Positions 1 to 64,000 of a stretch of DNA of 64,000 nucleotides are shown here, one piece after another; position 1 is the stretch's first letter; every line of letters begins with the position of its first letter. A program made the position numbers and the translations under genes. Source of the DNA: Fibrobacter sp. UWT2 (lineage in GTDB: Bacteria; Fibrobacterota; Fibrobacteria; Fibrobacterales; Fibrobacteraceae); the NCBI RefSeq assembly GCF_900142545.1, contig NZ_FRBF01000008.1:1-64000 (forward strand), written 5' to 3'. Below the pieces are notes generated by a model. It was not told the DNA's origin. It searched no databases and worked only from the letters and a program-made list of their open reading frames with translations.

Positions 1-2
1 TC

Positions 3-95
3 GCCCCGGTGGCAATGGAAAAGCAGCTCCGCTTCGCAATCCGCGAAGGTGGCCGTACCGTTGGCGCTGGCTCCGTAACCGAAATCATCAAGTAA
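3..95 (+). CDS. tuf: Elongation factor Tu, C-terminal fragment
   Basis: The window opens inside this gene; 30 codons remain before TAA. The residues [19 protein letters not shown] and the ending VTEIIK are the conserved end of domain 3 of EF-Tu, the GTPase that delivers aminoacyl-tRNA to the ribosome. It lies 9 nt before rpsJ, so tuf is the gene preceding the S10 operon, as in many bacteria. The rest of the gene is outside the window. Confidence 0.95.
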
Positions 96-104
96 GGAAT
101 TATC

Positions 105-413
105 ATGGCTGGTGAACGCATTCGTATTCGCTTGAAGAGCTTCGATCATCGTATGATCGACCGCTCTGCTCAAGACATCGTGAATACAGCTAAGAACACT
201 GGGGCACGCATTGCCGGCCCCATCCCTCTTCCGACGAAGATCCAGAAGTATACGGTGATCCGCTCTCCGCATATCAACAAGACTTCCCGTGAACAGTTCG
301 AATCCCGTACGCACAAGCGTCTTATCGACATCCTTGATGCTACGCCGCAGACTGTAGATTCCCTCATGAAACTTGACTTGCCGGCAGGCGTTGAAGTCGA
401 AATTAAGGTTTAA
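105..413 (+). CDS. rpsJ: 30S ribosomal protein S10
   Basis: 102 residues, the normal length for S10, which sits in the 30S head and also works with NusB in antitermination. The N-terminal [14 protein letters not shown] and the PIPLPT and SREQFE motifs are diagnostic. An AAGGAAT ribosome site precedes the ATG. It is the first gene of the S10 cluster, 9 nt after tuf and 5 nt before rplC, so it is most likely cotranscribed with both. Confidence 0.98.
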
Positions 414-418
414 TAACA

Positions 419-1036
419 ATGAACGGTATTCTCGCAAAGAAATTGGGAATGACCCAAGTGTTCACGGAACAGGGCGAACGCGTTCCTGTAACGGTTCTCG
501 AAGCCGGTCCGTGCGTGGTCGTTTGCCATAAGACAGAAGAGAAGGACGGCTACACTGCTGTCCAGATCGGCTTTGGTCTCAAGAAAGAACAGCGCGCCAA
601 CAAGGCTGAAATCGGCCACTTCAAGAAGGCTGATGTCGCTGTTCGTGAACACCTCGCTGAATTCGATGTCGCTGATCTCGAAGCCTGGCCGGTTGGCAAG
701 GAATTCGGTGCAGCTGACTTCGCCGATGTGAAGACGGTGAACGTTTCTGGCCTCTCCAAGGGTCACGGCTTCTCCGGTACCATCAAGCGCCATAACTTCC
801 ACAGCGGTCCTCGTTCTCACGGTACGCACAACATGCGCGAACCGGGTGGTACGTCCGCTCACTCTTATCCGGGGCGCGTTTTCCCGGGCAAGCGTATGGC
901 CGGTCAGTTCGGTAACAAGAAAGTGACCGTGAAGCACCTCCAGGTCGTCAAGGTTGACGGCGACCGCAACCTGATCTTTGTCCGCGGCGCAGTTCCCGGT
1001 GCAAAGAACAGCATCATCGTGGTGAGGAAAGACTAA
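419..1036 (+). CDS. rplC: 50S ribosomal protein L3
   Basis: 205 residues. L3 is an early assembly protein that reaches toward the peptidyl-transferase centre. The start NGILAKKLGMTQVF and the GFSGTIKRHNF and KRMAGQFG motifs identify it. It overlaps rplD by one base (TAATG), which implies translational coupling. Confidence 0.98.
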   Translation: MNGILAKKLGMTQVFTEQGERVPVTVLEAGPCVVVCHKTEEKDGYTAVQIGFGLKKEQRANKAEIGHFKKADVAVREHLAEFDVADLEAWPVGKEFGAADFADVKTVNVSGLSKGHGFSGTIKRHNFHSGPRSHGTHNMREPGGTSAHSYPGRVFPGKRMAGQFGNKKVTVKHLQVVKVDGDRNLIFVRGAVPGAKNSIIVVRKD

Positions 1037-1656
1037 TGGCTACAGCAAAGCTTTTCGCCGCTACTGGCGATTTCAAGAATGATATTCAGCTCCCGGCCAT
1101 GTTCGATCAGGAAGTCAACAAGGTCTGCATGTACTTGCATATCAAGGCTATCCTGAACAACAACCGTCAGGGCACTGCCCAGACCAAGAACAAGTCCGCC
1201 GTTAGCGGTGGTGGTCAGAAGCCCTGGAAGCAGAAGGGTACGGGCCGCGCTCGTTCCGGTCAGAACACCTCTGCTGTGTGGGTTCGTGGTGCCAAGGCTC
1301 ATGGTCCGAAGTCCCATGACTACTTTGAAAAGGTGAACAAGAAGGTCAAGAAGATCGCCTTCCGCTCTGCTCTCGCTGCTAAGGCTGCCGAAGGCAAGGT
1401 GCAGGTGTTCGAAGCTCTCAGCTTCGGCGCTCCGAAGACTAAGGATCTCCTCGCCGTCCTCAACAAGGCCGGTCTCGAACAGCGCAACGCTCTCTTCCTC
1501 GTGAGCGAAGCTGACAAGAACCTTTACCTGTCTTCTAACAACATTCCTTGGTGCCGTTGCGCACGCGTTGCTGATGTCAACACTTACGACATCGTTCGCG
1601 CCAACAACGTCGTCATCTCCCAGGCAGCTCTCGCCGAACTGGAAGGAGGCCGCTAA
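1036..1656 (+). CDS. rplD: 50S ribosomal protein L4
   Basis: 206 residues. L4 lines the exit tunnel; in some bacteria it also represses the S10 operon through an mRNA leader, which here would lie outside the window. The basic loop QKPWKQKGTGRARSG is the conserved tunnel-contacting segment. Its start and stop both overlap the neighbouring genes by one base, rplC upstream and rplW downstream. Confidence 0.97.
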   Translation: MATAKLFAATGDFKNDIQLPAMFDQEVNKVCMYLHIKAILNNNRQGTAQTKNKSAVSGGGQKPWKQKGTGRARSGQNTSAVWVRGAKAHGPKSHDYFEKVNKKVKKIAFRSALAAKAAEGKVQVFEALSFGAPKTKDLLAVLNKAGLEQRNALFLVSEADKNLYLSSNNIPWCRCARVADVNTYDIVRANNVVISQAALAELEGGR

Positions 1657-1964
1657 TGAGTGAACTTCACGAAATTCTCGTTGCACCGCACATTACCGAA
1701 GCTACCGCCCGTCTGATGGCTGCTTCTCGCAATGACGTGCACAAGTATGTATTCAAGGTTGCCAAGACCGCAACGAAGACCGAGATCAAGGACGCTATCG
1801 AAAAGCGTTTCGGCGTCAAGGTTGATTCCGTCAATACCCTTATCAACCGCGGCAAGATGAAGCGCGTTCGTATGGGCATGGTCGCCGGCAAGAAGTCCAA
1901 CTGGAAGAAGGCCTACATCACGCTTAAGGCCGGGCAAAAGATTGCCGAGTTCGAAGGAGTATAA
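1656..1964 (+). CDS. rplW: 50S ribosomal protein L23
   Basis: 102 residues. L23 sits at the tunnel exit and is the docking site for trigger factor, which is encoded later in this window, and for [17 protein letters not shown] and the [13 protein letters not shown] ending fit the family. Its ATG overlaps the rplD stop. Confidence 0.97.
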
Positions 1965-1966
1965 TC

Positions 1967-2797
1967 ATGGGTCTGAAGTCTTATCGCCCGCTTACCCCGA
2001 CGCTGCGCTACAAGCAGATTGGTGACCGCAAGGAAATCACTGCGGACAAGCCGTACAAGCCGCTCACCGAAGGCATCAAGCGTAGCTCCGGCCGTAACAA
2101 CGCCGGTGAAATCACCTCCCGCCGTCGCGGTGGTGGTCACAAGAAACTGTATCGTATCATCGATTTCAAGCGTCAGTTCGCTGGCATCCCCTGCACTGTC
2201 GAAACGATCGAATACGATCCGAACCGTTCCGCTCGTATCGCCCTGGTCAAGTACCAGAACGGCAAGCGCTGCTACATCATCGCCCCGGCTGAAGTCAAGG
2301 TTGGTGATGTGCTGAATTCTGGCGAAGGTGCCGAATTCCGCATCGGTAACGCTATTCCGCTGCGCGACATTCCGCTGAACACCATTATCCACAACATCGA
2401 AATGAAACCGGGCAAGGGCGCTCAGATCGCTCGTTCCGCAGGTGCAGGTGCAGAACTCGTCGCTAAAGACGGCAAGCTCTGCCAGGTCAAGCTCCCGAGT
2501 GGCGAAGTTCGCTACATTCCGGAAGATTGCCTCGCCGTCGTGGGTCAGGTTTCCAATATCGATCACATGAATGAATCCTCGGGTTCTGCAGGCCGCTCTC
2601 GCTGGCTCGGCATTCGCCCGTCCGTCCGCGGTGTCGTTATGAACCCGGTCGATCACCCCCTTGGTGGTGGTGAAGGTCGTACCTCTGGTGGTCGTCATCC
2701 GTGCTCTCCTTGGGGTAAGAACTCTAAGGGTGCCAAAACTCGTAACAATAAGCGTACCGATAGATTCATCGTACGTCGTCGTCAGAAGAGGGCCTAA
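1967..2797 (+). CDS. rplB: 50S ribosomal protein L2
   Basis: 276 residues, the usual length. L2 is needed for subunit joining and peptidyl transfer. The [19 protein letters not shown] motif near residue 43 and the C-terminal [18 protein letters not shown], with the conserved histidine loop, are unmistakable. It starts 2 nt after rplW. Confidence 0.99.
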
Positions 2798-2800
2798 TTC

Positions 2801-3085
2801 ATGTCTAGATCCCTTAAGAAAGGTGCTTTCGTGGATTCCCACGTTATGACCAAAGCCCAGGCTATGGCCGGTTCCGACAAGAAACAGGCTATCAAGACCT
2901 GGTCCCGTCGTTCCACCATCATTCCTGATATGGTCGGACTTACGTTCTCCGTCTATAATGGCAAGCAGTTCATCCCCGTGTACGTGACCGAAAACATGGT
3001 CGGCCACAAGCTGGGTGAATTCTCCATGACCCGTACTTTCCGCGGTCACCGTAAGACTGAAACCGCTGCTGGAGGAAAGAAATAA
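2801..3085 (+). CDS. rpsS: 30S ribosomal protein S19
   Basis: 94 residues. S19 pairs with S13 in the 30S head and contacts the A-site tRNA. It begins [11 protein letters not shown] and contains [15 protein letters not shown] and [10 protein letters not shown], all conserved. It ends in a one-base overlap with rplV. Confidence 0.98.
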
Positions 3086-3432
3086 TGCAAGCTGTTGCTA
3101 AAGTGAAAAACGTCCGTTACGGCGTTCGCAAGCTCCGTCGCGTTGTCGACCTGGTTCGCGGCAAGTCCGTTGCAGAAGCATTCGCAATGCTTTCTATTCT
3201 CCACACGCAGACCAAGGGTGCTCCGCTGGTCGAAAATGCTCTGAAGTCCGCTGTTGCTAACTTCAAGCAGAAGGCCGCTGGTGCCGTTGCCGCCGAAGAA
3301 TTGGTCGTCAAGACCATCACTGCCGACGGTGGTACCATCATGAAGCGTATCCACCCCCGTTCCCAGGGCCGTGCTTTCCGTATCGAAAAGCCGCTCTCTC
3401 ACATCACAGTCGTTGTGGCCAACAAGGAGTAA
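3085..3432 (+). CDS. rplV: 50S ribosomal protein L22
   Basis: 115 residues. L22 contacts all 23S rRNA domains and its beta-hairpin lines the exit tunnel. [18 protein letters not shown] and the hairpin segment [15 protein letters not shown] are diagnostic. It lies between rpsS and rpsC in the standard order. Confidence 0.97.
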
Positions 3433-3437
3433 TTACA

Positions 3438-4097
3438 ATGGGTCAGAAAACTCATCCGAATGGTCTTCGTCTTGGCGTTATCCGCGGCTGGGAATCCAAG
3501 TGGTATGCCGAAGACAAGTTTGCCGATCTTCTCTATGAAGACATCGTGCTCCGCCGTTACTTGATGAAGCGTTTTGAACATGCCTCCCTTTCCAAGGTCG
3601 GCATCGAACGCACCGTCAAGAAGGTGAACGTGAACCTCTTCACTGCCCGTCCGGGTATCGTGATCGGCCGTAAGGGCGAAGAATTGGAAAAGCTCAAGGG
3701 CGAACTCCAGTTCCTCACCGGTAAAGAAATCTATATTAACGTCCAGGAAATCAAGCGCCCGGAAACGGATGCCAAGCTGGTTGCCGAAAACATCGCTCGT
3801 CAGCTCGAAAAGCGTATTTCCTTCCGCCGCGCTATGAAGCGTGCCATCCAGTCCGCTATGCGTATGGGTGTGGAAGGTATCAAGGTGCAGTGCGGCGGCC
3901 GCCTCGGTGGTGCTGAAATTGCCCGCGTCGAAAAGTATGCTGAAGGCCGCGTGCCTCTGCACACTCTCCGCGCCGACATCGATTACGCGACTGCCATTGC
4001 TAAGACCGTTTATGGTTCCATCGGTATCAAGGTGTGGATCATGCACGGTGAAAAGATTGGCAAGGACGTCATGAACGATAACAAGAGAGAGAAGTAA
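3438..4097 (+). CDS. rpsC: 30S ribosomal protein S3
   Basis: 219 residues. S3 lies at the mRNA entry site and has helicase-associated basic residues. The KH-domain GRKGEE loop (about residues 74-79) and the start [13 protein letters not shown] are clear. The C-terminal tail is short and ends in basic DNKREK. Confidence 0.98.
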
Positions 4098-4099
4098 TT

Positions 4100-4513
4100 A
4101 TGCTGAGTCCTAAAAGAACATTACATCGTAAGCAGATGAAAGGCCGCATGAAGGGCATTGCCTCCCGCGGCAACTCCATCGCCTTCGGCGAATTCGGCAT
4201 TCAGGCTCTCGAAAAGTGCTGGCTCACCGCTCGCCAGATCGAAGCAGCTCGTATCGCCATGACCCGTAAGATCAAGCGTGGTGGCCGTGTGTGGATCCGC
4301 GTGTTCCCCGACAAGCCGATCACCCGTCACCCTGCAGAAGCTCGTATGGGTAAGGGTAAGGGCGCCGTCGAATTCTGGGCAGCCGTTATCCTCCCGGGTC
4401 GCATCATTTTCGAAATGGGTGGTGTTGAACGTGAACTGGCCATGGAAGCTCTCCATGTCGCAGCACAGAAGCTCCCCCTCAAGTGCAAAATCATCGAAGA
4501 ATCGGAGATCTAA
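4100..4513 (+). CDS. rplP: 50S ribosomal protein L16
   Basis: 137 residues. L16 helps position A-site t[21 protein letters not shown], the [17 protein letters not shown] block and the RMGKGKG motif identify it. Its TAA overlaps the ATG of rpmC. Confidence 0.98.
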
Positions 4514-4704
4514 TGAAGGCACGTGAATTAAAGGAACTGGGCGTTGACCAGCTCAAGGAAAAACTGGCTCAGTTGAATCTCGATTTGTTCAATTACCGTA
4601 TGGCTGCTAAGCTCGGTAACTTGGAAAAACCCTCTTCGATCCGCAATACCCGTAAGGATATCGCTAGGGTCAAGACCATCCTCACCGAAAAGGCCAAGGC
4701 ATAA
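4513..4704 (+). CDS. rpmC: 50S ribosomal protein L29
   Basis: 63 residues from the ATG that overlaps the rplP stop (TAATG). A start 30 nt upstream is in frame but would run into rplP, and the family begins [10 protein letters not shown]29 sits next to L23 at the tunnel exit. The ending RVKTILTEKAKA is typical. Confidence 0.96.
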   Translation: MKARELKELGVDQLKEKLAQLNLDLFNYRMAAKLGNLEKPSSIRNTRKDIARVKTILTEKAKA

Positions 4705-4722
4705 GCCGGGCAGGAGCAGGAA

Positions 4723-4977
4723 ATGGATAGAAACCTTCGTAAGGTAAAGCAGGGTGTCGTTTCTTCCGACAAGATGGATAAAACCATCACTGTCGTGGTT
4801 GAAAACCGTAAGCGTCACCCGGTGTACAACAAGATCATGACCACCACCAAGAAGCTCAAGGCTCACGATGAAAACAACGAAGCCGGTGAAGGCGACCTGG
4901 TGGAAATCATGGAAACTCGTCCGCTCTCTGCAACGAAGCGTTGGCGCCTCGTTCGCATTGTAGCTAAGAAGAAATAA
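4723..4977 (+). CDS. rpsQ: 30S ribosomal protein S17
   Basis: 84 residues. S17 is a primary 16S-binding protein with an OB fold. [17 protein letters not shown] and the [15 protein letters not shown] segment match the family. A CAGGAGCAGG purine stretch precedes the ATG as the ribosome site. Confidence 0.97.
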
Positions 4978-4998
4978 TCGTTTTGGAGTAAGGCGAAT

Positions 4999-5367
4999 AT
5001 GATTCAAGAAGAAACCAGACTCGTCGTGGCCGATAACAGTGGAGCCAAGGAAGTCGCCTGCATCCGTGTTTTGGGTGGCACCAACCGTCGCTATGCCAGC
5101 ATCGGTGATGTCATCAAGGTAGCCGTTAAAGACGCTATCCCCCAGAGCAAGGTGAAGAAGGGTTCCGTAGCTGACGCCGTCGTCGTGCGCACTCGCAAAG
5201 AAATTGCCCGTCCGGATGGCACGTTCATCCGTTTCTCGGACAACGCCGTGGTTCTCATCAACAAGGATGGCGAACCTCGTGGAACCCGTATTTTTGGACC
5301 GGTGGCTCGTGAGCTCCGCGACAAGAAATACATGAAGATCATCTCCCTCGCACCTGAGGTTCTCTAA
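4999..5367 (+). CDS. rplN: 50S ribosomal protein L14
   Basis: 122 residues, the canonical length. L14 forms an intersubunit bridge with 16S rRNA and is the target of the silencing factor Rsf[19 protein letters not shown] and [17 protein letters not shown] are near-invariant. It overlaps rplX by one base. Confidence 0.99.
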
Positions 5368-5666
5368 TGGCCAACATCAAGAAGAATGATAACGTCAAGG
5401 TGATTTCCGGTGCCAACAAGGGCAAGACCGGCACCGTGATCAGTGTCAAGGGTGGCAAGGTGACCGTTTCGGGCGTGAACGTCCGCAAGCGTCATGAAAA
5501 GCCGTCCCAGACCAACCAGACTGGTGGCATCATTGAAAAGGAACTGCCGATCGACATTTCCAACGTGATGCTCCTCGAAGGCAACACTCCTGTCCGTACC
5601 CGTATCGTGCGCGAAGCTGGCAAGAAGGCTTCCCGCGTGAGCGTCAAGTCCGGCAAGGCTATCTGA
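5367..5666 (+). CDS. rplX: 50S ribosomal protein L24
   Basis: 99 residues. L24 is an assembly initiator with an N-terminal KOW motif: [18 protein letters not shown] (about residues 10-27). [19 protein letters not shown] follows as in other L24 proteins. It overlaps rplN. Confidence 0.97.
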
Positions 5667-5674
5667 GGTAACAC

Positions 5675-6214
5675 ATGAACCAGATGAAGCAATTTTATCT
5701 CGAAAAAGTAGTTCCGGCCTTGCAGCAGAAGTTTGCTTACAAGAACGTGATGGAAATTCCCCGCCTCCAGAAGATCGTGCTCAACATGGGTGTCGGCGCT
5801 GCCGCCTCTAACCGCAAGATCCTGGATGAAGCCGTTGACACTCTGACCGCTATTACCGGCCAGAAGGCTGTCGTCACCAACGCCAAGAAGGCTATCGCTC
5901 AGTTCCATCTGCGCGAAGGCATTGGTATCGGTGCCAAGGTCACCCTGCACGGCGACAACATGTGGGACTTCCTCTTCCGTCTCATCAACATCGACCTCCC
6001 GCGTGTCCGTGACTTCCGTGGTCTCGCACGTCGTGGCTTTGATGGCATGGGTAACTTCACCCTCGGCATCAAGGAACAGACGATCTTTGTTGAAATCGAC
6101 ATTGACAAGATTTCTCGTACCTTCGGTATGGACATCTCCTTCGTGACCTCTGCAAAGACGGACGAAGAAGGCCGCGCCCTGCTCGAAGAACTTGGACTCC
6201 CCTTCAGGAAGTAA
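5675..6214 (+). CDS. rplE: 50S ribosomal protein L5
   Basis: 179 residues. L5 binds 5S rRNA and contacts the P-site t[19 protein letters not shown], the [16 protein letters not shown] segment and [18 protein letters not shown] are highly conserved. It starts 8 nt after rplX. Confidence 0.98.
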
Positions 6215-6223
6215 GGTAATACC

Positions 6224-6409
6224 ATGGCAAGCACAAGAATGATTGAAAAATGCAAGCGCACCCCGAAGTATACCGTTCGTGGGTACAACCGCTGCAAGCG
6301 TTGCGGTAGGCCGCACGCCTTTATGCGCCGCTTTGGCCTTTGCCGTATTTGCTTCCGCGAAATGGCACTCGCCGGCGAAATCCCCGGTATCACAAAGTCG
6401 TCTTGGTAA
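6224..6409 (+). CDS. rpsN: 30S ribosomal protein S14, zinc-binding short form
   Basis: 61 residues, the short type Z S14. Four cysteines in two CxxC pairs (CKRCG and CRICF, about residues 24-43) would bind zinc. The longer S14 form that lacks these cysteines is a zinc-sparing alternative in some bacteria and is not seen here. It lies between rplE and rpsH as expected. Confidence 0.97.
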
Positions 6410-6422
6410 GGAGAGTATACTC

Positions 6423-6818
6423 ATGGCAATGACAGATCCTATCGCCGATATGCTCACCCGTATCCGCAATGCCGCTTCGGCAAAGCTCCCCGTGGTGGAC
6501 ATTCCTGCCAGCAACTTGAAGCGTGAAATCGCTCGCGTGTTGCAGGAAAAAGGTTTCATTAAAAAGTTCGTCGTCGTTGAAGACGGTAAGCAGGGCGTTT
6601 TGAAGGTCCTCCTCCGTTACACGAAGGGCGAATCCGCTATCCAGGGCATCCAGCGCATTTCTTCGCCGGGTCTCCGTCACTACGTTGACGCCGCAAAGCT
6701 TCCGCGCGTTCGCAATGGCCTTGGCTATGCTATCATCTCCACATCTAAAGGCGTGATGACCGACCACGAAGCCCGCAAGGAAAACGTGGGTGGTGAAGTC
6801 ATCGCAAAGGTATGGTAA
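6423..6818 (+). CDS. rpsH: 30S ribosomal protein S8
   Basis: 131 residues from the ATG after GGAGAG, giving the family start [18 protein letters not shown]8 organises the 16S central domain and in some bacteria represses the spc operon. The C-terminal [20 protein letters not shown] is diagnostic. Confidence 0.98.
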
Positions 6819-6820
6819 AG

Positions 6821-7360
6821 ATGTCCCGTATCGGTAAAGCTATTATCAATATCCCGGCCGGCGTGAAAGTCGCCGTCAATGGTCAGAACATCAAGGTTGA
6901 AGGTCCTCTCGGCAAGCTCGAGACCGACGTTCATGAACTGATTGCAATCAAGCTCGAAGGCAACCAGCTTTCCTTCTCTCGTCCTGACGATCAGAAGTTC
7001 ACCCGTGCCATCCACGGCACCACTCGCGCTCTCGTTGCCAACATGGTCGAAGGCGTGACCAAGGGTTTCCAGAAGACGCTCGAAATCGTCGGCGTTGGTT
7101 ACCGTGTGGAACAGAAGGGCAAGGACCTCAACTTGGTTCTCGGCTTCTCTCACCCGGTTATCTTCAAGGCCCCGGAAGGCGTTGAACTCAAGGCTGTTGA
7201 CCCGCTGAAGATCTCCATCAAGGGCATCGATAAGCAGAAGGTCGGCCAAGCTGCGGCAGAAATCCGCAAGTACCGCAAGCCTGAACCGTATAAGGGCAAG
7301 GGCATCAAGTACGAAGGCGAAATTGTCCGTCGTAAGCAAGGTAAGAAGACAGGTAAATAA
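6821..7360 (+). CDS. rplF: 50S ribosomal protein L6
   Basis: 179 residues when started at the ATG giving MSRIGKAIINIP, the usual L6 N-terminus. A second in-frame ATG 9 nt upstream lies inside rpsH and would add MVK. L6 sits near the factor-binding site. The C-terminal KYRKPEPYKGKGIKYEGE motif is conserved. Confidence 0.97.
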   Translation: MSRIGKAIINIPAGVKVAVNGQNIKVEGPLGKLETDVHELIAIKLEGNQLSFSRPDDQKFTRAIHGTTRALVANMVEGVTKGFQKTLEIVGVGYRVEQKGKDLNLVLGFSHPVIFKAPEGVELKAVDPLKISIKGIDKQKVGQAAAEIRKYRKPEPYKGKGIKYEGEIVRRKQGKKTGK

Positions 7361-7369
7361 GGGTAAACT

Positions 7370-7741
7370 ATGACTGCAATTGCTAAGAAAAGAATCCAGT
7401 CCAGAATCGCACGCCACGAACGCGTACGCAAGTCTGTTGTCGGAACTGCAGAATGCCCTCGTTTGGCTGTTCGCCGTTCCTTGTCCCACATGGTAGCCCA
7501 GATTATCGACGACGAAAACAACAAGTCTCTCGTCCAGCTCACCACCACTGCCAAGGAATTCCAGGCTAAGTTTGGTGAAATGACGAAGTCGGAACAGAGC
7601 AAGCAGCTCGGTATCCAGATTGCTGAAGTCGCTAAGTCCAAGGGCATTGAATCCGTGGTCTTTGACCGCGGCGGTTACATCTATCACGGTCGCGTTCAGG
7701 CTCTCGCTGAGGGAGCTCGTGAAGGCGGACTCAAATTCTAG
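7370..7741 (+). CDS. rplR: 50S ribosomal protein L18
   Basis: 123 residues. L18 carries 5S rRNA into the subunit together with L5. The C-terminal FDRGGYIYHGRVQALAEGAR and the ending REGGLKF are typical. The N-terminal half is basic, with the RHERVRKSVVGTAECPRL segment. Confidence 0.97.
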   Translation: MTAIAKKRIQSRIARHERVRKSVVGTAECPRLAVRRSLSHMVAQIIDDENNKSLVQLTTTAKEFQAKFGEMTKSEQSKQLGIQIAEVAKSKGIESVVFDRGGYIYHGRVQALAEGAREGGLKF

Positions 7742-7752
7742 TGAGGTACACT

Positions 7753-8235
7753 TTGGAACGCGAAGCTCAAGTTTCTGAATTTGAAGACAAGGTTGTACAC
7801 ATCAACCGTTGCGCTAAGACCGTCAAGGGCGGTCGCCGTATGTCCTTCTCCGCTCTCGTTGTCGTTGGCAACAAGAACGGCAAGGTCGGTGTTGGTCTCG
7901 GTAAGGCTAAGGAAGTTTCCGAAGCTATCCGTAAGGGTACCGAAGCCGCCCAGCGTAACATCGTTGAAGTGCAGCTCCTCGACGGCACCATTCCCCACGA
8001 CATCGAAGTCAAGAGCGGCGCAACCCGCATCCTCTTGATGCCGGCTGCTCCGGGTACTGGTGTTATCGCCGGTGCCGCTGCCCGTGCCGTTCTCGAACTG
8101 GCCGGTGTGCGCAACATCCTCACCAAGATTCACGGTTCTTCCAACCCGAGCACTGTCGTGAGCGCCTGCCTCGAAGGTCTCTTGGCCCAGAAGAACAAAC
8201 AGGACTGCGCTGCCCTCCGCGGCGCCAATGCCTAA
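7753..8235 (+). CDS. rpsE: 30S ribosomal protein S5
   Basis: S5 lies at the mRNA entry and decoding region; mutations in it affect fidelity. [18 protein letters not shown] and the [13 protein letters not shown] motif are clear. The start is uncertain. A GTG that overlaps the rplR stop (7741) has no ribosome site. A TTG at 7753 follows GAGG with a 6-nt gap and gives [13 protein letters not shown], so I prefer TTG (160 residues); the GTG start would give 164. Confidence 0.9.
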
Positions 8236-8248
8236 GGAGTAATACACG

Positions 8249-8428
8249 ATGAAGAAAGTTCGTATTACTTTGATTAAGGGTACTGTCCGTCGTCTCCCGA
8301 TGCACCGCGCTAACGTGGCTGCTCTCGGCCTCCGCAAGATCGGACAGTCTGTTGAACACGTTTTGACCCCCAGCATCCAGGGCATGATCAATGCCGTGGC
8401 TGACATGGTGAAGGTCGAGGAGATCTAA
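8249..8428 (+). CDS. rpmD: 50S ribosomal protein L30
   Basis: 59 residues, the normal length for bacterial L30. Translation gives MKKVRITLIKGTVRR and LGLRKIGQSVEH, matching the family. A strong AAGGAGT ribosome site precedes the ATG by 8 nt. It lies between rpsE and rplO as in most spc operons. Confidence 0.96.
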   Translation: MKKVRITLIKGTVRRLPMHRANVAALGLRKIGQSVEHVLTPSIQGMINAVADMVKVEEI

Positions 8429-8429
8429 G

Positions 8430-8873
8430 ATGGAACTCAATACTCTCAATCCTGGCAAGGCTGCCAAGGGCAAGAGCCGCAAGCGCATTGGTCGCGGTCC
8501 GGGTTCCGGTTGGGGCACCACCGCTGGTCGTGGCCAGAAGGGTGCCGGCGCTCGTAAGAGTGCACAGGCCGGTCGCGTCGCCTTCGAAGGCGGCCAGATG
8601 CCGATCCACCGTCGTATCCCGAAGCGTGGCTTCAAGTCTCACTTCGCCAAGGACACGCAGATCGTTAACCTCAAGAAGCTCGCTTCTTGCAGCGTGACGG
8701 ACTTCGACGCCCAGGCAATGTTTGACCAGGGTTTCATCAAGAACATCGAACTGCCTATCAAGGTCCTCGCATTCGGTACCATCGACAAGGCAATCAATGT
8801 AAAGGTTAACGCCATCAGCGAAAAGGCTAAGGCCATGATTGAAGCTGCTGGCGGCAAAGTCGAGATCGTCTAA
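8430..8873 (+). CDS. rplO: 50S ribosomal protein L15
   Basis: 147 residues. L15 is a late assembly protein. The N-terminal basic arm KRIGRGPGSGWGTTAGRGQ and the EGGQMPIHRRIPKRGF motif identify it. Its last base is shared with the secY start. Confidence 0.97.
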   Translation: MELNTLNPGKAAKGKSRKRIGRGPGSGWGTTAGRGQKGAGARKSAQAGRVAFEGGQMPIHRRIPKRGFKSHFAKDTQIVNLKKLASCSVTDFDAQAMFDQGFIKNIELPIKVLAFGTIDKAINVKVNAISEKAKAMIEAAGGKVEIV

Positions 8874-10234
8874 TGGAAGCTCTCAAGAAAGCCCTTGATG
8901 CGTTCGCTAATGCGTTTAAGATTGAAGACCTGCGTAAAAAGCTTCTTTTTACGCTCGGTGTTCTGATCATCTATCGCCTTGGTGCACACATCACCATTCC
9001 CGGAGTGAATTCTGCCGTTCTGGCGGAGTTCTTCCGTAACTCGAATAATTTGTTCGGCCTGTATGACTCCTTCACGGGCGGTGCCTTTGCTAAGGCAACT
9101 ATCTTCGCCCTGGGTATCATGCCCTACATCAGTGCATCCATCATTATCCAGTTGATGGGTTCCGTTATCCCGGCTATCCAGATGTTGCAGAAGGAAGGCC
9201 AGGAAGGGCGCGCCAAGCTGAACCAATATACCCGTTACTTTACGGTAGCTCTCGCTGCCTTGCAGGGATGGGGCATTTCTGTGTGGCTTTCGTCCCTTAA
9301 GGTGACAACCGCTACCGGTGCCGGAGTGTCTGTCTTGGCTGATGACTTCGCTACGGGCGCCGGAAACATCGGTTTCCGTTTACTAGCTACCCTGACCTTC
9401 ACCGCCGGTACGATCTTCGTGATGTACCTGGGCGAGCAGATTACCTCGCACGGTGTGGGTAACGGTATTTCTCTTATCATCTTCGCCGGTATCGTCGGCG
9501 GCCTTCCGCGGGCTGCCCTTGCAGAATTCGAAATGTTTAAGGAAGACATCCAGCCTCTCGCTATCGAGATCTTTATCTTGGCAGTGGTGGTCTTGATTGT
9601 TGGCTTTATCGTATTCGTCGAGCAAGCGAACCGTCGCATTCCACTCCAAAGTCCTCGCAGGACTGTCGGTTCCAAGGTCGTGGGCGGTCAGTCCAGCTAT
9701 TTGCCCTTCAAGGTGAATACCGCTGGCGTGATTCCCGTGATCTTCGCAAGCTGCATCATGTTCATTCCGGCCATGATCGCTTCCTGGTTCCCGAACGTTT
9801 CTGCGATGCAGTCCTTTGCGGCTGCGTTCATCCCGGGTCACATTACCTATAGTGTGATCTTCGCTCTCCTGATTATATTCTTCACCTACTTCTACACGGC
9901 AATCCAGTACAACCCTAACGACATTGCCGAAAACCTCAAGAGAAGTGGTGGATTTATTCCGGGAATCCGTCCGGGTAACGAAACTGCAAAGTACATAGAC
10001 CACGTTCTCACGAGAATTTCTTTGCCTGGATCGCTTTTCCTCGCTTTAATCAGTGTTGGTCCGCTCCATCTCAAAGACGCACTCAATATGAGTTTCTATA
10101 TTGGGGGCACCTCGGTACTTATCGTGGTCGGTGTGGCGCTGGATACGCTCCGTCAACTCGAAGCCCAGTTGCATACCAAGAATTATGAAGGTTTCCTCAA
10201 GCATGGCCGCATTCGCGGCAGGATGGCGTCTTAG
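8873..10234 (+). CDS. secY: Protein translocase subunit SecY
   Basis: 453 residues with ten predicted membrane spans. SecY forms the protein-conducting channel of the inner membrane with SecE and SecG. The segments [25 protein letters not shown] and ADNLKRSGG-like [17 protein letters not shown] are conserved. It overlaps rplO and infA by one base on each side; the adk and map genes often found between secY and infA are absent. Confidence 0.98.
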
Positions 10235-10452
10235 TGGCTAAAGAAGAAGGAATACAAGTAGAAGGTGTTGTGTTGGAAGCTCTCCCCAACGCTTTCTTCC
10301 GTGTCCAACTCGGAAATGGCCACGAGATTCTCGCTCATGTTTCAGGAAAAATGCGTCGGCATTTCATTCGAATTTTGCCGGACGACAAAGTGTTGGTAGA
10401 GATTTCCCCCTACGATCTTAACCGTGGGCGAATCACATACCGTTACAAGTAA
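10234..10452 (+). CDS. infA: Translation initiation factor IF-1
   Basis: 72 residues with a GTG start that overlaps the secY TAG (TTAGTGG). IF-1 occupies the 30S A site during initiation. [18 protein letters not shown] and [16 protein letters not shown] match the OB-fold family. Confidence 0.97.
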
Positions 10453-10480
10453 TAGGTATTTTCAAAGAAAGGTCAAACCT

Positions 10481-10597
10481 ATGAAAATCAAAGCCTCCAT
10501 CAAACCCAGATGTGAAAACTGCAAGATCATCCGCCGTAAGGGTGTATTGCGCATCATCTGTTCGAAGAACCCCCGTCACAAGCAGAAGCAGGGATAA
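10481..10597 (+). CDS. rpmJ: 50S ribosomal protein L36, zinc-binding form
   Basis: 38 residues. It reads [20 protein letters not shown] and ends [12 protein letters not shown]. The CxxC (11, 14), C27 and H32 make the zinc ribbon of the zinc-binding L36 form. An AAAGG stretch lies 8 nt before the ATG. It sits between infA and rpsM, the standard position. Confidence 0.96.
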
Positions 10598-10606
10598 GGA
10601 GATCGT

Positions 10607-10975
10607 ATGGCACGTATCGCTGGTGTCGATTTACCGAAAAACAAGACTGTTGAATACGGTCTGACGGCAATCTATGGTGTCGGTCTGTTCACCGCTAACA
10701 AGGTCTGTGCTCAGCTGGGCATTGACAAGAACAAGAAGTGTGACGACCTGACTGAAGAAGAACAAGGTAAGATTCGTCATCTCCTCGAAGACGAATACTC
10801 CGTGGAAGGTCAGCTCCGCGCAGAAATCACCTTGAACATTAAGCGTCTGCAGGATATTGGCTGCTATCGCGGCATCCGCCACCGCAAGGGTCTCCCTGTT
10901 CGCGGTCAGCGCTCCCGTACCAATGCCCGCACTCGTAAGGGCCCCAAGAAGACTGTGGCTAACAAGAAGAAGTAA
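10607..10975 (+). CDS. rpsM: 30S ribosomal protein S13
   Basis: 122 residues. S13 bridges the 30S head to the 50S subunit. [19 protein letters not shown], the [19 protein letters not shown] motif and the [12 protein letters not shown] tail are typical. An AAGGAGAT ribosome site precedes it. Confidence 0.98.
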
Positions 10976-10986
10976 GGAGATTCATC

Positions 10987-11427
10987 GTGGCTGAAGAAGA
11001 AATTAAGGAAACTGCTGCCGCTGCCGAAGCTCCGGTCGCTGCTGCTACAGAAGAAAAGGTCAAGAAGGGCAAGAAGCGTATCGACGTTCAGGGTATCGCC
11101 TGCGTGTTCGCTTCCTTCAACAATACAATCGTTTCTATCACCGATGCTCGCGGCAACGTGGTCGCTTGGGGCTCTCCGGGTAACTCCGGTTTCAAGGGCT
11201 CTCGCAAGAGCACTCCGTTTGCTGCCCAGCTCGCCGCTGAAGTCGCTGCCCACAAGGCTTTCGACCTCGGTATGCGCAAGGTAGATGTCCGCGTCAAGGG
11301 CGCAGGTGGCGGTCGTGAATCCGCTGTCCGTGCTATCAAGAATGCGGGCCTCGAAGTTCTCTCTATTCGAGACGTGACGGGCGTTCCGCACAATGGTTGC
11401 CGTCCTAAAAAGAAGAGAAGAGTCTAA
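10987..11427 (+). CDS. rpsK: 30S ribosomal protein S11 with acidic/alanine-rich N-terminal extension
   Basis: 146 residues from a GTG preceded by AAGGAGA. S11 shapes the platform near the mRNA exit. The conserved core ([49 protein letters not shown]) begins only near residue 33. The first part, rich in Glu and Ala and ending in a lysine cluster, is an extension over the usual length of about 129. rpoA follows directly; rpsD, usual between them, is missing. Confidence 0.96.
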
Positions 11428-11445
11428 TTAAAAGAGGTATCGCCA

Positions 11446-12420
11446 ATGATGTGGAAATCACTTCAGATGCCGCGCAGCTTCCAGAAAGTGGAAACCGGCG
11501 AAGATGGTCGCTACGCCAAGTTTGTCGTAGAGGCTTTGGAACGTGGCTGGGGTATTACCCTCGGTAACGCCCTCCGTCGCTCGCTCCTTTCCTCTCTGCA
11601 GGGTGCGGCTATTGTCTCCGTGAAAATTGAAGGCGTCGATAAGGAATTTTCGACGATTCCGGGTGTGAAGGAAGATGTCACTGACATTATCCTGAATCTC
11701 AAGAGCATCCGCGTGAAGCTCCTGTCCGACCACGACGAAACCCTCCGCCTGGACATGTCCGGCGAAGGTGAAGTCACGGCCAAGGACTTCATGGACAATC
11801 CGAATGTCGCCATCTTGACTCCGGACGTCCATATCGCTACTTTGAACGGTAACGCATCGCTCTCCCTGGAAGTGAAGATTTCCAGCGGTCGCGGCTACGT
11901 CACTGCCGACGAATTGAAGGACAAGGACGCTCCGATTGGCGTGATCGCCATGGACGCCAACTTCAACCCGGTGCAGAAGGTCGCGATGCACATCAGCGAT
12001 ACCCGCGTTGGCCAGAAGACGGACTACAACCGTCTGGAACTGGAAATCACGACTGACGGTTCCATCGATCCGGAAGACGCTCTTGCATACGCTGCAAAGC
12101 TCCTCATGGACCACTTGGAAATCTTCATCAACTTCGAAGGCGATCTCGAAAGCCCCGAAGAACTTGAAATGGATGAAGAACGTCAGCGTATCGCCCAGCT
12201 CCTGCGCACCCGCGTGGACGACCTGGAACTCTCCGTTCGCTCCAGCAACTGCCTCCGTATGGCAAACATCCATACCGTTGGCGAACTTGTGCGCAACAAG
12301 GAAAACGATATGCTTAAATACAAGAACTTCGGTCGGAAGTCCTTGGTGGAACTTAACGAGGTGTTGACCTCCATGGGCCTCTCTTTTGGCATGGACGTCG
12401 ATGACTACTTGAAGGATTAA
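11446..12420 (+). CDS. rpoA: RNA polymerase subunit alpha
   Basis: 324 residues. The N-terminal assembly domain has GWGITLGNALRRSLLSS near residue 35. The C-terminal domain (about residues 250-315), which binds UP elements and activators, has LELSVRSSNCLRMANI and NFGRKSLVELNEVL. An AGAGG site precedes the ATG. It is followed 2 nt later by rplQ. Confidence 0.98.
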   Translation: MMWKSLQMPRSFQKVETGEDGRYAKFVVEALERGWGITLGNALRRSLLSSLQGAAIVSVKIEGVDKEFSTIPGVKEDVTDIILNLKSIRVKLLSDHDETLRLDMSGEGEVTAKDFMDNPNVAILTPDVHIATLNGNASLSLEVKISSGRGYVTADELKDKDAPIGVIAMDANFNPVQKVAMHISDTRVGQKTDYNRLELEITTDGSIDPEDALAYAAKLLMDHLEIFINFEGDLESPEELEMDEERQRIAQLLRTRVDDLELSVRSSNCLRMANIHTVGELVRNKENDMLKYKNFGRKSLVELNEVLTSMGLSFGMDVDDYLKD

Positions 12421-12422
12421 AC

Positions 12423-12887
12423 ATGAGACACGGTGTAAAAAACAAGAAATTGGGCGTTAACGCTCAGCACAAGCGTGCCATCCTCCGCGCTCTTACCACT
12501 TCTATTCTTGAGAAGGGCATGGAAGCCGAGCAGAGCAACCGCTACGTGCGCACTACTCTCCACAAGGCTAAGCTCGTCCGCAGCTGCGTGGATCGCATGA
12601 TCACTTATGCAAAGAAGGGTGACCTTTCTGCACGTCGTGAAGCTTCTCGCTTCGTGATGAGCCCGAAGGCTGTGCAGGACCTGTTCGCAACGATCGGTCC
12701 TCGCTACGCTGGCCGTAACGGCGGCTACACGCGCATCATCAAGCTCGGCCCGAACCGCGCTGGTGACGCTTCCGAAATGGCTCTCGTCGGTCTCGTCGAA
12801 GACGAAATCGTCGTGAAGACCAAGAAGGCTGCTGAACCTGCCAAGTCCGATGCTGTGAGCATGGTCGAAGGCGAAAGCAAGGCATAA
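12423..12887 (+). CDS. rplQ: 50S ribosomal protein L17
   Basis: 154 residues. L17 sits near the tunnel exit. KKLGVNAQHKRAILRALTTS and the GGYTRIIKLGPNRAGDASEMA segment are conserved. The protein is longer than the E. coli one because of a C-terminal tail rich in Lys, Ala and Glu after about residue 130. It is the last gene of the operon and is followed by a terminator. Confidence 0.97.
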   Translation: MRHGVKNKKLGVNAQHKRAILRALTTSILEKGMEAEQSNRYVRTTLHKAKLVRSCVDRMITYAKKGDLSARREASRFVMSPKAVQDLFATIGPRYAGRNGGYTRIIKLGPNRAGDASEMALVGLVEDEIVVKTKKAAEPAKSDAVSMVEGESKA

Positions 12888-12911
12888 TTGATCTTTGTGC
12901 AAAAGATTAAA

Positions 12912-12946
12912 GCAGGGTTCCGATGCGAATCGGGCCCTGTTTTTTT
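12912..12946 (+). terminator. Terminator of the ribosomal operon
   Basis: CAGGG and CCCTG arms, extended by an imperfect TTCCGAT/ATCGG stem around a short loop, are followed by seven T residues. It lies 25 nt after the rplQ stop and ends the operon that began upstream of the window. Confidence 0.85.
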
Positions 12947-13025
12947 GTAGTTGGGCCTTGGGGGCATTGATCAAAAATCCAAGCTACAAATAGCTCACAA
13001 TTTGTACCTCGAGCCATTATTTTTG

Positions 13026-13033
13026 TATTTTAT
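13026..13033 (+). promoter_or_regulatory. -10-like TATTTTAT just before the Wza-like gene
   Basis: The hexamer TATTTT (13026-13031) ends 8 nt before the ATG at 13040, and there is no Shine-Dalgarno sequence in between. If it is the -10, transcription would start at or next to the ATG. It is one of a recurring set in this window. Confidence 0.45.
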
Positions 13034-13039
13034 AGAAAC

Positions 13040-14209
13040 ATGCGTAACTTTATACTATTCATAGCTTTACTTTGCGTTAGCCTTTTTGCCGATGACGATC
13101 TTTTTAGTTCGGGATTGCTTTCCGCGAAGAAAGGCGGAATCTCTTCGAGAAGCTCTGTCGCGATGCAGCCTTCTTTTGCTGAATCTCCCGTGGATTCGAA
13201 CTATGTGCTTGGCCCGGGCGATTTCCTGGACTTGATGCTCGAAGAAAATTATTTGTCGGTGCAGGTGTATCCGGACGGATCTGTCGCCATTGAAGAATGC
13301 GGCGGTGTCGTCGTAGGTGGCAAGACGCTTGCCGAAGCACGCGAATTGATTTTGGATCTTGTAGCCAAGCGTTACAAGCGCGACCAATGCTTTGTCCAGC
13401 TGGCTGCACTCAAGAAGTTTAAGGTGAACGCCATGGGCGCCATTGCGCAGGTGGGCCAGCAGTTGGTGGAACCGCAGACGAGACTTAGCATGTTCTTGCG
13501 TCAGGTGGGCGGAACCCTTTTGAGTGCCGATATCGAAGACGTGCAAGTGATTCGCGGTAGCGACACGATTCACGTTGATTACAGTGCCATGTCGACGAAG
13601 GGTGAATTTGCCAACGACATTATGCTGGAACAGGGTGACAAGGTTTACGTGCCGTTCGTGAAGATGGGCCAGAACGTTACCTTGATTTTCCCGGGTTACA
13701 GGACTAGCGCCGCCTACCAGGAAGGCCGCACCTTGCAGGAATACTTTGATCTTGTGGGCGGTTTCCGCTTGCATAACTATGGCTACAAGGCGTTATGTGT
13801 TCGCGAACCCGGAGCGGCTCCGCGCTGGCTCGACATTTCTGAAATGAGCAAGACGACGGTTGCCCCGAATACCGAAGTTGAATTCTCGGTGCAGGAAATG
13901 CTTGTGTATGTGGGCGGCTCCGTCAGCTATATCGGAAGGCTTCCTTACAATCCCTCGTGGCATGCGCTTGATTACGTGGCGGCGTCGGGAATTAATACGA
14001 TTACGGGTACATGGAACCAGATCAAGGTGTGGCGCGGCAAGAAGCCCGAACCGCTTTACCTGAGCGTGACCGAAGACCAGATTTTGCCGGGCGACTATAT
14101 CGAAATTCCGAAGAGCCGCTATGAATCTTTCAAGGATTTCACGTTGTTCCTTGCATCGCTCTTGACTGTGATTTCTTCGGCATTCATCATTTACGTCAAC
14201 TATAAGTAG
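13040..14209 (+). CDS. Wza/BexD-like polysaccharide export protein
   Basis: 389 residues. A signal peptide (about residues 1-17, ending SLFA) is followed by a polysaccharide export domain (YVLGPGDFLDLML near residue 54, VYPDGSVAI near 77) and SLBB-like repeats. Proteins of this family form the outer-membrane/periplasmic channel for capsule or exopolysaccharide. There is no lipobox cysteine, unlike many Wza proteins, and a hydrophobic span near the C-terminus (FLASLLTVISSAFIIYV) suggests a membrane anchor. It is the first gene of the polysaccharide module, followed 6 nt later by the Wzz-like gene. Confidence 0.85.
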   Translation: MRNFILFIALLCVSLFADDDLFSSGLLSAKKGGISSRSSVAMQPSFAESPVDSNYVLGPGDFLDLMLEENYLSVQVYPDGSVAIEECGGVVVGGKTLAEARELILDLVAKRYKRDQCFVQLAALKKFKVNAMGAIAQVGQQLVEPQTRLSMFLRQVGGTLLSADIEDVQVIRGSDTIHVDYSAMSTKGEFANDIMLEQGDKVYVPFVKMGQNVTLIFPGYRTSAAYQEGRTLQEYFDLVGGFRLHNYGYKALCVREPGAAPRWLDISEMSKTTVAPNTEVEFSVQEMLVYVGGSVSYIGRLPYNPSWHALDYVAASGINTITGTWNQIKVWRGKKPEPLYLSVTEDQILPGDYIEIPKSRYESFKDFTLFLASLLTVISSAFIIYVNYK

Positions 14210-14215
14210 TTTTGT

Positions 14216-15418
14216 ATGGAAAAGCAGGAATCGGTCGGTTTTATTGAAGTCTGTCTTCGTCTGCTGAATAACGACTTGAAGCATTTCAAGTTGTGCGCGG
14301 CGATAGTCCTCATCCCTACGCTTGTCACCTTTATTCTTGTCATGTGGGTGATCAAGCCCGTGTATGCGGCAACGGCTATCGTGACTCCTCCGTCTCCGTC
14401 TCAGACTTCGTTGAGTGGTTTGAGTTCTATGCTGGGCGGCGCCTCTGGCATGAGTTCGCTCCTCGGTTTTGCCAATGCCAACGAAGACGAAAACGCTGTT
14501 TGGACCATTCTCAATTCATGGGAATTGCATGACCAGGTGATCAAGGAATTCAACCTGGCGGAACATTATGAATTCGATGGTGATTTCCATGCGGACTTGC
14601 TGAAGGAATTCCGCAAGAATTTCGAAGTGGAATTCAACAAGGAAGACATGTTCGCTATCACCATAGAAGACGAAGACTTTAGGCTTGCAGCAAAGATGGT
14701 CTCGTTCATGCTTGAGAAGGCGGACTCCGCGTTCAACGCATTCAAGACGGCGCAGGCAAGGCAGTCTAGAATCTATTTCCAGAGCAGGCTCGATTCCTGC
14801 GAACACGCGCTAGATTCCCTGGTGGCTGACTTCGTGAAGTTCCAGGTGGACAACAATTTCTACGATCCGAACGTACAGCTTGAATCGACGATCAAGTACC
14901 TGGGCGCCTTGCAGGCCAAGCGTGAAGAAGTGTCTATCGAAATGGCTTTCGAAAAGGCGGACCGCGGCGAAAAGAGCAAGCGCTATGATGAATTGACCAA
15001 GCGCTACCAGGGCGTGAATTCTGCATTGCACGGCGCATTGAAGGGCCGCCACGAGAACATGGGCATGGTCGCCCTCAAGAAGTCTCCGGAACTTGGCGCC
15101 GAATACATGCGTCGCGAAACGGAAATCCGCGTGCAAGAAGCCATGTACAAGCTGCTTCGTCAACAGAGCGAACAGATGCGCATGGAAGAAGCGAAGATGC
15201 TTACGAACCTGCACGTGCTTGAACCGCCTTGGGAAAACGACAAGAAGATTTACCCGTTGAGGGGTGTCACCTTGATTTTCGTTTTCTCTGTGGCTTGCAT
15301 TATTGCGACGATCGTCAGCAACTTGCTCGGCTACCTGGCCTGCGAATCGAAGCGCGGCTCCTCGGTGGCTGTGGAATGGAACGCCTTCAAGGGATTCTTT
15401 AAAAAGAACAAGGGCTAG
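14216..15418 (+). CDS. Wzz-like chain-length determinant protein
   Basis: 400 residues. The topology is that of polysaccharide co-polymerases: a cytoplasmic N-terminus, membrane span about 27-46, a large periplasmic part rich in charged helices, and a second span near 345-370. PVYAATAIVTPPSPSQ after the first span is the typical Wzz start of the periplasmic domain. There is no Walker A motif after the second span, so it is not a Wzc-type tyrosine kinase. It probably sets the length of the polymer made by the adjacent Wzy-like protein. Confidence 0.85.
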   Translation: MEKQESVGFIEVCLRLLNNDLKHFKLCAAIVLIPTLVTFILVMWVIKPVYAATAIVTPPSPSQTSLSGLSSMLGGASGMSSLLGFANANEDENAVWTILNSWELHDQVIKEFNLAEHYEFDGDFHADLLKEFRKNFEVEFNKEDMFAITIEDEDFRLAAKMVSFMLEKADSAFNAFKTAQARQSRIYFQSRLDSCEHALDSLVADFVKFQVDNNFYDPNVQLESTIKYLGALQAKREEVSIEMAFEKADRGEKSKRYDELTKRYQGVNSALHGALKGRHENMGMVALKKSPELGAEYMRRETEIRVQEAMYKLLRQQSEQMRMEEAKMLTNLHVLEPPWENDKKIYPLRGVTLIFVFSVACIIATIVSNLLGYLACESKRGSSVAVEWNAFKGFFKKNKG

Positions 15419-15421
15419 CCC

Positions 15422-16765
15422 GTGTTTTCGTGGGTGATAGAATATCCGGTCAGCGCCGCCCTTTTTCTGGTAGTCATTTTTTGCCTATTCCAGTCTTGGT
15501 GGTTCAAGAAGGATTTCTTCAGTCCGCTCAACGTCTATTGCTTTGCGCAGTGCATTACCCTCGCTATCTCTTATTTGCAGATAAACAGGGCGATGAGTGA
15601 CTTTAAGCTTTATACCTGGGGCGTGTGGCTCCTGGGATTCTTGTCGTTTGCAAGCGGCTGTATTATCGCAAGGCTTCATGCGAAGTCGAAGGCGTTGCCG
15701 GTCAACGTCGCCCAGCCAGTAGCCCCGAAACGCTACAACTGGACGGTTCACCTGGTACTTTCGTTTGGCGTATTCTGCCTGTTCCTTGTGGGCGTTTACG
15801 GCGTATTCTCGGTGGTGGGCAACCTGATCATATTTACGGATAGCCCGGCCAAGTGGATGACGAAGGATATCAACTACGGTTATTACGCTCTCTTGTTCAA
15901 TAGCGGTCCGTTGTGTGTCCTGCTTTTCGGTGTGGCGGCATTTAAAAAGTTCAATAACGTGCAGTGGGTGCGCCGTGTGGCCGTTGTCATGGTGTTCGTA
16001 ACGATTGCCATAAACCTGATGACGTACCCGAACAGAACGACTCTGTTTTTCAATGTCGGTTTCTTCTTGATTTTTGTGAACTACCTGTATAAGCGGATTT
16101 CGCCGATAGTCATTGCGGCGCTTCTGGTGGTTGCCATCGCGGTTTTCGTATCGATCGGTAGTCTTCGTGACCAGTACGGTGGCGGCTCTGCCGAAGGCAA
16201 GGCGATGGATGTGGTTCTGGAACTGCCTTACAAGTACCTGGCGAACAATTACTGGAATTTGGATTATGCCCTGAACCCGCCGAATGATCGCGAAATCCAT
16301 CCGCATACATACGGAATCGATTTCTTTAACGGCATTTTCGAATATGCGAAACTCACGGGTTCATTCAGGAACAGTTTCCACTGGGACGATTCCTTCAACA
16401 ATAAGATTCAGAAGGTGGAAGGGTTCAATACGGTGAACTACCTTTGGGAAGTTTACAAGGACTTCCACTTGTTCGGCGTGTTCCTGCTTCCGCTCTTGTG
16501 CGGGATTGGCCTCACGGTGCTTCACTTGCGCTTGTGCAAGCCCTTTACCCCGCGACAGGTCCTGATGTATACCTACTTCATCTACTTTGTGGGATGGTGG
16601 TTCTTTACGGCAGGTTACAAGCAGGGGATTTTCTGCATCTGGGGTGCAGTGATTTATTTCGTTTCTACCGTGTGCATGTGGCAAAAGCGCGGCACGGTTA
16701 AAGAATTACCAGCGGAGCCTGCGGTTTCTGACAAAGTAAGCGAGCAGGAACAGACTCAGGCATAA
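15422..16765 (+). CDS. Wzy-like O-antigen/oligosaccharide repeat polymerase
   Basis: 447 residues from a GTG 4 nt after the Wzz-like stop. About ten or more hydrophobic spans run throughout, with a periplasmic loop around residues 255-330 containing YKYLANNYWNLDYALN and HPHTYGIDF, as in the oligo-Wzy family. The predicted role is polymerising lipid-linked repeat units on the periplasmic side. The last 60 bp overlap the end of the convergent flippase gene. Wzy sequences are poorly conserved, so the call rests on topology, loop composition and neighbours. Confidence 0.75.
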   Translation: MFSWVIEYPVSAALFLVVIFCLFQSWWFKKDFFSPLNVYCFAQCITLAISYLQINRAMSDFKLYTWGVWLLGFLSFASGCIIARLHAKSKALPVNVAQPVAPKRYNWTVHLVLSFGVFCLFLVGVYGVFSVVGNLIIFTDSPAKWMTKDINYGYYALLFNSGPLCVLLFGVAAFKKFNNVQWVRRVAVVMVFVTIAINLMTYPNRTTLFFNVGFFLIFVNYLYKRISPIVIAALLVVAIAVFVSIGSLRDQYGGGSAEGKAMDVVLELPYKYLANNYWNLDYALNPPNDREIHPHTYGIDFFNGIFEYAKLTGSFRNSFHWDDSFNNKIQKVEGFNTVNYLWEVYKDFHLFGVFLLPLLCGIGLTVLHLRLCKPFTPRQVLMYTYFIYFVGWWFFTAGYKQGIFCIWGAVIYFVSTVCMWQKRGTVKELPAEPAVSDKVSEQEQTQA

Positions 16766-17938
16766 ATCGCCCGAAAGCGTGAGTGCCGGAATGTAAGGCG
16801 CCTGGAGCAAGTTTGCACCGCCGATACAGACGGCAATGTTGATGATGCCGCCGATTGTAATCATGATGCCGTAGAGCCAGGTGCGCTTTTCTTTCAGTAA
16901 TGTTGAAATCATTCCCATGCGGGTTGCCTGGAGTATCAGGGAGCAGGCGAGAATGCGCAGGCAGTAACAGCTGGTTTCGAGAACATCGGGTGTCCAGGGG
17001 GCTGCAAAGAAAATAATCCGGAGCGTGTATTGCGGGAAAAGCCAGAAGGGTGTCGTGGCCGCGGCGATGAAAAGCGTGAATACGGCTTGGTCGCGCAAGT
17101 GGAGGACGCGGGTATCGGTTTGGTGGAGGGTTATGAGGCTTGACGAAATGAAATGCACCATAAGCCCTGAAGCGAGAATGATAAGCTTGTGCGAGAAGTT
17201 GTAGGCGCCCAGGAATTCGGGAGTAGTAAAGTGTGCGACCGTGTAAAGGCCCACGGGCAGGTAGGCAAAGCTTGCGATGCTCGAAAGCGCATAGGGGCAT
17301 GCCGACTTGAACATGAGTTTGAAGAATTGGATGGTGTGCAAGCCGATGCGGAATATCTTCAGGGTGAATGCCTGGCCGACACCGAAACCGAAGGCGGGTA
17401 GAGCCGCGATCACCATGGCGAGCGCAATCAATGGGATAGAATCAAGCTTGAGCACCCAGAGGGCAATCCCCATGACGGTGCAGTAGGACAGCGTATGGAG
17501 AACCTTGGAAATCAGAAGTTTTTTCCAGAAGTTACCGCAAATGAAGTACCAGTCAAAGAAGGCGTGTTGGAAGAGTAGACCAAGCGCAAGAACCAGTTCA
17601 CCTTCGAAGACGTCGCTTTCTCTTCGGACGGCGAAGGCGAAGACGACCATGGCGATGGCCGCTAAGGTTGTCATGAAGAGCCTGAGTTGCAAGACATTGG
17701 TGAACAGGGTGCCGTTTGTGGCGCGCTTGCCGAAAAAGGCCAAAATGAGCGTTGCCATGCCAAAGTCGGCGAGGGCGCAGAAGATGGTGTAGTCGCTTTG
17801 CAGGATGCCGAAGGAACCGAACTTGACAATTCCCAAATTGTTTGCGATAAGATTCTGTACAACGACAGAAACGCCCTGGATGAGGACATTGACCAGAGAG
17901 ATGAAAACGCCTATCTTGATGTTTCTTAGAGCTTGCAT
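16706..17938 (-). CDS. Wzx-like polysaccharide flippase
   Basis: 410 residues from the ATG giving MQALRNIKIGVFISLVNVL. The frame stays open for 42 more codons upstream, but those run into the upstream gene, so the internal ATG is preferred. Twelve or so hydrophobic spans and the N-terminal pattern fit the MVF/MATE-like polysaccharide transporter family, which flips lipid-linked repeat units across the inner membrane. Its first 13 bases overlap the acyltransferase stop (coupling), and its end overlaps the Wzy-like gene tail to tail. Confidence 0.8.
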   Translation of the reverse strand: MQALRNIKIGVFISLVNVLIQGVSVVVQNLIANNLGIVKFGSFGILQSDYTIFCALADFGMATLILAFFGKRATNGTLFTNVLQLRLFMTTLAAIAMVVFAFAVRRESDVFEGELVLALGLLFQHAFFDWYFICGNFWKKLLISKVLHTLSYCTVMGIALWVLKLDSIPLIALAMVIAALPAFGFGVGQAFTLKIFRIGLHTIQFFKLMFKSACPYALSSIASFAYLPVGLYTVAHFTTPEFLGAYNFSHKLIILASGLMVHFISSSLITLHQTDTRVLHLRDQAVFTLFIAAATTPFWLFPQYTLRIIFFAAPWTPDVLETSCYCLRILACSLILQATRMGMISTLLKEKRTWLYGIMITIGGIINIAVCIGGANLLQAPYIPALTLSGDLCLSLFLLAYFVRNRRLRW

Positions 17939-18903
17939 GATTTTATGCGTTTCTGAACAAAGACGGTAAAGGGGAGGATGATGACGCAAGCGATTGTATA
18001 GAGCGCAATCTTTAGTTCTACGGAGGCGTCGGGCAAGATCCTTTTGACGACAATCGAAACGCACACGATGACGAGCCAGTGCAAAACGTAATAGGTCATG
18101 GAATCTTTGCCGATGACTTGCAACCTTGTTTTTTCAAGTAGGCGAATTTTGGCGATATGGTCGAGGATGACGATGCCTGCAAGCGATGCAGGGAGCCATA
18201 AGAGGTACGTACCGCTAGAGACCTGGTGGAGATGCATGTCTACCTGCGGATTGTCGAAGGCATAGATGGCGATAAATGTTATGATGGCGGCAATAAGGAC
18301 AGGACGCTTGAATTGCAGGTCTTTTGAGTAATGCCCTGCCGCAAGGAAGAATAATCCTGCAGAGATGTTTCCGAGATAATGGGGCAGATCCAGGGGCGCA
18401 TACATGAAGGCGCAGGCGGCAAGGAGTCCGATGATGGCGATGATGTAGTCGGGCAGCTTCTTAAAAAGAATGTTGAAAATGATTCTTGCAAAAAAGAGGC
18501 TGAACAGGAACCAAAGCGGAGGATTGCTTTCGAGGGCGCCGCCCATCAATAGATTGCGCAAGTTGTCCCGAATGAAGCCGATTGTCGTAAAGCCTTCGTT
18601 GCTCATCTTGGCGGCGTATTCGAGGCATGCGCCGCAGAGTGAAAATACTGCGAATGGAATCAGGAGCCTTTTGGCCGAAGCTTTGATTTCGACAAGCGTG
18701 TCCTTGAGGCGGAAATACATTCCGGCCTTGAAGAAGAACCAGGGCATCATGAAGAATAACAGGCTGCACCAGAAAAAGTACAGGGAGGTTTGTCCGTGCC
18801 ACAGCCCCGCATGCTGCGTGATGTGGCCGAATATCATATGGATAATCAGGAAACCGCAAGCAATATCGGGGTAGAGTTGTCTTTTGGTCGGTGTGATTTC
18901 CAT
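17926..18903 (-). CDS. Acyltransferase family 3 membrane protein
   Basis: 325 residues, almost all in about ten membrane spans. The N-terminus (RQLYPDIACGFLIIHMIFGH, with the conserved histidine in the first span) and the MPWFFFKAGMYFR segment match the acyltransferase-3 family (PF01757), which adds acetyl or other acyl groups to surface sugars. It is the first gene of the minus-strand half of the polysaccharide module and overlaps the flippase. O-acylation of the polymer is the likely role, inferred from context. Confidence 0.8.
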   Translation of the reverse strand: MEITPTKRQLYPDIACGFLIIHMIFGHITQHAGLWHGQTSLYFFWCSLLFFMMPWFFFKAGMYFRLKDTLVEIKASAKRLLIPFAVFSLCGACLEYAAKMSNEGFTTIGFIRDNLRNLLMGGALESNPPLWFLFSLFFARIIFNILFKKLPDYIIAIIGLLAACAFMYAPLDLPHYLGNISAGLFFLAAGHYSKDLQFKRPVLIAAIITFIAIYAFDNPQVDMHLHQVSSGTYLLWLPASLAGIVILDHIAKIRLLEKTRLQVIGKDSMTYYVLHWLVIVCVSIVVKRILPDASVELKIALYTIACVIILPFTVFVQKRIKSCKL

Positions 18904-18925
18904 AACTAAAAATTAGCATCTTTCT

Positions 18926-18954
18926 TTGACAAAATTGCCCTTCCCGGCGATAAA
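18926..18954 (+). promoter_or_regulatory. Sigma70-type promoter upstream of tRNA-Leu
   Basis: TTGACA (18926-18931), a 17-nt spacer, then GATAAA (18949-18954). The predicted start near 18961 lies 50 nt before the tRNA. A second, nearer candidate (TATCTTTG, 18992-18999) exists. Confidence 0.6.
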
Positions 18955-18991
18955 TAAGGTGAATGGAGATATCGGTAAATGAAAATTTTTG

Positions 18992-18999
18992 TATCTTTG
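18992..18999 (+). promoter_or_regulatory. -10-like TATCTTTG before tRNA-Leu
   Basis: TATCTTTG ends 11 nt before the mature 5' end of the tRNA, so a transcript from it would carry a leader of only a few bases for RNase P to remove. It matches the TAnnTTTG element seen before several protein genes here. Confidence 0.45.
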
Positions 19000-19010
19000 G
19001 GTGCAAAATC

Positions 19011-19090
19011 GCGAGAGTGGCGGAATTGGCAGACGCACCAGACTTAGGATCTGGCACTTCGGTGTGAGGGTTCGACTCCCTCCTCTCGCA
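19011..19090 (+). tRNA. tRNA-Leu (anticodon UAG)
   Basis: A cloverleaf can be drawn: acceptor arms GCGAGAG/CTCTCGC, anticodon stem CCAGA/TCTGG around loop CTTAGGA (anticodon TAG), an extra arm closed by CACTTCGGTG, and the T arm GAGGG-TTCGACT-CCCTC. The long extra arm is the class II hallmark of tRNA-Leu, though it is short here. The discriminator base is A; the 3' CCA is not encoded. Confidence 0.93.
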
Positions 19091-19130
19091 TGTTTTTCAA
19101 TAATTTTTTAACCGACTCTCGGAGTTCATT

Positions 19131-20390
19131 ATGAGCGTAGAAATCAAAGAAACAAGCGCAACCGTGCGCACACTCGAAATCACCATCCCGCAGGCAGACC
19201 TCACTGCTCCTTTCGAAAAGAAGCTGGGCCAGTACAAGAAGCAGGTGTCCATGAAGGGTTTCCGCCAGGGCATGGTGCCGAAGGCCATGATCCTGAAGCA
19301 GTTTGGCGGCGCTATCCGTCAGGAAGCTGTGGATGAAGTCGTGAACAAGCTTGTTCAGGAAGCGCTCAAGAACGCAAATATTATTCCGGTTGGCCAGATG
19401 AAGGTCGTGGATTTCAAGGACGACAAGGAAAACGACATCGCACTTAAGGTGGAAGTCGAAATGGATCCGGAAATCGACATCAAGGGCTACGCCGACACGG
19501 GCGTTACCGTTCCCGAAACTGCCGTCCACGAAGAAGAAGTCAAGGAAGAATATGACCGCTTGATCCAGATGTGGAGCAAGGACGAACATGTGGACCGCGC
19601 TGCCGCCAAGGGCGACGTCGTGGTGGGTAACTACCTCGAAGTGGTGATCGACGGCGAAAAGCAGGAACTCCCGGAAAACAAGGAATTCCGTAGCCTCCTC
19701 GGCCAGTCCGCTTCTCCGGGATTCGACGAAGGTCTCACCGGTGCAACTGCCGGCGAAACCAAGGAAATCAACTTCAAGTACCCGGATGACCACAAGGACG
19801 AACGCTATCGCGGCAAGACCGCTCAGTTCAAGGTGGAAATCACCGACGTGCGCGCTATTGTTCCGCCGACCATGGACGAAGAATTCTGCAAGCAGATCGG
19901 CGTGAAGGACGTCGAAGAATTGAAGCAGAACCTCGCCGAAGGCCTCGCTAACCAGAAGCAGGACGCCGCCAAGAACAAGGCTATCAACGAAGCTCTCGAC
20001 AAGATTATCGAAGCCAACCCGTTCGAAGTGCCGAAGGCTCGCGTCTATGACCTGATCAAGTGGACGCTGAACCGCAACGCCCAGAGCGAAAAGGACGTGG
20101 TGGAACCGACCGAAGAACAGCTGAACGGCCTTACTCCGGAAGCAATCCGCGAAATCAAGAAGCACCGCATTCTCGACTTTATTGCAACTAAAGAAAAGAT
20201 CAAGCCGTCGCAGGCTAACGTTGATGAACGTCTGAAGCAGATGGCCGCCGCCTACCATGTGGACTTTGAAACCCTCAAGGGCCACTTCCGTCAGTCCGGC
20301 CGCATCAACCAGCTCCGCGATGAACTCCGTGTTCAGATGGCTGCCGACTTCATCGTCGGTATCCGCCCGGCTGCTGAAGAAAACAAGTAA
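19131..20390 (+). CDS. tig: Trigger factor, ribosome-associated chaperone
   Basis: 419 residues. The N-terminal ribosome-binding domain has the signature-like GFRQGMVPKAMI (compare GFRxGKxP) near residue 44. An FKBP-type prolyl isomerase domain follows near residues 160-245, then a C-terminal helical chaperone arm. It folds nascent chains at the L23 site of the exit tunnel. It precedes clpP and clpX, a common tig-clpP-clpX order that links folding and proteolysis. Confidence 0.96.
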   Translation: MSVEIKETSATVRTLEITIPQADLTAPFEKKLGQYKKQVSMKGFRQGMVPKAMILKQFGGAIRQEAVDEVVNKLVQEALKNANIIPVGQMKVVDFKDDKENDIALKVEVEMDPEIDIKGYADTGVTVPETAVHEEEVKEEYDRLIQMWSKDEHVDRAAAKGDVVVGNYLEVVIDGEKQELPENKEFRSLLGQSASPGFDEGLTGATAGETKEINFKYPDDHKDERYRGKTAQFKVEITDVRAIVPPTMDEEFCKQIGVKDVEELKQNLAEGLANQKQDAAKNKAINEALDKIIEANPFEVPKARVYDLIKWTLNRNAQSEKDVVEPTEEQLNGLTPEAIREIKKHRILDFIATKEKIKPSQANVDERLKQMAAAYHVDFETLKGHFRQSGRINQLRDELRVQMAADFIVGIRPAAEENK

Positions 20391-20402
20391 GAGGTAAACT
20401 GA

Positions 20403-20993
20403 ATGATCATCCCTACCGTCATTGAGACCACCGGACGCGGTGAACGCGCCTACGATATCTACTCCCGTCTCCTCAAGGAACGCATTATCTTCCTGGGCAC
20501 GCCGATTAACGACGAAGTGGCAAACAACGTCATGGCCCAGCTGATTTTCCTTGAATACGAGAATCCGGAAAAGGATATCACGCTGTACATTAACAGCCCG
20601 GGTGGTTACGTGTCGGCAGGGCTTGCCATTTACGACACCATGCAGCATGTTCGCCCCAATATCGCGACCATCTGCATTGGTAACTGCGCTTCGATGGCTG
20701 CAGTGTTGCTTGCGGCAGGTACCAAGGGCAAGCGCTATGCGCTCCCGCACTCCCGCATTATGCTTCACCAGCCGTCGGGTGCTGCTACCGGTCAGTCTAC
20801 CGATATCCAGATTACTGCAAAAGAAATCGTACGCACTAAGGAAACCTTGGCAGAAATTGTTGCCAAGCATACCGGCAAGTCCATTGACGAAGTCCGCGAG
20901 AAGACCGACCGTGATTTCTATATGGGCCCCGAAGAAGCAAAGGCCTTCGGCGTTATCGACGAAATCTTTGTTCCGCGTAAAGAGGGAATTTAA
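20403..20993 (+). CDS. clpP: ATP-dependent Clp protease proteolytic subunit
   Basis: 196 residues. The catalytic triad reads as Ser97 ([10 protein letters not shown]), His122 (MLHQPSG) and Asp171 ([12 protein letters not shown]). A GAGGT site precedes the ATG. ClpP forms the barrel protease served by ClpX. There is little propeptide before the mature-like start [19 protein letters not shown]. It overlaps clpX by one base (TAATG). Confidence 0.98.
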
Positions 20994-22276
20994 TGTATCG
21001 TAGCGGGAAAAATCACCCGACGGTTACGTGTAGTTTTTGCGGCAAGCCCGCAGAACGCGTCGAAAAGATGATTACGGGCGCAGGCGTACAGATTTGTAGC
21101 GACTGCGTTGCGATGTGCCACCGCATTATCGAAGAAGACCGCGTGCGCGCGAAGCAGGAATCTGCGGCTGCCGAGGCTTCTTCCAAGCCGCTCCCGCTAC
21201 CTACAGAAATCAAGGCCCACCTAGACGAATACGTCATTGGCCAGGACCAGGCAAAGACTGCCCTTTCGGTGGCTGTGTACAACCACTACAAGCGTCTGCG
21301 TTACAAGCAGGCTCACCCCGATGCGCAAGAAGTGGAAAAGTCCAACTTGCTCCTGGTGGGTCCGACCGGTTCGGGCAAGACGCTTTTGGCACAGACCATG
21401 GCGCGTTTCCTGGATGTCCCCTTTACCATTGCCGACGCTACCGTGCTGACTGAAGCCGGTTACGTGGGCGAAGACGTGGACAGCATCATTGTGCGCCTGT
21501 TGCAGGCTGCTGACTACGATGTGGCCCGCGCTGAACGCGGTATCATCTTTATCGATGAAATTGATAAGATTGCCCGTAAGACTGCCAACCCCTCCATTAC
21601 TCGCGACGTGAGCGGTGAAGGCGTGCAGCAGGGTCTTTTAAAGCTTTTGGAAGGTACCGTGGCTGCCGTGCCGCCGAAGGGTGGCCGTAAGCACCCCGAA
21701 CAGCCGCTTGTGCAGGTGAACACCAAGAACATCCTGTTCATTTGCGGTGGCGCCTTCGAAACGCTCGACAAGATTATTTCCCGCCGCGTGAATACGGGCG
21801 GCATGGGTTTCGGTGCCGACATCCGCAGCGCCGAAGAAAATTCCCTGACAGAACTTTTCAAGCTCCTGGAACCCGATGATTTGATCCAGTTTGGCTTGAT
21901 TCCCGAAATCGTGGGCCGTTTGCCCGTTGCTGTTGCTCTTGAAGAACTCGACGAGGCTGCCCTCCTGAATATTTTGACTCAGCCGAAGAATGCCCTTGTG
22001 AAGCAGTACAAGAGCCTGTTCGAAATGGACGGTATTGAGCTGAAGTTTGAAGACGATGCCCTCAAGGAAATTGTCCGCGAAACTATGGCCCGCAAGACAG
22101 GTGCCCGCGGCCTCCGTTCCGTGATGGAAAAGACATTGCAGAAGGCTATGTTCGAAATGCCGGGCTCCGGCAACAAGCAGTTCGTGGTGACTGCAGAAAT
22201 TGTGAAGAGCGGCTTGCAGGCTCCTTCGGAGAAGAAGTCCGAATCTGCCAAGAAGAGCCGCAAGAAGGCTTCGTAA
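20993..22276 (+). CDS. clpX: ATP-dependent Clp protease ATP-binding subunit ClpX
   Basis: 427 residues. The N-terminal zinc domain has C13, C16, C35 and C38. Walker A is GPTGSGKT (123-130) and Walker B is [10 protein letters not shown]. ClpX unfolds tagged substrates and feeds them to ClpP. The C-terminus ends in a lysine/serine-rich tail. It is translationally coupled to clpP. Confidence 0.98.
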
Positions 22277-22312
22277 AACGAAAGAACTCGTTATCAATAG
22301 CTGGCTTACACA

Positions 22313-22801
22313 ATGTCAGAATTAAATCGTGAATCCATGGTGGAATTCTTCGGTGAAGAAGAATTCAAGAAGTTGTGCAATCATGAGGCGGGACACGCCC
22401 TGATTGCCTATTTGTTCAAGCGCCCGCTGGAATACGTGAAGATGGACATGTCCAAGGAGCGTCCGGGCATTACGCACATTGCCGGCAGCGAACTGGAAGG
22501 TGATGCCCATATCGCTATGGCGGGGCATTTGGCGGAATTTCTGATGCGCAAGGATTTTTCCTGCGATTTGGATACGGTCATGAAGGAGCTGCCTGCGGAG
22601 CTTTACAAGAGCGATCCGGATTACCAGCGTTTTCAGGCGGCCTGCTATTATTTTCAGCTGGCGGAAACCAGCGTGGTGGAGCAGGATTTCAACATCCTGA
22701 TGGCATGCCGCAAGTCCCTTTGCGGAATTGCAAACGCCTTAAATGAACGGCTCTATTTGAGCCGTAGCGATATCGAAGAAATCTTGAAAGGGAATTCGTA
22801 G
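22313..22801 (+). CDS. Small HEAGH protein resembling the FtsH (M41) peptidase domain
   Basis: 162 residues with no signal peptide or membrane span. NHEAGHALIAYLFKRPLEYV (HEAGH at 24-28) is very like the zinc-binding helix of FtsH. AMAGHLAEFLM further on recalls the FtsH segment with GRAAE. No AAA+ module or transmembrane region is present, so it looks like a free-standing M41-like domain. It follows clpX by 36 nt and may be part of the same transcription unit. The protease function is inferred; a third metal ligand could not be placed with confidence. Confidence 0.6.
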   Translation: MSELNRESMVEFFGEEEFKKLCNHEAGHALIAYLFKRPLEYVKMDMSKERPGITHIAGSELEGDAHIAMAGHLAEFLMRKDFSCDLDTVMKELPAELYKSDPDYQRFQAACYYFQLAETSVVEQDFNILMACRKSLCGIANALNERLYLSRSDIEEILKGNS

Positions 22802-22823
22802 CTTCTGCTACGATTTCTTTTTT
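22796..22823 (+). terminator. Terminator after the HEAGH gene
   Basis: TCGTAG-CTTCTG-CTACGA hairpin followed by TTTCTTTTTT. It overlaps the stop codons of both convergent genes, so it may end the clpPX transcript while lying partly inside the minus-strand gene. Confidence 0.7.
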
Positions 22824-23809
22824 GAAGCCTTGGCGCGTTCTGCCTTTACGGTTTGTACGGCGGCCTTGAGGGCGTCCTTTTTGGCTTGCTCCTCTTCGGG
22901 AGTGGGCTTGGTGTCTTCGAGCAGGCGGTCGGCCCATTCGTCCCAGAAACGGCAGCGTTCACCTTCGAGTTTCATTTTGGCAAACTTCACCGGTTCAGTT
23001 TCGACGGCGAGTGTCACGACCGATTCCTTGTAAGCCTGCGGAAGGCCTGCCACGTGAGCCATACGCTGCTTAAGTTCGGCCACGGTGGCATCGAGAATAT
23101 CAACTTCAAAGCGGCGTTCTATGTAGCGGCGGGTAATAAAGCCGAGGGCCATAAAGTAGTCGCCCTGATTGCCTTCGGCGAGGTAATTCTTCTGGCGGAG
23201 TTCCTTAAGGGCAAGCACCGCTTCTTCGTACGGCGGGAGTCTCGGGGCGGCACCAGCCTTCGCAAACTTTTTATGCAGGAACCAGCCGAGGAATACGAGG
23301 AGGGCAACGCCTACCACAATCAGCACGATGTAGAGCCACTGCGGGAGTCGCGGGTCATCCATCGGATCTTCGACTTCCAAGATGTCGTCTTCTTCGCCGG
23401 TGGTGCGGGTAGAAACTTTGACGGCTACGGGGTCGGTGCTTGTTTTGACGGTGTCGCTACCGACGATGGCGCTCACTTGCTGCGGGGCGATCAGAAAGTC
23501 GCCACTCACGAAGGTGTTGAGCGTTGCAAGCCAGGTGAATTTGGCGGTGCCCTTGGGCATGCCTTCGGTCACCTTTTCGTTCTTCATTTCCTTGACTTCG
23601 AAGCTGCCGAGGTTTCCGACAAAGCTCGGCAAGTCGACGATTGCGTTTTCGGGGGCCACTACCTGGATTTCGTAATTGAACATGTCGCCCACGAACACCT
23701 GGGCGTTATCGACGTTCGCCTTGACCGATACATCGAAGGCGAGGGCGCTTGTGGCACAAAATGCGATTGCAGAAAAAAGAATTGCGAGAGAGCTAAAAAT
23801 TCGAGACAT
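22808..23809 (-). CDS. BatD/oxygen-tolerance-like membrane protein
   Basis: 333 residues from the ATG with GAGG 6 nt upstream. A signal peptide ends near TSALA, followed by a periplasmic beta-rich domain (FVGDMFNYEIQVVAPENA), a single membrane span near residues 180-200 ([19 protein letters not shown]) and a cytoplasmic helical tail with ITRRYIERRFEVDI. This layout is that of BatD-type proteins, which usually sit with MoxR, DUF58 and vWA genes. Here none of those is adjacent; a DUF58 gene occurs at 57036. The name is by fold and layout only. Confidence 0.55.
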   Translation of the reverse strand: MSRIFSSLAILFSAIAFCATSALAFDVSVKANVDNAQVFVGDMFNYEIQVVAPENAIVDLPSFVGNLGSFEVKEMKNEKVTEGMPKGTAKFTWLATLNTFVSGDFLIAPQQVSAIVGSDTVKTSTDPVAVKVSTRTTGEEDDILEVEDPMDDPRLPQWLYIVLIVVGVALLVFLGWFLHKKFAKAGAAPRLPPYEEAVLALKELRQKNYLAEGNQGDYFMALGFITRRYIERRFEVDILDATVAELKQRMAHVAGLPQAYKESVVTLAVETEPVKFAKMKLEGERCRFWDEWADRLLEDTKPTPEEEQAKKDALKAAVQTVKAERAKASKKKS

Positions 23810-23894
23810 ATAAACCTCAGTGCCCAAGAATATACAAATTTTGGGGTGTGCGGGGCAACTTTGGCGAGTTGTTTATCTATATTCCCATGGGCTT

Positions 23895-24905
23895 ATGCTT
23901 TGGCGAAGAATTTGCAAATTGGTGATTGTTTCGGTGCTGTTTGTTGCCGCATTTGCTGTTGCAGATGAACCTGCCGATAGCTCTGCTGTTAAGACGGATT
24001 CTGTTGCGGTGGCTGATAGCACAGGGCTCAAGACTTCGCGCGAGGGCACGCTTTCGATAGTTTCTCTTTTGTTGCCGCACAATTCGCTCAAGAATTCGGA
24101 GACTTTGCATAACTGGCCTTTTTTTGCGTTTGCGGTGCCTGCGTACACATACCATTTTAAGGTGCAACAGGATTTCGGCAAATTGCTGAGTTTTAAGGGC
24201 TTGGCTTCGGGCGATGTGAACTTTGCTGGGGTTGGCGTAAAACTTGATGCTGCAATTGAACTGATGCATTTGTTGGAATTGGGCGCCGAGGCGAATACGG
24301 GGACGGCGCTGAACTATGGTCGCACTGCAACTTTTATGGGTGTTTACCGGCCCGAAAAACGAAAGTACAGGCGTGATATTATGTTTACGGAATACGCATA
24401 CGGCATGCGTTACCACACGGCGCTCACGATTCCGTTGCTTGCTTTTTTGCCCAAGAGTGATTGGACCAAGATTATTTTGAAGGGGACGGCGGAACTCCGG
24501 TATTCTGCATATACGGGCGCCGAAGATAAAGAGGTGTGGAAAGCCGGCAACGAAAACATGGTGAACGGCTTTAAGTACAAATATGGCGGTACGCTCATCT
24601 ATATGATGCCTTTTGAGCGTGTGCCTATGGCGATGCTTGCAGTGAATGCGAGCGGCTTTAAGCATGAATATGATTTTGACGATGCATACAAGGATTACAA
24701 TCCGAGCTTTGTAACGGTGAGTATAACTCCGATGGCATCGATCAAGGTGAGCCAAAAATGGAACGGCATGCTTATGGCGTCTGTCTCGCGCGACCGCAAA
24801 TTTGAAAATCATCGATACCCGACAACCGAGGAATTATTGCAAAAGCAGGTGGGGAGCGAATGGGATTTGCGTACGGTCATGTTTGTCATGAGCCGGAAAT
24901 TCTAG
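23895..24905 (+). CDS. Secreted protein of unknown function
   Basis: 336 residues from the ATG giving MLWRRICKLVIVSVLFVAAF. That start forms a clear signal peptide ending near FAVA. The mature part is rich in alternating beta-like segments (YGMRYHTALTIPLLAF, FVTVSITPMASIKVSQ) and ends VMFVMSRKF, an aromatic C-terminal residue as in many outer-membrane barrels. I do not recognise the family. A TATATT hexamer ends 11 nt before the ATG. Confidence 0.6.
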   Translation: MLWRRICKLVIVSVLFVAAFAVADEPADSSAVKTDSVAVADSTGLKTSREGTLSIVSLLLPHNSLKNSETLHNWPFFAFAVPAYTYHFKVQQDFGKLLSFKGLASGDVNFAGVGVKLDAAIELMHLLELGAEANTGTALNYGRTATFMGVYRPEKRKYRRDIMFTEYAYGMRYHTALTIPLLAFLPKSDWTKIILKGTAELRYSAYTGAEDKEVWKAGNENMVNGFKYKYGGTLIYMMPFERVPMAMLAVNASGFKHEYDFDDAYKDYNPSFVTVSITPMASIKVSQKWNGMLMASVSRDRKFENHRYPTTEELLQKQVGSEWDLRTVMFVMSRKF

Positions 24906-24920
24906 ATTTTGTTTCACAAA

Positions 24921-24950
24921 ATGGAGATGCCCGCTGTTGCGGGCATGACA
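24921..24950. repeat. Palindromic dispersed repeat (GCCCGC type)
   Basis: GAGATGCCCGC-TGTT-GCGGGCATGACA; the ATGCCCGC arms pair perfectly (24927-24946). The outer GAGAT...ATGACA frame is the same as in the element at 40341-40379. It lies between an unknown gene and the symporter and carries in-frame codons that could be mistaken for an N-terminal extension of the latter. Confidence 0.7.
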
Positions 24951-24956
24951 GAAAAC

Positions 24957-26297
24957 ATGAATATTGCTTTAATTATCTACCTGGTGTTTTTGATTGCAAT
25001 AGCGGTGCGTAGTGCGCGGCGCGTAAAGGACATTCCCGATTTTTTCGTGGCGCGCAAAGGGGCGTCGGCGAAGGCGGTAGCCGGTAGCCTTGTGGCGACG
25101 ATTCTTGGCGGGTCGGCCGTGATTGGCGCCGTCGATAGCGGCGCAAAACTCGGCGGGGCCGCGAGCTGGTTCATGCTGGTGGGCGCGCTTGGTTTGTTGG
25201 CGCTGATTCCGTTTGCGGGCCGTGCCTACAGTCATGGCAAATACGCGCTGCCGGACTTGGTCAAAAACTTGTACGGCAAGGGCCCGCGATTGGTTGCCTC
25301 TTTTGTGATTCCGGTTGCGTGGACAGGCATTGTGGCCGCCCAGATTATTGCAGCGGCTAAGCTCCTGATGACTTTTACTTCGATGGGCTATATGACGGCG
25401 GCAGTTGTATCGGCGGCGGTGTTTACGGGCTATACGCTTGCGGGTGGCCAAGTTTCGATTTTGCGCACCGACTTTTTGCAGGCATGCCTGATTATTGCGG
25501 GCCTCTTGTTGCTTGCGGGCTTTGCGAAGTTTGGTGGCGGCGAGTTTGGCAGTGTGGTGGCTAGCGCTACGACTAGCGTGGCACCCAAGTTCCCGTTCAA
25601 TACGAATTTCACGCCGCTCGACTTGTTCCTTTTGATTCTCACTTACGGCACTACGTACACGGCAGGTCCCGATATTTACAGCCGCATGTTCTGCGCGAAA
25701 GATGCAGCGACGGCCAAGAAGGCGATCGGCATGGCGGCATGTGTCTTGATTCCCGTTGCATTCGTAATCGGCTTCCTGGCAGTTTATGGTGTGAGCCTCG
25801 TAGGCGTGCAGGGCGCCCGCATTACGGCGATTGCCAATGCGGTATTGCCGCCGGCACTTTTGCCGATATTTGCGCTTGCGCTTTTGAGTGTGGTGCTGAG
25901 CAGTGCCGATACCACGCTTTTGAGCAGTTCTATTATCATTAACGGACTGTGCCGCAAGCCCTCGCTGCTCCAGGCTCGCGTGGTTATCTTGATGAACGGC
26001 TTGCTTGCCTTGATTCTGGCGCTTGTATTCACTGACATTATTGGCACGCTCCTGTTGGCGCTTGCGGTTTATGCGGGGGCGTTTACAGTGCCGATTCTGT
26101 GGGGGCTTCTGGGCCTTAAGGCAAAGCCCAAGTTTGTGGGTGCTGCCATTGTGACAGGCGGAATCTTGGCACTCGCGGGTAAACTGTGTCCGGCATTACC
26201 GGGTTCGCTTGGCTCGCATACCGGGGATATCTTGATGATTGCCGCGTTCGTGGTGAATGCGATTATCCTTGCGCTTGGCCGCGAATCCCGTGCTTGA
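24957..26297 (+). CDS. Sodium:solute symporter family protein
   Basis: 446 residues from the ATG giving MNIALIIYLVFLIAIAVRSA. An in-frame ATG 48 nt earlier would only add residues encoded by the palindromic repeat. About 12-13 membrane spans and segments such as DIPDFFVARKGAS, TILGGSAVIGAVDSG and TYGTTYTAGPDIYSRMFCA are typical of the SSS family, whose members couple Na+ entry to uptake of sugars, amino acids or vitamins. The substrate cannot be told. Its stop abuts the stop of the convergent peptidase gene. Confidence 0.85.
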   Translation: MNIALIIYLVFLIAIAVRSARRVKDIPDFFVARKGASAKAVAGSLVATILGGSAVIGAVDSGAKLGGAASWFMLVGALGLLALIPFAGRAYSHGKYALPDLVKNLYGKGPRLVASFVIPVAWTGIVAAQIIAAAKLLMTFTSMGYMTAAVVSAAVFTGYTLAGGQVSILRTDFLQACLIIAGLLLLAGFAKFGGGEFGSVVASATTSVAPKFPFNTNFTPLDLFLLILTYGTTYTAGPDIYSRMFCAKDAATAKKAIGMAACVLIPVAFVIGFLAVYGVSLVGVQGARITAIANAVLPPALLPIFALALLSVVLSSADTTLLSSSIIINGLCRKPSLLQARVVILMNGLLALILALVFTDIIGTLLLALAVYAGAFTVPILWGLLGLKAKPKFVGAAIVTGGILALAGKLCPALPGSLGSHTGDILMIAAFVVNAIILALGRESRA

Positions 26298-26873
26298 TTA
26301 AGCCGCTTTGATTTCTTTGTTCAGAATCCTTTGACTGCGTATAGCGACAGTCGGGTGTTCGCGGTAAACCACCGCGAACAATTTCGTATAGGGAATTTCG
26401 CATTCGGCAAGATCGCGCATGGCGGCCTTGGCGACTTTCTTGCCAAGCTTTTCGAAAGCGTAGCGGTCGGCTTCGTATTCCTGGTGCCAACAGTACAAGT
26501 GGAATACGGTGCGGAAGGGAATGGCGGCTAGGTGCAGCCAAAGAATGGACTGTACAAGCGACATGCCGTGGCTTGCGAGCAAAAAGGCGAAAAGCCATAC
26601 GGCCAAAAGCAGCAATGCTACTTTTGCCAGGTTCCGCAAAATACTATGGCGCAATTCCTTGTGGCCTTCTTCGTGCTTTTTCACGAATTCGTTTTCAGCC
26701 GGTTCCTTGCGGTTTTCGGGCAGCGGCACGATGTCGTTGATCAGAGGAATCAGGCGCAGTACGGCGAAAAATCCTCCGGACACTTGTGTAAGCCTGCGCT
26801 CGCGAATTTCAAGCAGCAGGCGAGCCACGAATTCAATAACGAGGAGCGTTCCGAGTAAAAGCCAGGGTGACAT
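26298..26873 (-). CDS. M48-like membrane metallopeptidase
   Basis: 191 residues. Hydrophobic span at the N-terminus, HEEGH at residues 67-71 (the HExxH zinc site), two spans (about 83-100 and 106-125), then EYEAD (132-136), the ExxxD-type third-ligand motif, and REHPTVAIRSQRI, matching the HPxxxxR motif of M48/HtpX-Ste24 proteins. It is short for the family. The start codon overlaps the stop of the DUF4954 gene upstream (TAATG), so the two are probably cotranslated. Confidence 0.7.
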   Translation of the reverse strand: MSPWLLLGTLLVIEFVARLLLEIRERRLTQVSGGFFAVLRLIPLINDIVPLPENRKEPAENEFVKKHEEGHKELRHSILRNLAKVALLLLAVWLFAFLLASHGMSLVQSILWLHLAAIPFRTVFHLYCWHQEYEADRYAFEKLGKKVAKAAMRDLAECEIPYTKLFAVVYREHPTVAIRSQRILNKEIKAA

Positions 26874-28750
26874 TATTCGGGCTTGTTCGTTTTAGCGATG
26901 GAATTCAGGCGACGTAATTTCTCTTCGACTCGGGCCTTTTCCCATTCGGTAAATCCCTTGTCGATCGGGTGTGCGTCATCGTAGTCGTCGAAAATCTGGC
27001 GGCCGCGTTCGTTATCCTTGTCGAGTCCGTGAGTCACCCGTTCGTACCAGTCCTTTTCGAGCTGGCGGTAACGCTTGAGCAATTCGTCGAAGGTTTCGGG
27101 CAACGTGACAACGCGAATGGCATCTTTGTTGATGTCGTTTGTTGCCATGCGGCGCAGTTCCTTGACGGGTTGCGTTTGCAAACCGGGATCGTTTACGACC
27201 AAAGTAATAATGAGCTCAAGAACATAGCGTTCCAGGTATTCCTGGTATGTCTTGATCGCTTGCTGGCGAATGCGTTCGCGCATGAAGTTTTCACCCAGGC
27301 CATCGATGTGTTCCTTGGTGTAAATGTCGCGAATGTTGCTCACTTGCAAACGCTGGTAGGCGTCGCTGACATAGTGCACGGTGTCCGGATTGAAAATGCT
27401 GTAGAACGCCGAGGGTATGATGCCTTTGCCACGCAGCGAATACTTGTAAAGATTGCGGTCGAGGGCGTAGGCGTTGCGAGCGTAGTTCCAGCCGGGTACG
27501 ATTTCGTTCAGACGGGGCGGAACATTTACCAGTTGCGGGTCGCCCGGACGAATCAGCGAGAAGGGGAACTTTACGCGCTGCGGGAGCGTGGTGAGCCCCG
27601 TAGCGATCAAGGTAAAGGGTGATTCGCGGTAGTTCGCGGGGAACTTGATGTTTACTCCCAGGCCGAAGAACATGCCTTGGCCGGGCATGACTTCCTGGTC
27701 GGGCATACGGCCGGTGTGGTTGCTGCCTACGTTGGCGCCGTAACCCAAGTTGCCGCATCCGTCGGGCCAAAGGGCTGCAATCAAAAGGGAGTGATGGTGC
27801 ATTTGGGTCATGGGACCCATGTAGGAGCTGTTCACTTCGCCTTCTTCAATATGGCAGCAAGGGGCGATAATCGAAGACTTCACGATTGCCTTGCAGGCAA
27901 CGGTGGTGCGGTTCATGAGTACGGAACCTTGCACTTCGGCGCCGGTGTGGATGGTGACCGACTTTTGCACGTTGGAGTTTTCGAGAATCACGGAATCGTA
28001 AACGTGGCTCGGTTCTTCGAGTGAAGAAAGCACCACGGAGTTGCGGATCTTTTCGGCGCCTTCGATACGGGCGTGGGCGCCAATCCAGCTATTACGAATG
28101 ATGTTGGTGTTGCAAATGACTGCGCCCTTGCCTACGACGCCGAAGGGGAATGCGGTCTCTTCGCGGTAGGTTTTGAGCTGTTCTTCGAAGGCTGCCGTGA
28201 CTTCGGGGTCCGGCTTGTGGAACAGCTGGGCTTCTACAAGTTCCATGGTGATTTCGGGGAATACGGCGACTTTGCGTCCGCCCATTTCGTTACCCACGTG
28301 CATGTAGTTTCCAATCATGTAGCTGATTTTTCCGCTACTGATAATGGAACCCACATTCTGGACGACCGCACTGCTGCGCACCAGAATGTTGCTGAGCATG
28401 GCCACCTTGTGGACCAGCGCGTTTTCGATAAAGCAGTTGTGTACAAGACTGTCGTAAATGCCTGTGGGGAATGACACGTCTCCTGGCAACAGGAGTGTTC
28501 CAAAGAATTTGGGCAAGTAGACTTCGCCCATGAACGACGAACGGATAATACGGTTCGGATCAAAGTCGGGTTCGACCATGATCTTGTCCCAGGATTCGGA
28601 GCGGTTGCCATTCTTTTCAAGAACTTGGATTTCGTCTGCGGTCAGGTGGCGGTATTTTGCGGTTCCGGCCCTGATACCCTTGAAATTTTCGACGGAGGTC
28701 GCCAAAATGCTGTTCTTGAGCACTTTTTTCAATTTTAACAATCGTTGCAT
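26873..28750 (-). CDS. DUF4954-type beta-helix protein
   Basis: 625 residues. The N-terminal part (KYRHLTADEIQVLEKNG, RSSFMGEVYLPKFFG) fits the DUF4954 family (PF16314) known from Bacteroidota and relatives. The centre has many hexapeptide-like repeats (VVGKGAVICNTNIIRNSWIG, VTIHTGAEVQGSVLMNRTTV) expected to form a left-handed beta helix like that of nucleotidyltransferases and acyltransferases. The C-terminal third is helical and charged. The function is unknown; a sugar-nucleotide or acyl transfer role is only a guess from the fold. Confidence 0.72.
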   Translation of the reverse strand: MQRLLKLKKVLKNSILATSVENFKGIRAGTAKYRHLTADEIQVLEKNGNRSESWDKIMVEPDFDPNRIIRSSFMGEVYLPKFFGTLLLPGDVSFPTGIYDSLVHNCFIENALVHKVAMLSNILVRSSAVVQNVGSIISSGKISYMIGNYMHVGNEMGGRKVAVFPEITMELVEAQLFHKPDPEVTAAFEEQLKTYREETAFPFGVVGKGAVICNTNIIRNSWIGAHARIEGAEKIRNSVVLSSLEEPSHVYDSVILENSNVQKSVTIHTGAEVQGSVLMNRTTVACKAIVKSSIIAPCCHIEEGEVNSSYMGPMTQMHHHSLLIAALWPDGCGNLGYGANVGSNHTGRMPDQEVMPGQGMFFGLGVNIKFPANYRESPFTLIATGLTTLPQRVKFPFSLIRPGDPQLVNVPPRLNEIVPGWNYARNAYALDRNLYKYSLRGKGIIPSAFYSIFNPDTVHYVSDAYQRLQVSNIRDIYTKEHIDGLGENFMRERIRQQAIKTYQEYLERYVLELIITLVVNDPGLQTQPVKELRRMATNDINKDAIRVVTLPETFDELLKRYRQLEKDWYERVTHGLDKDNERGRQIFDDYDDAHPIDKGFTEWEKARVEEKLRRLNSIAKTNKPE

Positions 28751-28778
28751 GATATAAAAATAGCCTAAATTTGAGTCG
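28751..28778. promoter_or_regulatory. 28-bp divergent promoter region
   Basis: The two start codons are only 28 bp apart. Minus strand: TATTTT (28762-28757) then 6 nt to ATG at 28750. Plus strand: TAAATTTG (28766-28773) then 5 nt to ATG at 28779. Neither gene has a Shine-Dalgarno sequence. Each -35 region would have to lie inside the other gene. Confidence 0.45.
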
Positions 28779-29237
28779 ATGATGAAAGAGCTCCTCTACA
28801 ATTTGATACGAAAACACAAGTATAATATCTCTATCTATACCGAAGAGATCTTTGAAAGGCGTTGTCAAGAAGAAATTATCCGCAGCGATGAGGATGATAG
28901 CTCGTTTGTTTATCTGGAATTCGACTTTGAGACCTTGCGCAAGGAAATGCCTGAAGACGAAAAGTTCAATCAATTTTGGAAAGCCCTTTTCTCCGTGTTG
29001 AGTAGCGGGAGCCGCGGAAGCGATATTGTGGGCTTTCTGGAACATGAGTCGGGACTTGGGATGCTGATGCTTGATTCCAAGCTTGACGGCTGGCAACGCG
29101 TCAAGGGCCGTATAGAACAGAAGGCCGCTGTTGACCATTTTGAAAACATCAAGGATATTTTGGATAGAAACATAAAGCCGATTCTTTATCCGGCTTGTAT
29201 CCAGAATTTGACTCCGCAGGCCACTGCCGCTGTATAG
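28779..29237 (+). CDS. Small protein with a degenerate GGDEF-like fold
   Basis: 152 residues, no signal peptide. FERRCQEEIIRSDEDDSSFV, YLEFDFETL, ALFSVLSSGSRGSDIVGFLE and LGMLMLDSKLDGWQRVKGRI follow the order of GGDEF-domain elements (F-x3-L-x2-E-x2-R, beta strand ending in Asp, LR-x2-D, and the strand before the TD...GA motif), but the GGDEF signature itself is missing. Similar degenerate domains occur in polysaccharide-synthesis proteins. It precedes the GT4 gene by 2 nt, which fits such a role. The assignment is by eye. Confidence 0.4.
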   Translation: MMKELLYNLIRKHKYNISIYTEEIFERRCQEEIIRSDEDDSSFVYLEFDFETLRKEMPEDEKFNQFWKALFSVLSSGSRGSDIVGFLEHESGLGMLMLDSKLDGWQRVKGRIEQKAAVDHFENIKDILDRNIKPILYPACIQNLTPQATAAV

Positions 29238-29239
29238 TT

Positions 29240-30436
29240 ATGGCTGTCTCGAAGGTTCTTGTTATCGGTTCGGTCTACCCGCGTTTTCACGAAGACGCAG
29301 AAGTCCCCTGGTTACGCACTTCCATTGCGCATCTCAAGAAAGCGGGGCTTGATATACAAGTTCTGGCTCCGTCTTACAAGGGACTCAAAAGCCACGAAAT
29401 CGATGGCGTGAAGGTGAACCGCTTCCGCTATGCGCCCGCCTCTTGGGAATTCTTGACGCACGAAGAAGGCGCTCCCAGCAAGATGGCGAACAAGCCTTGG
29501 CTTCAACTGCTCGCGATTCCTTATATCATCAGCGGGTTCTTCAAGTGCATTAAAATCTGCCGCAAGTTTAAGCCCGACATCATCCATGCGCATTGGCCGT
29601 TTCCGCATGCCTACATCGCGCTCGGTGCCGCTAAGTTGTTCAAGATTCCGCTGGTGTTGAATTTTCACGGCGCTGAGCTTCTGCTGATTCGCAAAAAGAA
29701 ATGGGTCAAGCCGCTCCTTAAATTTGCAATCGGCCAGGCGCAAGCCGTGTTTGCGAACTCGAGTTTTACCGCCAGCAAAATCAAGGCGCTCCGCAATGTC
29801 GATGTCGAGTGGAGCCCGTATGGCACAACTTTAGAGACGGGGACGGGGAACGCCGAACCGCATCCGATAAACAGCAAGTTCAAAATCTTGTTTGTCGGGC
29901 GCCACATTGAACGCAAGGGCATTTGCTACCTGATTGAAGCGGCCAAGTACCTGCCCCGCGACCAGTTCGAAATCCGCATCGTAGGTGTCGGCGATTTGAC
30001 CGAAGATTTGAAAAGACTCGCTTCGGAGTCTGCGGCCCCGAATTCCGCCGAAATCATCTTCACCGGCAAGCTTTCGCCCGAAGCGCTCGCCAATGAATAC
30101 AAGACTGCCAATGTCTTCACGCTCCCGGCGATTGTCGACAGCAAGGGTGACACCGAAGGCCTCGGCGTCGTACTCATCGAGGCCATGGAACTCGGCCTCC
30201 CGATTGTGGCAAGCAATGTGGGCGGAATCCCTGACGTTGTCATTGACGGCGAAACGGGAATCCTCGTTCCTGAAAAAGACCCCGAGGCCCTCGCAAACGC
30301 TTACAAGCGCCTCGCCGCCGAGCCCGGACTCATAAAGCAATTACTCGCCGGCGCCCAGAAGCGCATCAACGAATGCTTTACCTGGGACGGAATCATCGAG
30401 CGTCAAATCGCAGTCTATAACAAAGTCTTGAAATAA
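29240..30436 (+). CDS. Glycosyltransferase family 4 protein
   Basis: 398 residues from the ATG giving MAVSKVLVIGSVYPR, 2 nt after the previous stop. The N-terminal Rossmann half has PDIIHAHWPFPHAYIALGAA. The C-terminal half has FVGRHIERKGICYLIEAA and the GT4 signature EGLGVVLIEAMELGLPIVAS (about residues 310-330, with the conserved Glu pair). It probably transfers a nucleotide-activated sugar with retention of configuration to a cell-surface glycan. The acceptor is unknown. Confidence 0.88.
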   Translation: MAVSKVLVIGSVYPRFHEDAEVPWLRTSIAHLKKAGLDIQVLAPSYKGLKSHEIDGVKVNRFRYAPASWEFLTHEEGAPSKMANKPWLQLLAIPYIISGFFKCIKICRKFKPDIIHAHWPFPHAYIALGAAKLFKIPLVLNFHGAELLLIRKKKWVKPLLKFAIGQAQAVFANSSFTASKIKALRNVDVEWSPYGTTLETGTGNAEPHPINSKFKILFVGRHIERKGICYLIEAAKYLPRDQFEIRIVGVGDLTEDLKRLASESAAPNSAEIIFTGKLSPEALANEYKTANVFTLPAIVDSKGDTEGLGVVLIEAMELGLPIVASNVGGIPDVVIDGETGILVPEKDPEALANAYKRLAAEPGLIKQLLAGAQKRINECFTWDGIIERQIAVYNKVLK

Positions 30437-30445
30437 TTTTAAAGA

Positions 30446-30459
30446 CTCCCGCGAGGGAG
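30446..30459 (+). terminator. Weak hairpin after the glycosyltransferase gene
   Basis: CTCCC-GCGA-GGGAG, a five-pair stem with tetraloop, 9 nt after the stop. The run of T after it is poor (CCTTTGCTG), so termination is uncertain. Confidence 0.4.
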
Positions 30460-30555
30460 CCTTTGCTGTATTATTTTTGATACTTGTTGTGTATTTAAAT
30501 AATTACTTGAGTAAAAATGGATGCTTTTTTTAAATTTGTTCGTATTATGTTGTTG

Positions 30556-31209
30556 ATGAAAAACATTGCAATAGTCTTCTTTTGTTTTCTTTTGTTGGCT
30601 TGTTCTGAAAGTTCTACAGAACCGGAGGTGTTTGACGCCCGCAGGGTGTGTCCGGAAAACAAACGAGGCACGTTTGTTGACGATCGTGACGGGCAAGTAT
30701 ATAAATATACGACTATTGGCAATCAGGTGTGGATGGCCGAGAACTTGAATTATAAAATGGAGTCTGGCTCGTATGATGCGTATTCATCATCTTGCAGCTC
30801 AGTAGAAGATAATTGTGATGGGCGAGGATTGTCATATTCGTATGATGTTGTTCAGGAGGCTTGTCCCAAGGGCTGGCATTTGCCAGAACAAAAAGAATGG
30901 GATAAATTAATCGAAAAAATGGGTGGGGCTGAAATTGCGGGAGAACGCTTAAAGGCTGTTGATGGGTGGCATCCCTTAAATCGAGATGACCCTCTCGGTG
31001 GTACAGATGATTGTGGTTTTTCCCTTAAATCGGCAGTTTCATCTAACACAAGTGGAAAGGGGTATACTGCTGAATTGTGGTCGGCGACTAAAGCTCCGCA
31101 TTCATATAGAACGCTTGTCACGATATACTTTTATTCGAATAAATCATGGGTGAGTAATTTAGATGGTATAGATAGAGATAACTTTTCTATCCGTTGTATT
31201 AAAGATTGA
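30556..31209 (+). CDS. FISUMP-domain lipoprotein 1
   Basis: 217 residues from the ATG giving MKNIAIVFFCFLLLAC; earlier in-frame ATGs at 30517 and 30547 are possible. The lipobox LLAC points to a lipoprotein. The mature part is the Fibrobacter succinogenes major paralogous domain (TIGR02145): RDGQVYKYTTIGNQVWMAE, CPKGWHLPEQKEWDKL and the ending FSIRCIKD. These abundant surface proteins have no established function; the domain resembles sulfatase-modifying/C-type-lectin-like folds. The gene is markedly AT-rich compared with its neighbours and is followed directly by a paralogue. Confidence 0.85.
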   Translation: MKNIAIVFFCFLLLACSESSTEPEVFDARRVCPENKRGTFVDDRDGQVYKYTTIGNQVWMAENLNYKMESGSYDAYSSSCSSVEDNCDGRGLSYSYDVVQEACPKGWHLPEQKEWDKLIEKMGGAEIAGERLKAVDGWHPLNRDDPLGGTDDCGFSLKSAVSSNTSGKGYTAELWSATKAPHSYRTLVTIYFYSNKSWVSNLDGIDRDNFSIRCIKD

Positions 31210-31221
31210 TCTAGGGAAAAA

Positions 31222-31923
31222 ATGAACAACTTCCTGAAACTGTTATTTTCTGGTGCGGTGCTGCTTTTGACGGCGTGCACGACTGATTCTGGTGAATCTA
31301 GTGTAGTCGATGATTTTGATGCAAGTGTTGTGTGCCCGGCTGAGGGGACAAACGCCTATGGTATGCCGAACCGTGGCACGTTTGTAGACGAGCGAGATGG
31401 TCAGGAATACAAGTACACGACTATTGGTGAGCAAGTATGGATGGCCGAGAATCTGAACTACAATGCAGTGGGCAGTATTTGCCAGGGCAAGGATGAGTCG
31501 AAGTGTGAACTATACGGCAGATTGTATAGGTATACTTGGCAGGATCGGAATACAGGACGTGATACCATAAATTGGGACTTTATTGATTCTGTGTGTCCGC
31601 CCGGCTGGCACTTGCCTAAATTAGCTGAATGGGAAAAATTGGCATCCTATGTTGGGGGGATGGATTCCGAAATTGCCGCCTCAAGGTTAAAGTCTGTTGA
31701 CGGATGGGAAAATAGCAACTGGGGGGCTGGTGTTAATGTGTGTGGCTTTTCTGTTTTGCCATCGGGGTATTTTTCGTATGAAAGCTCTTATGAAGGGCAT
31801 TGTGGCTTTTTCTTGTCATCTACAGCTGACTATGAAAATGTGAACAATCGAATTATATTTTGCATGCTAATGGAATTTGATTCTGTAATAGGGAGTTATA
31901 ATATTCGTTGTATTAAGGACTAA
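31222..31923 (+). CDS. FISUMP-domain lipoprotein 2
   Basis: 233 residues. Signal peptide with lipobox LLTAC at residues 15-19, then a short linker and the FISUMP domain: RDGQEYKYTTIGEQVWMAE, CPPGWHLPKLAEWEKLASYV and the ending YNIRCIKD. It is a paralogue of the preceding gene, 12 nt away, but the middle region differs (YGRLYRYTWQDR is closer to the family consensus). The four-base gap to the next gene suggests one operon. Confidence 0.88.
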   Translation: MNNFLKLLFSGAVLLLTACTTDSGESSVVDDFDASVVCPAEGTNAYGMPNRGTFVDERDGQEYKYTTIGEQVWMAENLNYNAVGSICQGKDESKCELYGRLYRYTWQDRNTGRDTINWDFIDSVCPPGWHLPKLAEWEKLASYVGGMDSEIAASRLKSVDGWENSNWGAGVNVCGFSVLPSGYFSYESSYEGHCGFFLSSTADYENVNNRIIFCMLMEFDSVIGSYNIRCIKD

Positions 31924-31926
31924 AGC

Positions 31927-32562
31927 ATGAAAAAGATAGCTTTATTTTTGTGTTTTTTTGCCATGTCTTCATTCTCGTTGACACTCGATCAAGTGCGCAT
32001 GAGCTTAAACAAAAGTGCTGCTAATAGAGATTCTTCTGAGATGAAGATTCGTACTACAGTTAATTCTGCGTTTGGTTCTCAGGTTGTTTCTGTGTATATT
32101 GTTCAAAAAGGAAAATCAAAGGTCTATTCAGAAATAAAAGCTTCTTTTTTGAACCAACGAAGTATCATTAATGGCAATCGAATGAAGGTTGTTGATTTAA
32201 ATACGAAAAAGTTTCAGATTGTTCCGTATAATGGCGAGTCCTTAGAGGCTCTGTCTTATGCGAAGTTTAACCCATTGGATTCTGGTGAATGGGAAGAACC
32301 TAAATTTGTTTCGGAGAATTTGTATTCGATCAAGGGTGATAAAGGAACTTTGTTCTATGATTCTAAGAGAAAGCGAATAGAAAAAATGGAATCTGTTGAT
32401 GCAGAAAAAAATGTGTTAACAACTTTTACTTATGATGGTGAAGGCAACTTTAAGTCTATGAAAACATCTGTTATCTCAAATGGAAAAGAAACGACTGTTG
32501 TTACTGAAATTTTGATGCTCAGAAGTTCAGCGAAGTTCCCTGATCGATTATTTGAATTTTGA
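31927..32562 (+). CDS. LolA-like periplasmic protein
   Basis: 211 residues with a signal peptide (about 1-18, MKKIALFLCFFAMSSFSLT). The mature protein alternates beta strands with charged turns (VYIVQKGKSKVYSEIK, TLFYDSKRKRIEKME, TTFTYDGEGNFKSMKT), as in the half-barrel LolA/LolB fold of lipoprotein carriers. It follows two lipoprotein genes in the same AT-rich island, with AAGGA ahead of the ATG. The call is tentative; it lacks motifs that would make it certain. Confidence 0.45.
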   Translation: MKKIALFLCFFAMSSFSLTLDQVRMSLNKSAANRDSSEMKIRTTVNSAFGSQVVSVYIVQKGKSKVYSEIKASFLNQRSIINGNRMKVVDLNTKKFQIVPYNGESLEALSYAKFNPLDSGEWEEPKFVSENLYSIKGDKGTLFYDSKRKRIEKMESVDAEKNVLTTFTYDGEGNFKSMKTSVISNGKETTVVTEILMLRSSAKFPDRLFEF

Positions 32563-32606
32563 TTCTGTCATTCAAATAATCAATCGTCACATTTCTTTTA
32601 ATATCA

Positions 32607-32630
32607 AAAAGCGCCATGTTTGGCGCTTTT
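32607..32630. terminator. Bidirectional terminator
   Basis: AAAAGCGCCA-TGTT-TGGCGCTTTT, a perfect ten-pair stem with A and T ends on both strands. It lies between the convergent LolA-like and phosphoesterase genes and can serve both. Confidence 0.88.
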
Positions 32631-32637
32631 GAAGTTT

Positions 32638-33879
32638 TTACTGATTTTCTTGGTTTTTCGTTTTGAACTTGATGACCCAGATTTCGGAGTCGCTTCCTAC
32701 GCGTACCGGAGGACCCCAGCAGTCGAAACCGGAGCTCACGAGCCAAAGGACTCCGCCGAGAGCGCCCTTGCCGTAGGCGAGTTTCCACACGTAGTCAATA
32801 ATAAAGGTAATGGGGAAGAATTGACCGTCGTGGGTGTGTCCAGAAAGCGCGAAGTCCGGAAGCCTGCCGGCATGCATTTTTTCAATTCCCTTGGGCTGGT
32901 GATCCATCAAAATCCAGGGGCGGTTTACGACAACGGTATCGTAAGTAACCTGCGCGGCAATTGCTGCAGTTGTGTCTGTGAGCGAATCGGCGTTAGAATC
33001 CTGTGCGACCGTGGCTACGGAATCTGTGGAATCCTTGGGGTGCTCCACGAGCTTGATGGAGTCGGGAGTGAGTTCGCTAAGGGGCTTACGTTCAACGTCT
33101 CTGCCGCGGGCGACCATAAAGTCGGTACGGCCCGTGAAGCAGACTTCGCCAAGGCATGCGGTAGAATCGTCGAGCACCACGAAGCCTACCTTGCGCATCC
33201 ATTCTTCGGGGCTGTTGTCCGAGTTCGCCATGAACGCTTCGTGATTTCCGTTGATGGCAACTGCCGCCACTTTCGCTCCGGCGGTCAGTCTTTTGAACAA
33301 ACTATCGTAACCCGCGTGGTCCATCTTTTCGGTGGTAATATCTGCGAGGTCACCGCCGAATAACAAGTAGTCGGGTTTGATGGAATCGACTTGGGCAATG
33401 AACCTTTCGAGCTTTTGCGTATCAAAGAGCGGATCCACGTGGATATCGCTAAAGAATATGGCAGTAAAACTTTCGGTGTACTGGGAGGGCAAATCTACGG
33501 TGAGCAGGTTGGTTTTGTATTCGTCGTTATGCTGCATTCCGTAGCCCATGAACATGAACGTGACGGCAATAGAAATTCCAGCAAGCCAGCGGCCTACGCG
33601 GCGAACCTTGTGGCGGCTCAAGTGATGGGGTTGCGTAAAATAATAGCCGATTCTGTACAGCGTCCAGGGAATGTAAAGAATTAGAGAGTTTGGAATCCAG
33701 ACGGCAAAAAACGTGACTAGGCAACTTCCGATAAAGGTGCCTCTAAAAAACATGCCCACAAGAATAAGGAATAAAACGGATGCGCCAATAATTATCCCGA
33801 TTTTACCTTTGGCAGTGGAACTGACATTGATAAAGATCAGTACAAGGGCTGCAAGCAGTATGAATAGGAATGCAATCAT
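32638..33879 (-). CDS. Membrane-anchored metallophosphoesterase
   Basis: 413 residues. Three or four N-terminal membrane spans are followed from about residue 145 by a calcineurin-like phosphoesterase domain: FFSDIHVDPLF, LLFGGDLAD, INGNHEAF and SGHTHDGQFFP, which hold the metal ligands. The layout is like YaeI-type enzymes, some of which cleave UDP-2,3-diacylglucosamine; that substrate is not shown here. A long insert rich in Asp, Ser and Thr sits before the last motif. TATTAT ends 6 nt before the ATG. Confidence 0.85.
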   Translation of the reverse strand: MIAFLFILLAALVLIFINVSSTAKGKIGIIIGASVLFLILVGMFFRGTFIGSCLVTFFAVWIPNSLILYIPWTLYRIGYYFTQPHHLSRHKVRRVGRWLAGISIAVTFMFMGYGMQHNDEYKTNLLTVDLPSQYTESFTAIFFSDIHVDPLFDTQKLERFIAQVDSIKPDYLLFGGDLADITTEKMDHAGYDSLFKRLTAGAKVAAVAINGNHEAFMANSDNSPEEWMRKVGFVVLDDSTACLGEVCFTGRTDFMVARGRDVERKPLSELTPDSIKLVEHPKDSTDSVATVAQDSNADSLTDTTAAIAAQVTYDTVVVNRPWILMDHQPKGIEKMHAGRLPDFALSGHTHDGQFFPITFIIDYVWKLAYGKGALGGVLWLVSSGFDCWGPPVRVGSDSEIWVIKFKTKNQENQ

Positions 33880-33885
33880 GCTTTA

Positions 33886-33891
33886 ATAATA
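33886..33891 (-). promoter_or_regulatory. -10-like TATTAT before the phosphoesterase gene
   Basis: TATTAT on the minus strand ends 6 nt before the ATG at 33879. No ribosome-binding site is present, so a leaderless transcript is predicted. Confidence 0.4.
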
Positions 33892-33914
33892 GTAAATCTA
33901 TTTTGGAGTTTAAC

Positions 33915-33922
33915 TATATTTG
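33915..33922 (+). promoter_or_regulatory. -10-like TATATTTG before the nucleotidyltransferase-like gene
   Basis: TATATTTG ends 7 nt before the ATG at 33930 with no Shine-Dalgarno sequence between. It faces the minus-strand element at 33886-33891, giving a compact divergent promoter region of 50 bp. Confidence 0.5.
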
Positions 33923-33929
33923 ACCCCGT

Positions 33930-34244
33930 ATGGCTTTATGTATTGAATCTGATCATTTGGAAAAGGTCCAGAGGATCCTGGCTCTTCATTTTGAAGGGTT
34001 GGAAGTTTGGGCGCATGGAGCCCGCGTGACGGGAGTGGATCTCACTCCCGATACGGAACTGGAGCTGGTGGTTATTTCTGAAAGCCGCCTTTCTTTTGAA
34101 GCGATGACTGCTGTAGAAAAGGCTTTTGTGGATAGCGGGCTCCCGTTCCGGGTCGATGTCATGGACTGGGCCAAGCTCCCTGAATCTCTCCAAAAACAAA
34201 TCAAGAAAGAACACGACGTGGTTCAAGCCGCTGCGGAATCCTAG
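33930..34244 (+). CDS. Degenerate MNT-type nucleotidyltransferase domain protein
   Basis: 104 residues, one small domain. VWAHGARVTGVDLTPDTELEL (about 31-51) aligns with the family pattern FGSRxxG...SDIDL, and FRVDVMDWAKLPESLQKQI matches the later DVVDLxxLP part. The GS is GA and both catalytic aspartates are glutamates (ELE in place of DID), so activity is doubtful. Most such proteins are antitoxins paired with HEPN proteins; no HEPN gene is adjacent. The next gene starts 3 nt after its stop. Confidence 0.65.
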   Translation: MALCIESDHLEKVQRILALHFEGLEVWAHGARVTGVDLTPDTELELVVISESRLSFEAMTAVEKAFVDSGLPFRVDVMDWAKLPESLQKQIKKEHDVVQAAAES

Positions 34245-34247
34245 TAT

Positions 34248-36041
34248 ATGAAACGTCTTTTACCTTTTGCTTTGGTGGCAATGCTTGCCGCTTCCGCTTT
34301 TGCCCAGGACGAAATTCGTGAGGCAAAGAACTTAATCCAGAACGGGCAGTGCGCCGAGGCCATTGCTCCCCTCCAGAGAGTCTACAAGTCCAGTTTCCGT
34401 AAGTCCTCCGGCGAAAAGGCTGCCGTGATGCTCACGGAATGCTACTTGCGCGAACACAAGCGCGACGAAGCCTTGAAGCTTTCTTCCCGCTTCTTGGAAT
34501 ACTACGTGAACACGGTGTATCGCGAACGTATGGAACTGGCAAATGCCATCGTGATGGTTGAAAAGGGTAACGTCTACGAAGGCGTTGAAGCGATGCTCCG
34601 CATTCTGGCCTACTCCAAGAACCCGGCCGCCCGCAGCCGTACCAAGGATGTGGCCATTCAGACGCTCGCCGCTTCGCTGTTGACTGCCGACCAGTTGCAG
34701 GCTCTTTTGGAAAAGTACCCGGTCGACAAGGACATCGTGGGCTGGATGCAGCTGCAGATTGGCCGTGAATGTCAGAATTCCAAGCGCTACCGCGCCGCCC
34801 GCTACTGGTACAAGAAGGTTGTGGCTGGTGGGGTAGCCGAAAACCTTTCCAACACCGCCGAGAAGGGACTTGAATCTTTGGAAGACCGCGGCGCCGGTAT
34901 GCCGACGGTGCTCGTGCTCGCCCCGTTGTCCGGCGACTATGCCGAATTTGGCTCGGCGGCCATTCAGGGCGTGATTCTCGCTCACGAAAAGGCCGGACTC
35001 AAGGGCAAGGTGAACCTGCGCGTGGCAGACACCCGTGCTGACGCCGCCCAGGCGCTCCTCCGCACCCAGCAGGCTGTCAACCAGGATAGCATTGTTGCAA
35101 TCATCGGCCCCATTATGAGTGCCCCGGCCGCAACCGTTGCCGCCTGGCTCGGCAGCAACTTCCAGAATATCCCGATGCTTACCCCGACCGCTACCGACGA
35201 CGGTATCGCCAAGATGGGCCCGAACATTTTCCAGGTGAACATTACCATGGATAACCTGGCAAAGAGCATCGCCGACTTTGCGACCAAGTGCTTGAACATT
35301 CGTGAATACGCTATCTTGAGCCCGCTCGGTGGCTATGGCGCCTCGATGTCGCAGAGCTTTACCACTGCCGTGGAACGCCGCGGCGGTTCCGTGATCGCCT
35401 TCCGTAACTACGAAGAAGGTCGCCCCGACTACAAGACTGAATTCAGCCTGCTGCGTGATGTTCGCTTCAAGCAGTTGAACCGCCGCCAGAACATTGCCCG
35501 CGGCGCAAGTGACCTTGATGCCGTGAATGCCAAGGAACGCCGCTTCTATATGCAGGATTCCACGTTCAACATTCCGGGTATCTTCATTCCGGCAACGAAC
35601 CCGGGTGATGCAGGCCTCATGGCGGGCCAGGTGGCCTTCAACAAGATTTCGGGCGTGCTGCTCGGTGCTTCCGGCTGGTACGGTCGCGAACTCTTGATCC
35701 AGGGCAAGCGCCAGGTCGACAGTTCCTACTTTAGCGTGCCTGCCATGGATATGGGCGGCAACAACGACGGCCTCAAGAAGTTCGTGAGCGACTTCAAGGA
35801 ACGCTGGGGTGCCGAACCGGGCGAAGACAGGGTGAGCGGACTCAGCTATGACGCTGCAAACATCGTGTTCAGCTCCATGGAGAAAAAGCCCAACAGCCTC
35901 ACGAACCTGATCAACTACACCGCAAACTTCCATGGCGTGTATGGGGAAATCAAGTTCAAGCGAGGCATGAACATGAACACCAAGATCGTGACCGTGAACA
36001 AGGGCAAGTTCGAAACCGTCGAAGGCTGCCCGGCTAAGTAA
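34248..36041 (+). CDS. Periplasmic binding protein, LivJ/LpoA-like, with N-terminal repeats
   Basis: 597 residues. Signal peptide ending ASAFA, then about 190 residues of TPR-like helices (LIQNGQCAEAIAPLQRVY, EKAAVMLTECYLREHKRDEA), then a type I periplasmic-binding domain starting MPTVLVLAPLSGDYAEFG with IVAIIGPIMSAPAATVAAWL. This two-part build resembles LpoA, the activator of penicillin-binding protein 1A, and the PF13458 binding proteins of amino-acid transporters. No permease or ATPase genes are nearby, so a non-transport role such as peptidoglycan-enzyme control is plausible. Confidence 0.75.
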   Translation: MKRLLPFALVAMLAASAFAQDEIREAKNLIQNGQCAEAIAPLQRVYKSSFRKSSGEKAAVMLTECYLREHKRDEALKLSSRFLEYYVNTVYRERMELANAIVMVEKGNVYEGVEAMLRILAYSKNPAARSRTKDVAIQTLAASLLTADQLQALLEKYPVDKDIVGWMQLQIGRECQNSKRYRAARYWYKKVVAGGVAENLSNTAEKGLESLEDRGAGMPTVLVLAPLSGDYAEFGSAAIQGVILAHEKAGLKGKVNLRVADTRADAAQALLRTQQAVNQDSIVAIIGPIMSAPAATVAAWLGSNFQNIPMLTPTATDDGIAKMGPNIFQVNITMDNLAKSIADFATKCLNIREYAILSPLGGYGASMSQSFTTAVERRGGSVIAFRNYEEGRPDYKTEFSLLRDVRFKQLNRRQNIARGASDLDAVNAKERRFYMQDSTFNIPGIFIPATNPGDAGLMAGQVAFNKISGVLLGASGWYGRELLIQGKRQVDSSYFSVPAMDMGGNNDGLKKFVSDFKERWGAEPGEDRVSGLSYDAANIVFSSMEKKPNSLTNLINYTANFHGVYGEIKFKRGMNMNTKIVTVNKGKFETVEGCPAK

Positions 36042-36078
36042 GACGAAAGGACGCCGCTTCGCGGCTACAGACGAAAGG
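36041..36078. repeat. Dispersed repeat AGACGAAAGG...ACAGACGAAAGG
   Basis: Two copies of AGACGAAAGG flank a hairpin GCCGC-TTC-GCGGC. It begins at the last base of the preceding stop codon. The same layout recurs on the minus strand at 63832-63793, again starting in a stop codon. Confidence 0.7.
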
Positions 36079-36083
36079 TATCA

Positions 36084-36119
36084 AAAAATTCCCGCAGTAG
36101 GCTCACTGCGGGAATTTTT
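36084..36119. terminator. Bidirectional terminator
   Basis: AAAAATTCCCGCAGT-AGGCTC-ACTGCGGGAATTTTT, a perfect 15-pair stem with A and T runs on both sides. It separates the binding-protein gene from the convergent small gene. Confidence 0.92.
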
Positions 36120-36156
36120 GTTTCTAGGAGGGAGAGAGTGAAACGCTTAGAGCGGG

Positions 36157-36375
36157 CTAGTCTTCTTCGAGCACCGGGTTCCAAAGCGAGGCGGCGACGT
36201 AGTCCGGGGAATCCCCGTTGCGGTAATAGGCGTGCAGGCTGTCGTCGTCCAAAAGGTCGTCCAGGTTTCCGCCTCCGGTTGCGTCCAGTTCTTCCTTGAC
36301 GCGGGCCTTGAATGCCATGAAGCCGGAGTGGATCATGTAGAATGACAATGCAGATGTTTTATGGAAAAGTTTCAT
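36157..36375 (-). CDS. Small acidic protein of unknown function
   Basis: 72 residues. GGAGG lies 5 nt before the ATG, a strong site that supports a real gene. The N-terminal third is weakly hydrophobic (ALSFYMIHSGFMAFKARV), the rest acidic (NLDDLLDDDSLHAYY, NPVLEED). I recognise no family. It is followed by the terminator at 36084-36119. Confidence 0.6.
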   Translation of the reverse strand: MKLFHKTSALSFYMIHSGFMAFKARVKEELDATGGGNLDDLLDDDSLHAYYRNGDSPDYVAASLWNPVLEED

Positions 36376-36824
36376 AAGACCTCCGTCGTGTGTTATTCCT
36401 TTTTGTTTTTCCCGAATCCCTGGTTTTAAATGATATATTGTTGTTTATATGTTGATAAGTTGTTGAGCCTCTACCCCAGTTATAGATAATTTTGCGTGGC
36501 CAGGCAATAGCAAAAATGGATGTAAGGTTTAAGAAACAATTCCGTATTTTTGGGGAATTTTGCGAAATTTTGGCACATTTGTCCAAGATTGCATCTGCTA
36601 ACTTGTTGCCTGTCAACAGGTTAAGGAGGGGTGTTTGACCCTGGAAATGCCCCCGAATAGGGGGCCTTCTCTATATTCCAATTTGGAATAAAAAATAAGT
36701 TTTCAGGGGGTATTGAAATTCGCTTTTCCATTGTGGATAAATCGTGAACTAAGTTTTTTTATCCATAGTTTATCAACAGGTTTTGGGTGCTTCAGGGGTT
36801 GTCATATTTTCTAAATTTGGATTA
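36376..36824. other. 450-bp intergenic region with DnaA-box-like 9-mers
   Basis: No convincing gene. It is AT-rich and holds one exact DnaA box in reverse orientation, TGTGGATAA (36732-36740), and three one-mismatch 9-mers: TGTTGATAA (36450-36458), TTATCCATA (36759-36767) and TTATCAACA (36770-36778). Three of the four fall within 47 bp. It could be an origin, a DnaA-titrating site or a DnaA-controlled promoter. A TAAATTTG -10-like element at 36812-36819 ends 5 nt before the next ATG. Confidence 0.4.
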
Positions 36825-37763
36825 ATGCGATTCTTGAAGACGATATTTTTAGCCCTTTCTGTTTTTGCTGTTGCTTGTTTTGCAGAGAATACCCTCGCCC
36901 TTTCCGAGGGGCAAGCGGCCCTTTGGTCCAAGGCGACTTCTGCCACCATGGCGTTGCGCTATGGCGAGGCTTTTGAACTTTCTAAGCAGTTGCGTGCCGA
37001 AAACGAGGGCGCCGGTTGCGTACTCGAAAACGTGGTGCGTATCAGCGTGTATGACGACAAGGGTGATACGGCTTCGCTTATAAAGGCGGGGAAACTTCTG
37101 GAATCTTGCAAGACCGAAGGGCTGTGGGATGCGCTCCGTCGTTTTGAAATTGGCTACGTGCAGGGCGAGACGGGACATTCGGTCAAAGGCGCCATGACGA
37201 CGCGTTCTGCGGCGAAGGCTTTCGAAGATTCCAAGGAACTGGAAGCCCGCGCTTTCTTTGCCATTTACGCCTACTATATCGACAAGAGTTTTAGCTGGGT
37301 GCCCTTCAAGTCGGACAACCGCGATCTTTACTTGGCCACTCTCGACAGCGCCTCGCAGAAGTCCGAACGCTTCTGGCCTCTATTCCTGACGCCGCTCATT
37401 TGGATGCATTACGACAAGGAAGATTTTGCGACGGGCCTGAAGCTTGCCGAACGCGGGCTCAAGCGTGCTCCGAATCATCCGGTCATGTTGCAGATCAAGG
37501 CTGACATGCTTTACCGTTTGAAGCGCTATGGCGAGGCTGCCGACATTTATGAAAAGAGTGCCGCCGATTACTTGAAGCGCACGGGCAAGAGCATTCGTTA
37601 CTGGTGCTCGGTGCTGAACCTGATTCGCATTTATAGCGACAAGGGCGACAAGGCGAAAGCGGAACAGTGGCGCAAGACTTTGGACGACCCGAAGTACAAT
37701 GAACTCAAGGATTGGATGCCTGGTTCGTTGATGGACGACTTGAAAAAGCGGAAGCTTATTTAG
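36825..37763 (+). CDS. Secreted TPR-containing protein
   Basis: 312 residues from the ATG giving MRFLKTIFLALSVFAVACF. Signal peptide ending near CFAEN; the cysteine has no good lipobox. The C-terminal half has tetratricopeptide-like helices: TGLKLAERGLKRAPNHPVML and KADMLYRLKRYGEAADIYEK. It is probably a periplasmic scaffold; partner unknown. TAAATTTG precedes the ATG by 5 nt without a Shine-Dalgarno sequence. Confidence 0.65.
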   Translation: MRFLKTIFLALSVFAVACFAENTLALSEGQAALWSKATSATMALRYGEAFELSKQLRAENEGAGCVLENVVRISVYDDKGDTASLIKAGKLLESCKTEGLWDALRRFEIGYVQGETGHSVKGAMTTRSAAKAFEDSKELEARAFFAIYAYYIDKSFSWVPFKSDNRDLYLATLDSASQKSERFWPLFLTPLIWMHYDKEDFATGLKLAERGLKRAPNHPVMLQIKADMLYRLKRYGEAADIYEKSAADYLKRTGKSIRYWCSVLNLIRIYSDKGDKAKAEQWRKTLDDPKYNELKDWMPGSLMDDLKKRKLI

Positions 37764-37768
37764 TCGGT

Positions 37769-37797
37769 TTGATGGCGTCCGATAGTTTGTATATAAA
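37769..37797 (+). promoter_or_regulatory. Sigma70-type promoter before the NYN gene
   Basis: TTGATG (37769-37774), 17 nt, TATAAA (37792-37797). The predicted start near 37804 gives a leader of about 70 nt that contains the GGAGG ribosome site. Confidence 0.6.
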
Positions 37798-37875
37798 ATT
37801 TAACATCTAAAAACGGTATTCAGTACCCCAAAAAAAGCGTGTTAATAAAGAGGCACGTCTTTTGATGGAGGTATT

Positions 37876-38574
37876 ATGCCGAGACCGCTCCGTATAGGAT
37901 TTTTCCTAGATGGTTATACGCTCAAGAAGGTGAACGACTACTACCGTAATGTTCACCGGTTCCATTCCAGTCTGGATTTCAGGAGCCTTAGGCTCTGGGT
38001 GGAGATGCAGGCGATTCGTTACTTTGAGGGGGATCGTTACCGCAAACTGGAAATGGAATCCCATTACTATCATCCGTATCGCGATCCGCATGTGTATGCC
38101 CGCGATTGCGAAGGCGTGTTCAGGTTGGAGCAGACCCTTATGGAATGCGGCTACAGCGTGCATTTCAATAACCCTGCGGAAACGGGCTGTGTGGGGCCGA
38201 ACCTGTCGCTGATGGAAGATGCCTTGCTGATGGCCATGTACCGCAAGCTGGATGCGGTGGTGCTTTTAAGCACGCAGGGCGAGTATGCTCCGCTTCCGGA
38301 CAGGCTACGGCTTATGGGCGTCCCGACGCTGGTACTGGGTTGGGATTTTGTCTACCCGAAGGCGAAGTACAAGGTCCGCTGGAAAACGGATTCTTGCTTG
38401 CGGCGAACTTGTGCCCATTATGTGGCCATGGAGAAAATCGTGGACAGCGATCCCAACGGCGGCGCCCCACGCGGATTTTTCTTTCAGTGCGAACATCCTT
38501 TTGACAAAGGACGTAATCCTCGACCAAAGGTGGCGGTGGGGCGCGATCCTCAAGCGCCTCGCCGCCTAAACTAA
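37876..38574 (+). CDS. NYN-domain (LabA/DUF88) protein
   Basis: 232 residues. FFLDGYTLKKVNDYY (Asp12), and later VGPNLSLMEDALLMAMYRKL, DAVVLLSTQGEY and LPDRLRLMGVPTLVLGW follow the PIN-like NYN fold, whose conserved acidic residues bind metal for RNA cleavage. TGGAGG precedes the ATG. The C-terminal 60 residues are basic and look disordered. The target is unknown. Confidence 0.75.
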   Translation: MPRPLRIGFFLDGYTLKKVNDYYRNVHRFHSSLDFRSLRLWVEMQAIRYFEGDRYRKLEMESHYYHPYRDPHVYARDCEGVFRLEQTLMECGYSVHFNNPAETGCVGPNLSLMEDALLMAMYRKLDAVVLLSTQGEYAPLPDRLRLMGVPTLVLGWDFVYPKAKYKVRWKTDSCLRRTCAHYVAMEKIVDSDPNGGAPRGFFFQCEHPFDKGRNPRPKVAVGRDPQAPRRLN

Positions 38575-38594
38575 TGTGAAAAATTAGCGGTCTC

Positions 38595-38629
38595 CGTAAA
38601 CAACAAAGCCCCAGGCGTTAAGCTGGGGC
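38595..38629 (-). terminator. Terminator of the outer-membrane protein gene
   Basis: On the minus strand GCCCCAG-CTTAACGC-CTGGGGC followed by TTTGTTGTTT. It lies just past the stop of the minus-strand gene and between convergent genes. The flank GTAGCGAGAGCGAGCG next to it resembles the core of the AGACGAAAG repeat at 63793. Confidence 0.75.
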
Positions 38630-38650
38630 GGTAGCGAGAGCGAGCGCTCA

Positions 38651-39562
38651 TTAAAGTTTATCTTGTTGCTTCTTTTCCCAGCGGGAGAGGAAGTACCACG
38701 TAGCGCGGATACCGAGGAAGTAGGTATCGCCTACGTTGTCGGTGTGGTGCGTCTTGCTTGCGCCGTAGTTGATGGTGAACTCTTCGTGGTTCATGTCATT
38801 GTAACGGACGAAGCGGTAACCGAGATAACCGCCCAAAGCTAAGCGACCCAGTTCGATACGCAATTCCAGTTCGGCATTGACGGTGGATGCGAAAGTGCTG
38901 TAGAAACGATCGCGCAAAGTTTGGACGTTTTCGTCGTTGCCGACTTCAACGAAATCATAGTTCGAAGAAAAGTGCATGTTCATGAGGCTGAAGCCGAAAC
39001 CGACCGCTGGAATCAGGTTGATCGGTGCATTTTCGCCAAAGAGCTTCCAACCGAACATCCAGTCGGCTCCATAGGTGAACCATTCCACGTCGTAAAGCGG
39101 GAAGGTGGTGCTTTCGATGGGATTACTCGGACCGTTCGTTTTGTAACTAGAAGCTGGACGCTCGGATACTTGCGTGGGCATGAAATTGAAGTCGATCCAG
39201 GTCAGGAACTGCTTGTACTGGGCACCCACGTTGATGTGCAGACCCAGGTACCAGTCATCGAATTTTTTGTAATTGTTGGGCGCAGAACCTTTGAAGAAAT
39301 CCGTCAGCGTATCCAATTTAGTTGGATCTTCTGCGTTTTCAACGGTATATGATATTTGATGGGAGCCGTTGTAAAGTGCTACCGTGTTCACGTATCTCTG
39401 GTATTCGCTACGCATGCCGCGGTAATCGGCACCTACAGAAATGAACCCGCGGACGTGGTCCTTTTCGTAAAATCCTTCTTCTTCGTTAGCAAAAGAGCTA
39501 GTGGCGAAGGTGAGCAAGCTGAGAGCGACAATGCTCAAAAAAGAGGCTATCTTTGTTTTCAT
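38651..39562 (-). CDS. Predicted outer-membrane beta-barrel protein
   Basis: 303 residues from the ATG giving MKTKIASFLSIVALSLLTFA. Signal peptide ending SSFA. The mature part has repeated amphipathic strands (GFISVGADYRGM, WYLGLHINVGAQYKQF, INLIPAVGFGFSLMNMHF, LALGGYLGYRFVRY, YFLGIRATWYFLSRW) as in porin-like barrels. The function is unknown. It stands alone between a NYN gene and a binding-protein gene. Confidence 0.65.
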   Translation of the reverse strand: MKTKIASFLSIVALSLLTFATSSFANEEEGFYEKDHVRGFISVGADYRGMRSEYQRYVNTVALYNGSHQISYTVENAEDPTKLDTLTDFFKGSAPNNYKKFDDWYLGLHINVGAQYKQFLTWIDFNFMPTQVSERPASSYKTNGPSNPIESTTFPLYDVEWFTYGADWMFGWKLFGENAPINLIPAVGFGFSLMNMHFSSNYDFVEVGNDENVQTLRDRFYSTFASTVNAELELRIELGRLALGGYLGYRFVRYNDMNHEEFTINYGASKTHHTDNVGDTYFLGIRATWYFLSRWEKKQQDKL

Positions 39563-39679
39563 AAAAGATTCCATTGCTAGTATCCGGCATATAAAATACA
39601 TTATGTTTTGGGTTTTTGGCACAAAAAATTTCATAAGATGTTAAAAATCAACGATTTACGCACTTTTTGAGGCCTGAAA

Positions 39680-40834
39680 ATGTTGAATTTTTGTGGAAAA
39701 ATGGTCGTCAATGCCTCGTTGGGGCTTTTTTTGGCTTTTTCGGGGTTCTTGTTGGACGCCTGCAATAATAATGGCGAACCGGCCAAGAAAACGGCTGATT
39801 GCGGGGAACTGCCAGCCCTGGAATTCAGCAAGAACTTGAAAGTCGGCAAGCTTTGCGATGAGAACGTTGCCGAAATCCGCTCCATTGTGGGGCGCGATAC
39901 GCTGGTAAAGCGTTTCAAGTTGGGGAAGGCGCCTCAAAAGGTGGTAGCCCTTTCTTCGGCGCAGATCGGCTATATGCTGCGTCTTGGCCTGGAAAGCCGC
40001 ATTGTGGGCGTGGGCGATGGCAAGTACATTGCCGATAGCGCCCTGTACGCCCGGGTCGCTGCAGGCCAGGTGGCCGAAGTGGGGAGTGGTTCTACGATTT
40101 CCCTTGAAAAGCTGGTGGCACTCCAGCCGGACTTGGTAATGAGCTTTGCCACGGGCGGAGGACATGACGACTACGAACGCATCGATGCCTTGAATCTCCC
40201 GTTGATGCTTACTTCTGAATGGCAGGAAGATTCTCCGTTGGCGAAGGCGGAGTGGATTAAGTTGTACGGAATGATGTTTGGCGTTGAGGCCCTGGCAGAT
40301 TCTATTTTTGAACAAAGTAAAAGCGCCTACAACGCTACTAGAGATCCTTCGTCTTCGCTCCGCTCTGCTCAGGATGACAATAAGGTGTGTCCCCATGTGT
40401 TAGTGGGCATGAGTTACGGTGGCGTGTGGTATGCGCCGGGCGGCAACAGCTTTACCGCGCGCCTCATCAAGGATGCCGGTGGCTGCTACTTGTGGGCGGC
40501 AGATACTAGCCGGGAACTTCAGTTTACGTTGGAAGAAATCATGAAGGTGGCCGATAGTGCCGACGTGTGGGTAAATCCCGGGATGTTCGGGTCTCCGGAG
40601 GAATTGCTTGCCGCTGAACCCCGCGTCAAGTACATCAAGGCGTTCAAGGAAAAACGCGTGTGCCAGAACGATGGCCGCAAGGGCCCTGGCGGCGGCAACG
40701 ACTTTTACGAGTCCGCTGTAGCTTACCCTGCCGAAATGCTTCAAAATCTGCAGGAATGTATACAGAAGGCAACAAAAGGGGCTGATTCTGCCCGAAAGGG
40801 TTTTGATTGGTACCATAATATTTTTATCTTTTAG
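39680..40834 (+). CDS. Fe/cobalamin-type ABC binding lipoprotein with in-frame repeat insert
   Basis: 384 residues. The signal peptide ends in a lipobox-like LLDAC near residue 28. Then PQKVVALSSAQIGYMLRLGL, RIVGVGDGKYIAD, ISLEKLVALQPDLVM and YAPGGNSFTARLIKDAGG are typical of PF01497, the periplasmic binding domain for ferric siderophores, haem or cobalamin. Residues about 221-234 (TRDPSSSLRSAQDD) are encoded by a palindromic repeat and are foreign to the fold; they lie in the link before the second lobe. No permease or ATPase genes are adjacent, so it is an orphan component. Confidence 0.8.
   Translation: MLNFCGKMVVNASLGLFLAFSGFLLDACNNNGEPAKKTADCGELPALEFSKNLKVGKLCDENVAEIRSIVGRDTLVKRFKLGKAPQKVVALSSAQIGYMLRLGLESRIVGVGDGKYIADSALYARVAAGQVAEVGSGSTISLEKLVALQPDLVMSFATGGGHDDYERIDALNLPLMLTSEWQEDSPLAKAEWIKLYGMMFGVEALADSIFEQSKSAYNATRDPSSSLRSAQDDNKVCPHVLVGMSYGGVWYAPGGNSFTARLIKDAGGCYLWAADTSRELQFTLEEIMKVADSADVWVNPGMFGSPEELLAAEPRVKYIKAFKEKRVCQNDGRKGPGGGNDFYESAVAYPAEMLQNLQECIQKATKGADSARKGFDWYHNIFIF
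40341..40379. repeat. Palindromic dispersed repeat inside a coding sequence
   Basis: It starts GAGATCCTTCGTC and ends CTCAGGATGACA, 39 nt, a multiple of three, with the outer arms ATCCT/AGGAT. It shares the GAGAT...ATGACA frame with the repeat at 24921-24950. It keeps the reading frame of the binding-protein gene. Confidence 0.7.
40825..40832 (+). promoter_or_regulatory. -10-like TATCTTTT before the cNMP-binding gene
   Basis: TATCTTTT ends 5 nt before the ATG at 40838 and overlaps the upstream stop codon. It fits the leaderless pattern of the window, although the gene could also be read from the upstream transcript. Confidence 0.4.
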
Positions 40835-40837
40835 GCC

Positions 40838-41635
40838 ATGAAAACTCATACAGGTATTGGTGACTGGATTGCAGCCAACTATGAACTTGGGACTCCTTTT
40901 TTGCAACAGGTGCCCAGGGACTGTGCCGACTATTTGCTCTTGAACGCTCAGATTCGCGAATATGAACCGGGCGAAATCATTATTAATGGCGGATCTATTG
41001 GCGATTCTTTCTGCGTGCTGCAGAGCGGTCGCGCTTTTATTTGCGGTGAACTTTTGGCCGATGGCCACTACAATACGCTGGCAACGCTTGAGGCGGGTAC
41101 ATGTTTTGGTGAAATGTCCATTATCTGTAACGAGCCTACAAGCAATACGGTTGTCGCCGGTGAAGATGGCGCCACGGTGCTCCACATTCCCAGCGACGAG
41201 TTCGTGAAGTTCTTGGACAAGAACCCGAACATTATGGTGTACCTTTACAAGGTGGTGGCCGACCGCCTGCGTGCAAAGAACAAGGCCTTCGACGAATTCG
41301 AAAGGCTTTCGCTCCTTGCTTCCGCAAAGGTGCTCCCCTTTATCGATTTTGCGCAGACTATGGAAAAGAGCCGCGTTACGGGAACAGTGATGTTCGAATG
41401 TAACGGCGAAAAGGGCTTTATTGCTTTCCAGGATGGTCGTATCTGCTGTGCCAAGTGTGGCAAACTGGCAGGCCCAGACGCATTGGAAAAGATGCTCTCT
41501 TGGGGCGACGAGACGCTGTTCAAGCTGGATACCCACTTGATGCCGGATATCGTGAACATCAACCAGATGTCCGATACCACCAGCCTCATTCTGGATGCGC
41601 TCAGAAATATTGATGAAAAACAAAATGCCCATTAA
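40838..41635 (+). CDS. Cyclic-nucleotide-binding domain fused to DUF4388
   Basis: 265 residues. About 20-140 is a CAP-type cNMP-binding beta roll: IREYEPGEIIINGGSIGDSF, AGTCFGEMSIICNE. About 160-240 is a DUF4388 (PatA-like) domain: GTVMFECNGEKGFIAFQDGR, CGKLAGPDALEKMLSWGDE. There is no helix-turn-helix, so it is not a Crp-type regulator. DUF4388 proteins often act in two-component or gliding-related signalling. The nucleotide-binding arginine could not be placed. Confidence 0.78.
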   Translation: MKTHTGIGDWIAANYELGTPFLQQVPRDCADYLLLNAQIREYEPGEIIINGGSIGDSFCVLQSGRAFICGELLADGHYNTLATLEAGTCFGEMSIICNEPTSNTVVAGEDGATVLHIPSDEFVKFLDKNPNIMVYLYKVVADRLRAKNKAFDEFERLSLLASAKVLPFIDFAQTMEKSRVTGTVMFECNGEKGFIAFQDGRICCAKCGKLAGPDALEKMLSWGDETLFKLDTHLMPDIVNINQMSDTTSLILDALRNIDEKQNAH

Positions 41636-41675
41636 GGGCTAACACGTGCCCAAGACTTGGGCAAAAGGATAAAAG

Positions 41676-42701
41676 ATGAATTACGCAGACGCAGGAGTAT
41701 CCTTGGCACGTGCCGACGAAGCAATGGTCGGTGTCAAGAAATCCGTACGTACTACATTCAACCAGGGCGTTTTGGGCGACGTCGGTAACTTCGGCGGCCT
41801 CTTTACGCTGAACCACCTCGGCATGAAGGACCCGGTCCTCGTGAGCTCCGTGGATGGCGTGGGCACCAAGCTCAAGGTCGACATCGAAATGGGCACGCAC
41901 GAACTTCCGGGTCAGGATATCGTGAACCACTGCTGCGATGACATTCTGGTGCAGGGCGCACGTCCGTTGTTCTTCTTGGACTACGTGGCTACCGGCCGTT
42001 TGGAACCGGGTGTCATGGACAAGCTCGTTGCCGGTATGGCCAAGGCTTGCCGCGAAAACGACCTCGTCTTGATTGGCGGTGAAACTGCTGAAATGCCGGG
42101 CTTCTACGGTCCGGGCGACTACGATATTTCCGGTACTATCGTGGGTGTCGTGGAACGCGAAAACATCATTGACGGCAAGAAGATCAAGCCGGGTACCATT
42201 ATCCTTGGCCTGCCTTCTACCGGCCTTCACACCAACGGTTACTCTCTCGCCCGTAAGGTGTTGTTCGACGTGGCCGGCTACAAGGTCGACACCATGGTCG
42301 ACGGCATGGACAAGTCCATCGGCGAAGCTCTCGCCGTGCCGCACCGCAGCTACTACCCGAGCCTCATCGATCTTTGCAACAAGAAGATCATTCAGGGCCT
42401 CGCTCACATCACCGGTTCGGGCTACCAGGGCAACATTCCGCGTATCCTCCCGGACGATGTCGACGTGATTATCGACCGCACCACGTGGGATCCTCCGATG
42501 ATCTTCAAGCTCATCCAGCAGGCCGGCTCTGTCGAAAAGGACGAAATGTACTCTACCTTCAATATGGGTATGGGCATGCTCATCTTCATCGACCCGGCTG
42601 ACAAGGCTGAAGTTACCGCTCACCTCGAAGCCAAGGGCGAAAAGTGGGTGCAGATCGGTGAAGTCGTGAAGGGCACCAAGCAGGTGAAGTTCCGCGACTA
42701 A
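41676..42701 (+). CDS. purM: Phosphoribosylformylglycinamidine cyclo-ligase (AIR synthetase)
   Basis: 341 residues, the usual length. PurM closes the imidazole ring of AIR with ATP in step five of purine synthesis. MNYADAGVSLARADEAM, the metal/phosphate motifs SSVDGVGTKLKVD and GGETAEMPGFY, and LPSTGLHTNGYSLAR are all present. AAAGGAT precedes the ATG. No other purine gene is next to it; a strong terminator follows. Confidence 0.97.
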   Translation: MNYADAGVSLARADEAMVGVKKSVRTTFNQGVLGDVGNFGGLFTLNHLGMKDPVLVSSVDGVGTKLKVDIEMGTHELPGQDIVNHCCDDILVQGARPLFFLDYVATGRLEPGVMDKLVAGMAKACRENDLVLIGGETAEMPGFYGPGDYDISGTIVGVVERENIIDGKKIKPGTIILGLPSTGLHTNGYSLARKVLFDVAGYKVDTMVDGMDKSIGEALAVPHRSYYPSLIDLCNKKIIQGLAHITGSGYQGNIPRILPDDVDVIIDRTTWDPPMIFKLIQQAGSVEKDEMYSTFNMGMGMLIFIDPADKAEVTAHLEAKGEKWVQIGEVVKGTKQVKFRD

Positions 42702-42729
42702 TCCTCTTCTTGCAACAAGGGAGTTTAAA

Positions 42730-42758
42730 AAGGCTTGCACTAGGTGCAAGCTTTTTTT
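42730..42758 (+). terminator. Terminator after purM
   Basis: GCTTGCAC-TAG-GTGCAAGC stem followed by seven T residues, 30 nt after the stop. Confidence 0.93.
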
Positions 42759-42778
42759 GCGGTATGCGACTATGGAGG

Positions 42779-42864
42779 GCAGGTTGAAATACAACCTGCT
42801 CGGAATAGTCGGCAAAGTCCTTGGTTATTTCGCTAGATGCAATTCTTATAGGCAAGGACTTTGC
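42779..42864. promoter_or_regulatory. Two inverted repeats upstream of the EamA gene
   Basis: GCAGGTTG-AAATA-CAACCTGC (42779-42799), then a perfect 12-bp inverted repeat GCAAAGTCCTTG (42812-42823) and CAAGGACTTTGC (42853-42864), 29 nt apart. The right arm ends 5 nt before the -10-like TATCTTTG (42870-42877). They could be operator half-sites. Confidence 0.5.
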
Positions 42865-42869
42865 TTTTC

Positions 42870-42877
42870 TATCTTTG
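42870..42877 (+). promoter_or_regulatory. -10-like TATCTTTG before the EamA gene
   Basis: It ends 6 nt before the ATG at 42884, with no Shine-Dalgarno sequence. The same octamer precedes tRNA-Leu at 18992. Confidence 0.5.
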
Positions 42878-42883
42878 CGCCTG

Positions 42884-43798
42884 ATGATTCCTGCACGCAA
42901 CAGTCTCGCCTTTTGGCATTTGCTCGCCATTATTACCATCACCTTTTGGGGCACGAGTTTCGTGAGCACGAAGGTGCTCTTGAATCATGGCTTTTCGGCG
43001 GTGCAGATTTTCTCGTTGCGTTTTGCGATTACCTACTTGATTCTTTTGGCGGCAAGCCACAAGCAATTCCGCAGCAAGAACTGGAAGCATGAACTGATTC
43101 TGTTCATCAGTGGCATTACCGGATGTACGCTTTACTTTTGGACCGAGAATACGGCGCTTTCTTTTTCGCCGTCGAGTAACGTGGCGCTCATTATTTGCGC
43201 GAACCCGTTGCTTATCCTGATTTTCGGAGGAATCATTTATAAGAGCGAACGCCTCGGCAAGCGACAAATTTTAGGGTGCCTCGTCACATTCGTTGGCATG
43301 GTGCTGGTGGTGCTGAACGGCAAGTTTGTCTTGAAGCTTTCGCCCGTAGGCGATTTGCTTGCTTGCAGCGCCGGAGTCATGTGGGCGATTTATTCGCTAG
43401 TCGTGAAGCAGTTAAACGGCAAGTACAATTCGCTGTTCATTACGCGCAAGATGTTTTTCTACGGAACACTGATGTCTATTCCCGCCTTGTTCATCGAGGC
43501 GCGCGGCGATGTGTCGAAAGTGCTTGATATTCCTTGGCAGAACTTTATGGAGCCGGTAGTCGCATTTAACTTTTTGTGCCTTACGGTATTTTGCTCGCTG
43601 TTCGGATACCTTGTTTGGAACAATGTGCTGAAGCAACTCGGTACGGTTCTTGCCAGCAACTACGTTTATGTGGCGCCTTTGATTACCATGATTACGGCAG
43701 CGATTGCCCTTGGCGAGCGTATTACGCCTATCGCCATCGTGGGTGCTGCCGCCATTATTGTGGGAATGCTTTTGGCGGAATTCAAGCGCAAGACTTAA
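42884..43798 (+). CDS. EamA/DMT-superfamily transporter
   Basis: 304 residues from the ATG giving MIPARNSLAFWHLLAIITIT; earlier in-frame starts would run through the inverted repeats. Ten predicted spans in two EamA halves, with FWGTSFVSTKVLLNHGFSAV and LLACSAGVMWAIYSLVVK opening the halves. These are 10-span exporters of metabolites or amino acids; the substrate is unknown. Its stop overlaps the end of a minus-strand FISUMP pseudogene by a few bases. Confidence 0.85.
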   Translation: MIPARNSLAFWHLLAIITITFWGTSFVSTKVLLNHGFSAVQIFSLRFAITYLILLAASHKQFRSKNWKHELILFISGITGCTLYFWTENTALSFSPSSNVALIICANPLLILIFGGIIYKSERLGKRQILGCLVTFVGMVLVVLNGKFVLKLSPVGDLLACSAGVMWAIYSLVVKQLNGKYNSLFITRKMFFYGTLMSIPALFIEARGDVSKVLDIPWQNFMEPVVAFNFLCLTVFCSLFGYLVWNNVLKQLGTVLASNYVYVAPLITMITAAIALGERITPIAIVGAAAIIVGMLLAEFKRKT

Positions 43799-44367
43799 TT
43801 CTTGATGCAGCGGATAGAATAGGCGTAATAGCCCTTGCGACCCGAATCCCTATCCAAATCGTATTGGTTGGAAAGTATCCATGCGTATGTAAGCGTGTTG
43901 CTGCTTACGCCCCAGAAATAGGCCTTGGTGCCTTCGCCATCGCATTGACCGGTGCTTGCGCGGTAACCGCCTGGAACAGCGGAGAAGCTGAAAAGTTCAG
44001 GTTCTCCGCCATCCAAGTTTTACCGCCGATAACGACAGTCTTGTAGCTCTTGCCGTCACGGGAATCCGAGAGCGTGCCGTAATCTACAGCGGGGGCGGTC
44101 ACGGATGCGCTTGATTCAGGCTCGTCGCTTTCGCAAGGAGGCATGTCGATTTCGATAAGTGCAGTACCTTCGCACTTATATAAGATCTGCAAGTCATAAT
44201 CGTATATCGTGTAGCTGTTCGGGCAAGAAATTGAAGTACGCTCCATATTGCGCATAGTAATGTTTGCCATGCCTTTCGTGAAGCATTCGGCACTACTGCT
44301 GGATACGCTCATCTGTAAGCCCCAAAGCAAGTGCTGCAGAGGTGGCAGAAAGTTTCTTGAAATCCAT
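43795..44367 (-). pseudogene. Broken FISUMP-domain gene
   Basis: An ATG at 44367 after AGGAAGG starts MDFKKLSATSAALALGL, which runs to a stop after 24 codons. The family-like continuation is in another frame (SSSSAECFTKGM, then SDSRDGKSYKTVVIGGKTW and MAENLNF). From there the expected middle of the domain, about 80-100 residues including the CPxGWHLP motif, is missing. The C-terminal part (FSAVPGGYRASTG to YAYSIRCIKN) is in a third reading. So there are at least two frame breaks and one internal deletion. The intact copies at 30556 and 31222 show what was lost. Confidence 0.8.
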
Positions 44368-44381
44368 TTGTTTTCCTTCCT

Positions 44382-44621
44382 TTAAATTTCAGTAAAGCGG
44401 TCAACGACAGTGCCATCGGCAAGCGTCGCCTTGCTTTCAAAATCTTCGCGGTTGCGCACCCATAAGGTTCCTTTCGGGTGGTCGGGCGTTTCGTACTCGC
44501 TGCGGTAAACTACAAGCGGCTTGACCGATTCACAGTCAAGTGCGTCCGCCGTAACGACGGTGTAGATCATTGTTTCTTTTTTGTAGTGACGATACTTGTG
44601 ACCGGCAATAGCTTTTGACAT
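44382..44621 (-). CDS. DUF1653 family protein
   Basis: 79 residues. GHKYRHYKKETMIYTVV, SVKPLVVYRSEYE, GTLWVRNREDFE and VVDRFTEI follow the DUF1653 (PF07866) pattern of a small beta barrel found in many bacteria. The function is unknown. It is the last gene of the minus-strand operon that starts at 52239, 16 nt after the patatin stop. Confidence 0.8.
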   Translation of the reverse strand: MSKAIAGHKYRHYKKETMIYTVVTADALDCESVKPLVVYRSEYETPDHPKGTLWVRNREDFESKATLADGTVVDRFTEI

Positions 44622-44637
44622 CTGAAGTAGACAGTGG

Positions 44638-45513
44638 TTAGTGATTAGTGGTTAGGAACTCTAGCAGCTTGGGCATGAGTGCGGTTGCGTCTTTCACGCC
44701 CATGTCGTAAAGTTCCACCAGTTTCGACTTGTCTTTTTCGAGGCGCGAAATTTTGAATTCAGCGCTCGGACGAATCATGAACGCAGAACCTTGAGCGACT
44801 AGCTCTTCTAGCGTACGCAGGCACTGATTATAGCGAATGTGGCGGTTCCTTGCCGCCTCGATAAACTTCGGGTACTTGCGGTAGAAAATCTTGAACAGGG
44901 GAATCATGGAGTTCGGTTTCTTGACAAAGCCTTCGGGTTGCGTGACGATCACAACCTGCTTTTGATAACCCATGCCCGTGAATACTTCGAACGGAATGCT
45001 GTCGCCGACACCGCCGTCCAGAAGTTTCATGCCATCGACTTCGACGATATGGCTCATGAGCGGAAGCGATGCCGAAGCGCGAATCTTGTCCATGTCTTCG
45101 GGCTTGTCCAAATCGCGTGTGAGCAAGTATTCGGGGCCGCCGGTTTCCAAGTTCGTGGCGACTGCGTAGAACTTTGTTTCGGCCGTGTTCTCGCGGAACT
45201 TTTCAAAGTCAAACGGATCGACCACGCGCGGGATTTGGTTGTAGCAATAATCCAGTTCAAAAAAATCACCGGTGCGAATCAGGTTGCCCCAGCTCATGTA
45301 GCGTTTGCTTGCCGAATGAATGGTGTCGAGACGCTTGTTGCGCTCGCGCTGTTCAGACAAATAGCTGCAAAGGTGGGTTGCGCCTGCAGATGTTCCGGCG
45401 CAAGCGCCAAACTTGATTCCGTTATCTAAAAATACATCCAGTACGCCGGCCGAATACGCTCCGCGCATGCCGCCGCCTTCGACAGCAAGCGCAATATCCT
45501 TGTACATTGCCAT
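44638..45513 (-). CDS. Patatin-like phospholipase
   Basis: 291 residues from the ATG that overlaps the NUDIX stop (TAATG). GGGMRG (oxyanion hole, about 13-18), GTSAG with nucleophile Ser42, and DGGVGDSIP with Asp166 form the Ser-Asp dyad of the patatin family. It probably hydrolyses acyl esters of phospholipids. There is no signal peptide, so it should be cytoplasmic or membrane-peripheral. Coupled to the NUDIX gene. Confidence 0.88.
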   Translation of the reverse strand: MAMYKDIALAVEGGGMRGAYSAGVLDVFLDNGIKFGACAGTSAGATHLCSYLSEQRERNKRLDTIHSASKRYMSWGNLIRTGDFFELDYCYNQIPRVVDPFDFEKFRENTAETKFYAVATNLETGGPEYLLTRDLDKPEDMDKIRASASLPLMSHIVEVDGMKLLDGGVGDSIPFEVFTGMGYQKQVVIVTQPEGFVKKPNSMIPLFKIFYRKYPKFIEAARNRHIRYNQCLRTLEELVAQGSAFMIRPSAEFKISRLEKDKSKLVELYDMGVKDATALMPKLLEFLTTNH

Positions 45514-46046
45514 TAGGCATTCTCCATAAGCCACAGAAAATCTTTCGGATGTTCCACGAATTTTTCGGGGTGCAACTTGTGCTTTGCGAAAAATTCTTCG
45601 CGGGTCATCCAGGTAAAGCTATCGACTTCGCCCGGCTGCGGCACAAGTAAATCCGCTTCCTTGTCGCTGAGCGTAATCTTATAAACGTCGTAGTATTCGT
45701 TGTCGAGGTAAGAGCCGCCGTTAAGCACGCTTTCGTGCTTAGCCTCGAATAGGTATTCGAGGTCGCGCGAACTCTTGTGCACGCCCAGTTCCTCGCGCAG
45801 TTCGCGCACGGCGGCATTCACGCTGGAATCGCCAGCCGAAATGTGGCCTGCGCAACTTGTGTCGAAAAGCCCCGGATTGTTTTCTTTGACGCGGCTTCGC
45901 AGCTGGAACAGAATGCGACCTTTGCTGTCGAACGCCCAAATATGTACCGTGCGGTGCCACAGCCCCTTGGCGTGAACTTCGGTGCGTCCGCGAGCATAAC
46001 CCGCCGGCGTTCCGTCTGGATTCAAGATATCAATTTGCTCTTCCAT
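45513..46046 (-). CDS. NUDIX hydrolase
   Basis: 177 residues. The NUDIX box reads GHISAGDSSVNAAVRELREE, continuing LGV; the first glutamate of the GX5E signature is Asp here, while the REXXEE part is intact. WHRTVHIWAFDSKGRILFQLRS resembles the IDI-like/YfcD subgroup. It would hydrolyse a nucleoside diphosphate derivative or act on a pyrophosphate; the substrate is unknown. Its start overlaps the preceding kinase gene by 17 nt. Confidence 0.87.
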   Translation of the reverse strand: MEEQIDILNPDGTPAGYARGRTEVHAKGLWHRTVHIWAFDSKGRILFQLRSRVKENNPGLFDTSCAGHISAGDSSVNAAVRELREELGVHKSSRDLEYLFEAKHESVLNGGSYLDNEYYDVYKITLSDKEADLLVPQPGEVDSFTWMTREEFFAKHKLHPEKFVEHPKDFLWLMENA

Positions 46047-48522
46047 GGGACATCCGTTCTTTAAGTTCCCTGACGAGTTTTTTGTACTCGCTCATCAAGT
46101 CTTCGTGTCTAACGCGGACAAAGTCGTAGTCGCCTTCGCTGCAGGCGAATTCCATCAGCTTGGCAATACTTGCGATGTTGACTGCGCCAATGAATAGCGA
46201 TGAACTCTTTAAGGTTTGCACCATGAGACGATAGCTTTCGAAATCTTCTTCCTTGAACAACTTGTTCAAAATTTCGTCGAATTGCTTTTCCACATAGAGC
46301 ATGATTTTTTTGCGATACAGGGCTTCGTTCCTTTCGCAGCAATAAAGTCCCACGGACACGTTTAGGAGATCGTTGGGCAAGTTTTCGGTAGTCTTCTTCG
46401 GTTCCTGCACCACCTTCTTTTCTGGCTTTTCTTCGGCCATGAGAGCGACAGCTTCTTCTTTTTGAGGCAGTTCGTCAAAGCGGTTTACCAGTTCTTTGGG
46501 CAAGTACTTCAGCAATATGGTGAACAATGCATCTTCGTGAACCGGCTTCGTCAAGAAATCCGCAAAGCCCATGGTTTCGCAAATGGTCTTTGCCGAAGTG
46601 TTGTCATCGGCCGTAAGCATGATAATCGGCGTATGCTTATTGGGGTGATCGTCAAGAGTCTTCATGATGGTGAGAATGTTCAAACCATCGATGATAGGCA
46701 TCGTGTGATCGAGGAAGATGATATCGTAGTGATTGCGCCTGAAGTTTTCGATAGCCTCCATGCCGTTGGATACGGAATCGAAACGGGCGAAGGTCTCTTT
46801 CATGAGACCGCCCATCACGCGCAAGTTCATGGGGACGTCGTCAATGGCAAGAATTGAAGCGTTGGGAGCGTAGAAGTGAATGGACGTATTTTCGGAGGCC
46901 TGCACGAATTCGTTGTAACGAGTCTTGAAGTCTCCCATCAATTCGTTCTTCACCACCTTTTGAGGGATGATGATTTCAATCACCGGCAAACCGTCGGCAA
47001 TGAGGCTGTTCTTGATTTCGCCTCCCAGTGCTACCACGAGCATCTTCACCAGGGAAAGGGAGGCTCCCGTCCAGCTGACACCGGCATCAGGAATGTCGAT
47101 GATCAAGTTGATTTTCTGAACCTTGACAGCGTTGTCTTCGTCTTCAATCCAATGGTAACCGATCTGGATGATGTTCGCCCCGTTTACCACTAGATGGTCG
47201 GCGTTAAACAGGATGTTGCTTATGATTTGTTGCAAGCGGGATTCATCGCCTTCGAGGTGAGTCGGAACCGAGGAATCTACCAGCAATTCAAACTCTGCCG
47301 ATTTCTTTCGGTTGCGAGCGGCGCTAAGGCTGTCGCAAAGGACCGCGAACAAGTCGTATTCCTTGACAGAGATTTCGAGACTGCTGGTGCGGATCTTGTT
47401 CATGTCCAAGATGTCGTTGGACAACAAAAGCAGCTGCTGCCCCGAGGCGCGCATGTCGGCGATATATTCCTTCAGCGAGGAATCCTGTGATTCTCTCAGC
47501 ACGATGGCGCCTATGTTCAAAATGTTCATGGCGGGTTCGCGGATATCCTGGCCGACGGATTCCATCATGCGTAGGCGATCCAGTTCGTCGCTAGCCAAGT
47601 GGTTCCTTAAATTGTATTCGCGGTGCCTGCGGACTAAGAAGAATCGGATGCCAAGCCCCGTCAGGAACAATAGCATCAAGAGGCCTACCACCCAGAATAC
47701 CAGGAAGGACAGGCGGTCCAAACCATCGGATACGTCTTCGGCGGCAACCATTCCGGCGAGCACGAAATCATCTTGGTGGAGCTTTGCCATGTAGAAGTAA
47801 TAGGTCGCATCACCGATGACAAAATTCCTGGAGGCCGAAAGGCCGCGGTCCATATCCTGGCGGAGCTTTCCGTAGATTTTGTCGATATCAGTATTTTTCC
47901 AAATGGAATCTTTGAACCATTTTCCGGTGTTGTTCTGAATCAGGACCTTGCCGTCGTTATCGATGATTTGGACGAAGCATTTCTTGTCAAAGCAATCTAC
48001 GTCGAAGAAGTCTGTGATCGGAATTTGCTTGAATTGCAGGTACAGTACGAAACGGACATTGAGACGGTTGTAAACGGGAACGCCTAGCATGATTCCCATT
48101 TTTTCGCTATAGCAAATGGTTTGCTTGCCACGGAAGGATTCCATGATGCAGCGGTAATTTTCGTCAGGCAGAGTGAAGACCGAGTCCGCCGTATGTGCCG
48201 TTCCATCCAAGGAGATAAGCCCGTATATGGTGCTTTCGTCCTTCAATTCTGCGAGGCTCAAAAAGTCTTCGATGTGAGACCCGTCCGCTTCGATTTTACG
48301 AGAAATCACGGATAGGGTGTTCAGGCGCATGTGCATTTTTTCGTTGGCGAGATCTGCAATCAATACTGCCTGTTGGGATACCTGCTTGGACACGTAAACG
48401 TTCAAAAGGGTATCAAGCTTTACGCGGAGTAGCACGCAGACAAGGCACAACACGAATATGACGGCGGCGAGCCACACCACCATCTTGATGTTGATCTTTG
48501 CGCTTCTAGGGGTCAATTCCAT
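46030..48522 (-). CDS. Hybrid histidine-kinase-like protein with lost phospho-histidines
   Basis: 830 residues. Spans at about 13-33 and 273-296 bracket a periplasmic sensor of about 240 residues. Next is a kinase-like core: the H-box position reads VGQDIREPAMNIL with Gln325 where His is expected. An N-box is recognisable (QQIISNILFNAD), but the ATP-binding glycine motifs are not. A receiver follows (AIDDVP at 559, Asp605 in IIFLDHTMP, Lys659), then a C-terminal HPt-like domain where VQTLKSSSLFIGA has Gln769 in place of His. So only the receiver looks competent. It overlaps the BMP gene by 17 nt. Confidence 0.85.
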   Translation of the reverse strand: MELTPRSAKINIKMVVWLAAVIFVLCLVCVLLRVKLDTLLNVYVSKQVSQQAVLIADLANEKMHMRLNTLSVISRKIEADGSHIEDFLSLAELKDESTIYGLISLDGTAHTADSVFTLPDENYRCIMESFRGKQTICYSEKMGIMLGVPVYNRLNVRFVLYLQFKQIPITDFFDVDCFDKKCFVQIIDNDGKVLIQNNTGKWFKDSIWKNTDIDKIYGKLRQDMDRGLSASRNFVIGDATYYFYMAKLHQDDFVLAGMVAAEDVSDGLDRLSFLVFWVVGLLMLLFLTGLGIRFFLVRRHREYNLRNHLASDELDRLRMMESVGQDIREPAMNILNIGAIVLRESQDSSLKEYIADMRASGQQLLLLSNDILDMNKIRTSSLEISVKEYDLFAVLCDSLSAARNRKKSAEFELLVDSSVPTHLEGDESRLQQIISNILFNADHLVVNGANIIQIGYHWIEDEDNAVKVQKINLIIDIPDAGVSWTGASLSLVKMLVVALGGEIKNSLIADGLPVIEIIIPQKVVKNELMGDFKTRYNEFVQASENTSIHFYAPNASILAIDDVPMNLRVMGGLMKETFARFDSVSNGMEAIENFRRNHYDIIFLDHTMPIIDGLNILTIMKTLDDHPNKHTPIIMLTADDNTSAKTICETMGFADFLTKPVHEDALFTILLKYLPKELVNRFDELPQKEEAVALMAEEKPEKKVVQEPKKTTENLPNDLLNVSVGLYCCERNEALYRKKIMLYVEKQFDEILNKLFKEEDFESYRLMVQTLKSSSLFIGAVNIASIAKLMEFACSEGDYDFVRVRHEDLMSEYKKLVRELKERMSHGRAN

Positions 48523-49603
48523 CGACTACCCCCTTGACGAACCAGTCAAATCGATTCAACATGACGTCGTCGGTCATGCTTTCGCCTTCGCCTACGCGAA
48601 CATTGCCTTGGTTATCGACAATGGGCCCGTAGAACACATCAAACTTTCCCTGGGTCAGCCTGAGCTTTTCATCTTCTACGACTTGACGAGTGGTGTCGTC
48701 CACGTTCCTTGTCAGGTCGGCCAGTTCCATGATGCCACTTTCGAGGCCAAGCCAGTAGGCACGCCCTTCAAACTTGTCCTGGATGATTTCGCGAATCTTC
48801 GGGATGTAGAAATTTTCCCAGCGCCAAACCGGGGCGGTCAAGAAATGATCCGGGAACCTTCTGGAGTTGTCCCTGTTGTAGCCGATAATCCATACGCCTC
48901 TGTCGTCGGCAATCTCGTAGGGAGACAGAGCATCTACGTGGGTGGCCAGAACGTCGACGTTGTGTTTGCTGAGCAGGTTGCGGGTGGCGTCGGCGGCCAT
49001 GGATTCATCGGTCCAGGAACCGGACCAGCTGACGTATACTTTGGCGTCCGGGTTGACTTTCTGTACGCCGAGAGTGAATGCGTTGATGCCGCGATTTACT
49101 TCTGAAATGTTGTATGCTGCCACGTATCCGATTTCGTTGGTCTTTGTCTTCATGCCGGCGACAATACCCGTCAGGTAACGCAGCTGGTACATGCGGCCAA
49201 AAAAGGTGGACAGGTTGGTAGACGTGTGAAGTCCCGTGGCATGCAGGAATTTCGTTTCGGGATGGTTTCTTGCTACGGCCAGTTCGTGTTCGCCAAAGCC
49301 GATAGAATTGGCGATAATGATTTTGGCTCCGTTCTGAATGGCCTGTTCCATGATGAATTGGGCCGTTGAATCGGTGGGCACGTTTTCGTAGTAGGCGACT
49401 TCCAGGTTCAAAAGCTTTTCGGCTTTCTGAATCGCCTCGTAATGGGTTTCGTTCCAACTATGGTCATTGCGAAGTCCCGTTAAAATCATGGCGACGCGGA
49501 ACTTCTGCTGGGTGTTCTGCACTTCGGTATCGGGGCCGAACATGATCAGAACGCCAATGATCATGGCGAGCGCAATCGTAGATGCTAGGACTGTCCATTT
49601 CAT
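48506..49603 (-). CDS. BMP-family (PnrA/Med-like) periplasmic binding protein, membrane-anchored
   Basis: 365 residues. A hydrophobic N-terminal segment (about 4-22) without a clear cleavage site suggests an anchored protein. The rest fits the basic membrane protein family (PF02608): MILTGLRNDHSWNETHYEAI, GAKIIIANSIGFGEHEL, NEIGYVAAYNISEVNRGINA and GVWIIGYNRDN. Family members bind nucleosides or autoinducer-like ligands. No ABC permease or ATPase is near; it is encoded between two hybrid kinases and overlaps both (4 and 17 nt), so sensing rather than transport is likely. Confidence 0.85.
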   Translation of the reverse strand: MKWTVLASTIALAMIIGVLIMFGPDTEVQNTQQKFRVAMILTGLRNDHSWNETHYEAIQKAEKLLNLEVAYYENVPTDSTAQFIMEQAIQNGAKIIIANSIGFGEHELAVARNHPETKFLHATGLHTSTNLSTFFGRMYQLRYLTGIVAGMKTKTNEIGYVAAYNISEVNRGINAFTLGVQKVNPDAKVYVSWSGSWTDESMAADATRNLLSKHNVDVLATHVDALSPYEIADDRGVWIIGYNRDNSRRFPDHFLTAPVWRWENFYIPKIREIIQDKFEGRAYWLGLESGIMELADLTRNVDDTTRQVVEDEKLRLTQGKFDVFYGPIVDNQGNVRVGEGESMTDDVMLNRFDWFVKGVVDGIDP

Positions 49604-52239
49604 CGTTCTTCAAGCCCCCTCTGGATGTTTTCGATCAGCTCGGCATGTAAGGCCATGGCTAGGTCGTGATTTTCGTGAATGACTTTCAGTCGGGATTCTC
49701 GGCTTGCGTTTTCGAGATTGCGGAATTTTTCGGCCATGGAAACGGCACCGATAGCAATCGACGAATCGTAAAGAACGTGCATATAGAAACGGTAGTTGTC
49801 CCAGTCGGAATTTCGGTAGCAGGCGTCCACGTTTCTGCAGAGGGGAGATGCTACGTATTCCTGCAACATTTCGACATAGATTTCTTCGTCGTCGGCGCAG
49901 TAGTTCAGGCCTGCCTTGATGTCCAGGAATTCTCCCAGGGACTTGAAGCGGTCTAGCGGCGTTGTCGCGGTAATCGAGCGCAACTCGATTTCGTCGTCGT
50001 CGAAGACGGAATCAATCTTGTTGTTCGGTACGTTGCCGGCGGCATTAGCTGCGCTGGCGGAGGGGATAACCGGTTCGTTCAAGTCTTCGGGCGTGAGTAC
50101 CAGTTGCTTGGACAGGTACCACTTCAGGGCGCGGCGCAGGTCTCTTTCCTTGAGAGGCTTGATCAAGTAGTCTGCGAAACCTTCTGCCAAGAAGGAGTCC
50201 TTGGTAAGGGATTCTCCTTCGGAAGCGAGAGCGATAACGGGGGTGTCCTTGTTCGGGAACTTGTCCATCATCTTCATTTTTCTGAAGACGTCTATGCCGT
50301 CCATGACAGGCATCATATGGTCCAAGAAAATCAAGTCGTAGTGTCTCGATTCCACGAGTTGCAAGCACTGATGGCCGCTCAGGGCCTCGTCGATTTTCAC
50401 CTGGGAATTCTTCAGGAATCCGCGGAACATCTTGAGGTTCAATTCAACGTCATCGACAATCAGGATTCGTGCTTCGGGAGCCAGGAACACATCGGAAAGG
50501 TCCTTGTTCTTGTGGGCGGCGTTCCTGTAACGCATGGTAAAGTCGCCCATGGGTTCCGTGTTCAGCACGAGCTGCGGAATCTCGACCAGGAACGACGAGC
50601 CTTCGCCGTAGCGGCTATTGATGGTCATATGACCTCCGCACTTGGCAAGGAGTTCCTGAGTAAGGCTTAATCCCAGTCCAACACCTTCGATTTCGTTCTT
50701 TTCGGCAGAACTGGGAAGAATGTATTTCTTGAAAATGGATTTCTTCTCTTCGGCGCGGATTCCGATACCTGTATCCTTGACGGCTATTTTTAACATGATG
50801 TAGTCGTCAGAGCGCAGGGCTCCAATGGGGGGGAGACTGTCGAAGCCCACCGACAATGAAACGCCGCCCACTTCAGTAAACTTGGTGGCGTTCGAAAGCA
50901 GGTTGTTGATAATCTGGATGATGCGGTTCTCGTCACCCCACAGGCAAGACGGAATGTCGGGGTCGCAATCGATATGGAAGGTCAAACCCTTGGCTTTGAT
51001 CTTCGGTTCGTTTTCGTTGTAGCATTCCTGCAAAATCGTGAATACTTCGTATTCCATAGATTCGATGCTTAGACGTCCCGATTCGATCTTGGTGACATCC
51101 AGGACATCGTTTACTAGCGAAAGGACTCCCTGGCCTGCACTTTGGATATTGTTGGAATATTCCTTCATGCTTTCGTCGTGCAGGTCTTTCTGGATGATGG
51201 AATTCATGCCGAGAATGCCGTTGATGGACGAACGGATTTCGCTGCTCATGCTGGTGAGGAATGCAATCTTGGAATGGTTGACGCGGATAAGCTGTATATG
51301 CTTTATGAATGCGGCGACAATCAAGACGACGAACAATACGTAACTCAGGAAAATGATAACGGATGTTCGCAGAATGGCGATGTTCAGGGGCTTCCAGAGT
51401 TGTTCTTCTTCGACTAGGCGGATGACATACCATTCATCCTGTATAAGGGTCGAAAATACGCGGTAGTCCTTGCCCCTCAAATTTAAGACGAAGGGGTCTC
51501 CCTTGGCATAAGAGGCGCCTTTGGCGAGATTTTCTTCATCGGATCCCCAGAATTCCGCCGACAGGTAGTTGCGACCGTTCTGGGTAATGTCGGTATGGGA
51601 AATCACCGAGCCTTTCTTGTCAATAATGACGAGCATATTTGACAAGTCGCTCTTCTTGACATTTGCAAGCAGGTCCTTCAAGTATACATCAATGGCGAGA
51701 ACACTTTTCTTGTCCGAAAGTCGCAAGCTAATGGTCACCACCTGCTCGCCGCTATACGGGTTCATGTGGGTCGGAATCAGGGCGACCTTGTCTTTTTCCA
51801 TAGGGGCGTTCTGGTACCACGGACGATTCGAGGGAACGTAACCTAAGGCAGGAGTCCAACGTTCGCCGCTAAAGAACTCTTCGCGGAGAATGCCGAACAT
51901 GCTGCACAAGACAATATCGTTTGAATGCTTGTAATATTCCGCTTCGGAAACCAACAACGATTCGATTTGCGCCTGCGTGGCTCCATGTTCCAAACTTTTT
52001 TCTGCAATGTGAGAGGTCACTCGTAGAACCGAAGCGCCTCGCGCCAAGAATCCGTTAATCGCTTCGGCGTCTTTTTCGTTGGAGTATGTGCCTGAAAGTA
52101 ACGTTTCGTGCTTGACGGTCTCCGTGTAATCTTGGAGCAAATAAAAGCTTACCGCGGCAAGGCCAATGCTTACCGCAACAAGGATGCCCCCGTAAAAGGC
52201 CCTCAAGCGTTTTTCACTTTCTATAGTCTTGAAGAACAC
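49600..52239 (-). CDS. Cache-domain hybrid histidine-kinase-like protein lacking the H-box histidine
   Basis: 879 residues from a GTG at 52239; an ATG at 52287 would add 16 residues but lies before the best promoter. Spans near 17-36 and 288-312 bracket a dCache-like sensor (SNRPWYQNAPMEKDKVALIP). The H-box reads FLTSMSSEIRSSINGILGMN, Ser333 in place of His. The ATP-binding domain is intact: NNLLSNATKF, DTGIGI, GVGLGLSLT. The receiver has Asp640 (LIFLDHMMP) and Lys694. The HPt-like end keeps His821 (YMHVLYDSSIAIGA), with Tyr for the usual Lys. First gene of a six-gene operon. Confidence 0.87.
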   Translation of the reverse strand: MFFKTIESEKRLRAFYGGILVAVSIGLAAVSFYLLQDYTETVKHETLLSGTYSNEKDAEAINGFLARGASVLRVTSHIAEKSLEHGATQAQIESLLVSEAEYYKHSNDIVLCSMFGILREEFFSGERWTPALGYVPSNRPWYQNAPMEKDKVALIPTHMNPYSGEQVVTISLRLSDKKSVLAIDVYLKDLLANVKKSDLSNMLVIIDKKGSVISHTDITQNGRNYLSAEFWGSDEENLAKGASYAKGDPFVLNLRGKDYRVFSTLIQDEWYVIRLVEEEQLWKPLNIAILRTSVIIFLSYVLFVVLIVAAFIKHIQLIRVNHSKIAFLTSMSSEIRSSINGILGMNSIIQKDLHDESMKEYSNNIQSAGQGVLSLVNDVLDVTKIESGRLSIESMEYEVFTILQECYNENEPKIKAKGLTFHIDCDPDIPSCLWGDENRIIQIINNLLSNATKFTEVGGVSLSVGFDSLPPIGALRSDDYIMLKIAVKDTGIGIRAEEKKSIFKKYILPSSAEKNEIEGVGLGLSLTQELLAKCGGHMTINSRYGEGSSFLVEIPQLVLNTEPMGDFTMRYRNAAHKNKDLSDVFLAPEARILIVDDVELNLKMFRGFLKNSQVKIDEALSGHQCLQLVESRHYDLIFLDHMMPVMDGIDVFRKMKMMDKFPNKDTPVIALASEGESLTKDSFLAEGFADYLIKPLKERDLRRALKWYLSKQLVLTPEDLNEPVIPSASAANAAGNVPNNKIDSVFDDDEIELRSITATTPLDRFKSLGEFLDIKAGLNYCADDEEIYVEMLQEYVASPLCRNVDACYRNSDWDNYRFYMHVLYDSSIAIGAVSMAEKFRNLENASRESRLKVIHENHDLAMALHAELIENIQRGLEER

Positions 52240-52245
52240 ATTCAA

Positions 52246-52283
52246 AATATAAGATATTTCTAGAAAAGACACTATGCTATATT
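52246..52283. promoter_or_regulatory. Divergent -10-like elements between kinase and serine hydrolase genes
   Basis: Minus strand TATATT (52251-52246) then 6 nt to GTG at 52239. Plus strand TATATT (52278-52283) then 7 nt to ATG at 52291. Neither start has a Shine-Dalgarno sequence. Confidence 0.45.
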
Positions 52284-52290
52284 TCAAGAC

Positions 52291-53364
52291 ATGAAGTTCG
52301 AAAAAGATGTATTGATGGGGCTCCTGAAAAGGGCCGAAACCGAAGGCGTTTTCAACAAGGCGGTCGCGGGATTCATATTACCCGACGGAAGTCGCGAATT
52401 TTTGACTCTCAACACGCCCGAAAACACGGTTTTTGACATTGCGAGCCTTACCAAGGTGTGTCCTACCTCCACACTCGCCTTGAGTTACATCCTCGAAGGT
52501 AAACTTTCGGTTGACACCAAGGTTATCGACTACATCCCTGAACTTAAGACAAATTACCGCGACGACATTCGGGTGTTTCACTTGCTGACTCATAGCCTAG
52601 ATTACCGAGTGCCTATGAAGACTTTGCGCACGCTGCCTGCCGAAGGAATCTTGGAAGCGCTTTATACGTACCAGTTCGAAAAGGCTCCTGGGGCTGACTT
52701 CAATTACGGTAACCCCGCCAGCGTATTGCTGGGAATGATTTTGCAGCGCCTTATGGGCAAGGACTTGCAGCAGCAAGGCCGCGAGCGATTCTTTATTCCA
52801 CTCGGTATGACTCGTTCCGGCTGGGATCCGTTGACTCGCGACTGGAATCCGATTCCTAAAGATGAAATCTCGCCGACGGAAATCTGCAGCTTTAGAGGTC
52901 GCGAAATCCAAGGAGAAATCCACGATGAAAGCGCCTGGGTTTTGCGAAAGCTGTTCCCTGTCGGCAGCGCCGGCATGTTCAGCTGCGTGCCCGACTTGTT
53001 GAATTTTGTACAAACTATCTTGAAGGACGGTGTCGCTGCAGACGGTAAGCGCATTATGCCTGCGGGCATTTTGAAGATGGTTAGTGAAAACGCCTTTGCG
53101 CTCGATTCGGCTAGCAAGTATTCTACGGCAAAAGATGCCTGCACCGCTCTCGGCTGGGAGCTGAATAGTGCGAAGTTCATGGGCACCAAGATTTCGCCGC
53201 ACACATTCGGTAAAACCGGATTCACCGGCGCAAGCATCGTTGCCGACCCTGACCAAGGTGCAGCCGTGGTGCTGCTCAGCAACTTTACCTATCCGCACCG
53301 CGAAGCGAACGCTGACCGCATCCATGCCTTCCGCGCGACGCTTTCCGACGCCTTTTTCGGATAA
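52291..53364 (+). CDS. Class C beta-lactamase-like serine hydrolase
   Basis: 357 residues. SLTK at 52-55 (SxxK nucleophile), Tyr139-Gly-Asn (YxN) in FNYGNPASVLLGMI, and FGKTGFTGASIV near the C-terminus (KTG motif) define the serine beta-lactamase/DD-peptidase fold. No signal peptide is visible, so the site of action may be cytoplasmic; many such proteins are esterases. Divergent from the kinase operon and 17 nt before the TauE-type gene. Confidence 0.88.
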   Translation: MKFEKDVLMGLLKRAETEGVFNKAVAGFILPDGSREFLTLNTPENTVFDIASLTKVCPTSTLALSYILEGKLSVDTKVIDYIPELKTNYRDDIRVFHLLTHSLDYRVPMKTLRTLPAEGILEALYTYQFEKAPGADFNYGNPASVLLGMILQRLMGKDLQQQGRERFFIPLGMTRSGWDPLTRDWNPIPKDEISPTEICSFRGREIQGEIHDESAWVLRKLFPVGSAGMFSCVPDLLNFVQTILKDGVAADGKRIMPAGILKMVSENAFALDSASKYSTAKDACTALGWELNSAKFMGTKISPHTFGKTGFTGASIVADPDQGAAVVLLSNFTYPHREANADRIHAFRATLSDAFFG

Positions 53365-53367
53365 TTC

Positions 53368-53375
53368 TATATTTG
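53368..53375 (+). promoter_or_regulatory. -10-like TATATTTG in a 17-nt gap before the TauE-like gene
   Basis: TATATTTG ends 6 nt before the ATG at 53382, 3 nt after the hydrolase stop. There is no Shine-Dalgarno sequence, so a separate leaderless transcript is possible. Confidence 0.45.
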
Positions 53376-53381
53376 GGCGCG

Positions 53382-54155
53382 ATGAATTTCGAGCCAACAG
53401 CACTTGCCCTCTACGCCGCCTACTTCGTGTTAGGCGCCGTCGTGAGCCTTATCAACAGCATTGCGGGCGGCGGCTCTACGTTGAGCCTTCCAATTATGAT
53501 TTTCCTCGGGATGCCCGCAACCGTTGCAAACGGAACGAACCGTATCGGGCTCATCATCGGAAACTTCAGCAGTGCCTTTAACCTGGCACGTCACGGCTAC
53601 TTGAACAAGCGCATTTTCTTGCAGCTGCTCACGCCTACGATTCTCGGAGCCCTTCTGGGAGCGTGCTTCCTAGTGCATATCGGCGATAAGCTTTTCCAGG
53701 CAATTCTTGCAGTCGTTATCTGCCTTGTGGTTGTCATGAGCAACTTGAACAAGAATGTCCTGGGGAAGCCTCCTGCAAATCCGCCTGAAAAGTTGACACT
53801 CAAGGGCGCTCTCGGATTTTTTGCCATTGCCGTTTACGGTTGCATCGTACAAGTCGGCGTGGGTTTCGTACAAATTTTCGGGCTCACCCGTTATACGGGA
53901 CTTGCTCCCATCCAGATTAACGCTCTCAAGAATTCACTCACCAATGTTTTTTTAGTCGTCAGTACCATTGCGCTCGGCGTGACAGGCAAAATCAACTGGC
54001 CCATCGCCGTGATGATGGCAGGTGGTGCCTGGGTCGGCGGCTATTTCGGCAGCTTTTTGCAGCGTAAAAAAGGCAACAAGTTTATCCAGCGCTTTATCAG
54101 CATTTGCAGCATCGGCATGGCTATTGCGCTGGTGGTGGATCTTATCGTCAAATAA
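53382..54155 (+). CDS. TauE/SafE family membrane transporter
   Basis: 257 residues with about eight spans. VSLINSIAGGGSTLSLPIMI (about 22-41) and GTNRIGLIIGNFSSAF are the conserved first-half motifs of the TSUP family, proposed exporters of sulfite, sulfoacetate or related anions. The second half repeats the fold (VQIFGLTRYTGLAPIQINAL). The substrate is unknown. Its stop abuts the stop of the convergent gene. Confidence 0.88.
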   Translation: MNFEPTALALYAAYFVLGAVVSLINSIAGGGSTLSLPIMIFLGMPATVANGTNRIGLIIGNFSSAFNLARHGYLNKRIFLQLLTPTILGALLGACFLVHIGDKLFQAILAVVICLVVVMSNLNKNVLGKPPANPPEKLTLKGALGFFAIAVYGCIVQVGVGFVQIFGLTRYTGLAPIQINALKNSLTNVFLVVSTIALGVTGKINWPIAVMMAGGAWVGGYFGSFLQRKKGNKFIQRFISICSIGMAIALVVDLIVK

Positions 54156-55106
54156 TCAGCTCTTGATGTTTCTGTAGTGTTCAACGAGTTGCTTTATGTT
54201 GAACGCTTTCTTTTTTTCCTGTACGGTTTTTAAGCTAGACAGAATCTCGGCAAAGTAATTCGCCAAATCCGCATCGCCAGCAAGAAACGCTTCTTCGCAA
54301 TTCTGTTTAGCTACGGCCACAACTTCAGGATTAAATCCGAGTGTAATGCCAAAGCGTTTTAAGGACTCCGTGACGCTCTCGTCATTCGATTGGTCATTTT
54401 CGACATTGACCATCTTGGCGTACCCCAAAATATCATCGACAATTTCGTCTAGAGCGTTTCCCGAATCCGTATAATTCGACCGAACAAAACTGCAGTAGAC
54501 CGCCTCTAGATACATCTTTTTGTAAAGGAAGTAATTGCGCAGGAATCTAAAACAAAGAATCAAATCGCTTGCCCGGTAAGCGACTTTCATGGCCGCCACC
54601 GCGTCTTCCATCACATTGTCCCAACGCCCCTGGTCGCTGTGGATTCGCGCAAGCATCAACCTGTATTTTGCTGAAGCCGGATTCCACATTGCTGCAATGG
54701 ACATTGCTTTTTCTGCGTCAGGGAAATTTTCCAAATTCAATTCCAAAAGGCCTGCCTGTCGCCAAATAAATTCCATCGGACAACAGGAATGAACGTTCTT
54801 TACTAACCGACTTGATAGGGGTTCAAAATAATGTCGGTAAAGGGCGCGTTCCATTCTGCTAGAAATCGAAATGTACTCAACGGAATCGTCAGGAACAAAC
54901 GGATGATTTTCGGCCACCTTCATCAAAGGCCTGATCATATCCAATGCGGTTTGGTAATCCCTTTCGTTCGTTTGCACGTCGAGCGATTCTTGCAAAAGGC
55001 TCATCACGCCATCTCGGCCTTCAAAAACTTGGAGTTTTTTCCCAAAGATGGCCGCCCGGACGCGAAACAGGGCTTCAAGCGTATTTGTTCTGTCAGTAAA
55101 AAACAT
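54156..55106 (-). CDS. TPR-like helical protein of unknown function
   Basis: 316 residues, no signal peptide or membrane span. The middle has helix pairs like tetratricopeptide repeats (QAGLLELNLENFPDAEKAMS, LMLARIHSDQGRWDNVMEDA). The sequence is rich in charged helices and ends with Lys and Arg. AGGGGAT precedes the ATG. No family recognised; probably a protein-binding scaffold. Confidence 0.6.
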   Translation of the reverse strand: MFFTDRTNTLEALFRVRAAIFGKKLQVFEGRDGVMSLLQESLDVQTNERDYQTALDMIRPLMKVAENHPFVPDDSVEYISISSRMERALYRHYFEPLSSRLVKNVHSCCPMEFIWRQAGLLELNLENFPDAEKAMSIAAMWNPASAKYRLMLARIHSDQGRWDNVMEDAVAAMKVAYRASDLILCFRFLRNYFLYKKMYLEAVYCSFVRSNYTDSGNALDEIVDDILGYAKMVNVENDQSNDESVTESLKRFGITLGFNPEVVAVAKQNCEEAFLAGDADLANYFAEILSSLKTVQEKKKAFNIKQLVEHYRNIKS

Positions 55107-55152
55107 ATCATCCCCTATTTTGACAGATTCATTCTTGTAGAAATATACAATA

Positions 55153-55503
55153 TCAATTGTCGTGAGGAGTAATGTTTTTCCGTTTTTCGCGGCGCTTGCG
55201 TGCGCGGCTTTCTTCGAGGGTTTCGCCGAGGCCTGCGAGCAGTTCTGCGGTCAGGGTTTCGTCACCTGCGGCGAGCAGTTCCTTTTGTGGACGGGACAGT
55301 TTCTTGATGCGCGCTTCCAGGCGCAGGGCCTCTTCGTGGCTGTTCAATTCAAACTGGCGCAGAATACACTGCGGCGGGAACGCCTTGGTGAATTTCGCTC
55401 CCTTGCCGGACTTATGTTGTTCGAAACGAGCTTCTACATCGACGGCATACCCCGTGTAGATGCGGTTGCCCGCACAACGGAGCATGTAGACGAAATGTGG
55501 CAT
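55153..55503 (-). CDS. GIY-YIG nuclease domain protein (UPF0213-like)
   Basis: 116 residues. FVYMLRCAGNRIYTGYAVDV, then RFEQHKSGKGAKFTK, and EEALRLEARIKKLSRPQKEL match the single-domain GIY-YIG family (YhbQ-like). The catalytic Tyr and Arg positions are kept. Some relatives cut DNA non-specifically. It has a basic C-terminal tail. The start overlaps the stop of nhaA (both at base 55503). Confidence 0.87.
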   Translation of the reverse strand: MPHFVYMLRCAGNRIYTGYAVDVEARFEQHKSGKGAKFTKAFPPQCILRQFELNSHEEALRLEARIKKLSRPQKELLAAGDETLTAELLAGLGETLEESRARKRREKRKNITPHDN

Positions 55504-56849
55504 TACGATTCTTCGTGGTGAGCCTTCGACACTAGGCTCATGTAAATCGTGCCGAGGATTGCGGCACAGAAGCTGCCCAGCAGAATACCGAGCTTTGCGG
55601 AATCCTGACGGTCGCCCACCTCGAAGGCGAGGTTAGCCACAAACAGGGCCATGGTAAAGCCGATGCCGGCGAGCATGCCGCCGCCCCACAGCACCTTCCA
55701 GCTGTAGCTCGGCTTTACGGATACGCCCACCGTTACGGCGAGCAGGCTGAACAGGAAAATTCCAATCGGCTTGCCGAGAATCAAGGCCAGCGCTACAGCG
55801 CCCATTACCGGCACTTCTACGCCACCCAGCTTGATTTCGACACCGGCATTGCTCAAGGCGAACAGCGGCATGATAAAGAAGTTCACCCAGGGAACGAGCG
55901 GCTTGAACAGGCGTTCCTGCATCGAGATGCTTTCGCGGGCGCCGCGCTTCAAAAGCGTAAAGACTTCGTACTGTTCGTTGCGGTCCTTGGCTTCGCCCGA
56001 GAGGGCTCCGCCTACGCTACCGGCGAAGTGGGCGAGCTTGCCCTTCGCAAGTACGGGCTTTGCCGGCACCGAGAGACCGAGCAGCACGCCCGCAATGGTC
56101 GGGTGCACGCCGCTCTTCACGAAGAATGCCCACACGGCAATTCCGATGACGCCGTGCAACAGCAGGTTGCGAACGCCAATACGGAACAGGACGTTAATCA
56201 AGACCAGCAATGCGAAACCTGCACCAAGAGCCAAGAAGTTCACGCCGTCGCCGCTGGGGTAACCAATGGCGATCACGAGAATGGCGCCGATATCGTCGGC
56301 GATAGCCAGAGTCAAAATCATCACGCGGAGTGCATGCGGCACCTTCTTGCCGAGAATGGCCATGCAGCCCACCACAAAGGCGATATCGGTTGCAGTCGGA
56401 ACGCCCCAACCATGTGCGGCGCTATGTTCGCCACCCGGGCACAGCAACAGGTAAATGAGTGCCGGGAAAAGCATACCGCCTGCCGCCGCGATAATGGGGA
56501 GGCTCGCCGCCTTCGGGTTCTTGAGTTCGCCGTAGGTCATTTCGCCCTTGACTTCAAGACCGATGTTAAAGAAGAAGATGGTCATCATGGCATCGTTGAT
56601 GAACCAGTGCAAATCGGCCGCACCGATCCAGCTGCCAATCGTAAGCGCAAAAGGCATGTGCCAAACATGATGGTAAGTTTCAGGGCTCAGGTTCGCCCAT
56701 AGCAGGGCCGCCAGCGTCATGATAATCAGAACGATGCCGCCCGTAGTCTCCACTTTCATCAAACGCTCGATAGGCGTGATGATCTTTCGGATAGAGGTCT
56801 CCGGGAACAAATCTTCAATCTTGTCGCTGCTCGTTACTTTTGCCGACAT
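55503..56849 (-). CDS. nhaA: Na+/H+ antiporter NhaA
   Basis: 448 residues, about 12 spans. FFFNIGLEVKGEMTYGEL, GWGVPTATDIAFVVGCMAIL (Asp155) and LAIADDIGAILVIAIGY (Asp185, Asp186) hold the residues that bind and exchange Na+ and H+. NhaA exports Na+ under alkaline or salty conditions. It is somewhat longer than the E. coli protein (388), mostly because of the N-terminal 30 residues and loops. Confidence 0.95.
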   Translation of the reverse strand: MSAKVTSSDKIEDLFPETSIRKIITPIERLMKVETTGGIVLIIMTLAALLWANLSPETYHHVWHMPFALTIGSWIGAADLHWFINDAMMTIFFFNIGLEVKGEMTYGELKNPKAASLPIIAAAGGMLFPALIYLLLCPGGEHSAAHGWGVPTATDIAFVVGCMAILGKKVPHALRVMILTLAIADDIGAILVIAIGYPSGDGVNFLALGAGFALLVLINVLFRIGVRNLLLHGVIGIAVWAFFVKSGVHPTIAGVLLGLSVPAKPVLAKGKLAHFAGSVGGALSGEAKDRNEQYEVFTLLKRGARESISMQERLFKPLVPWVNFFIMPLFALSNAGVEIKLGGVEVPVMGAVALALILGKPIGIFLFSLLAVTVGVSVKPSYSWKVLWGGGMLAGIGFTMALFVANLAFEVGDRQDSAKLGILLGSFCAAILGTIYMSLVSKAHHEES

Positions 56850-57004
56850 AGCTACCTGTAAATAGGGTTGAGTGATTCAGCCTTGCGCTTAACAAAATAA
56901 TCATTTTTTTTGAATGTGACCGCTCCAAGTTGCTTATTTTTCCATTTTTTGTATATGTGATTTGCCCCTAAATCGCTCTTATAGCCTATTATTTGGATTT
57001 TTTG

Positions 57005-57012
57005 TATATTCT
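57005..57012 (+). promoter_or_regulatory. -10-like TATATTCT before the DUF58 gene
   Basis: TTTTGTATATTCTTAG lies 23 nt before the ATG at 57036. The near-identical TTTGTATATTCTTGGGC precedes the BatD-like gene on the minus strand around 23830, so the two genes may share a promoter type. Confidence 0.4.
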
Positions 57013-57035
57013 TAGCGTAAAAAAGAGACTCTAAG

Positions 57036-57926
57036 ATGCTAGATAAAGAAGTTTTAAAGACCGTCAGCCGCATTGAACTTAGCGTTCGCGGCACGCTCGA
57101 TACCGTGATGACCGGCGCTTACCATAGTTCCTTCAAGGGGAACGGTATGGAATTTAGCGAAGTCCGCGAGTATATGCCGGGCGATGACGTGCGTACGATT
57201 GACTGGAACGTGACCGCTCGAACGGGCACGCCTTACGTAAAGAAGTATATTGAAGAACGCGAAATGACCATGCTTTTGATGGTCGATGCATCGAGCAGTT
57301 CGGAATTCGGTTCCGGCAAGCAGATGAAGGGCGAGGTCATGGCGACTTTGACGGCCCTCCTCGCGTTCGCCGCTATCAAGAATAATGACAAGGTCGGCCT
57401 GCTGATCTACACCGACCAGGTGGAACTCTTCATTCCGCCGGAGAAAGGGCGCAAGCACGTGCTGCGTCTTATCCGTGAAATCCTTTATTTTAAGCCGCAG
57501 CACCACGGCACGAATACTCAAGTGGCCCTTGAATACGCCGGCAAGATTCTGAATCGTCGTGCCGTCGTCGTGGTGATGAGCGACTTCCTCGATGAAGGCT
57601 TCGAAAACGCCTTCAAGATTCTCCGTAAGCGCCACGACGTGCTTGCAGTCTCCGTCGTCGATCCGCGCGAAATGGAACTCCCGCCCGCAGGCCTCGTAGA
57701 ACTCGAGGATCCTGAAACCGGCGAAACGCTCCTGATCGACACTGGCGACGCCGCCTTCCGCGAGGCGTTCGCCCGCGAGGCAAAGCGCCAGGGCAAGGCG
57801 ACCAAGGAACTGTTCCAGCGTATGTCCATCGACTTCGTGCGCATTGAAACTCACGACGACTTCAAGGAAACGGTCGCCCCTCTTATCGAGCACTTCCGTC
57901 GCCGCGCCAAGAAGAACCGTTCGTAA
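57036..57926 (+). CDS. DUF58 domain protein
   Basis: 296 residues. YMPGDDVRTIDWNVTARTGT (about 50-69) is the DUF58 hallmark. The following MTMLLMVDASSSSEFGSG with its DxSxS-like metal site gives a vWA-type fold, as in BatA/MoxR-associated proteins. Its usual partner, a MoxR-type AAA+ ATPase, is not adjacent; a double-AAA+ protein is encoded just downstream on the other strand, but of another type. Function unknown, perhaps metal- or chaperone-related. Confidence 0.85.
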   Translation: MLDKEVLKTVSRIELSVRGTLDTVMTGAYHSSFKGNGMEFSEVREYMPGDDVRTIDWNVTARTGTPYVKKYIEEREMTMLLMVDASSSSEFGSGKQMKGEVMATLTALLAFAAIKNNDKVGLLIYTDQVELFIPPEKGRKHVLRLIREILYFKPQHHGTNTQVALEYAGKILNRRAVVVVMSDFLDEGFENAFKILRKRHDVLAVSVVDPREMELPPAGLVELEDPETGETLLIDTGDAAFREAFAREAKRQGKATKELFQRMSIDFVRIETHDDFKETVAPLIEHFRRRAKKNRS

Positions 57927-57955
57927 TCACGAGCCATAACAACGAAATTATAAAA

Positions 57956-57987
57956 GCCCTCAATTATTATTGAGGGCTTATTGTTTA
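57956..57987 (+). terminator. Terminator after the DUF58 gene
   Basis: AGCCCTCAAT-TATT-ATTGAGGGCT followed by TATTGTTT, 29 nt after the stop. Confidence 0.85.
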
Positions 57988-58080
57988 TCGTCGAAAAAAG
58001 AAACCGTGCAGGCTTTCGCCCGCACGGCCCCTTACCACAACACACACAAAGACTATGGAGGGCAATGCCCTCCCTAAGCT

Positions 58081-60510
58081 TTAGAACCCCATGGAGCGAC
58101 CGGCATGCGAATCCTTCGCCTGCAGCTCCTTGCGGAGTTCCGCCTCGATTCTCTCGGAGGTTCGTGCGCTTTCCGGCAAGAAACGCAGACGACCGTTCAC
58201 GGCGTTGAAGTCACCCGGCGTCAGGAGCGGCAGTTCCGTCACCGCCTTCGGGCATTCCGCATTCGGGAAGAATACGTTCCAGATATGGCGTACGCCTTCG
58301 GGTTTCAAGTAACCGAAGCCGAGCTTCAGGGCAAAGCGGCGACGGCTTGCGGAATCCAAGGTGCTATCGAAGTTGGTTGCGGCGACGAAGATTCCCTTGA
58401 AGTTTTCCATACGGGTCAGAATTTCGTTCACCTTCGAAACTTCGTGGCCCTGCATGGCACCTGTACGGTCGCGCAAGAAGCTGTCCGCTTCGTCGAAGAA
58501 CAGGATTGACTTGGTGCGTTCCGCTTCTTCAAAGGCGGCGGCAATGTTTGCTTCGGTCTGGCCGACATACATTCCCAAGAGATCGCTTGCCCTGCGGATG
58601 ACGAGATTGCGGCCCAAGGTGCGTGCGATGTGACGCACGAATTCCGTCTTGCCGGTTCCCGGAGGACCATAGAGCAGAATGTTCAGGGAATTCGGTGCGG
58701 AATCTTCTTCGAAAGTTTTCCAGACCGAATCGTAGCTCTGGACGACTTCCATGATTTCATCGACGGAGCCTTCCATATTCAGACCGCTCAAGGTATAAGT
58801 GGGGGCGTGGCTTTCTACGTCGCGCAAGGAACCTGTATCGATTCCGAGCAAGTTCGTGTGAGCCTTAAGCAGGCGGGCCATAGTGGGGTAGGCCTTGACA
58901 TTGGCTCCGCTTGTAAGCAGATTCTGAGTGGCACGCGTTGCAATCGTGAAGCCGCCAGCCATTGCCGGGTATTCCACGACCAGCTTCATTTTCTCTTCGG
59001 GAGTCAGCATGTCTTCTGCACCCTGCGCCTTCAGTACCGATTCGAACATACTCAAGCGTTCGTCCTTGGCAAGGCCCTTGAAGGCCATCGAGAAGTCGAA
59101 ACGGCGACGAGAGCTCTTTTCGGTAAAGCTGATGGAGTTGGTAATCCAGATAATGGGGGTATGCACCGATTCGAAGAAGTGATTCAGGCTGCCCTTTTCA
59201 AAACCGTTCAGCACCAGGTCGGCTTCGTCAATCAAGATGATGCCGTGATCTTTTTCGCACTGCCAATCGGCAAGCATCGCCGCGCGGATGCGGTAAAGCA
59301 TCAGGCTCTGCGAACGCGTTTCGAAACGGCGTCCCATTTCCATGGAGTTGTCGGCATCGATGCTTACTTCAAGCAAGGGGAGCCCTGCTTCGGCGGCGAG
59401 AGCCTTCGCAAGTTCCGTCTTGCCTGTGCCTTCTACACCGTAAAGCAGGATGTTCAGCGGGCGGTTCCAATTGTGGTGCTTGATCAGGTCAAGCGCCAAG
59501 ATGGCGTCGGGGTTGTTTCCCTGCAACTGGGCGAACGACACCGTTCCCGGTTCTGCCAAATGGAAGGCCTTGAGACCCGTGCTGTCACAGGAACCGTCCA
59601 AGAAGCATCCGACTTCCATAGGAATGTCCATATCTTCGTTGCACAAGCCCAGCTTGCGAAGCGTACTGTCCTTGCCCATCAGTTTCATGACTCGGTCAAC
59701 ACTCAAGCCAGTCGTCATGGCGACTTCCGAAAACACCCTCGGGGAATCCGATGGAGGTCCAAAGCGGTGGCGACGGCGACCGAAAAATTCTCCGTCCGGA
59801 TCGCACTGCATCACGTCGCGGGTGCGCAGCCACATATAGAGAAGGATTTCCAGCTCGTCATCGTTCAGGCGGTAAACATCTTTTACCTTCATTGCGCGTT
59901 CATAAATCGGGTCGTTGCTGCGCACGCCTTTCTGGATTTTTTCAAGCGCAAACTTCTTGAAGTTTCCGCATACGATATCCTGGACTTCCTTGTAAAGGAA
60001 GGGGGCCATCGATTCCGTGTCGACATCGACAATCGCCTTTATCAGGTTGTCAGTCACCCTGTCGGCGCAGCCGTGCTTCATTTCTTTGCGGTAACGGCAA
60101 ATCTGGCGGAGCAGTCTGCCGTTGCAGTACTGCGTATCCAGTTCGCATTCATCCTCGTCGACTTCTTCTTCTTCCAAGAAATCGTCAAGAAGATCGATTT
60201 CATCGTCGCCAAATTCACGATTAACCGAGGCGGTTTCCGACTTGGGTCTTGCCGGCTTTTTCTTCGGCGTAATGAACGGATTGAAAATGTCGATAAAGCC
60301 CTTTACGACATTTTCACGGCAAGTGCGACCCATCAGCTGGAAGGCGCTAGCCTTGTTCAGGCCATCCGGGTTTTCGTCGATAATGCGGACCCAATATTCC
60401 AGGATCTTGAGATCCGCGAAGCTCATCGGGGAGCCTGCTTTGGCGAATTTCTTCAATTCTGCCTTTTTGAGGTCGTTGTATACCTTTTTAAAGTAGGTGT
60501 TAGACTGCAT
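58081..60510 (-). CDS. Double-AAA+ ATPase
   Basis: 809 residues from the ATG preceded by AGAGAGAG; a start 21 nt earlier is possible. The first 340 residues are a helical and acidic N-domain (runs of Glu and Asp near 110-125). AAA+ 1: Walker A YGVEGTGKTE (about 357-366), Walker B IILIDEAD. AAA+ 2: Walker A YGPPGTGKTE (about 614-623), Walker B ILFFDEADSFL, and NFDSTLDSASRRRF with arginine finger. It resembles cytoplasmic remodelling ATPases of the Cdc48/spastin clade more than ClpB. It follows the sigma-like gene by 21 nt. Substrate unknown. Confidence 0.85.
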   Translation of the reverse strand: MQSNTYFKKVYNDLKKAELKKFAKAGSPMSFADLKILEYWVRIIDENPDGLNKASAFQLMGRTCRENVVKGFIDIFNPFITPKKKPARPKSETASVNREFGDDEIDLLDDFLEEEEVDEDECELDTQYCNGRLLRQICRYRKEMKHGCADRVTDNLIKAIVDVDTESMAPFLYKEVQDIVCGNFKKFALEKIQKGVRSNDPIYERAMKVKDVYRLNDDELEILLYMWLRTRDVMQCDPDGEFFGRRRHRFGPPSDSPRVFSEVAMTTGLSVDRVMKLMGKDSTLRKLGLCNEDMDIPMEVGCFLDGSCDSTGLKAFHLAEPGTVSFAQLQGNNPDAILALDLIKHHNWNRPLNILLYGVEGTGKTELAKALAAEAGLPLLEVSIDADNSMEMGRRFETRSQSLMLYRIRAAMLADWQCEKDHGIILIDEADLVLNGFEKGSLNHFFESVHTPIIWITNSISFTEKSSRRRFDFSMAFKGLAKDERLSMFESVLKAQGAEDMLTPEEKMKLVVEYPAMAGGFTIATRATQNLLTSGANVKAYPTMARLLKAHTNLLGIDTGSLRDVESHAPTYTLSGLNMEGSVDEIMEVVQSYDSVWKTFEEDSAPNSLNILLYGPPGTGKTEFVRHIARTLGRNLVIRRASDLLGMYVGQTEANIAAAFEEAERTKSILFFDEADSFLRDRTGAMQGHEVSKVNEILTRMENFKGIFVAATNFDSTLDSASRRRFALKLGFGYLKPEGVRHIWNVFFPNAECPKAVTELPLLTPGDFNAVNGRLRFLPESARTSERIEAELRKELQAKDSHAGRSMGF

Positions 60511-60531
60511 ATTCTCTCTCTTAAAGTTCAA

Positions 60532-61236
60532 CTAGGCGGCAAGGCGGTAGAATTCCTTGTCGAGACCGTTTTCGACCAGAATCTTTCGAATCTGATTGAA
60601 GCGGTTGTACACCGTGGGGCGCGAGCAACCCATGCGTTCGGCGGTTTCGACTTCCTCGTAGCGGTCGCAATATTCCAGCGTTTCGCGGTGCGTCTTCATG
60701 AATTCCTTCAGAACCGGGTTTTCTTCAACCATTTTCAGGGCCACGGCCAACAATTCCTTCCAACTTGTGTCTACATCTTCATTATCGTCACAAGGACCGT
60801 CATTTGTCAAATCGGAATCGTCACTATAGAAATCGGCCATCGAAAGGGTTTCGTCCTGAGTCATCAGGTCTTCAGGCGAAAGCTGGCTTGCCAGCACTTC
60901 GTGGGAGGTGCGTTCCGAGTTTTCGCATTTGTCGTCCACGAACTTCCAGTAGATCTTGGTCGTCACGAAGGTTTCGAAAGACGCCTTCTGATTTTCGTCA
61001 TACTGCATGATGGCATCGATGAACAGCGGGTAGATGTCACCACCCAATTCCAGGCGGAGGGCGGCCGGTTTCATTTTCATCTTGGAAAAGTCCGGCTTGA
61101 TGCGGTAAAAGAGTGCGACGGCACGGTCCGTCAACTTTTCACCAAGGACTTTCCAGAGGCGATCTGCGACCTGTTCGCAGACGGAGGGGGTGGTTTGTGC
61201 AATTTTGATCATTGCGAGGACGATATTTTTACGCAT
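60532..61236 (-). CDS. Sigma-70-like DNA-binding regulator
   Basis: 234 residues from the ATG with AGGAG 5 nt upstream. ALRLELGGDIYPLFIDAIMQ, YDENQKASFETFVTTKIYWK resemble sigma region 2 helices (yD...F..f....i...), though the core-binding motif is weak. An acidic linker (TNDGPCDDNEDVD) follows. The C-terminal EEVETAERMGCSRPTVYNRF is a region 4-type helix-turn-helix. It could be an ECF-like or phage-like sigma factor, or a simple regulator. Preceded by a complex leader and followed by the AAA+ gene. Confidence 0.6.
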   Translation of the reverse strand: MRKNIVLAMIKIAQTTPSVCEQVADRLWKVLGEKLTDRAVALFYRIKPDFSKMKMKPAALRLELGGDIYPLFIDAIMQYDENQKASFETFVTTKIYWKFVDDKCENSERTSHEVLASQLSPEDLMTQDETLSMADFYSDDSDLTNDGPCDDNEDVDTSWKELLAVALKMVEENPVLKEFMKTHRETLEYCDRYEEVETAERMGCSRPTVYNRFNQIRKILVENGLDKEFYRLAA

Positions 61237-61586
61237 GGACGCTCCTTTTGTCGCGAGGCGACAGTTGAAAACCCCTTTGAGGCCGCTCAAAGGACAAATG
61301 TGTAACATAAAACCAACTAGACAGTCGGATTTAAGTTTACTATTACGTCGGGAAGTTCTCCCTTAAATATAGTACAAATTGAATGTCATTTATTGACATA
61401 AATCCCTCCAAACATCTAATTCTCTTAAGCAGAGAATTTGCAATATAGTAAAAACAACTCTCTTTGTCTAGAGGTGTTTCCGAAAAATTTTTATTTGATC
61501 GGGAAGTGAGAAGAGGTACCAAAAAGCGCATACACCACATTATCGCTTTTTGTTTTCGAATTGTCAAACAGTTTTCAAAAAAAATT
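61237..61586 (-). promoter_or_regulatory. 350-nt leader region with two promoters, an 18-codon ORF and two hairpins
   Basis: Reading on the minus strand: promoter 1 TTGACA (61567-61562), 17 nt, GATAAT (61544-61539). Promoter 2 TAGACA (61470-61465), 17 nt, TATATT (61447-61442). Short ORF 61399-61343. Hairpin CCTTTGAG-CGGC-CTCAAAGG (61293-61274) followed by GGTTTTC. Hairpin TGTCGC-CTC-GCGACA (61263-61249) just before the AGGAG site. The order resembles an attenuation leader. Confidence 0.55.
61343..61399 (-). CDS. 18-codon leader ORF
   Basis: It reads MSINDIQFVLYLRENFPT and is preceded by TTTGGAGGGATTT, a strong ribosome site at good spacing. It lies in the leader of the sigma-like gene, upstream of a terminator-like hairpin. 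It has no run of one amino acid as in classical amino-acid attenuators. Coding is likely but unproven. Confidence 0.45.
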   Translation of the reverse strand: MSINDIQFVLYLRENFPT

Positions 61587-63557
61587 TTAGAGGATCGCCG
61601 GTTTGTACCCGAGCAGCTTCATACTATATAATGCTGTACCCTTGCTAATGCTTCGCACGCCTGTGGCGTAGCCGAAAATTTTCCGCAGCGGGACGTCGGC
61701 TTTCAAGAAATGCGTCTTGCCGTCGCCACCGATTTCTTTCACCTTGCCTTCGCGGGACTGGATGTCGCCGGTGACAAGCCCCGCAAAATTCACGGGGCAT
61801 TCCAGCGAAAGTTCCATGACCGGCTCAAAAAGTTGCACGTCGGCAGGCTTGATGAGCTTGGTGACGGCATCGGCGCAGGCTTTCTTGATCATGGGCGGGA
61901 GGGCGTTTTCGGTCCAGGTAAATTCATGAACCTCAAAACAGACGCCTACGAGGGCTCCCTTGCCCAAAACGCCCACTTCGGTAGATTCCAGGAGTGCCGA
62001 GCGGACGCCGGCCAGAATTTCACGGGGGGCGGTTTCCAGGAATTCGGCGGAGAGACGGATATCGTGAGCGTCCCCTTCCAGCGGGGTAGCCGAAAGCTTA
62101 ATCGAAATCTTATGGGGGCCGAGCTGGAAGGTGTTTTCGACGGGGCCCACGTTGCGACAGAGGCGTTCTTGCCAGCGCACTTCCGGGGAGCCGGCCTTCA
62201 CTTCGCAGCCGAATTCGCGCTTGAGGCGGGCGAGCAACACGTCCAGCTGAACTTCGCCTACGGTATGCAGGTACCAGAATCCGCCATCGTCTTTTTGCAC
62301 GCGGAAGCTGGGGTCCATACGGGCGAGGACGTTCAGGCTCTTTTCTACATGGTTGTAGTCTTCGGCCCCGAGGCATTCCACGCGGGTCTGCAAAAGCGGC
62401 TGGTACTTGTCGCGGATAGAGGAGTGGGGAAGCTCCCCTTGGTCGCCTTGAGGCATGGGGTCGCTCCGCCCTTCGGGCGTCACTTTGAGAATTTCGCCGA
62501 GTTCTGTCTCGAAGGGGCTTCGCATGGCGTAAATGTCGCCGGAGCGGATTTCGTCGACAGGCTGCAACAGGTTTGCCTTGAGGCGCGAGAATTCAAAACC
62601 CGCGGGCCAAGCCTTGCGTTCCATATTCGTATGGCTGCGGAACAGCGAAATTTCGCCTACACCCTTGAAGTGGCGCAGTCGAATGACTTGTCCCAGCTCG
62701 TCTGCCCCGAATTCGGGAACATCGGGCAAGAAAAAGGAAAGGGCGGTCACCAGGCTCCGAACGCCGAAACCCTCCATGGCGGACCCTGCGTAGCAGAGAG
62801 CATAGTCGTTGCTCTGCGCAAGTCCCTTAAGGCCTCGCAGAAGCATCTTGGGCGGAACCGGCTTTCCTTCGAGCGCAAGTTGCAAGACTTCGTCGTCAAA
62901 GTTGCTGGCGAATTCCACGGCTTCGGCGTAATGCTTCTTGATTTTTTCGGTGGCCTCGCTGGCTTCGCCTGCCTGCGGCCACGAATCGTCGATAATTTCT
63001 TCGCCCGAGGGAGAATGTATAAGTCTGCTCTTGCTGAGGACATCCAGCGTGCTTTCGATTCGCCCGTTTTTGTATTCGGGGAATGCCATCAATACGGGGC
63101 GTACCCCTAGCACTTCTTCGATATTGATGAGGGTCTCGTCAAGAGAATAATCAGGATTGTCTAGCTTATTGACAAATAAAATCGTGCGGACGCCCGCTTC
63201 GCGGAGTTTTTTGTAGGCCGCAACCGTTTGTGTTTCAACCCCGCTCGCGGCACTTACCACAAGGACGGCACCTTCTACGGCCGAAAGCGCCATGTCCACT
63301 TCGGCACCAAAATCTACATGGCCCGGCGTATCGATAAAATTGAACCAGGTGTTCTTCCATTCGAAATGGGCCACGCCGCTTTCAATGGTAATGCCGCGTT
63401 CTTTTTCTTCGGGCATATAGTCCATAGTGGCAAGGCCTTCTTCCACCTTGCCGGGCCTGCGTACTTCGCCTGCCGCAAACAGGATTCGCTCGGAAAGAGT
63501 CGTCTTTCCGGCATCCACATGGGCAAGGATGGCGATGTTGCGAACAGGCTGTGTCAT
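61587..63557 (-). CDS. EF-G-like translational GTPase
   Basis: 656 residues. G1 AHVDAGKT (12-19), RGIT switch at about 54-57, G3 DTPGH (76-80), G4 NKLD (130-133), then domains II-V; the C-terminus LRKIFGYATGVRSISKGTAL is the domain V pattern. It is shorter than EF-G (about 690-700) and its N-terminus looks more like TetM or EF-G2 paralogues than FusA. Ribosomal protection is possible but not shown. It follows the YolD-like gene on the same strand. Confidence 0.85.
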   Translation of the reverse strand: MTQPVRNIAILAHVDAGKTTLSERILFAAGEVRRPGKVEEGLATMDYMPEEKERGITIESGVAHFEWKNTWFNFIDTPGHVDFGAEVDMALSAVEGAVLVVSAASGVETQTVAAYKKLREAGVRTILFVNKLDNPDYSLDETLINIEEVLGVRPVLMAFPEYKNGRIESTLDVLSKSRLIHSPSGEEIIDDSWPQAGEASEATEKIKKHYAEAVEFASNFDDEVLQLALEGKPVPPKMLLRGLKGLAQSNDYALCYAGSAMEGFGVRSLVTALSFFLPDVPEFGADELGQVIRLRHFKGVGEISLFRSHTNMERKAWPAGFEFSRLKANLLQPVDEIRSGDIYAMRSPFETELGEILKVTPEGRSDPMPQGDQGELPHSSIRDKYQPLLQTRVECLGAEDYNHVEKSLNVLARMDPSFRVQKDDGGFWYLHTVGEVQLDVLLARLKREFGCEVKAGSPEVRWQERLCRNVGPVENTFQLGPHKISIKLSATPLEGDAHDIRLSAEFLETAPREILAGVRSALLESTEVGVLGKGALVGVCFEVHEFTWTENALPPMIKKACADAVTKLIKPADVQLFEPVMELSLECPVNFAGLVTGDIQSREGKVKEIGGDGKTHFLKADVPLRKIFGYATGVRSISKGTALYSMKLLGYKPAIL

Positions 63558-63569
63558 GATACTACTAAT

Positions 63570-63782
63570 TTAAAAATTCTCGTCTAGCGTGAGTTCGTTT
63601 GCCACCGATTCTTGCTTGCGTTCTGCGGTCGCATCAAGTGCCTCGGCATGCCCGCGGAGTGCCGCAAACGGGTGGAAAATCTTCGCGCGGTCTTCCATGC
63701 TCATACGCGGATGCTTAATCAAGAAATTCCAATCGTTCCGCGGATACGGCAAATCGATGATGTCTTTGTAATTATCAATCAT
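63570..63782 (-). CDS. YolD-like small protein
   Basis: 70 residues from the ATG after GAGAG. YKDIIDLPYPRNDWNFLIKH and MSMEDRAKIFHPFAALRGHA match the YolD-like pattern, in which (D/N)IINLPH and MSMxDRAAxFxPFAAL are conserved. These proteins are encoded with Y-family polymerases, as here. Confidence 0.75.
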   Translation of the reverse strand: MIDNYKDIIDLPYPRNDWNFLIKHPRMSMEDRAKIFHPFAALRGHAEALDATAERKQESVANELTLDENF

Positions 63783-63792
63783 AATCTCTCGT

Positions 63793-63832
63793 CTTTCGTC
63801 TGTAGCGAGCACAGCGAGCGTTCTTTCGTCTA
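63793..63832. repeat. Dispersed repeat AGACGAAAG...ACAGACGAAAG, minus orientation
   Basis: On the minus strand TAGACGAAAGAACGC, then CTCGCTGTGCTCG, then CTACAGACGAAAG. It contains the stop codon of the polymerase gene. It has the same arms as the copy at 36041-36078. Confidence 0.7.
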
Positions 63833-64000
63833 AGCCCGATGTCCTCCGATTTGTCCGTTGCGTTCAATAGTGGTGGCGCCTTCTTGCAAATCCATTCCCT
63901 TCACAATGGCGTTCTTGCCAAAACGCTTCTTGATTAAAAGTTCCGCTTTCAGGCGCTTCTTTTCGCGTTCCTGTTTTTTCACGTCGGTAAACAAGTCGTA
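63830..64000 (-). CDS. Y-family DNA polymerase (DinB/UmuC-like), C-terminal fragment
   Basis: The last 56 codons of a gene that continues past the window edge. It reads YDLFTDVKKQEREKKRLKAE, then KKRFGKNAIVKGMDLQEGAT and TIERNGQIGGHRA. That tail is typical of the UmuC/DinB-like 'DNA repair' polymerases that accompany YolD-like proteins. They copy past damaged bases. A dispersed repeat sits on the stop codon. Confidence 0.85.
   Translation of the reverse strand, partial: YDLFTDVKKQEREKKRLKAELLIKKRFGKNAIVKGMDLQEGATTIERNGQIGGHRA

Follow-up and report, generated by a model that had tools for sequence, protein, structure and literature searches.

Why should a gene for a BMP/PnrA-like (PF02608) binding protein lie between two genes for hybrid kinase-like proteins, and what might the three products do together? 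The question is raised by a window of 64,000 nt from Fibrobacter sp. UWT2 (contig NZ_FRBF01000008.1, positions 1 to 64,000), in which three minus-strand genes encode the hybrid kinase-like protein K1 (49600-52239, with a GTG start and an in-frame TTG at 52287), the BMP protein (48506-49603) and a second hybrid kinase-like protein, K2 (46030-48522). A preliminary description of this DNA proposed that the trio may form a new three-part sensor, and the layout on which it drew is confirmed by the coordinates, with overlaps of 4 nt between K1 and BMP and 17 nt between BMP and K2. The overlaps continue past K2, by 17 nt into a NUDIX gene (45513-46046, minus strand) and from there by 22 nt into a patatin gene. 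Both of these were considered as members of the system and rejected, since they also adjoin the beta-lactamase-fold (PF00144) gene, here termed BLA (52291-53364, plus strand), in species in which the site is empty. The NUDIX gene is an old neighbour that marks the right-hand boundary of the site, and the BLA gene, which is outside the system, marks the left-hand boundary. Elsewhere in the window (34248-36041, plus strand) is a gene for a Peripla_BP_6/LppC-like lipoprotein, with no linked transporter noted.

Profile scanning of K1 recognised the Pfam domains HisKA, HATPase_c and REC and a degenerate Hpt, the overall order being TM, dCache, TM, HisKA, HATPase_c, REC and Hpt remnant. In K2, the Pfam scan recorded REC and a sub-threshold HisKA, with HATPase_c not recognised, and the order is TM, dCache, TM, HisKA, a decayed ATP-binding domain, REC and Hpt. 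The periplasmic domain of each protein is flanked by two TM segments. The Cache domain of the window K1 and K2 escapes detection by Pfam alone, although that of K1 orthologues is recognised, and AlphaFold2 models gave a dCache fold for the sensor of K1 (pLDDT 85.8; best Z 21.3, with structural matches mostly to amino-acid receptors) and also for that of K2 (pLDDT 81.5; best Z 15.9), such that the Cache sensor previously ascribed to the first kinase is upheld and is shared by the second. The window K1 retains the Y-R-W-Y-D pattern of amino-acid-type dCache domains, and is expected on this account to read its ligand directly. The R-x-W-[YF] motif is absent in 55/55 sequences from the sensor common to K2 and its ancestral type, the kinase Kb, and K2, without this usual small-molecule motif, is expected to read ligand through the BMP protein; for both sensors, the motif positions are in part those of PMC11245519.

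The catalytic parts of the two proteins are degenerate. At the phospho-accepting position of HisKA, the window K1 has Ser (FLTSMSSEIRSS) and the window K2 has Gln (MMESVGQDIREP). When the His and Asp residues were compared across the 13 Fibrobacter genomes with the trio and the Ka and Kb kinases of related loci, the phospho-accepting His was absent from 13/13 trio K1s (S, R, N or T instead) and from 12/13 trio K2s (Q, T or K instead); it is kept in all Ka and Kb of the related loci and in 72/72 Kb of a wider locus set. The ATP-binding domain of K2 scores about 20-30 bits (22 in the window) against at least 177 in Kb, with damage to both G1 and G2, and the Hpt His of K2 is replaced by Gln. In K1 the ATP-binding motifs N, G1 and G2 are retained, by virtue of which it may be active in trans, and the Hpt remnant keeps its His and has lost its Lys. 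As predicted from these residues, ordinary kinase function is impossible for K1 and K2, the phospho-accepting His being missing, and the earlier designation of both proteins as kinases fails for the window on this point. The trio is not classed as an active hybrid kinase system, since the defining His was tested and found to be absent.

The receiver domains have been preserved, with the phospho-accepting Asp retained in K1 and K2 of the window and in every other K1, K2, Ka and Kb compared. Between species, dN/dS (Nei-Gojobori) is 0.03-0.16 for K1, BMP and K2, which indicates that all three are working genes and not pseudogenes; for the receiver domains it is 0.01-0.05 in comparisons with the window's nearest relatives, and in most comparisons made no other domain is as strongly constrained as REC. 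It is reasonably likely that the trio is a ligand-gated pseudokinase module, in which a purine-binding sensor subunit would feed a pseudokinase pair that modulates another phosphorelay. An unlikely, but serious, alternative is a DivL-like scaffold, in which the pair would sense ligand and control partner kinases or response regulators by binding, with no phosphate passing through its REC domains. DivL, in which Tyr occupies the position of the His, is a pseudokinase that works without kinase activity, the phospho-accepting His being replaced throughout a conserved family with function kept (PMC4211667), and in K1 and K2 the catalytic residues are similarly lost, yet purifying selection persists. 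However, the sensors of DivL are PAS domains and it lacks a receiver, whereas the trio has two hybrid pseudokinases with dCache sensors and a REC Asp, together with a binding protein, and the presence of that Asp in every K1 and K2, with REC under the strongest constraint in most comparisons, suggests that the REC domains are phosphorylated.

The trio is not a three-part sensor built anew, as had been thought possible; it derives from a larger BMP-BMP-kinase(-HD-GYP) system. The parent system consists of two BMP proteins and the dCache hybrid kinase Kb, often with a REC-HD-GYP phosphodiesterase, and an example is present on contig 12 of the same genome, where a second locus encodes REC-HD-GYP, the hybrid kinase Ka, BMPa, BMPb and Kb and is catalytically intact throughout. 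When GTDB genomes were searched with the BMP alignment, the best 80 loci comprised 17 from Fibrobacter and 63 from others, mostly Lachnospiraceae and other Clostridia. Outside the genus, the closest relatives of the Fibrobacter BMPs are from rumen and gut Lachnospiraceae (L089-L161), with about 47-60% identity to the window BMP, a distribution suggesting that the system has passed as a whole from one phylum to another. In L103, L123 and L134, Ka is fused to REC-HD-GYP, and an 1842-aa natural fusion in another Lachnospiraceae locus (L157:12124-17652) joins Kb, a Ka-like kinase and REC-HD-GYP; these fusions suggest the order Kb, Ka, REC-HD-GYP, and in the intact relatives the signal would pass from a BMP-purine complex to Kb, Ka and finally REC-HD-GYP. 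A search for fused BMP and kinase genes gave none. Searches of open-licence literature turned up no paper on the BMP-BMP-kinase arrangement, which is weak evidence of novelty, and the BMP-BMP-dCache kinase signalling family is apparently both widespread and undescribed. Clostridia BMP operons often also encode a protein of 633-652 aa in which a dCache sensor of the K1 type is joined to HD-GYP and REC domains (L092, L101, L127, L128, L137, L138, L140, L143, L147, L155), and two further Clostridia loci (L171:2182-4104 and L172:510-2498) encode 640-660 aa proteins in which the BMP domain lies mid-protein and the N-terminal half is without a Pfam match.

The intact relatives are probably described by the model first suggested for the trio itself, that of an ordinary SBP-activated two-component sensor in which the ligand-bound BMP protein binds one or both partner proteins as active hybrid kinases. 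Such a model agrees with the domain order and with the intact Kb/BMP relatives, and PMC11113362 gives adjacent genes for 10/11 characterised SBP-kinase couples. For the trio, however, it is distinctly improbable, with both phospho-accepting His residues gone in 12/13 species and the ATP-binding domain of K2 decayed.

The trio has a traceable history at its chromosomal site, defined for comparison across the genus as the interval between the BLA and NUDIX genes. The preliminary description had asked whether the trio is conserved beyond the window strain, and K1-BMP-K2 is present at this one site in 13 Fibrobacter species, on which grounds a random or strain-specific juxtaposition was rejected. 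In addition to these 13 genomes, the site may be empty (e.g. G090, G011), may hold a full operon HD-GYP-Ka-K1-BMP-BMPb-Kb (G035, G010, G065), or may hold K1-BMP-BMPb-Kb (G009, G075, and G078, in which the contig begins inside K1); a fifth set has K1 and a shortened K2 without its sensor, with BMP absent (G024, G023, G072, G076, G077). In the phylogenetic tree all K1s form one clade (support 100), and K2 groups with the Kb of the window site (98), the shortened K2s falling in the same clade (98); K2 is a descendant of Kb. K1 lost its His first, as shown by G009 and G075, in which it is already gone, and K2 lost its His later, given that the K2 of G100, sister to the other 12, still has it. A split kinase in the BMP-less genomes, made up of K1x with His and dK2 with an ATP domain, is not claimed, as the N-box Asn is missing from dK2 and G2 from K1x. 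The losses have been stepwise, involving HD-GYP and Ka, the K1 His, BMPb, the K2 His and, in one clade, BMP with the K2 sensor, which would also be the course of a decaying remnant, a degenerating copy of the intact locus that no longer has a function. That reading is very improbable and is already largely refuted by the selection test, with reading frames open in 13 species, dN/dS low throughout, and the BMP pocket and REC Asp kept.

The binding protein itself is a clear family member, matching PF02608 with 173.9 bits against a cut-off of 24.1 (E 5e-51). It has a single N-terminal hydrophobic segment, considered a TM anchor, and no lipobox Cys was seen in the alignment of the BMP with 22 relatives from the genus, which makes its previous description as anchored a reasonable one. 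PnrA (TmpC), BmpD, AtzT and the Brucella protein 3s99 belong to the same family, and PnrA and BmpD pair with ABC transporters, whereas the window BMP has none. Its pocket is close to that of AtzT: at the positions that line up with residues 45, 97, 165, 194, 218 and 220 of the AtzT guanine site, it has W, S, E, W, H and D. The Brucella protein 3s99, in which adenine is modelled, is identical at these six positions and shares with the window BMP the base-sandwiching and base-contacting residues. Among the trio BMPs the pocket is retained, apart from a single change of D to N in G019. AtzT binds guanine with a KD of 0.11 uM and adenine with a KD of 2.5 uM (PMC6834077), and the ligand of the window BMP, to judge by its pocket residues, is probably a purine base, a likeness that predicts a class of ligand and not one ligand.

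Gene association indicates which of the two pseudokinases the BMP protein serves. In 79/80 of the best GTDB loci, the gene immediately downstream of BMP encodes a kinase with the K2/Kb sensor, the contig ending at that point in the 80th, and in 74 of those 79 the gap is at most 20 nt or the genes overlap. Strong BMP matches and the K2/Kb sensor profile occur in exactly the same 22/80 Fibrobacter genomes (Fisher p 4e-20, without kinship correction, strict co-occurrence within one genus being inflated by kinship), and 33/33 copies of the sensor in the genus are beside a BMP gene. Moreover, whole-genome searches of Clostridia placed the strong match to the sensor beside a BMP gene in 24/24 genomes. 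Five genomes have lost BMP and the K2 sensor together at the window site, while K1 kept its dCache, although this co-loss is probably one evolutionary event, as all five cases form one clade. From co-occurrence, adjacency and co-loss, the partner of BMP would be K2 and not clearly K1, and a BMP-K2 partnership is strongly inferred. Conserved gene linkage, the criterion for the SBP-sensor kinase class, is found for BMP and K2/Kb. An equal association of BMP with K1 and K2 is not favoured, because K1 is retained at sites that lack BMP, and in Clostridia BMP-Kb occurs with no K1; the preliminary description had joined BMP to both kinases, which does not agree with the gene evidence, nor with the amino-acid-type dCache motif of K1's own.

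The same associations bear on transport. In the genus, 53/53 strong BMP genes are in kinase operons and an ABC permease is beside 0/53 of them, the reverse of the outcome that had been named as refuting a signalling role. This adjacency test is able to come out the other way, as seen in other genera of the class, in which BMP adjoins a PF02653 permease (G044, G046, G047). No ABC genes were found near the trio, as had been stated before, and the search for PF02653, the permease of BMP importers, gave no match anywhere in the genome of the window strain, for which a role of the BMP in ABC transport was rejected. The least probable reading of all is that BMP is a transport protein using a distant unlinked ABC transporter, its place between kinases being incidental: BMP-family PnrA and BmpD are indeed nucleoside transport proteins (PMC7093131), but the window genome is without the permease, all 53 genus BMPs adjoin kinases, and distant Clostridia with the same BMP-kinase loci also hold separate ABC-type BMPs near PF02653 permeases. 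It is very probably correct, as proposed earlier, that BMP acts in signalling, as the component of a complex that binds ligand, and not in transport.

In the pseudokinase module as envisaged here, the membrane-anchored BMP would capture a purine base in the periplasm, most likely adenine or a close relative, and would dock on the dCache sensor of K2. K1, encoded in the same operon, would probably provide a second input through its amino-acid-type dCache. As autophosphorylation on the normal His is not possible, output must run through the REC domains and dimer surfaces, and the conserved REC domains of K1 and K2 are predicted to fill this role. Most likely the pair would bind to an intact phosphorelay, or pass phosphate to or from it, the best candidate being the paralogous locus REC-HD-GYP, Ka, BMPa, BMPb, Kb, with tuning of cyclic-di-GMP breakdown as the result. 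As a hypothesis, this output step is possible rather than probable. A paralogous HD-GYP locus is present in 11/13 trio genomes; G079 (100% complete) and G100 hold the trio without it, and that locus cannot be the sole target. The fuller proposal is tentative and is rated less likely than not: that a periplasmic binding protein gates two receiver-bearing pseudokinases, that its ligand state would be read out not as kinase activity but through altered docking, or altered uptake, retention or presentation of phosphate, by the pair within a separate phosphorelay, and that this state was reached as catalysis was lost, step by step, from a purine-sensing BMP-BMP-kinase-HD-GYP system that is widespread among gut anaerobes.

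Among known systems, the trio appears most to resemble Med-KinD of Bacillus subtilis. Banse et al. are said to have found in 2011 that Med, a BMP-family lipoprotein, is required by the dCache kinase KinD. The likeness is that of a BMP-family protein working with a dCache histidine kinase, and extends to the fold of both parts: the window BMP matches, among others, 2hqb (PDB title 'Transcriptional activator of comK gene'; E 1e-21), which we take to be a Med protein, and the structures similar in fold to the K2 sensor include the KinD sensor (4jgq, Z 14.6). However, KinD is an active kinase and the trio proteins are kinase-dead; Med is a lipoprotein and the window BMP is anchored by a TM helix; and the trio has two partner proteins with receiver domains, its relatives having two BMPs and an HD-GYP output. 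SBP-activated kinases, such as LuxP-LuxQ, likened to the trio by mechanism only, and the couples reviewed in PMC11113362, similarly have a binding protein that is encoded beside a dCache- or PAS-sensor kinase and carries ligand specificity. They differ from the window system, which is of the BMP class, membrane anchored, without a transporter and with pseudokinase outputs, and no BMP-type example is named in the passages of PMC11113362 consulted.

The BMP-BMP-dCache kinase family, often with HD-GYP, is widespread in rumen and gut bacteria, and its BMPs are easily mistaken for parts of transporters. The prediction that follows is that extracellular purines would be a signal for these fibre degraders, with cyclic-di-GMP the likely output. 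Moreover, the site provides a natural evolutionary series in which a kinase pair loses catalysis stepwise while sensors, binding protein and receivers stay, allowing the function of a receiver-bearing pseudokinase to be tested directly. Three weak BMP matches in the genus (G073, G074, G081) were set aside as part of a different pair, of a PBP with a peptidase C13. In three Fibrobacter genomes other than that of the window (L079:6892-10145, L080:8100-11332 and L081:3233-6398), a weak BMP-fold protein adjoins an ANF_receptor and Peptidase_C13 (legumain-like) protein, the pair in L080 being recognised from matching gene sizes.
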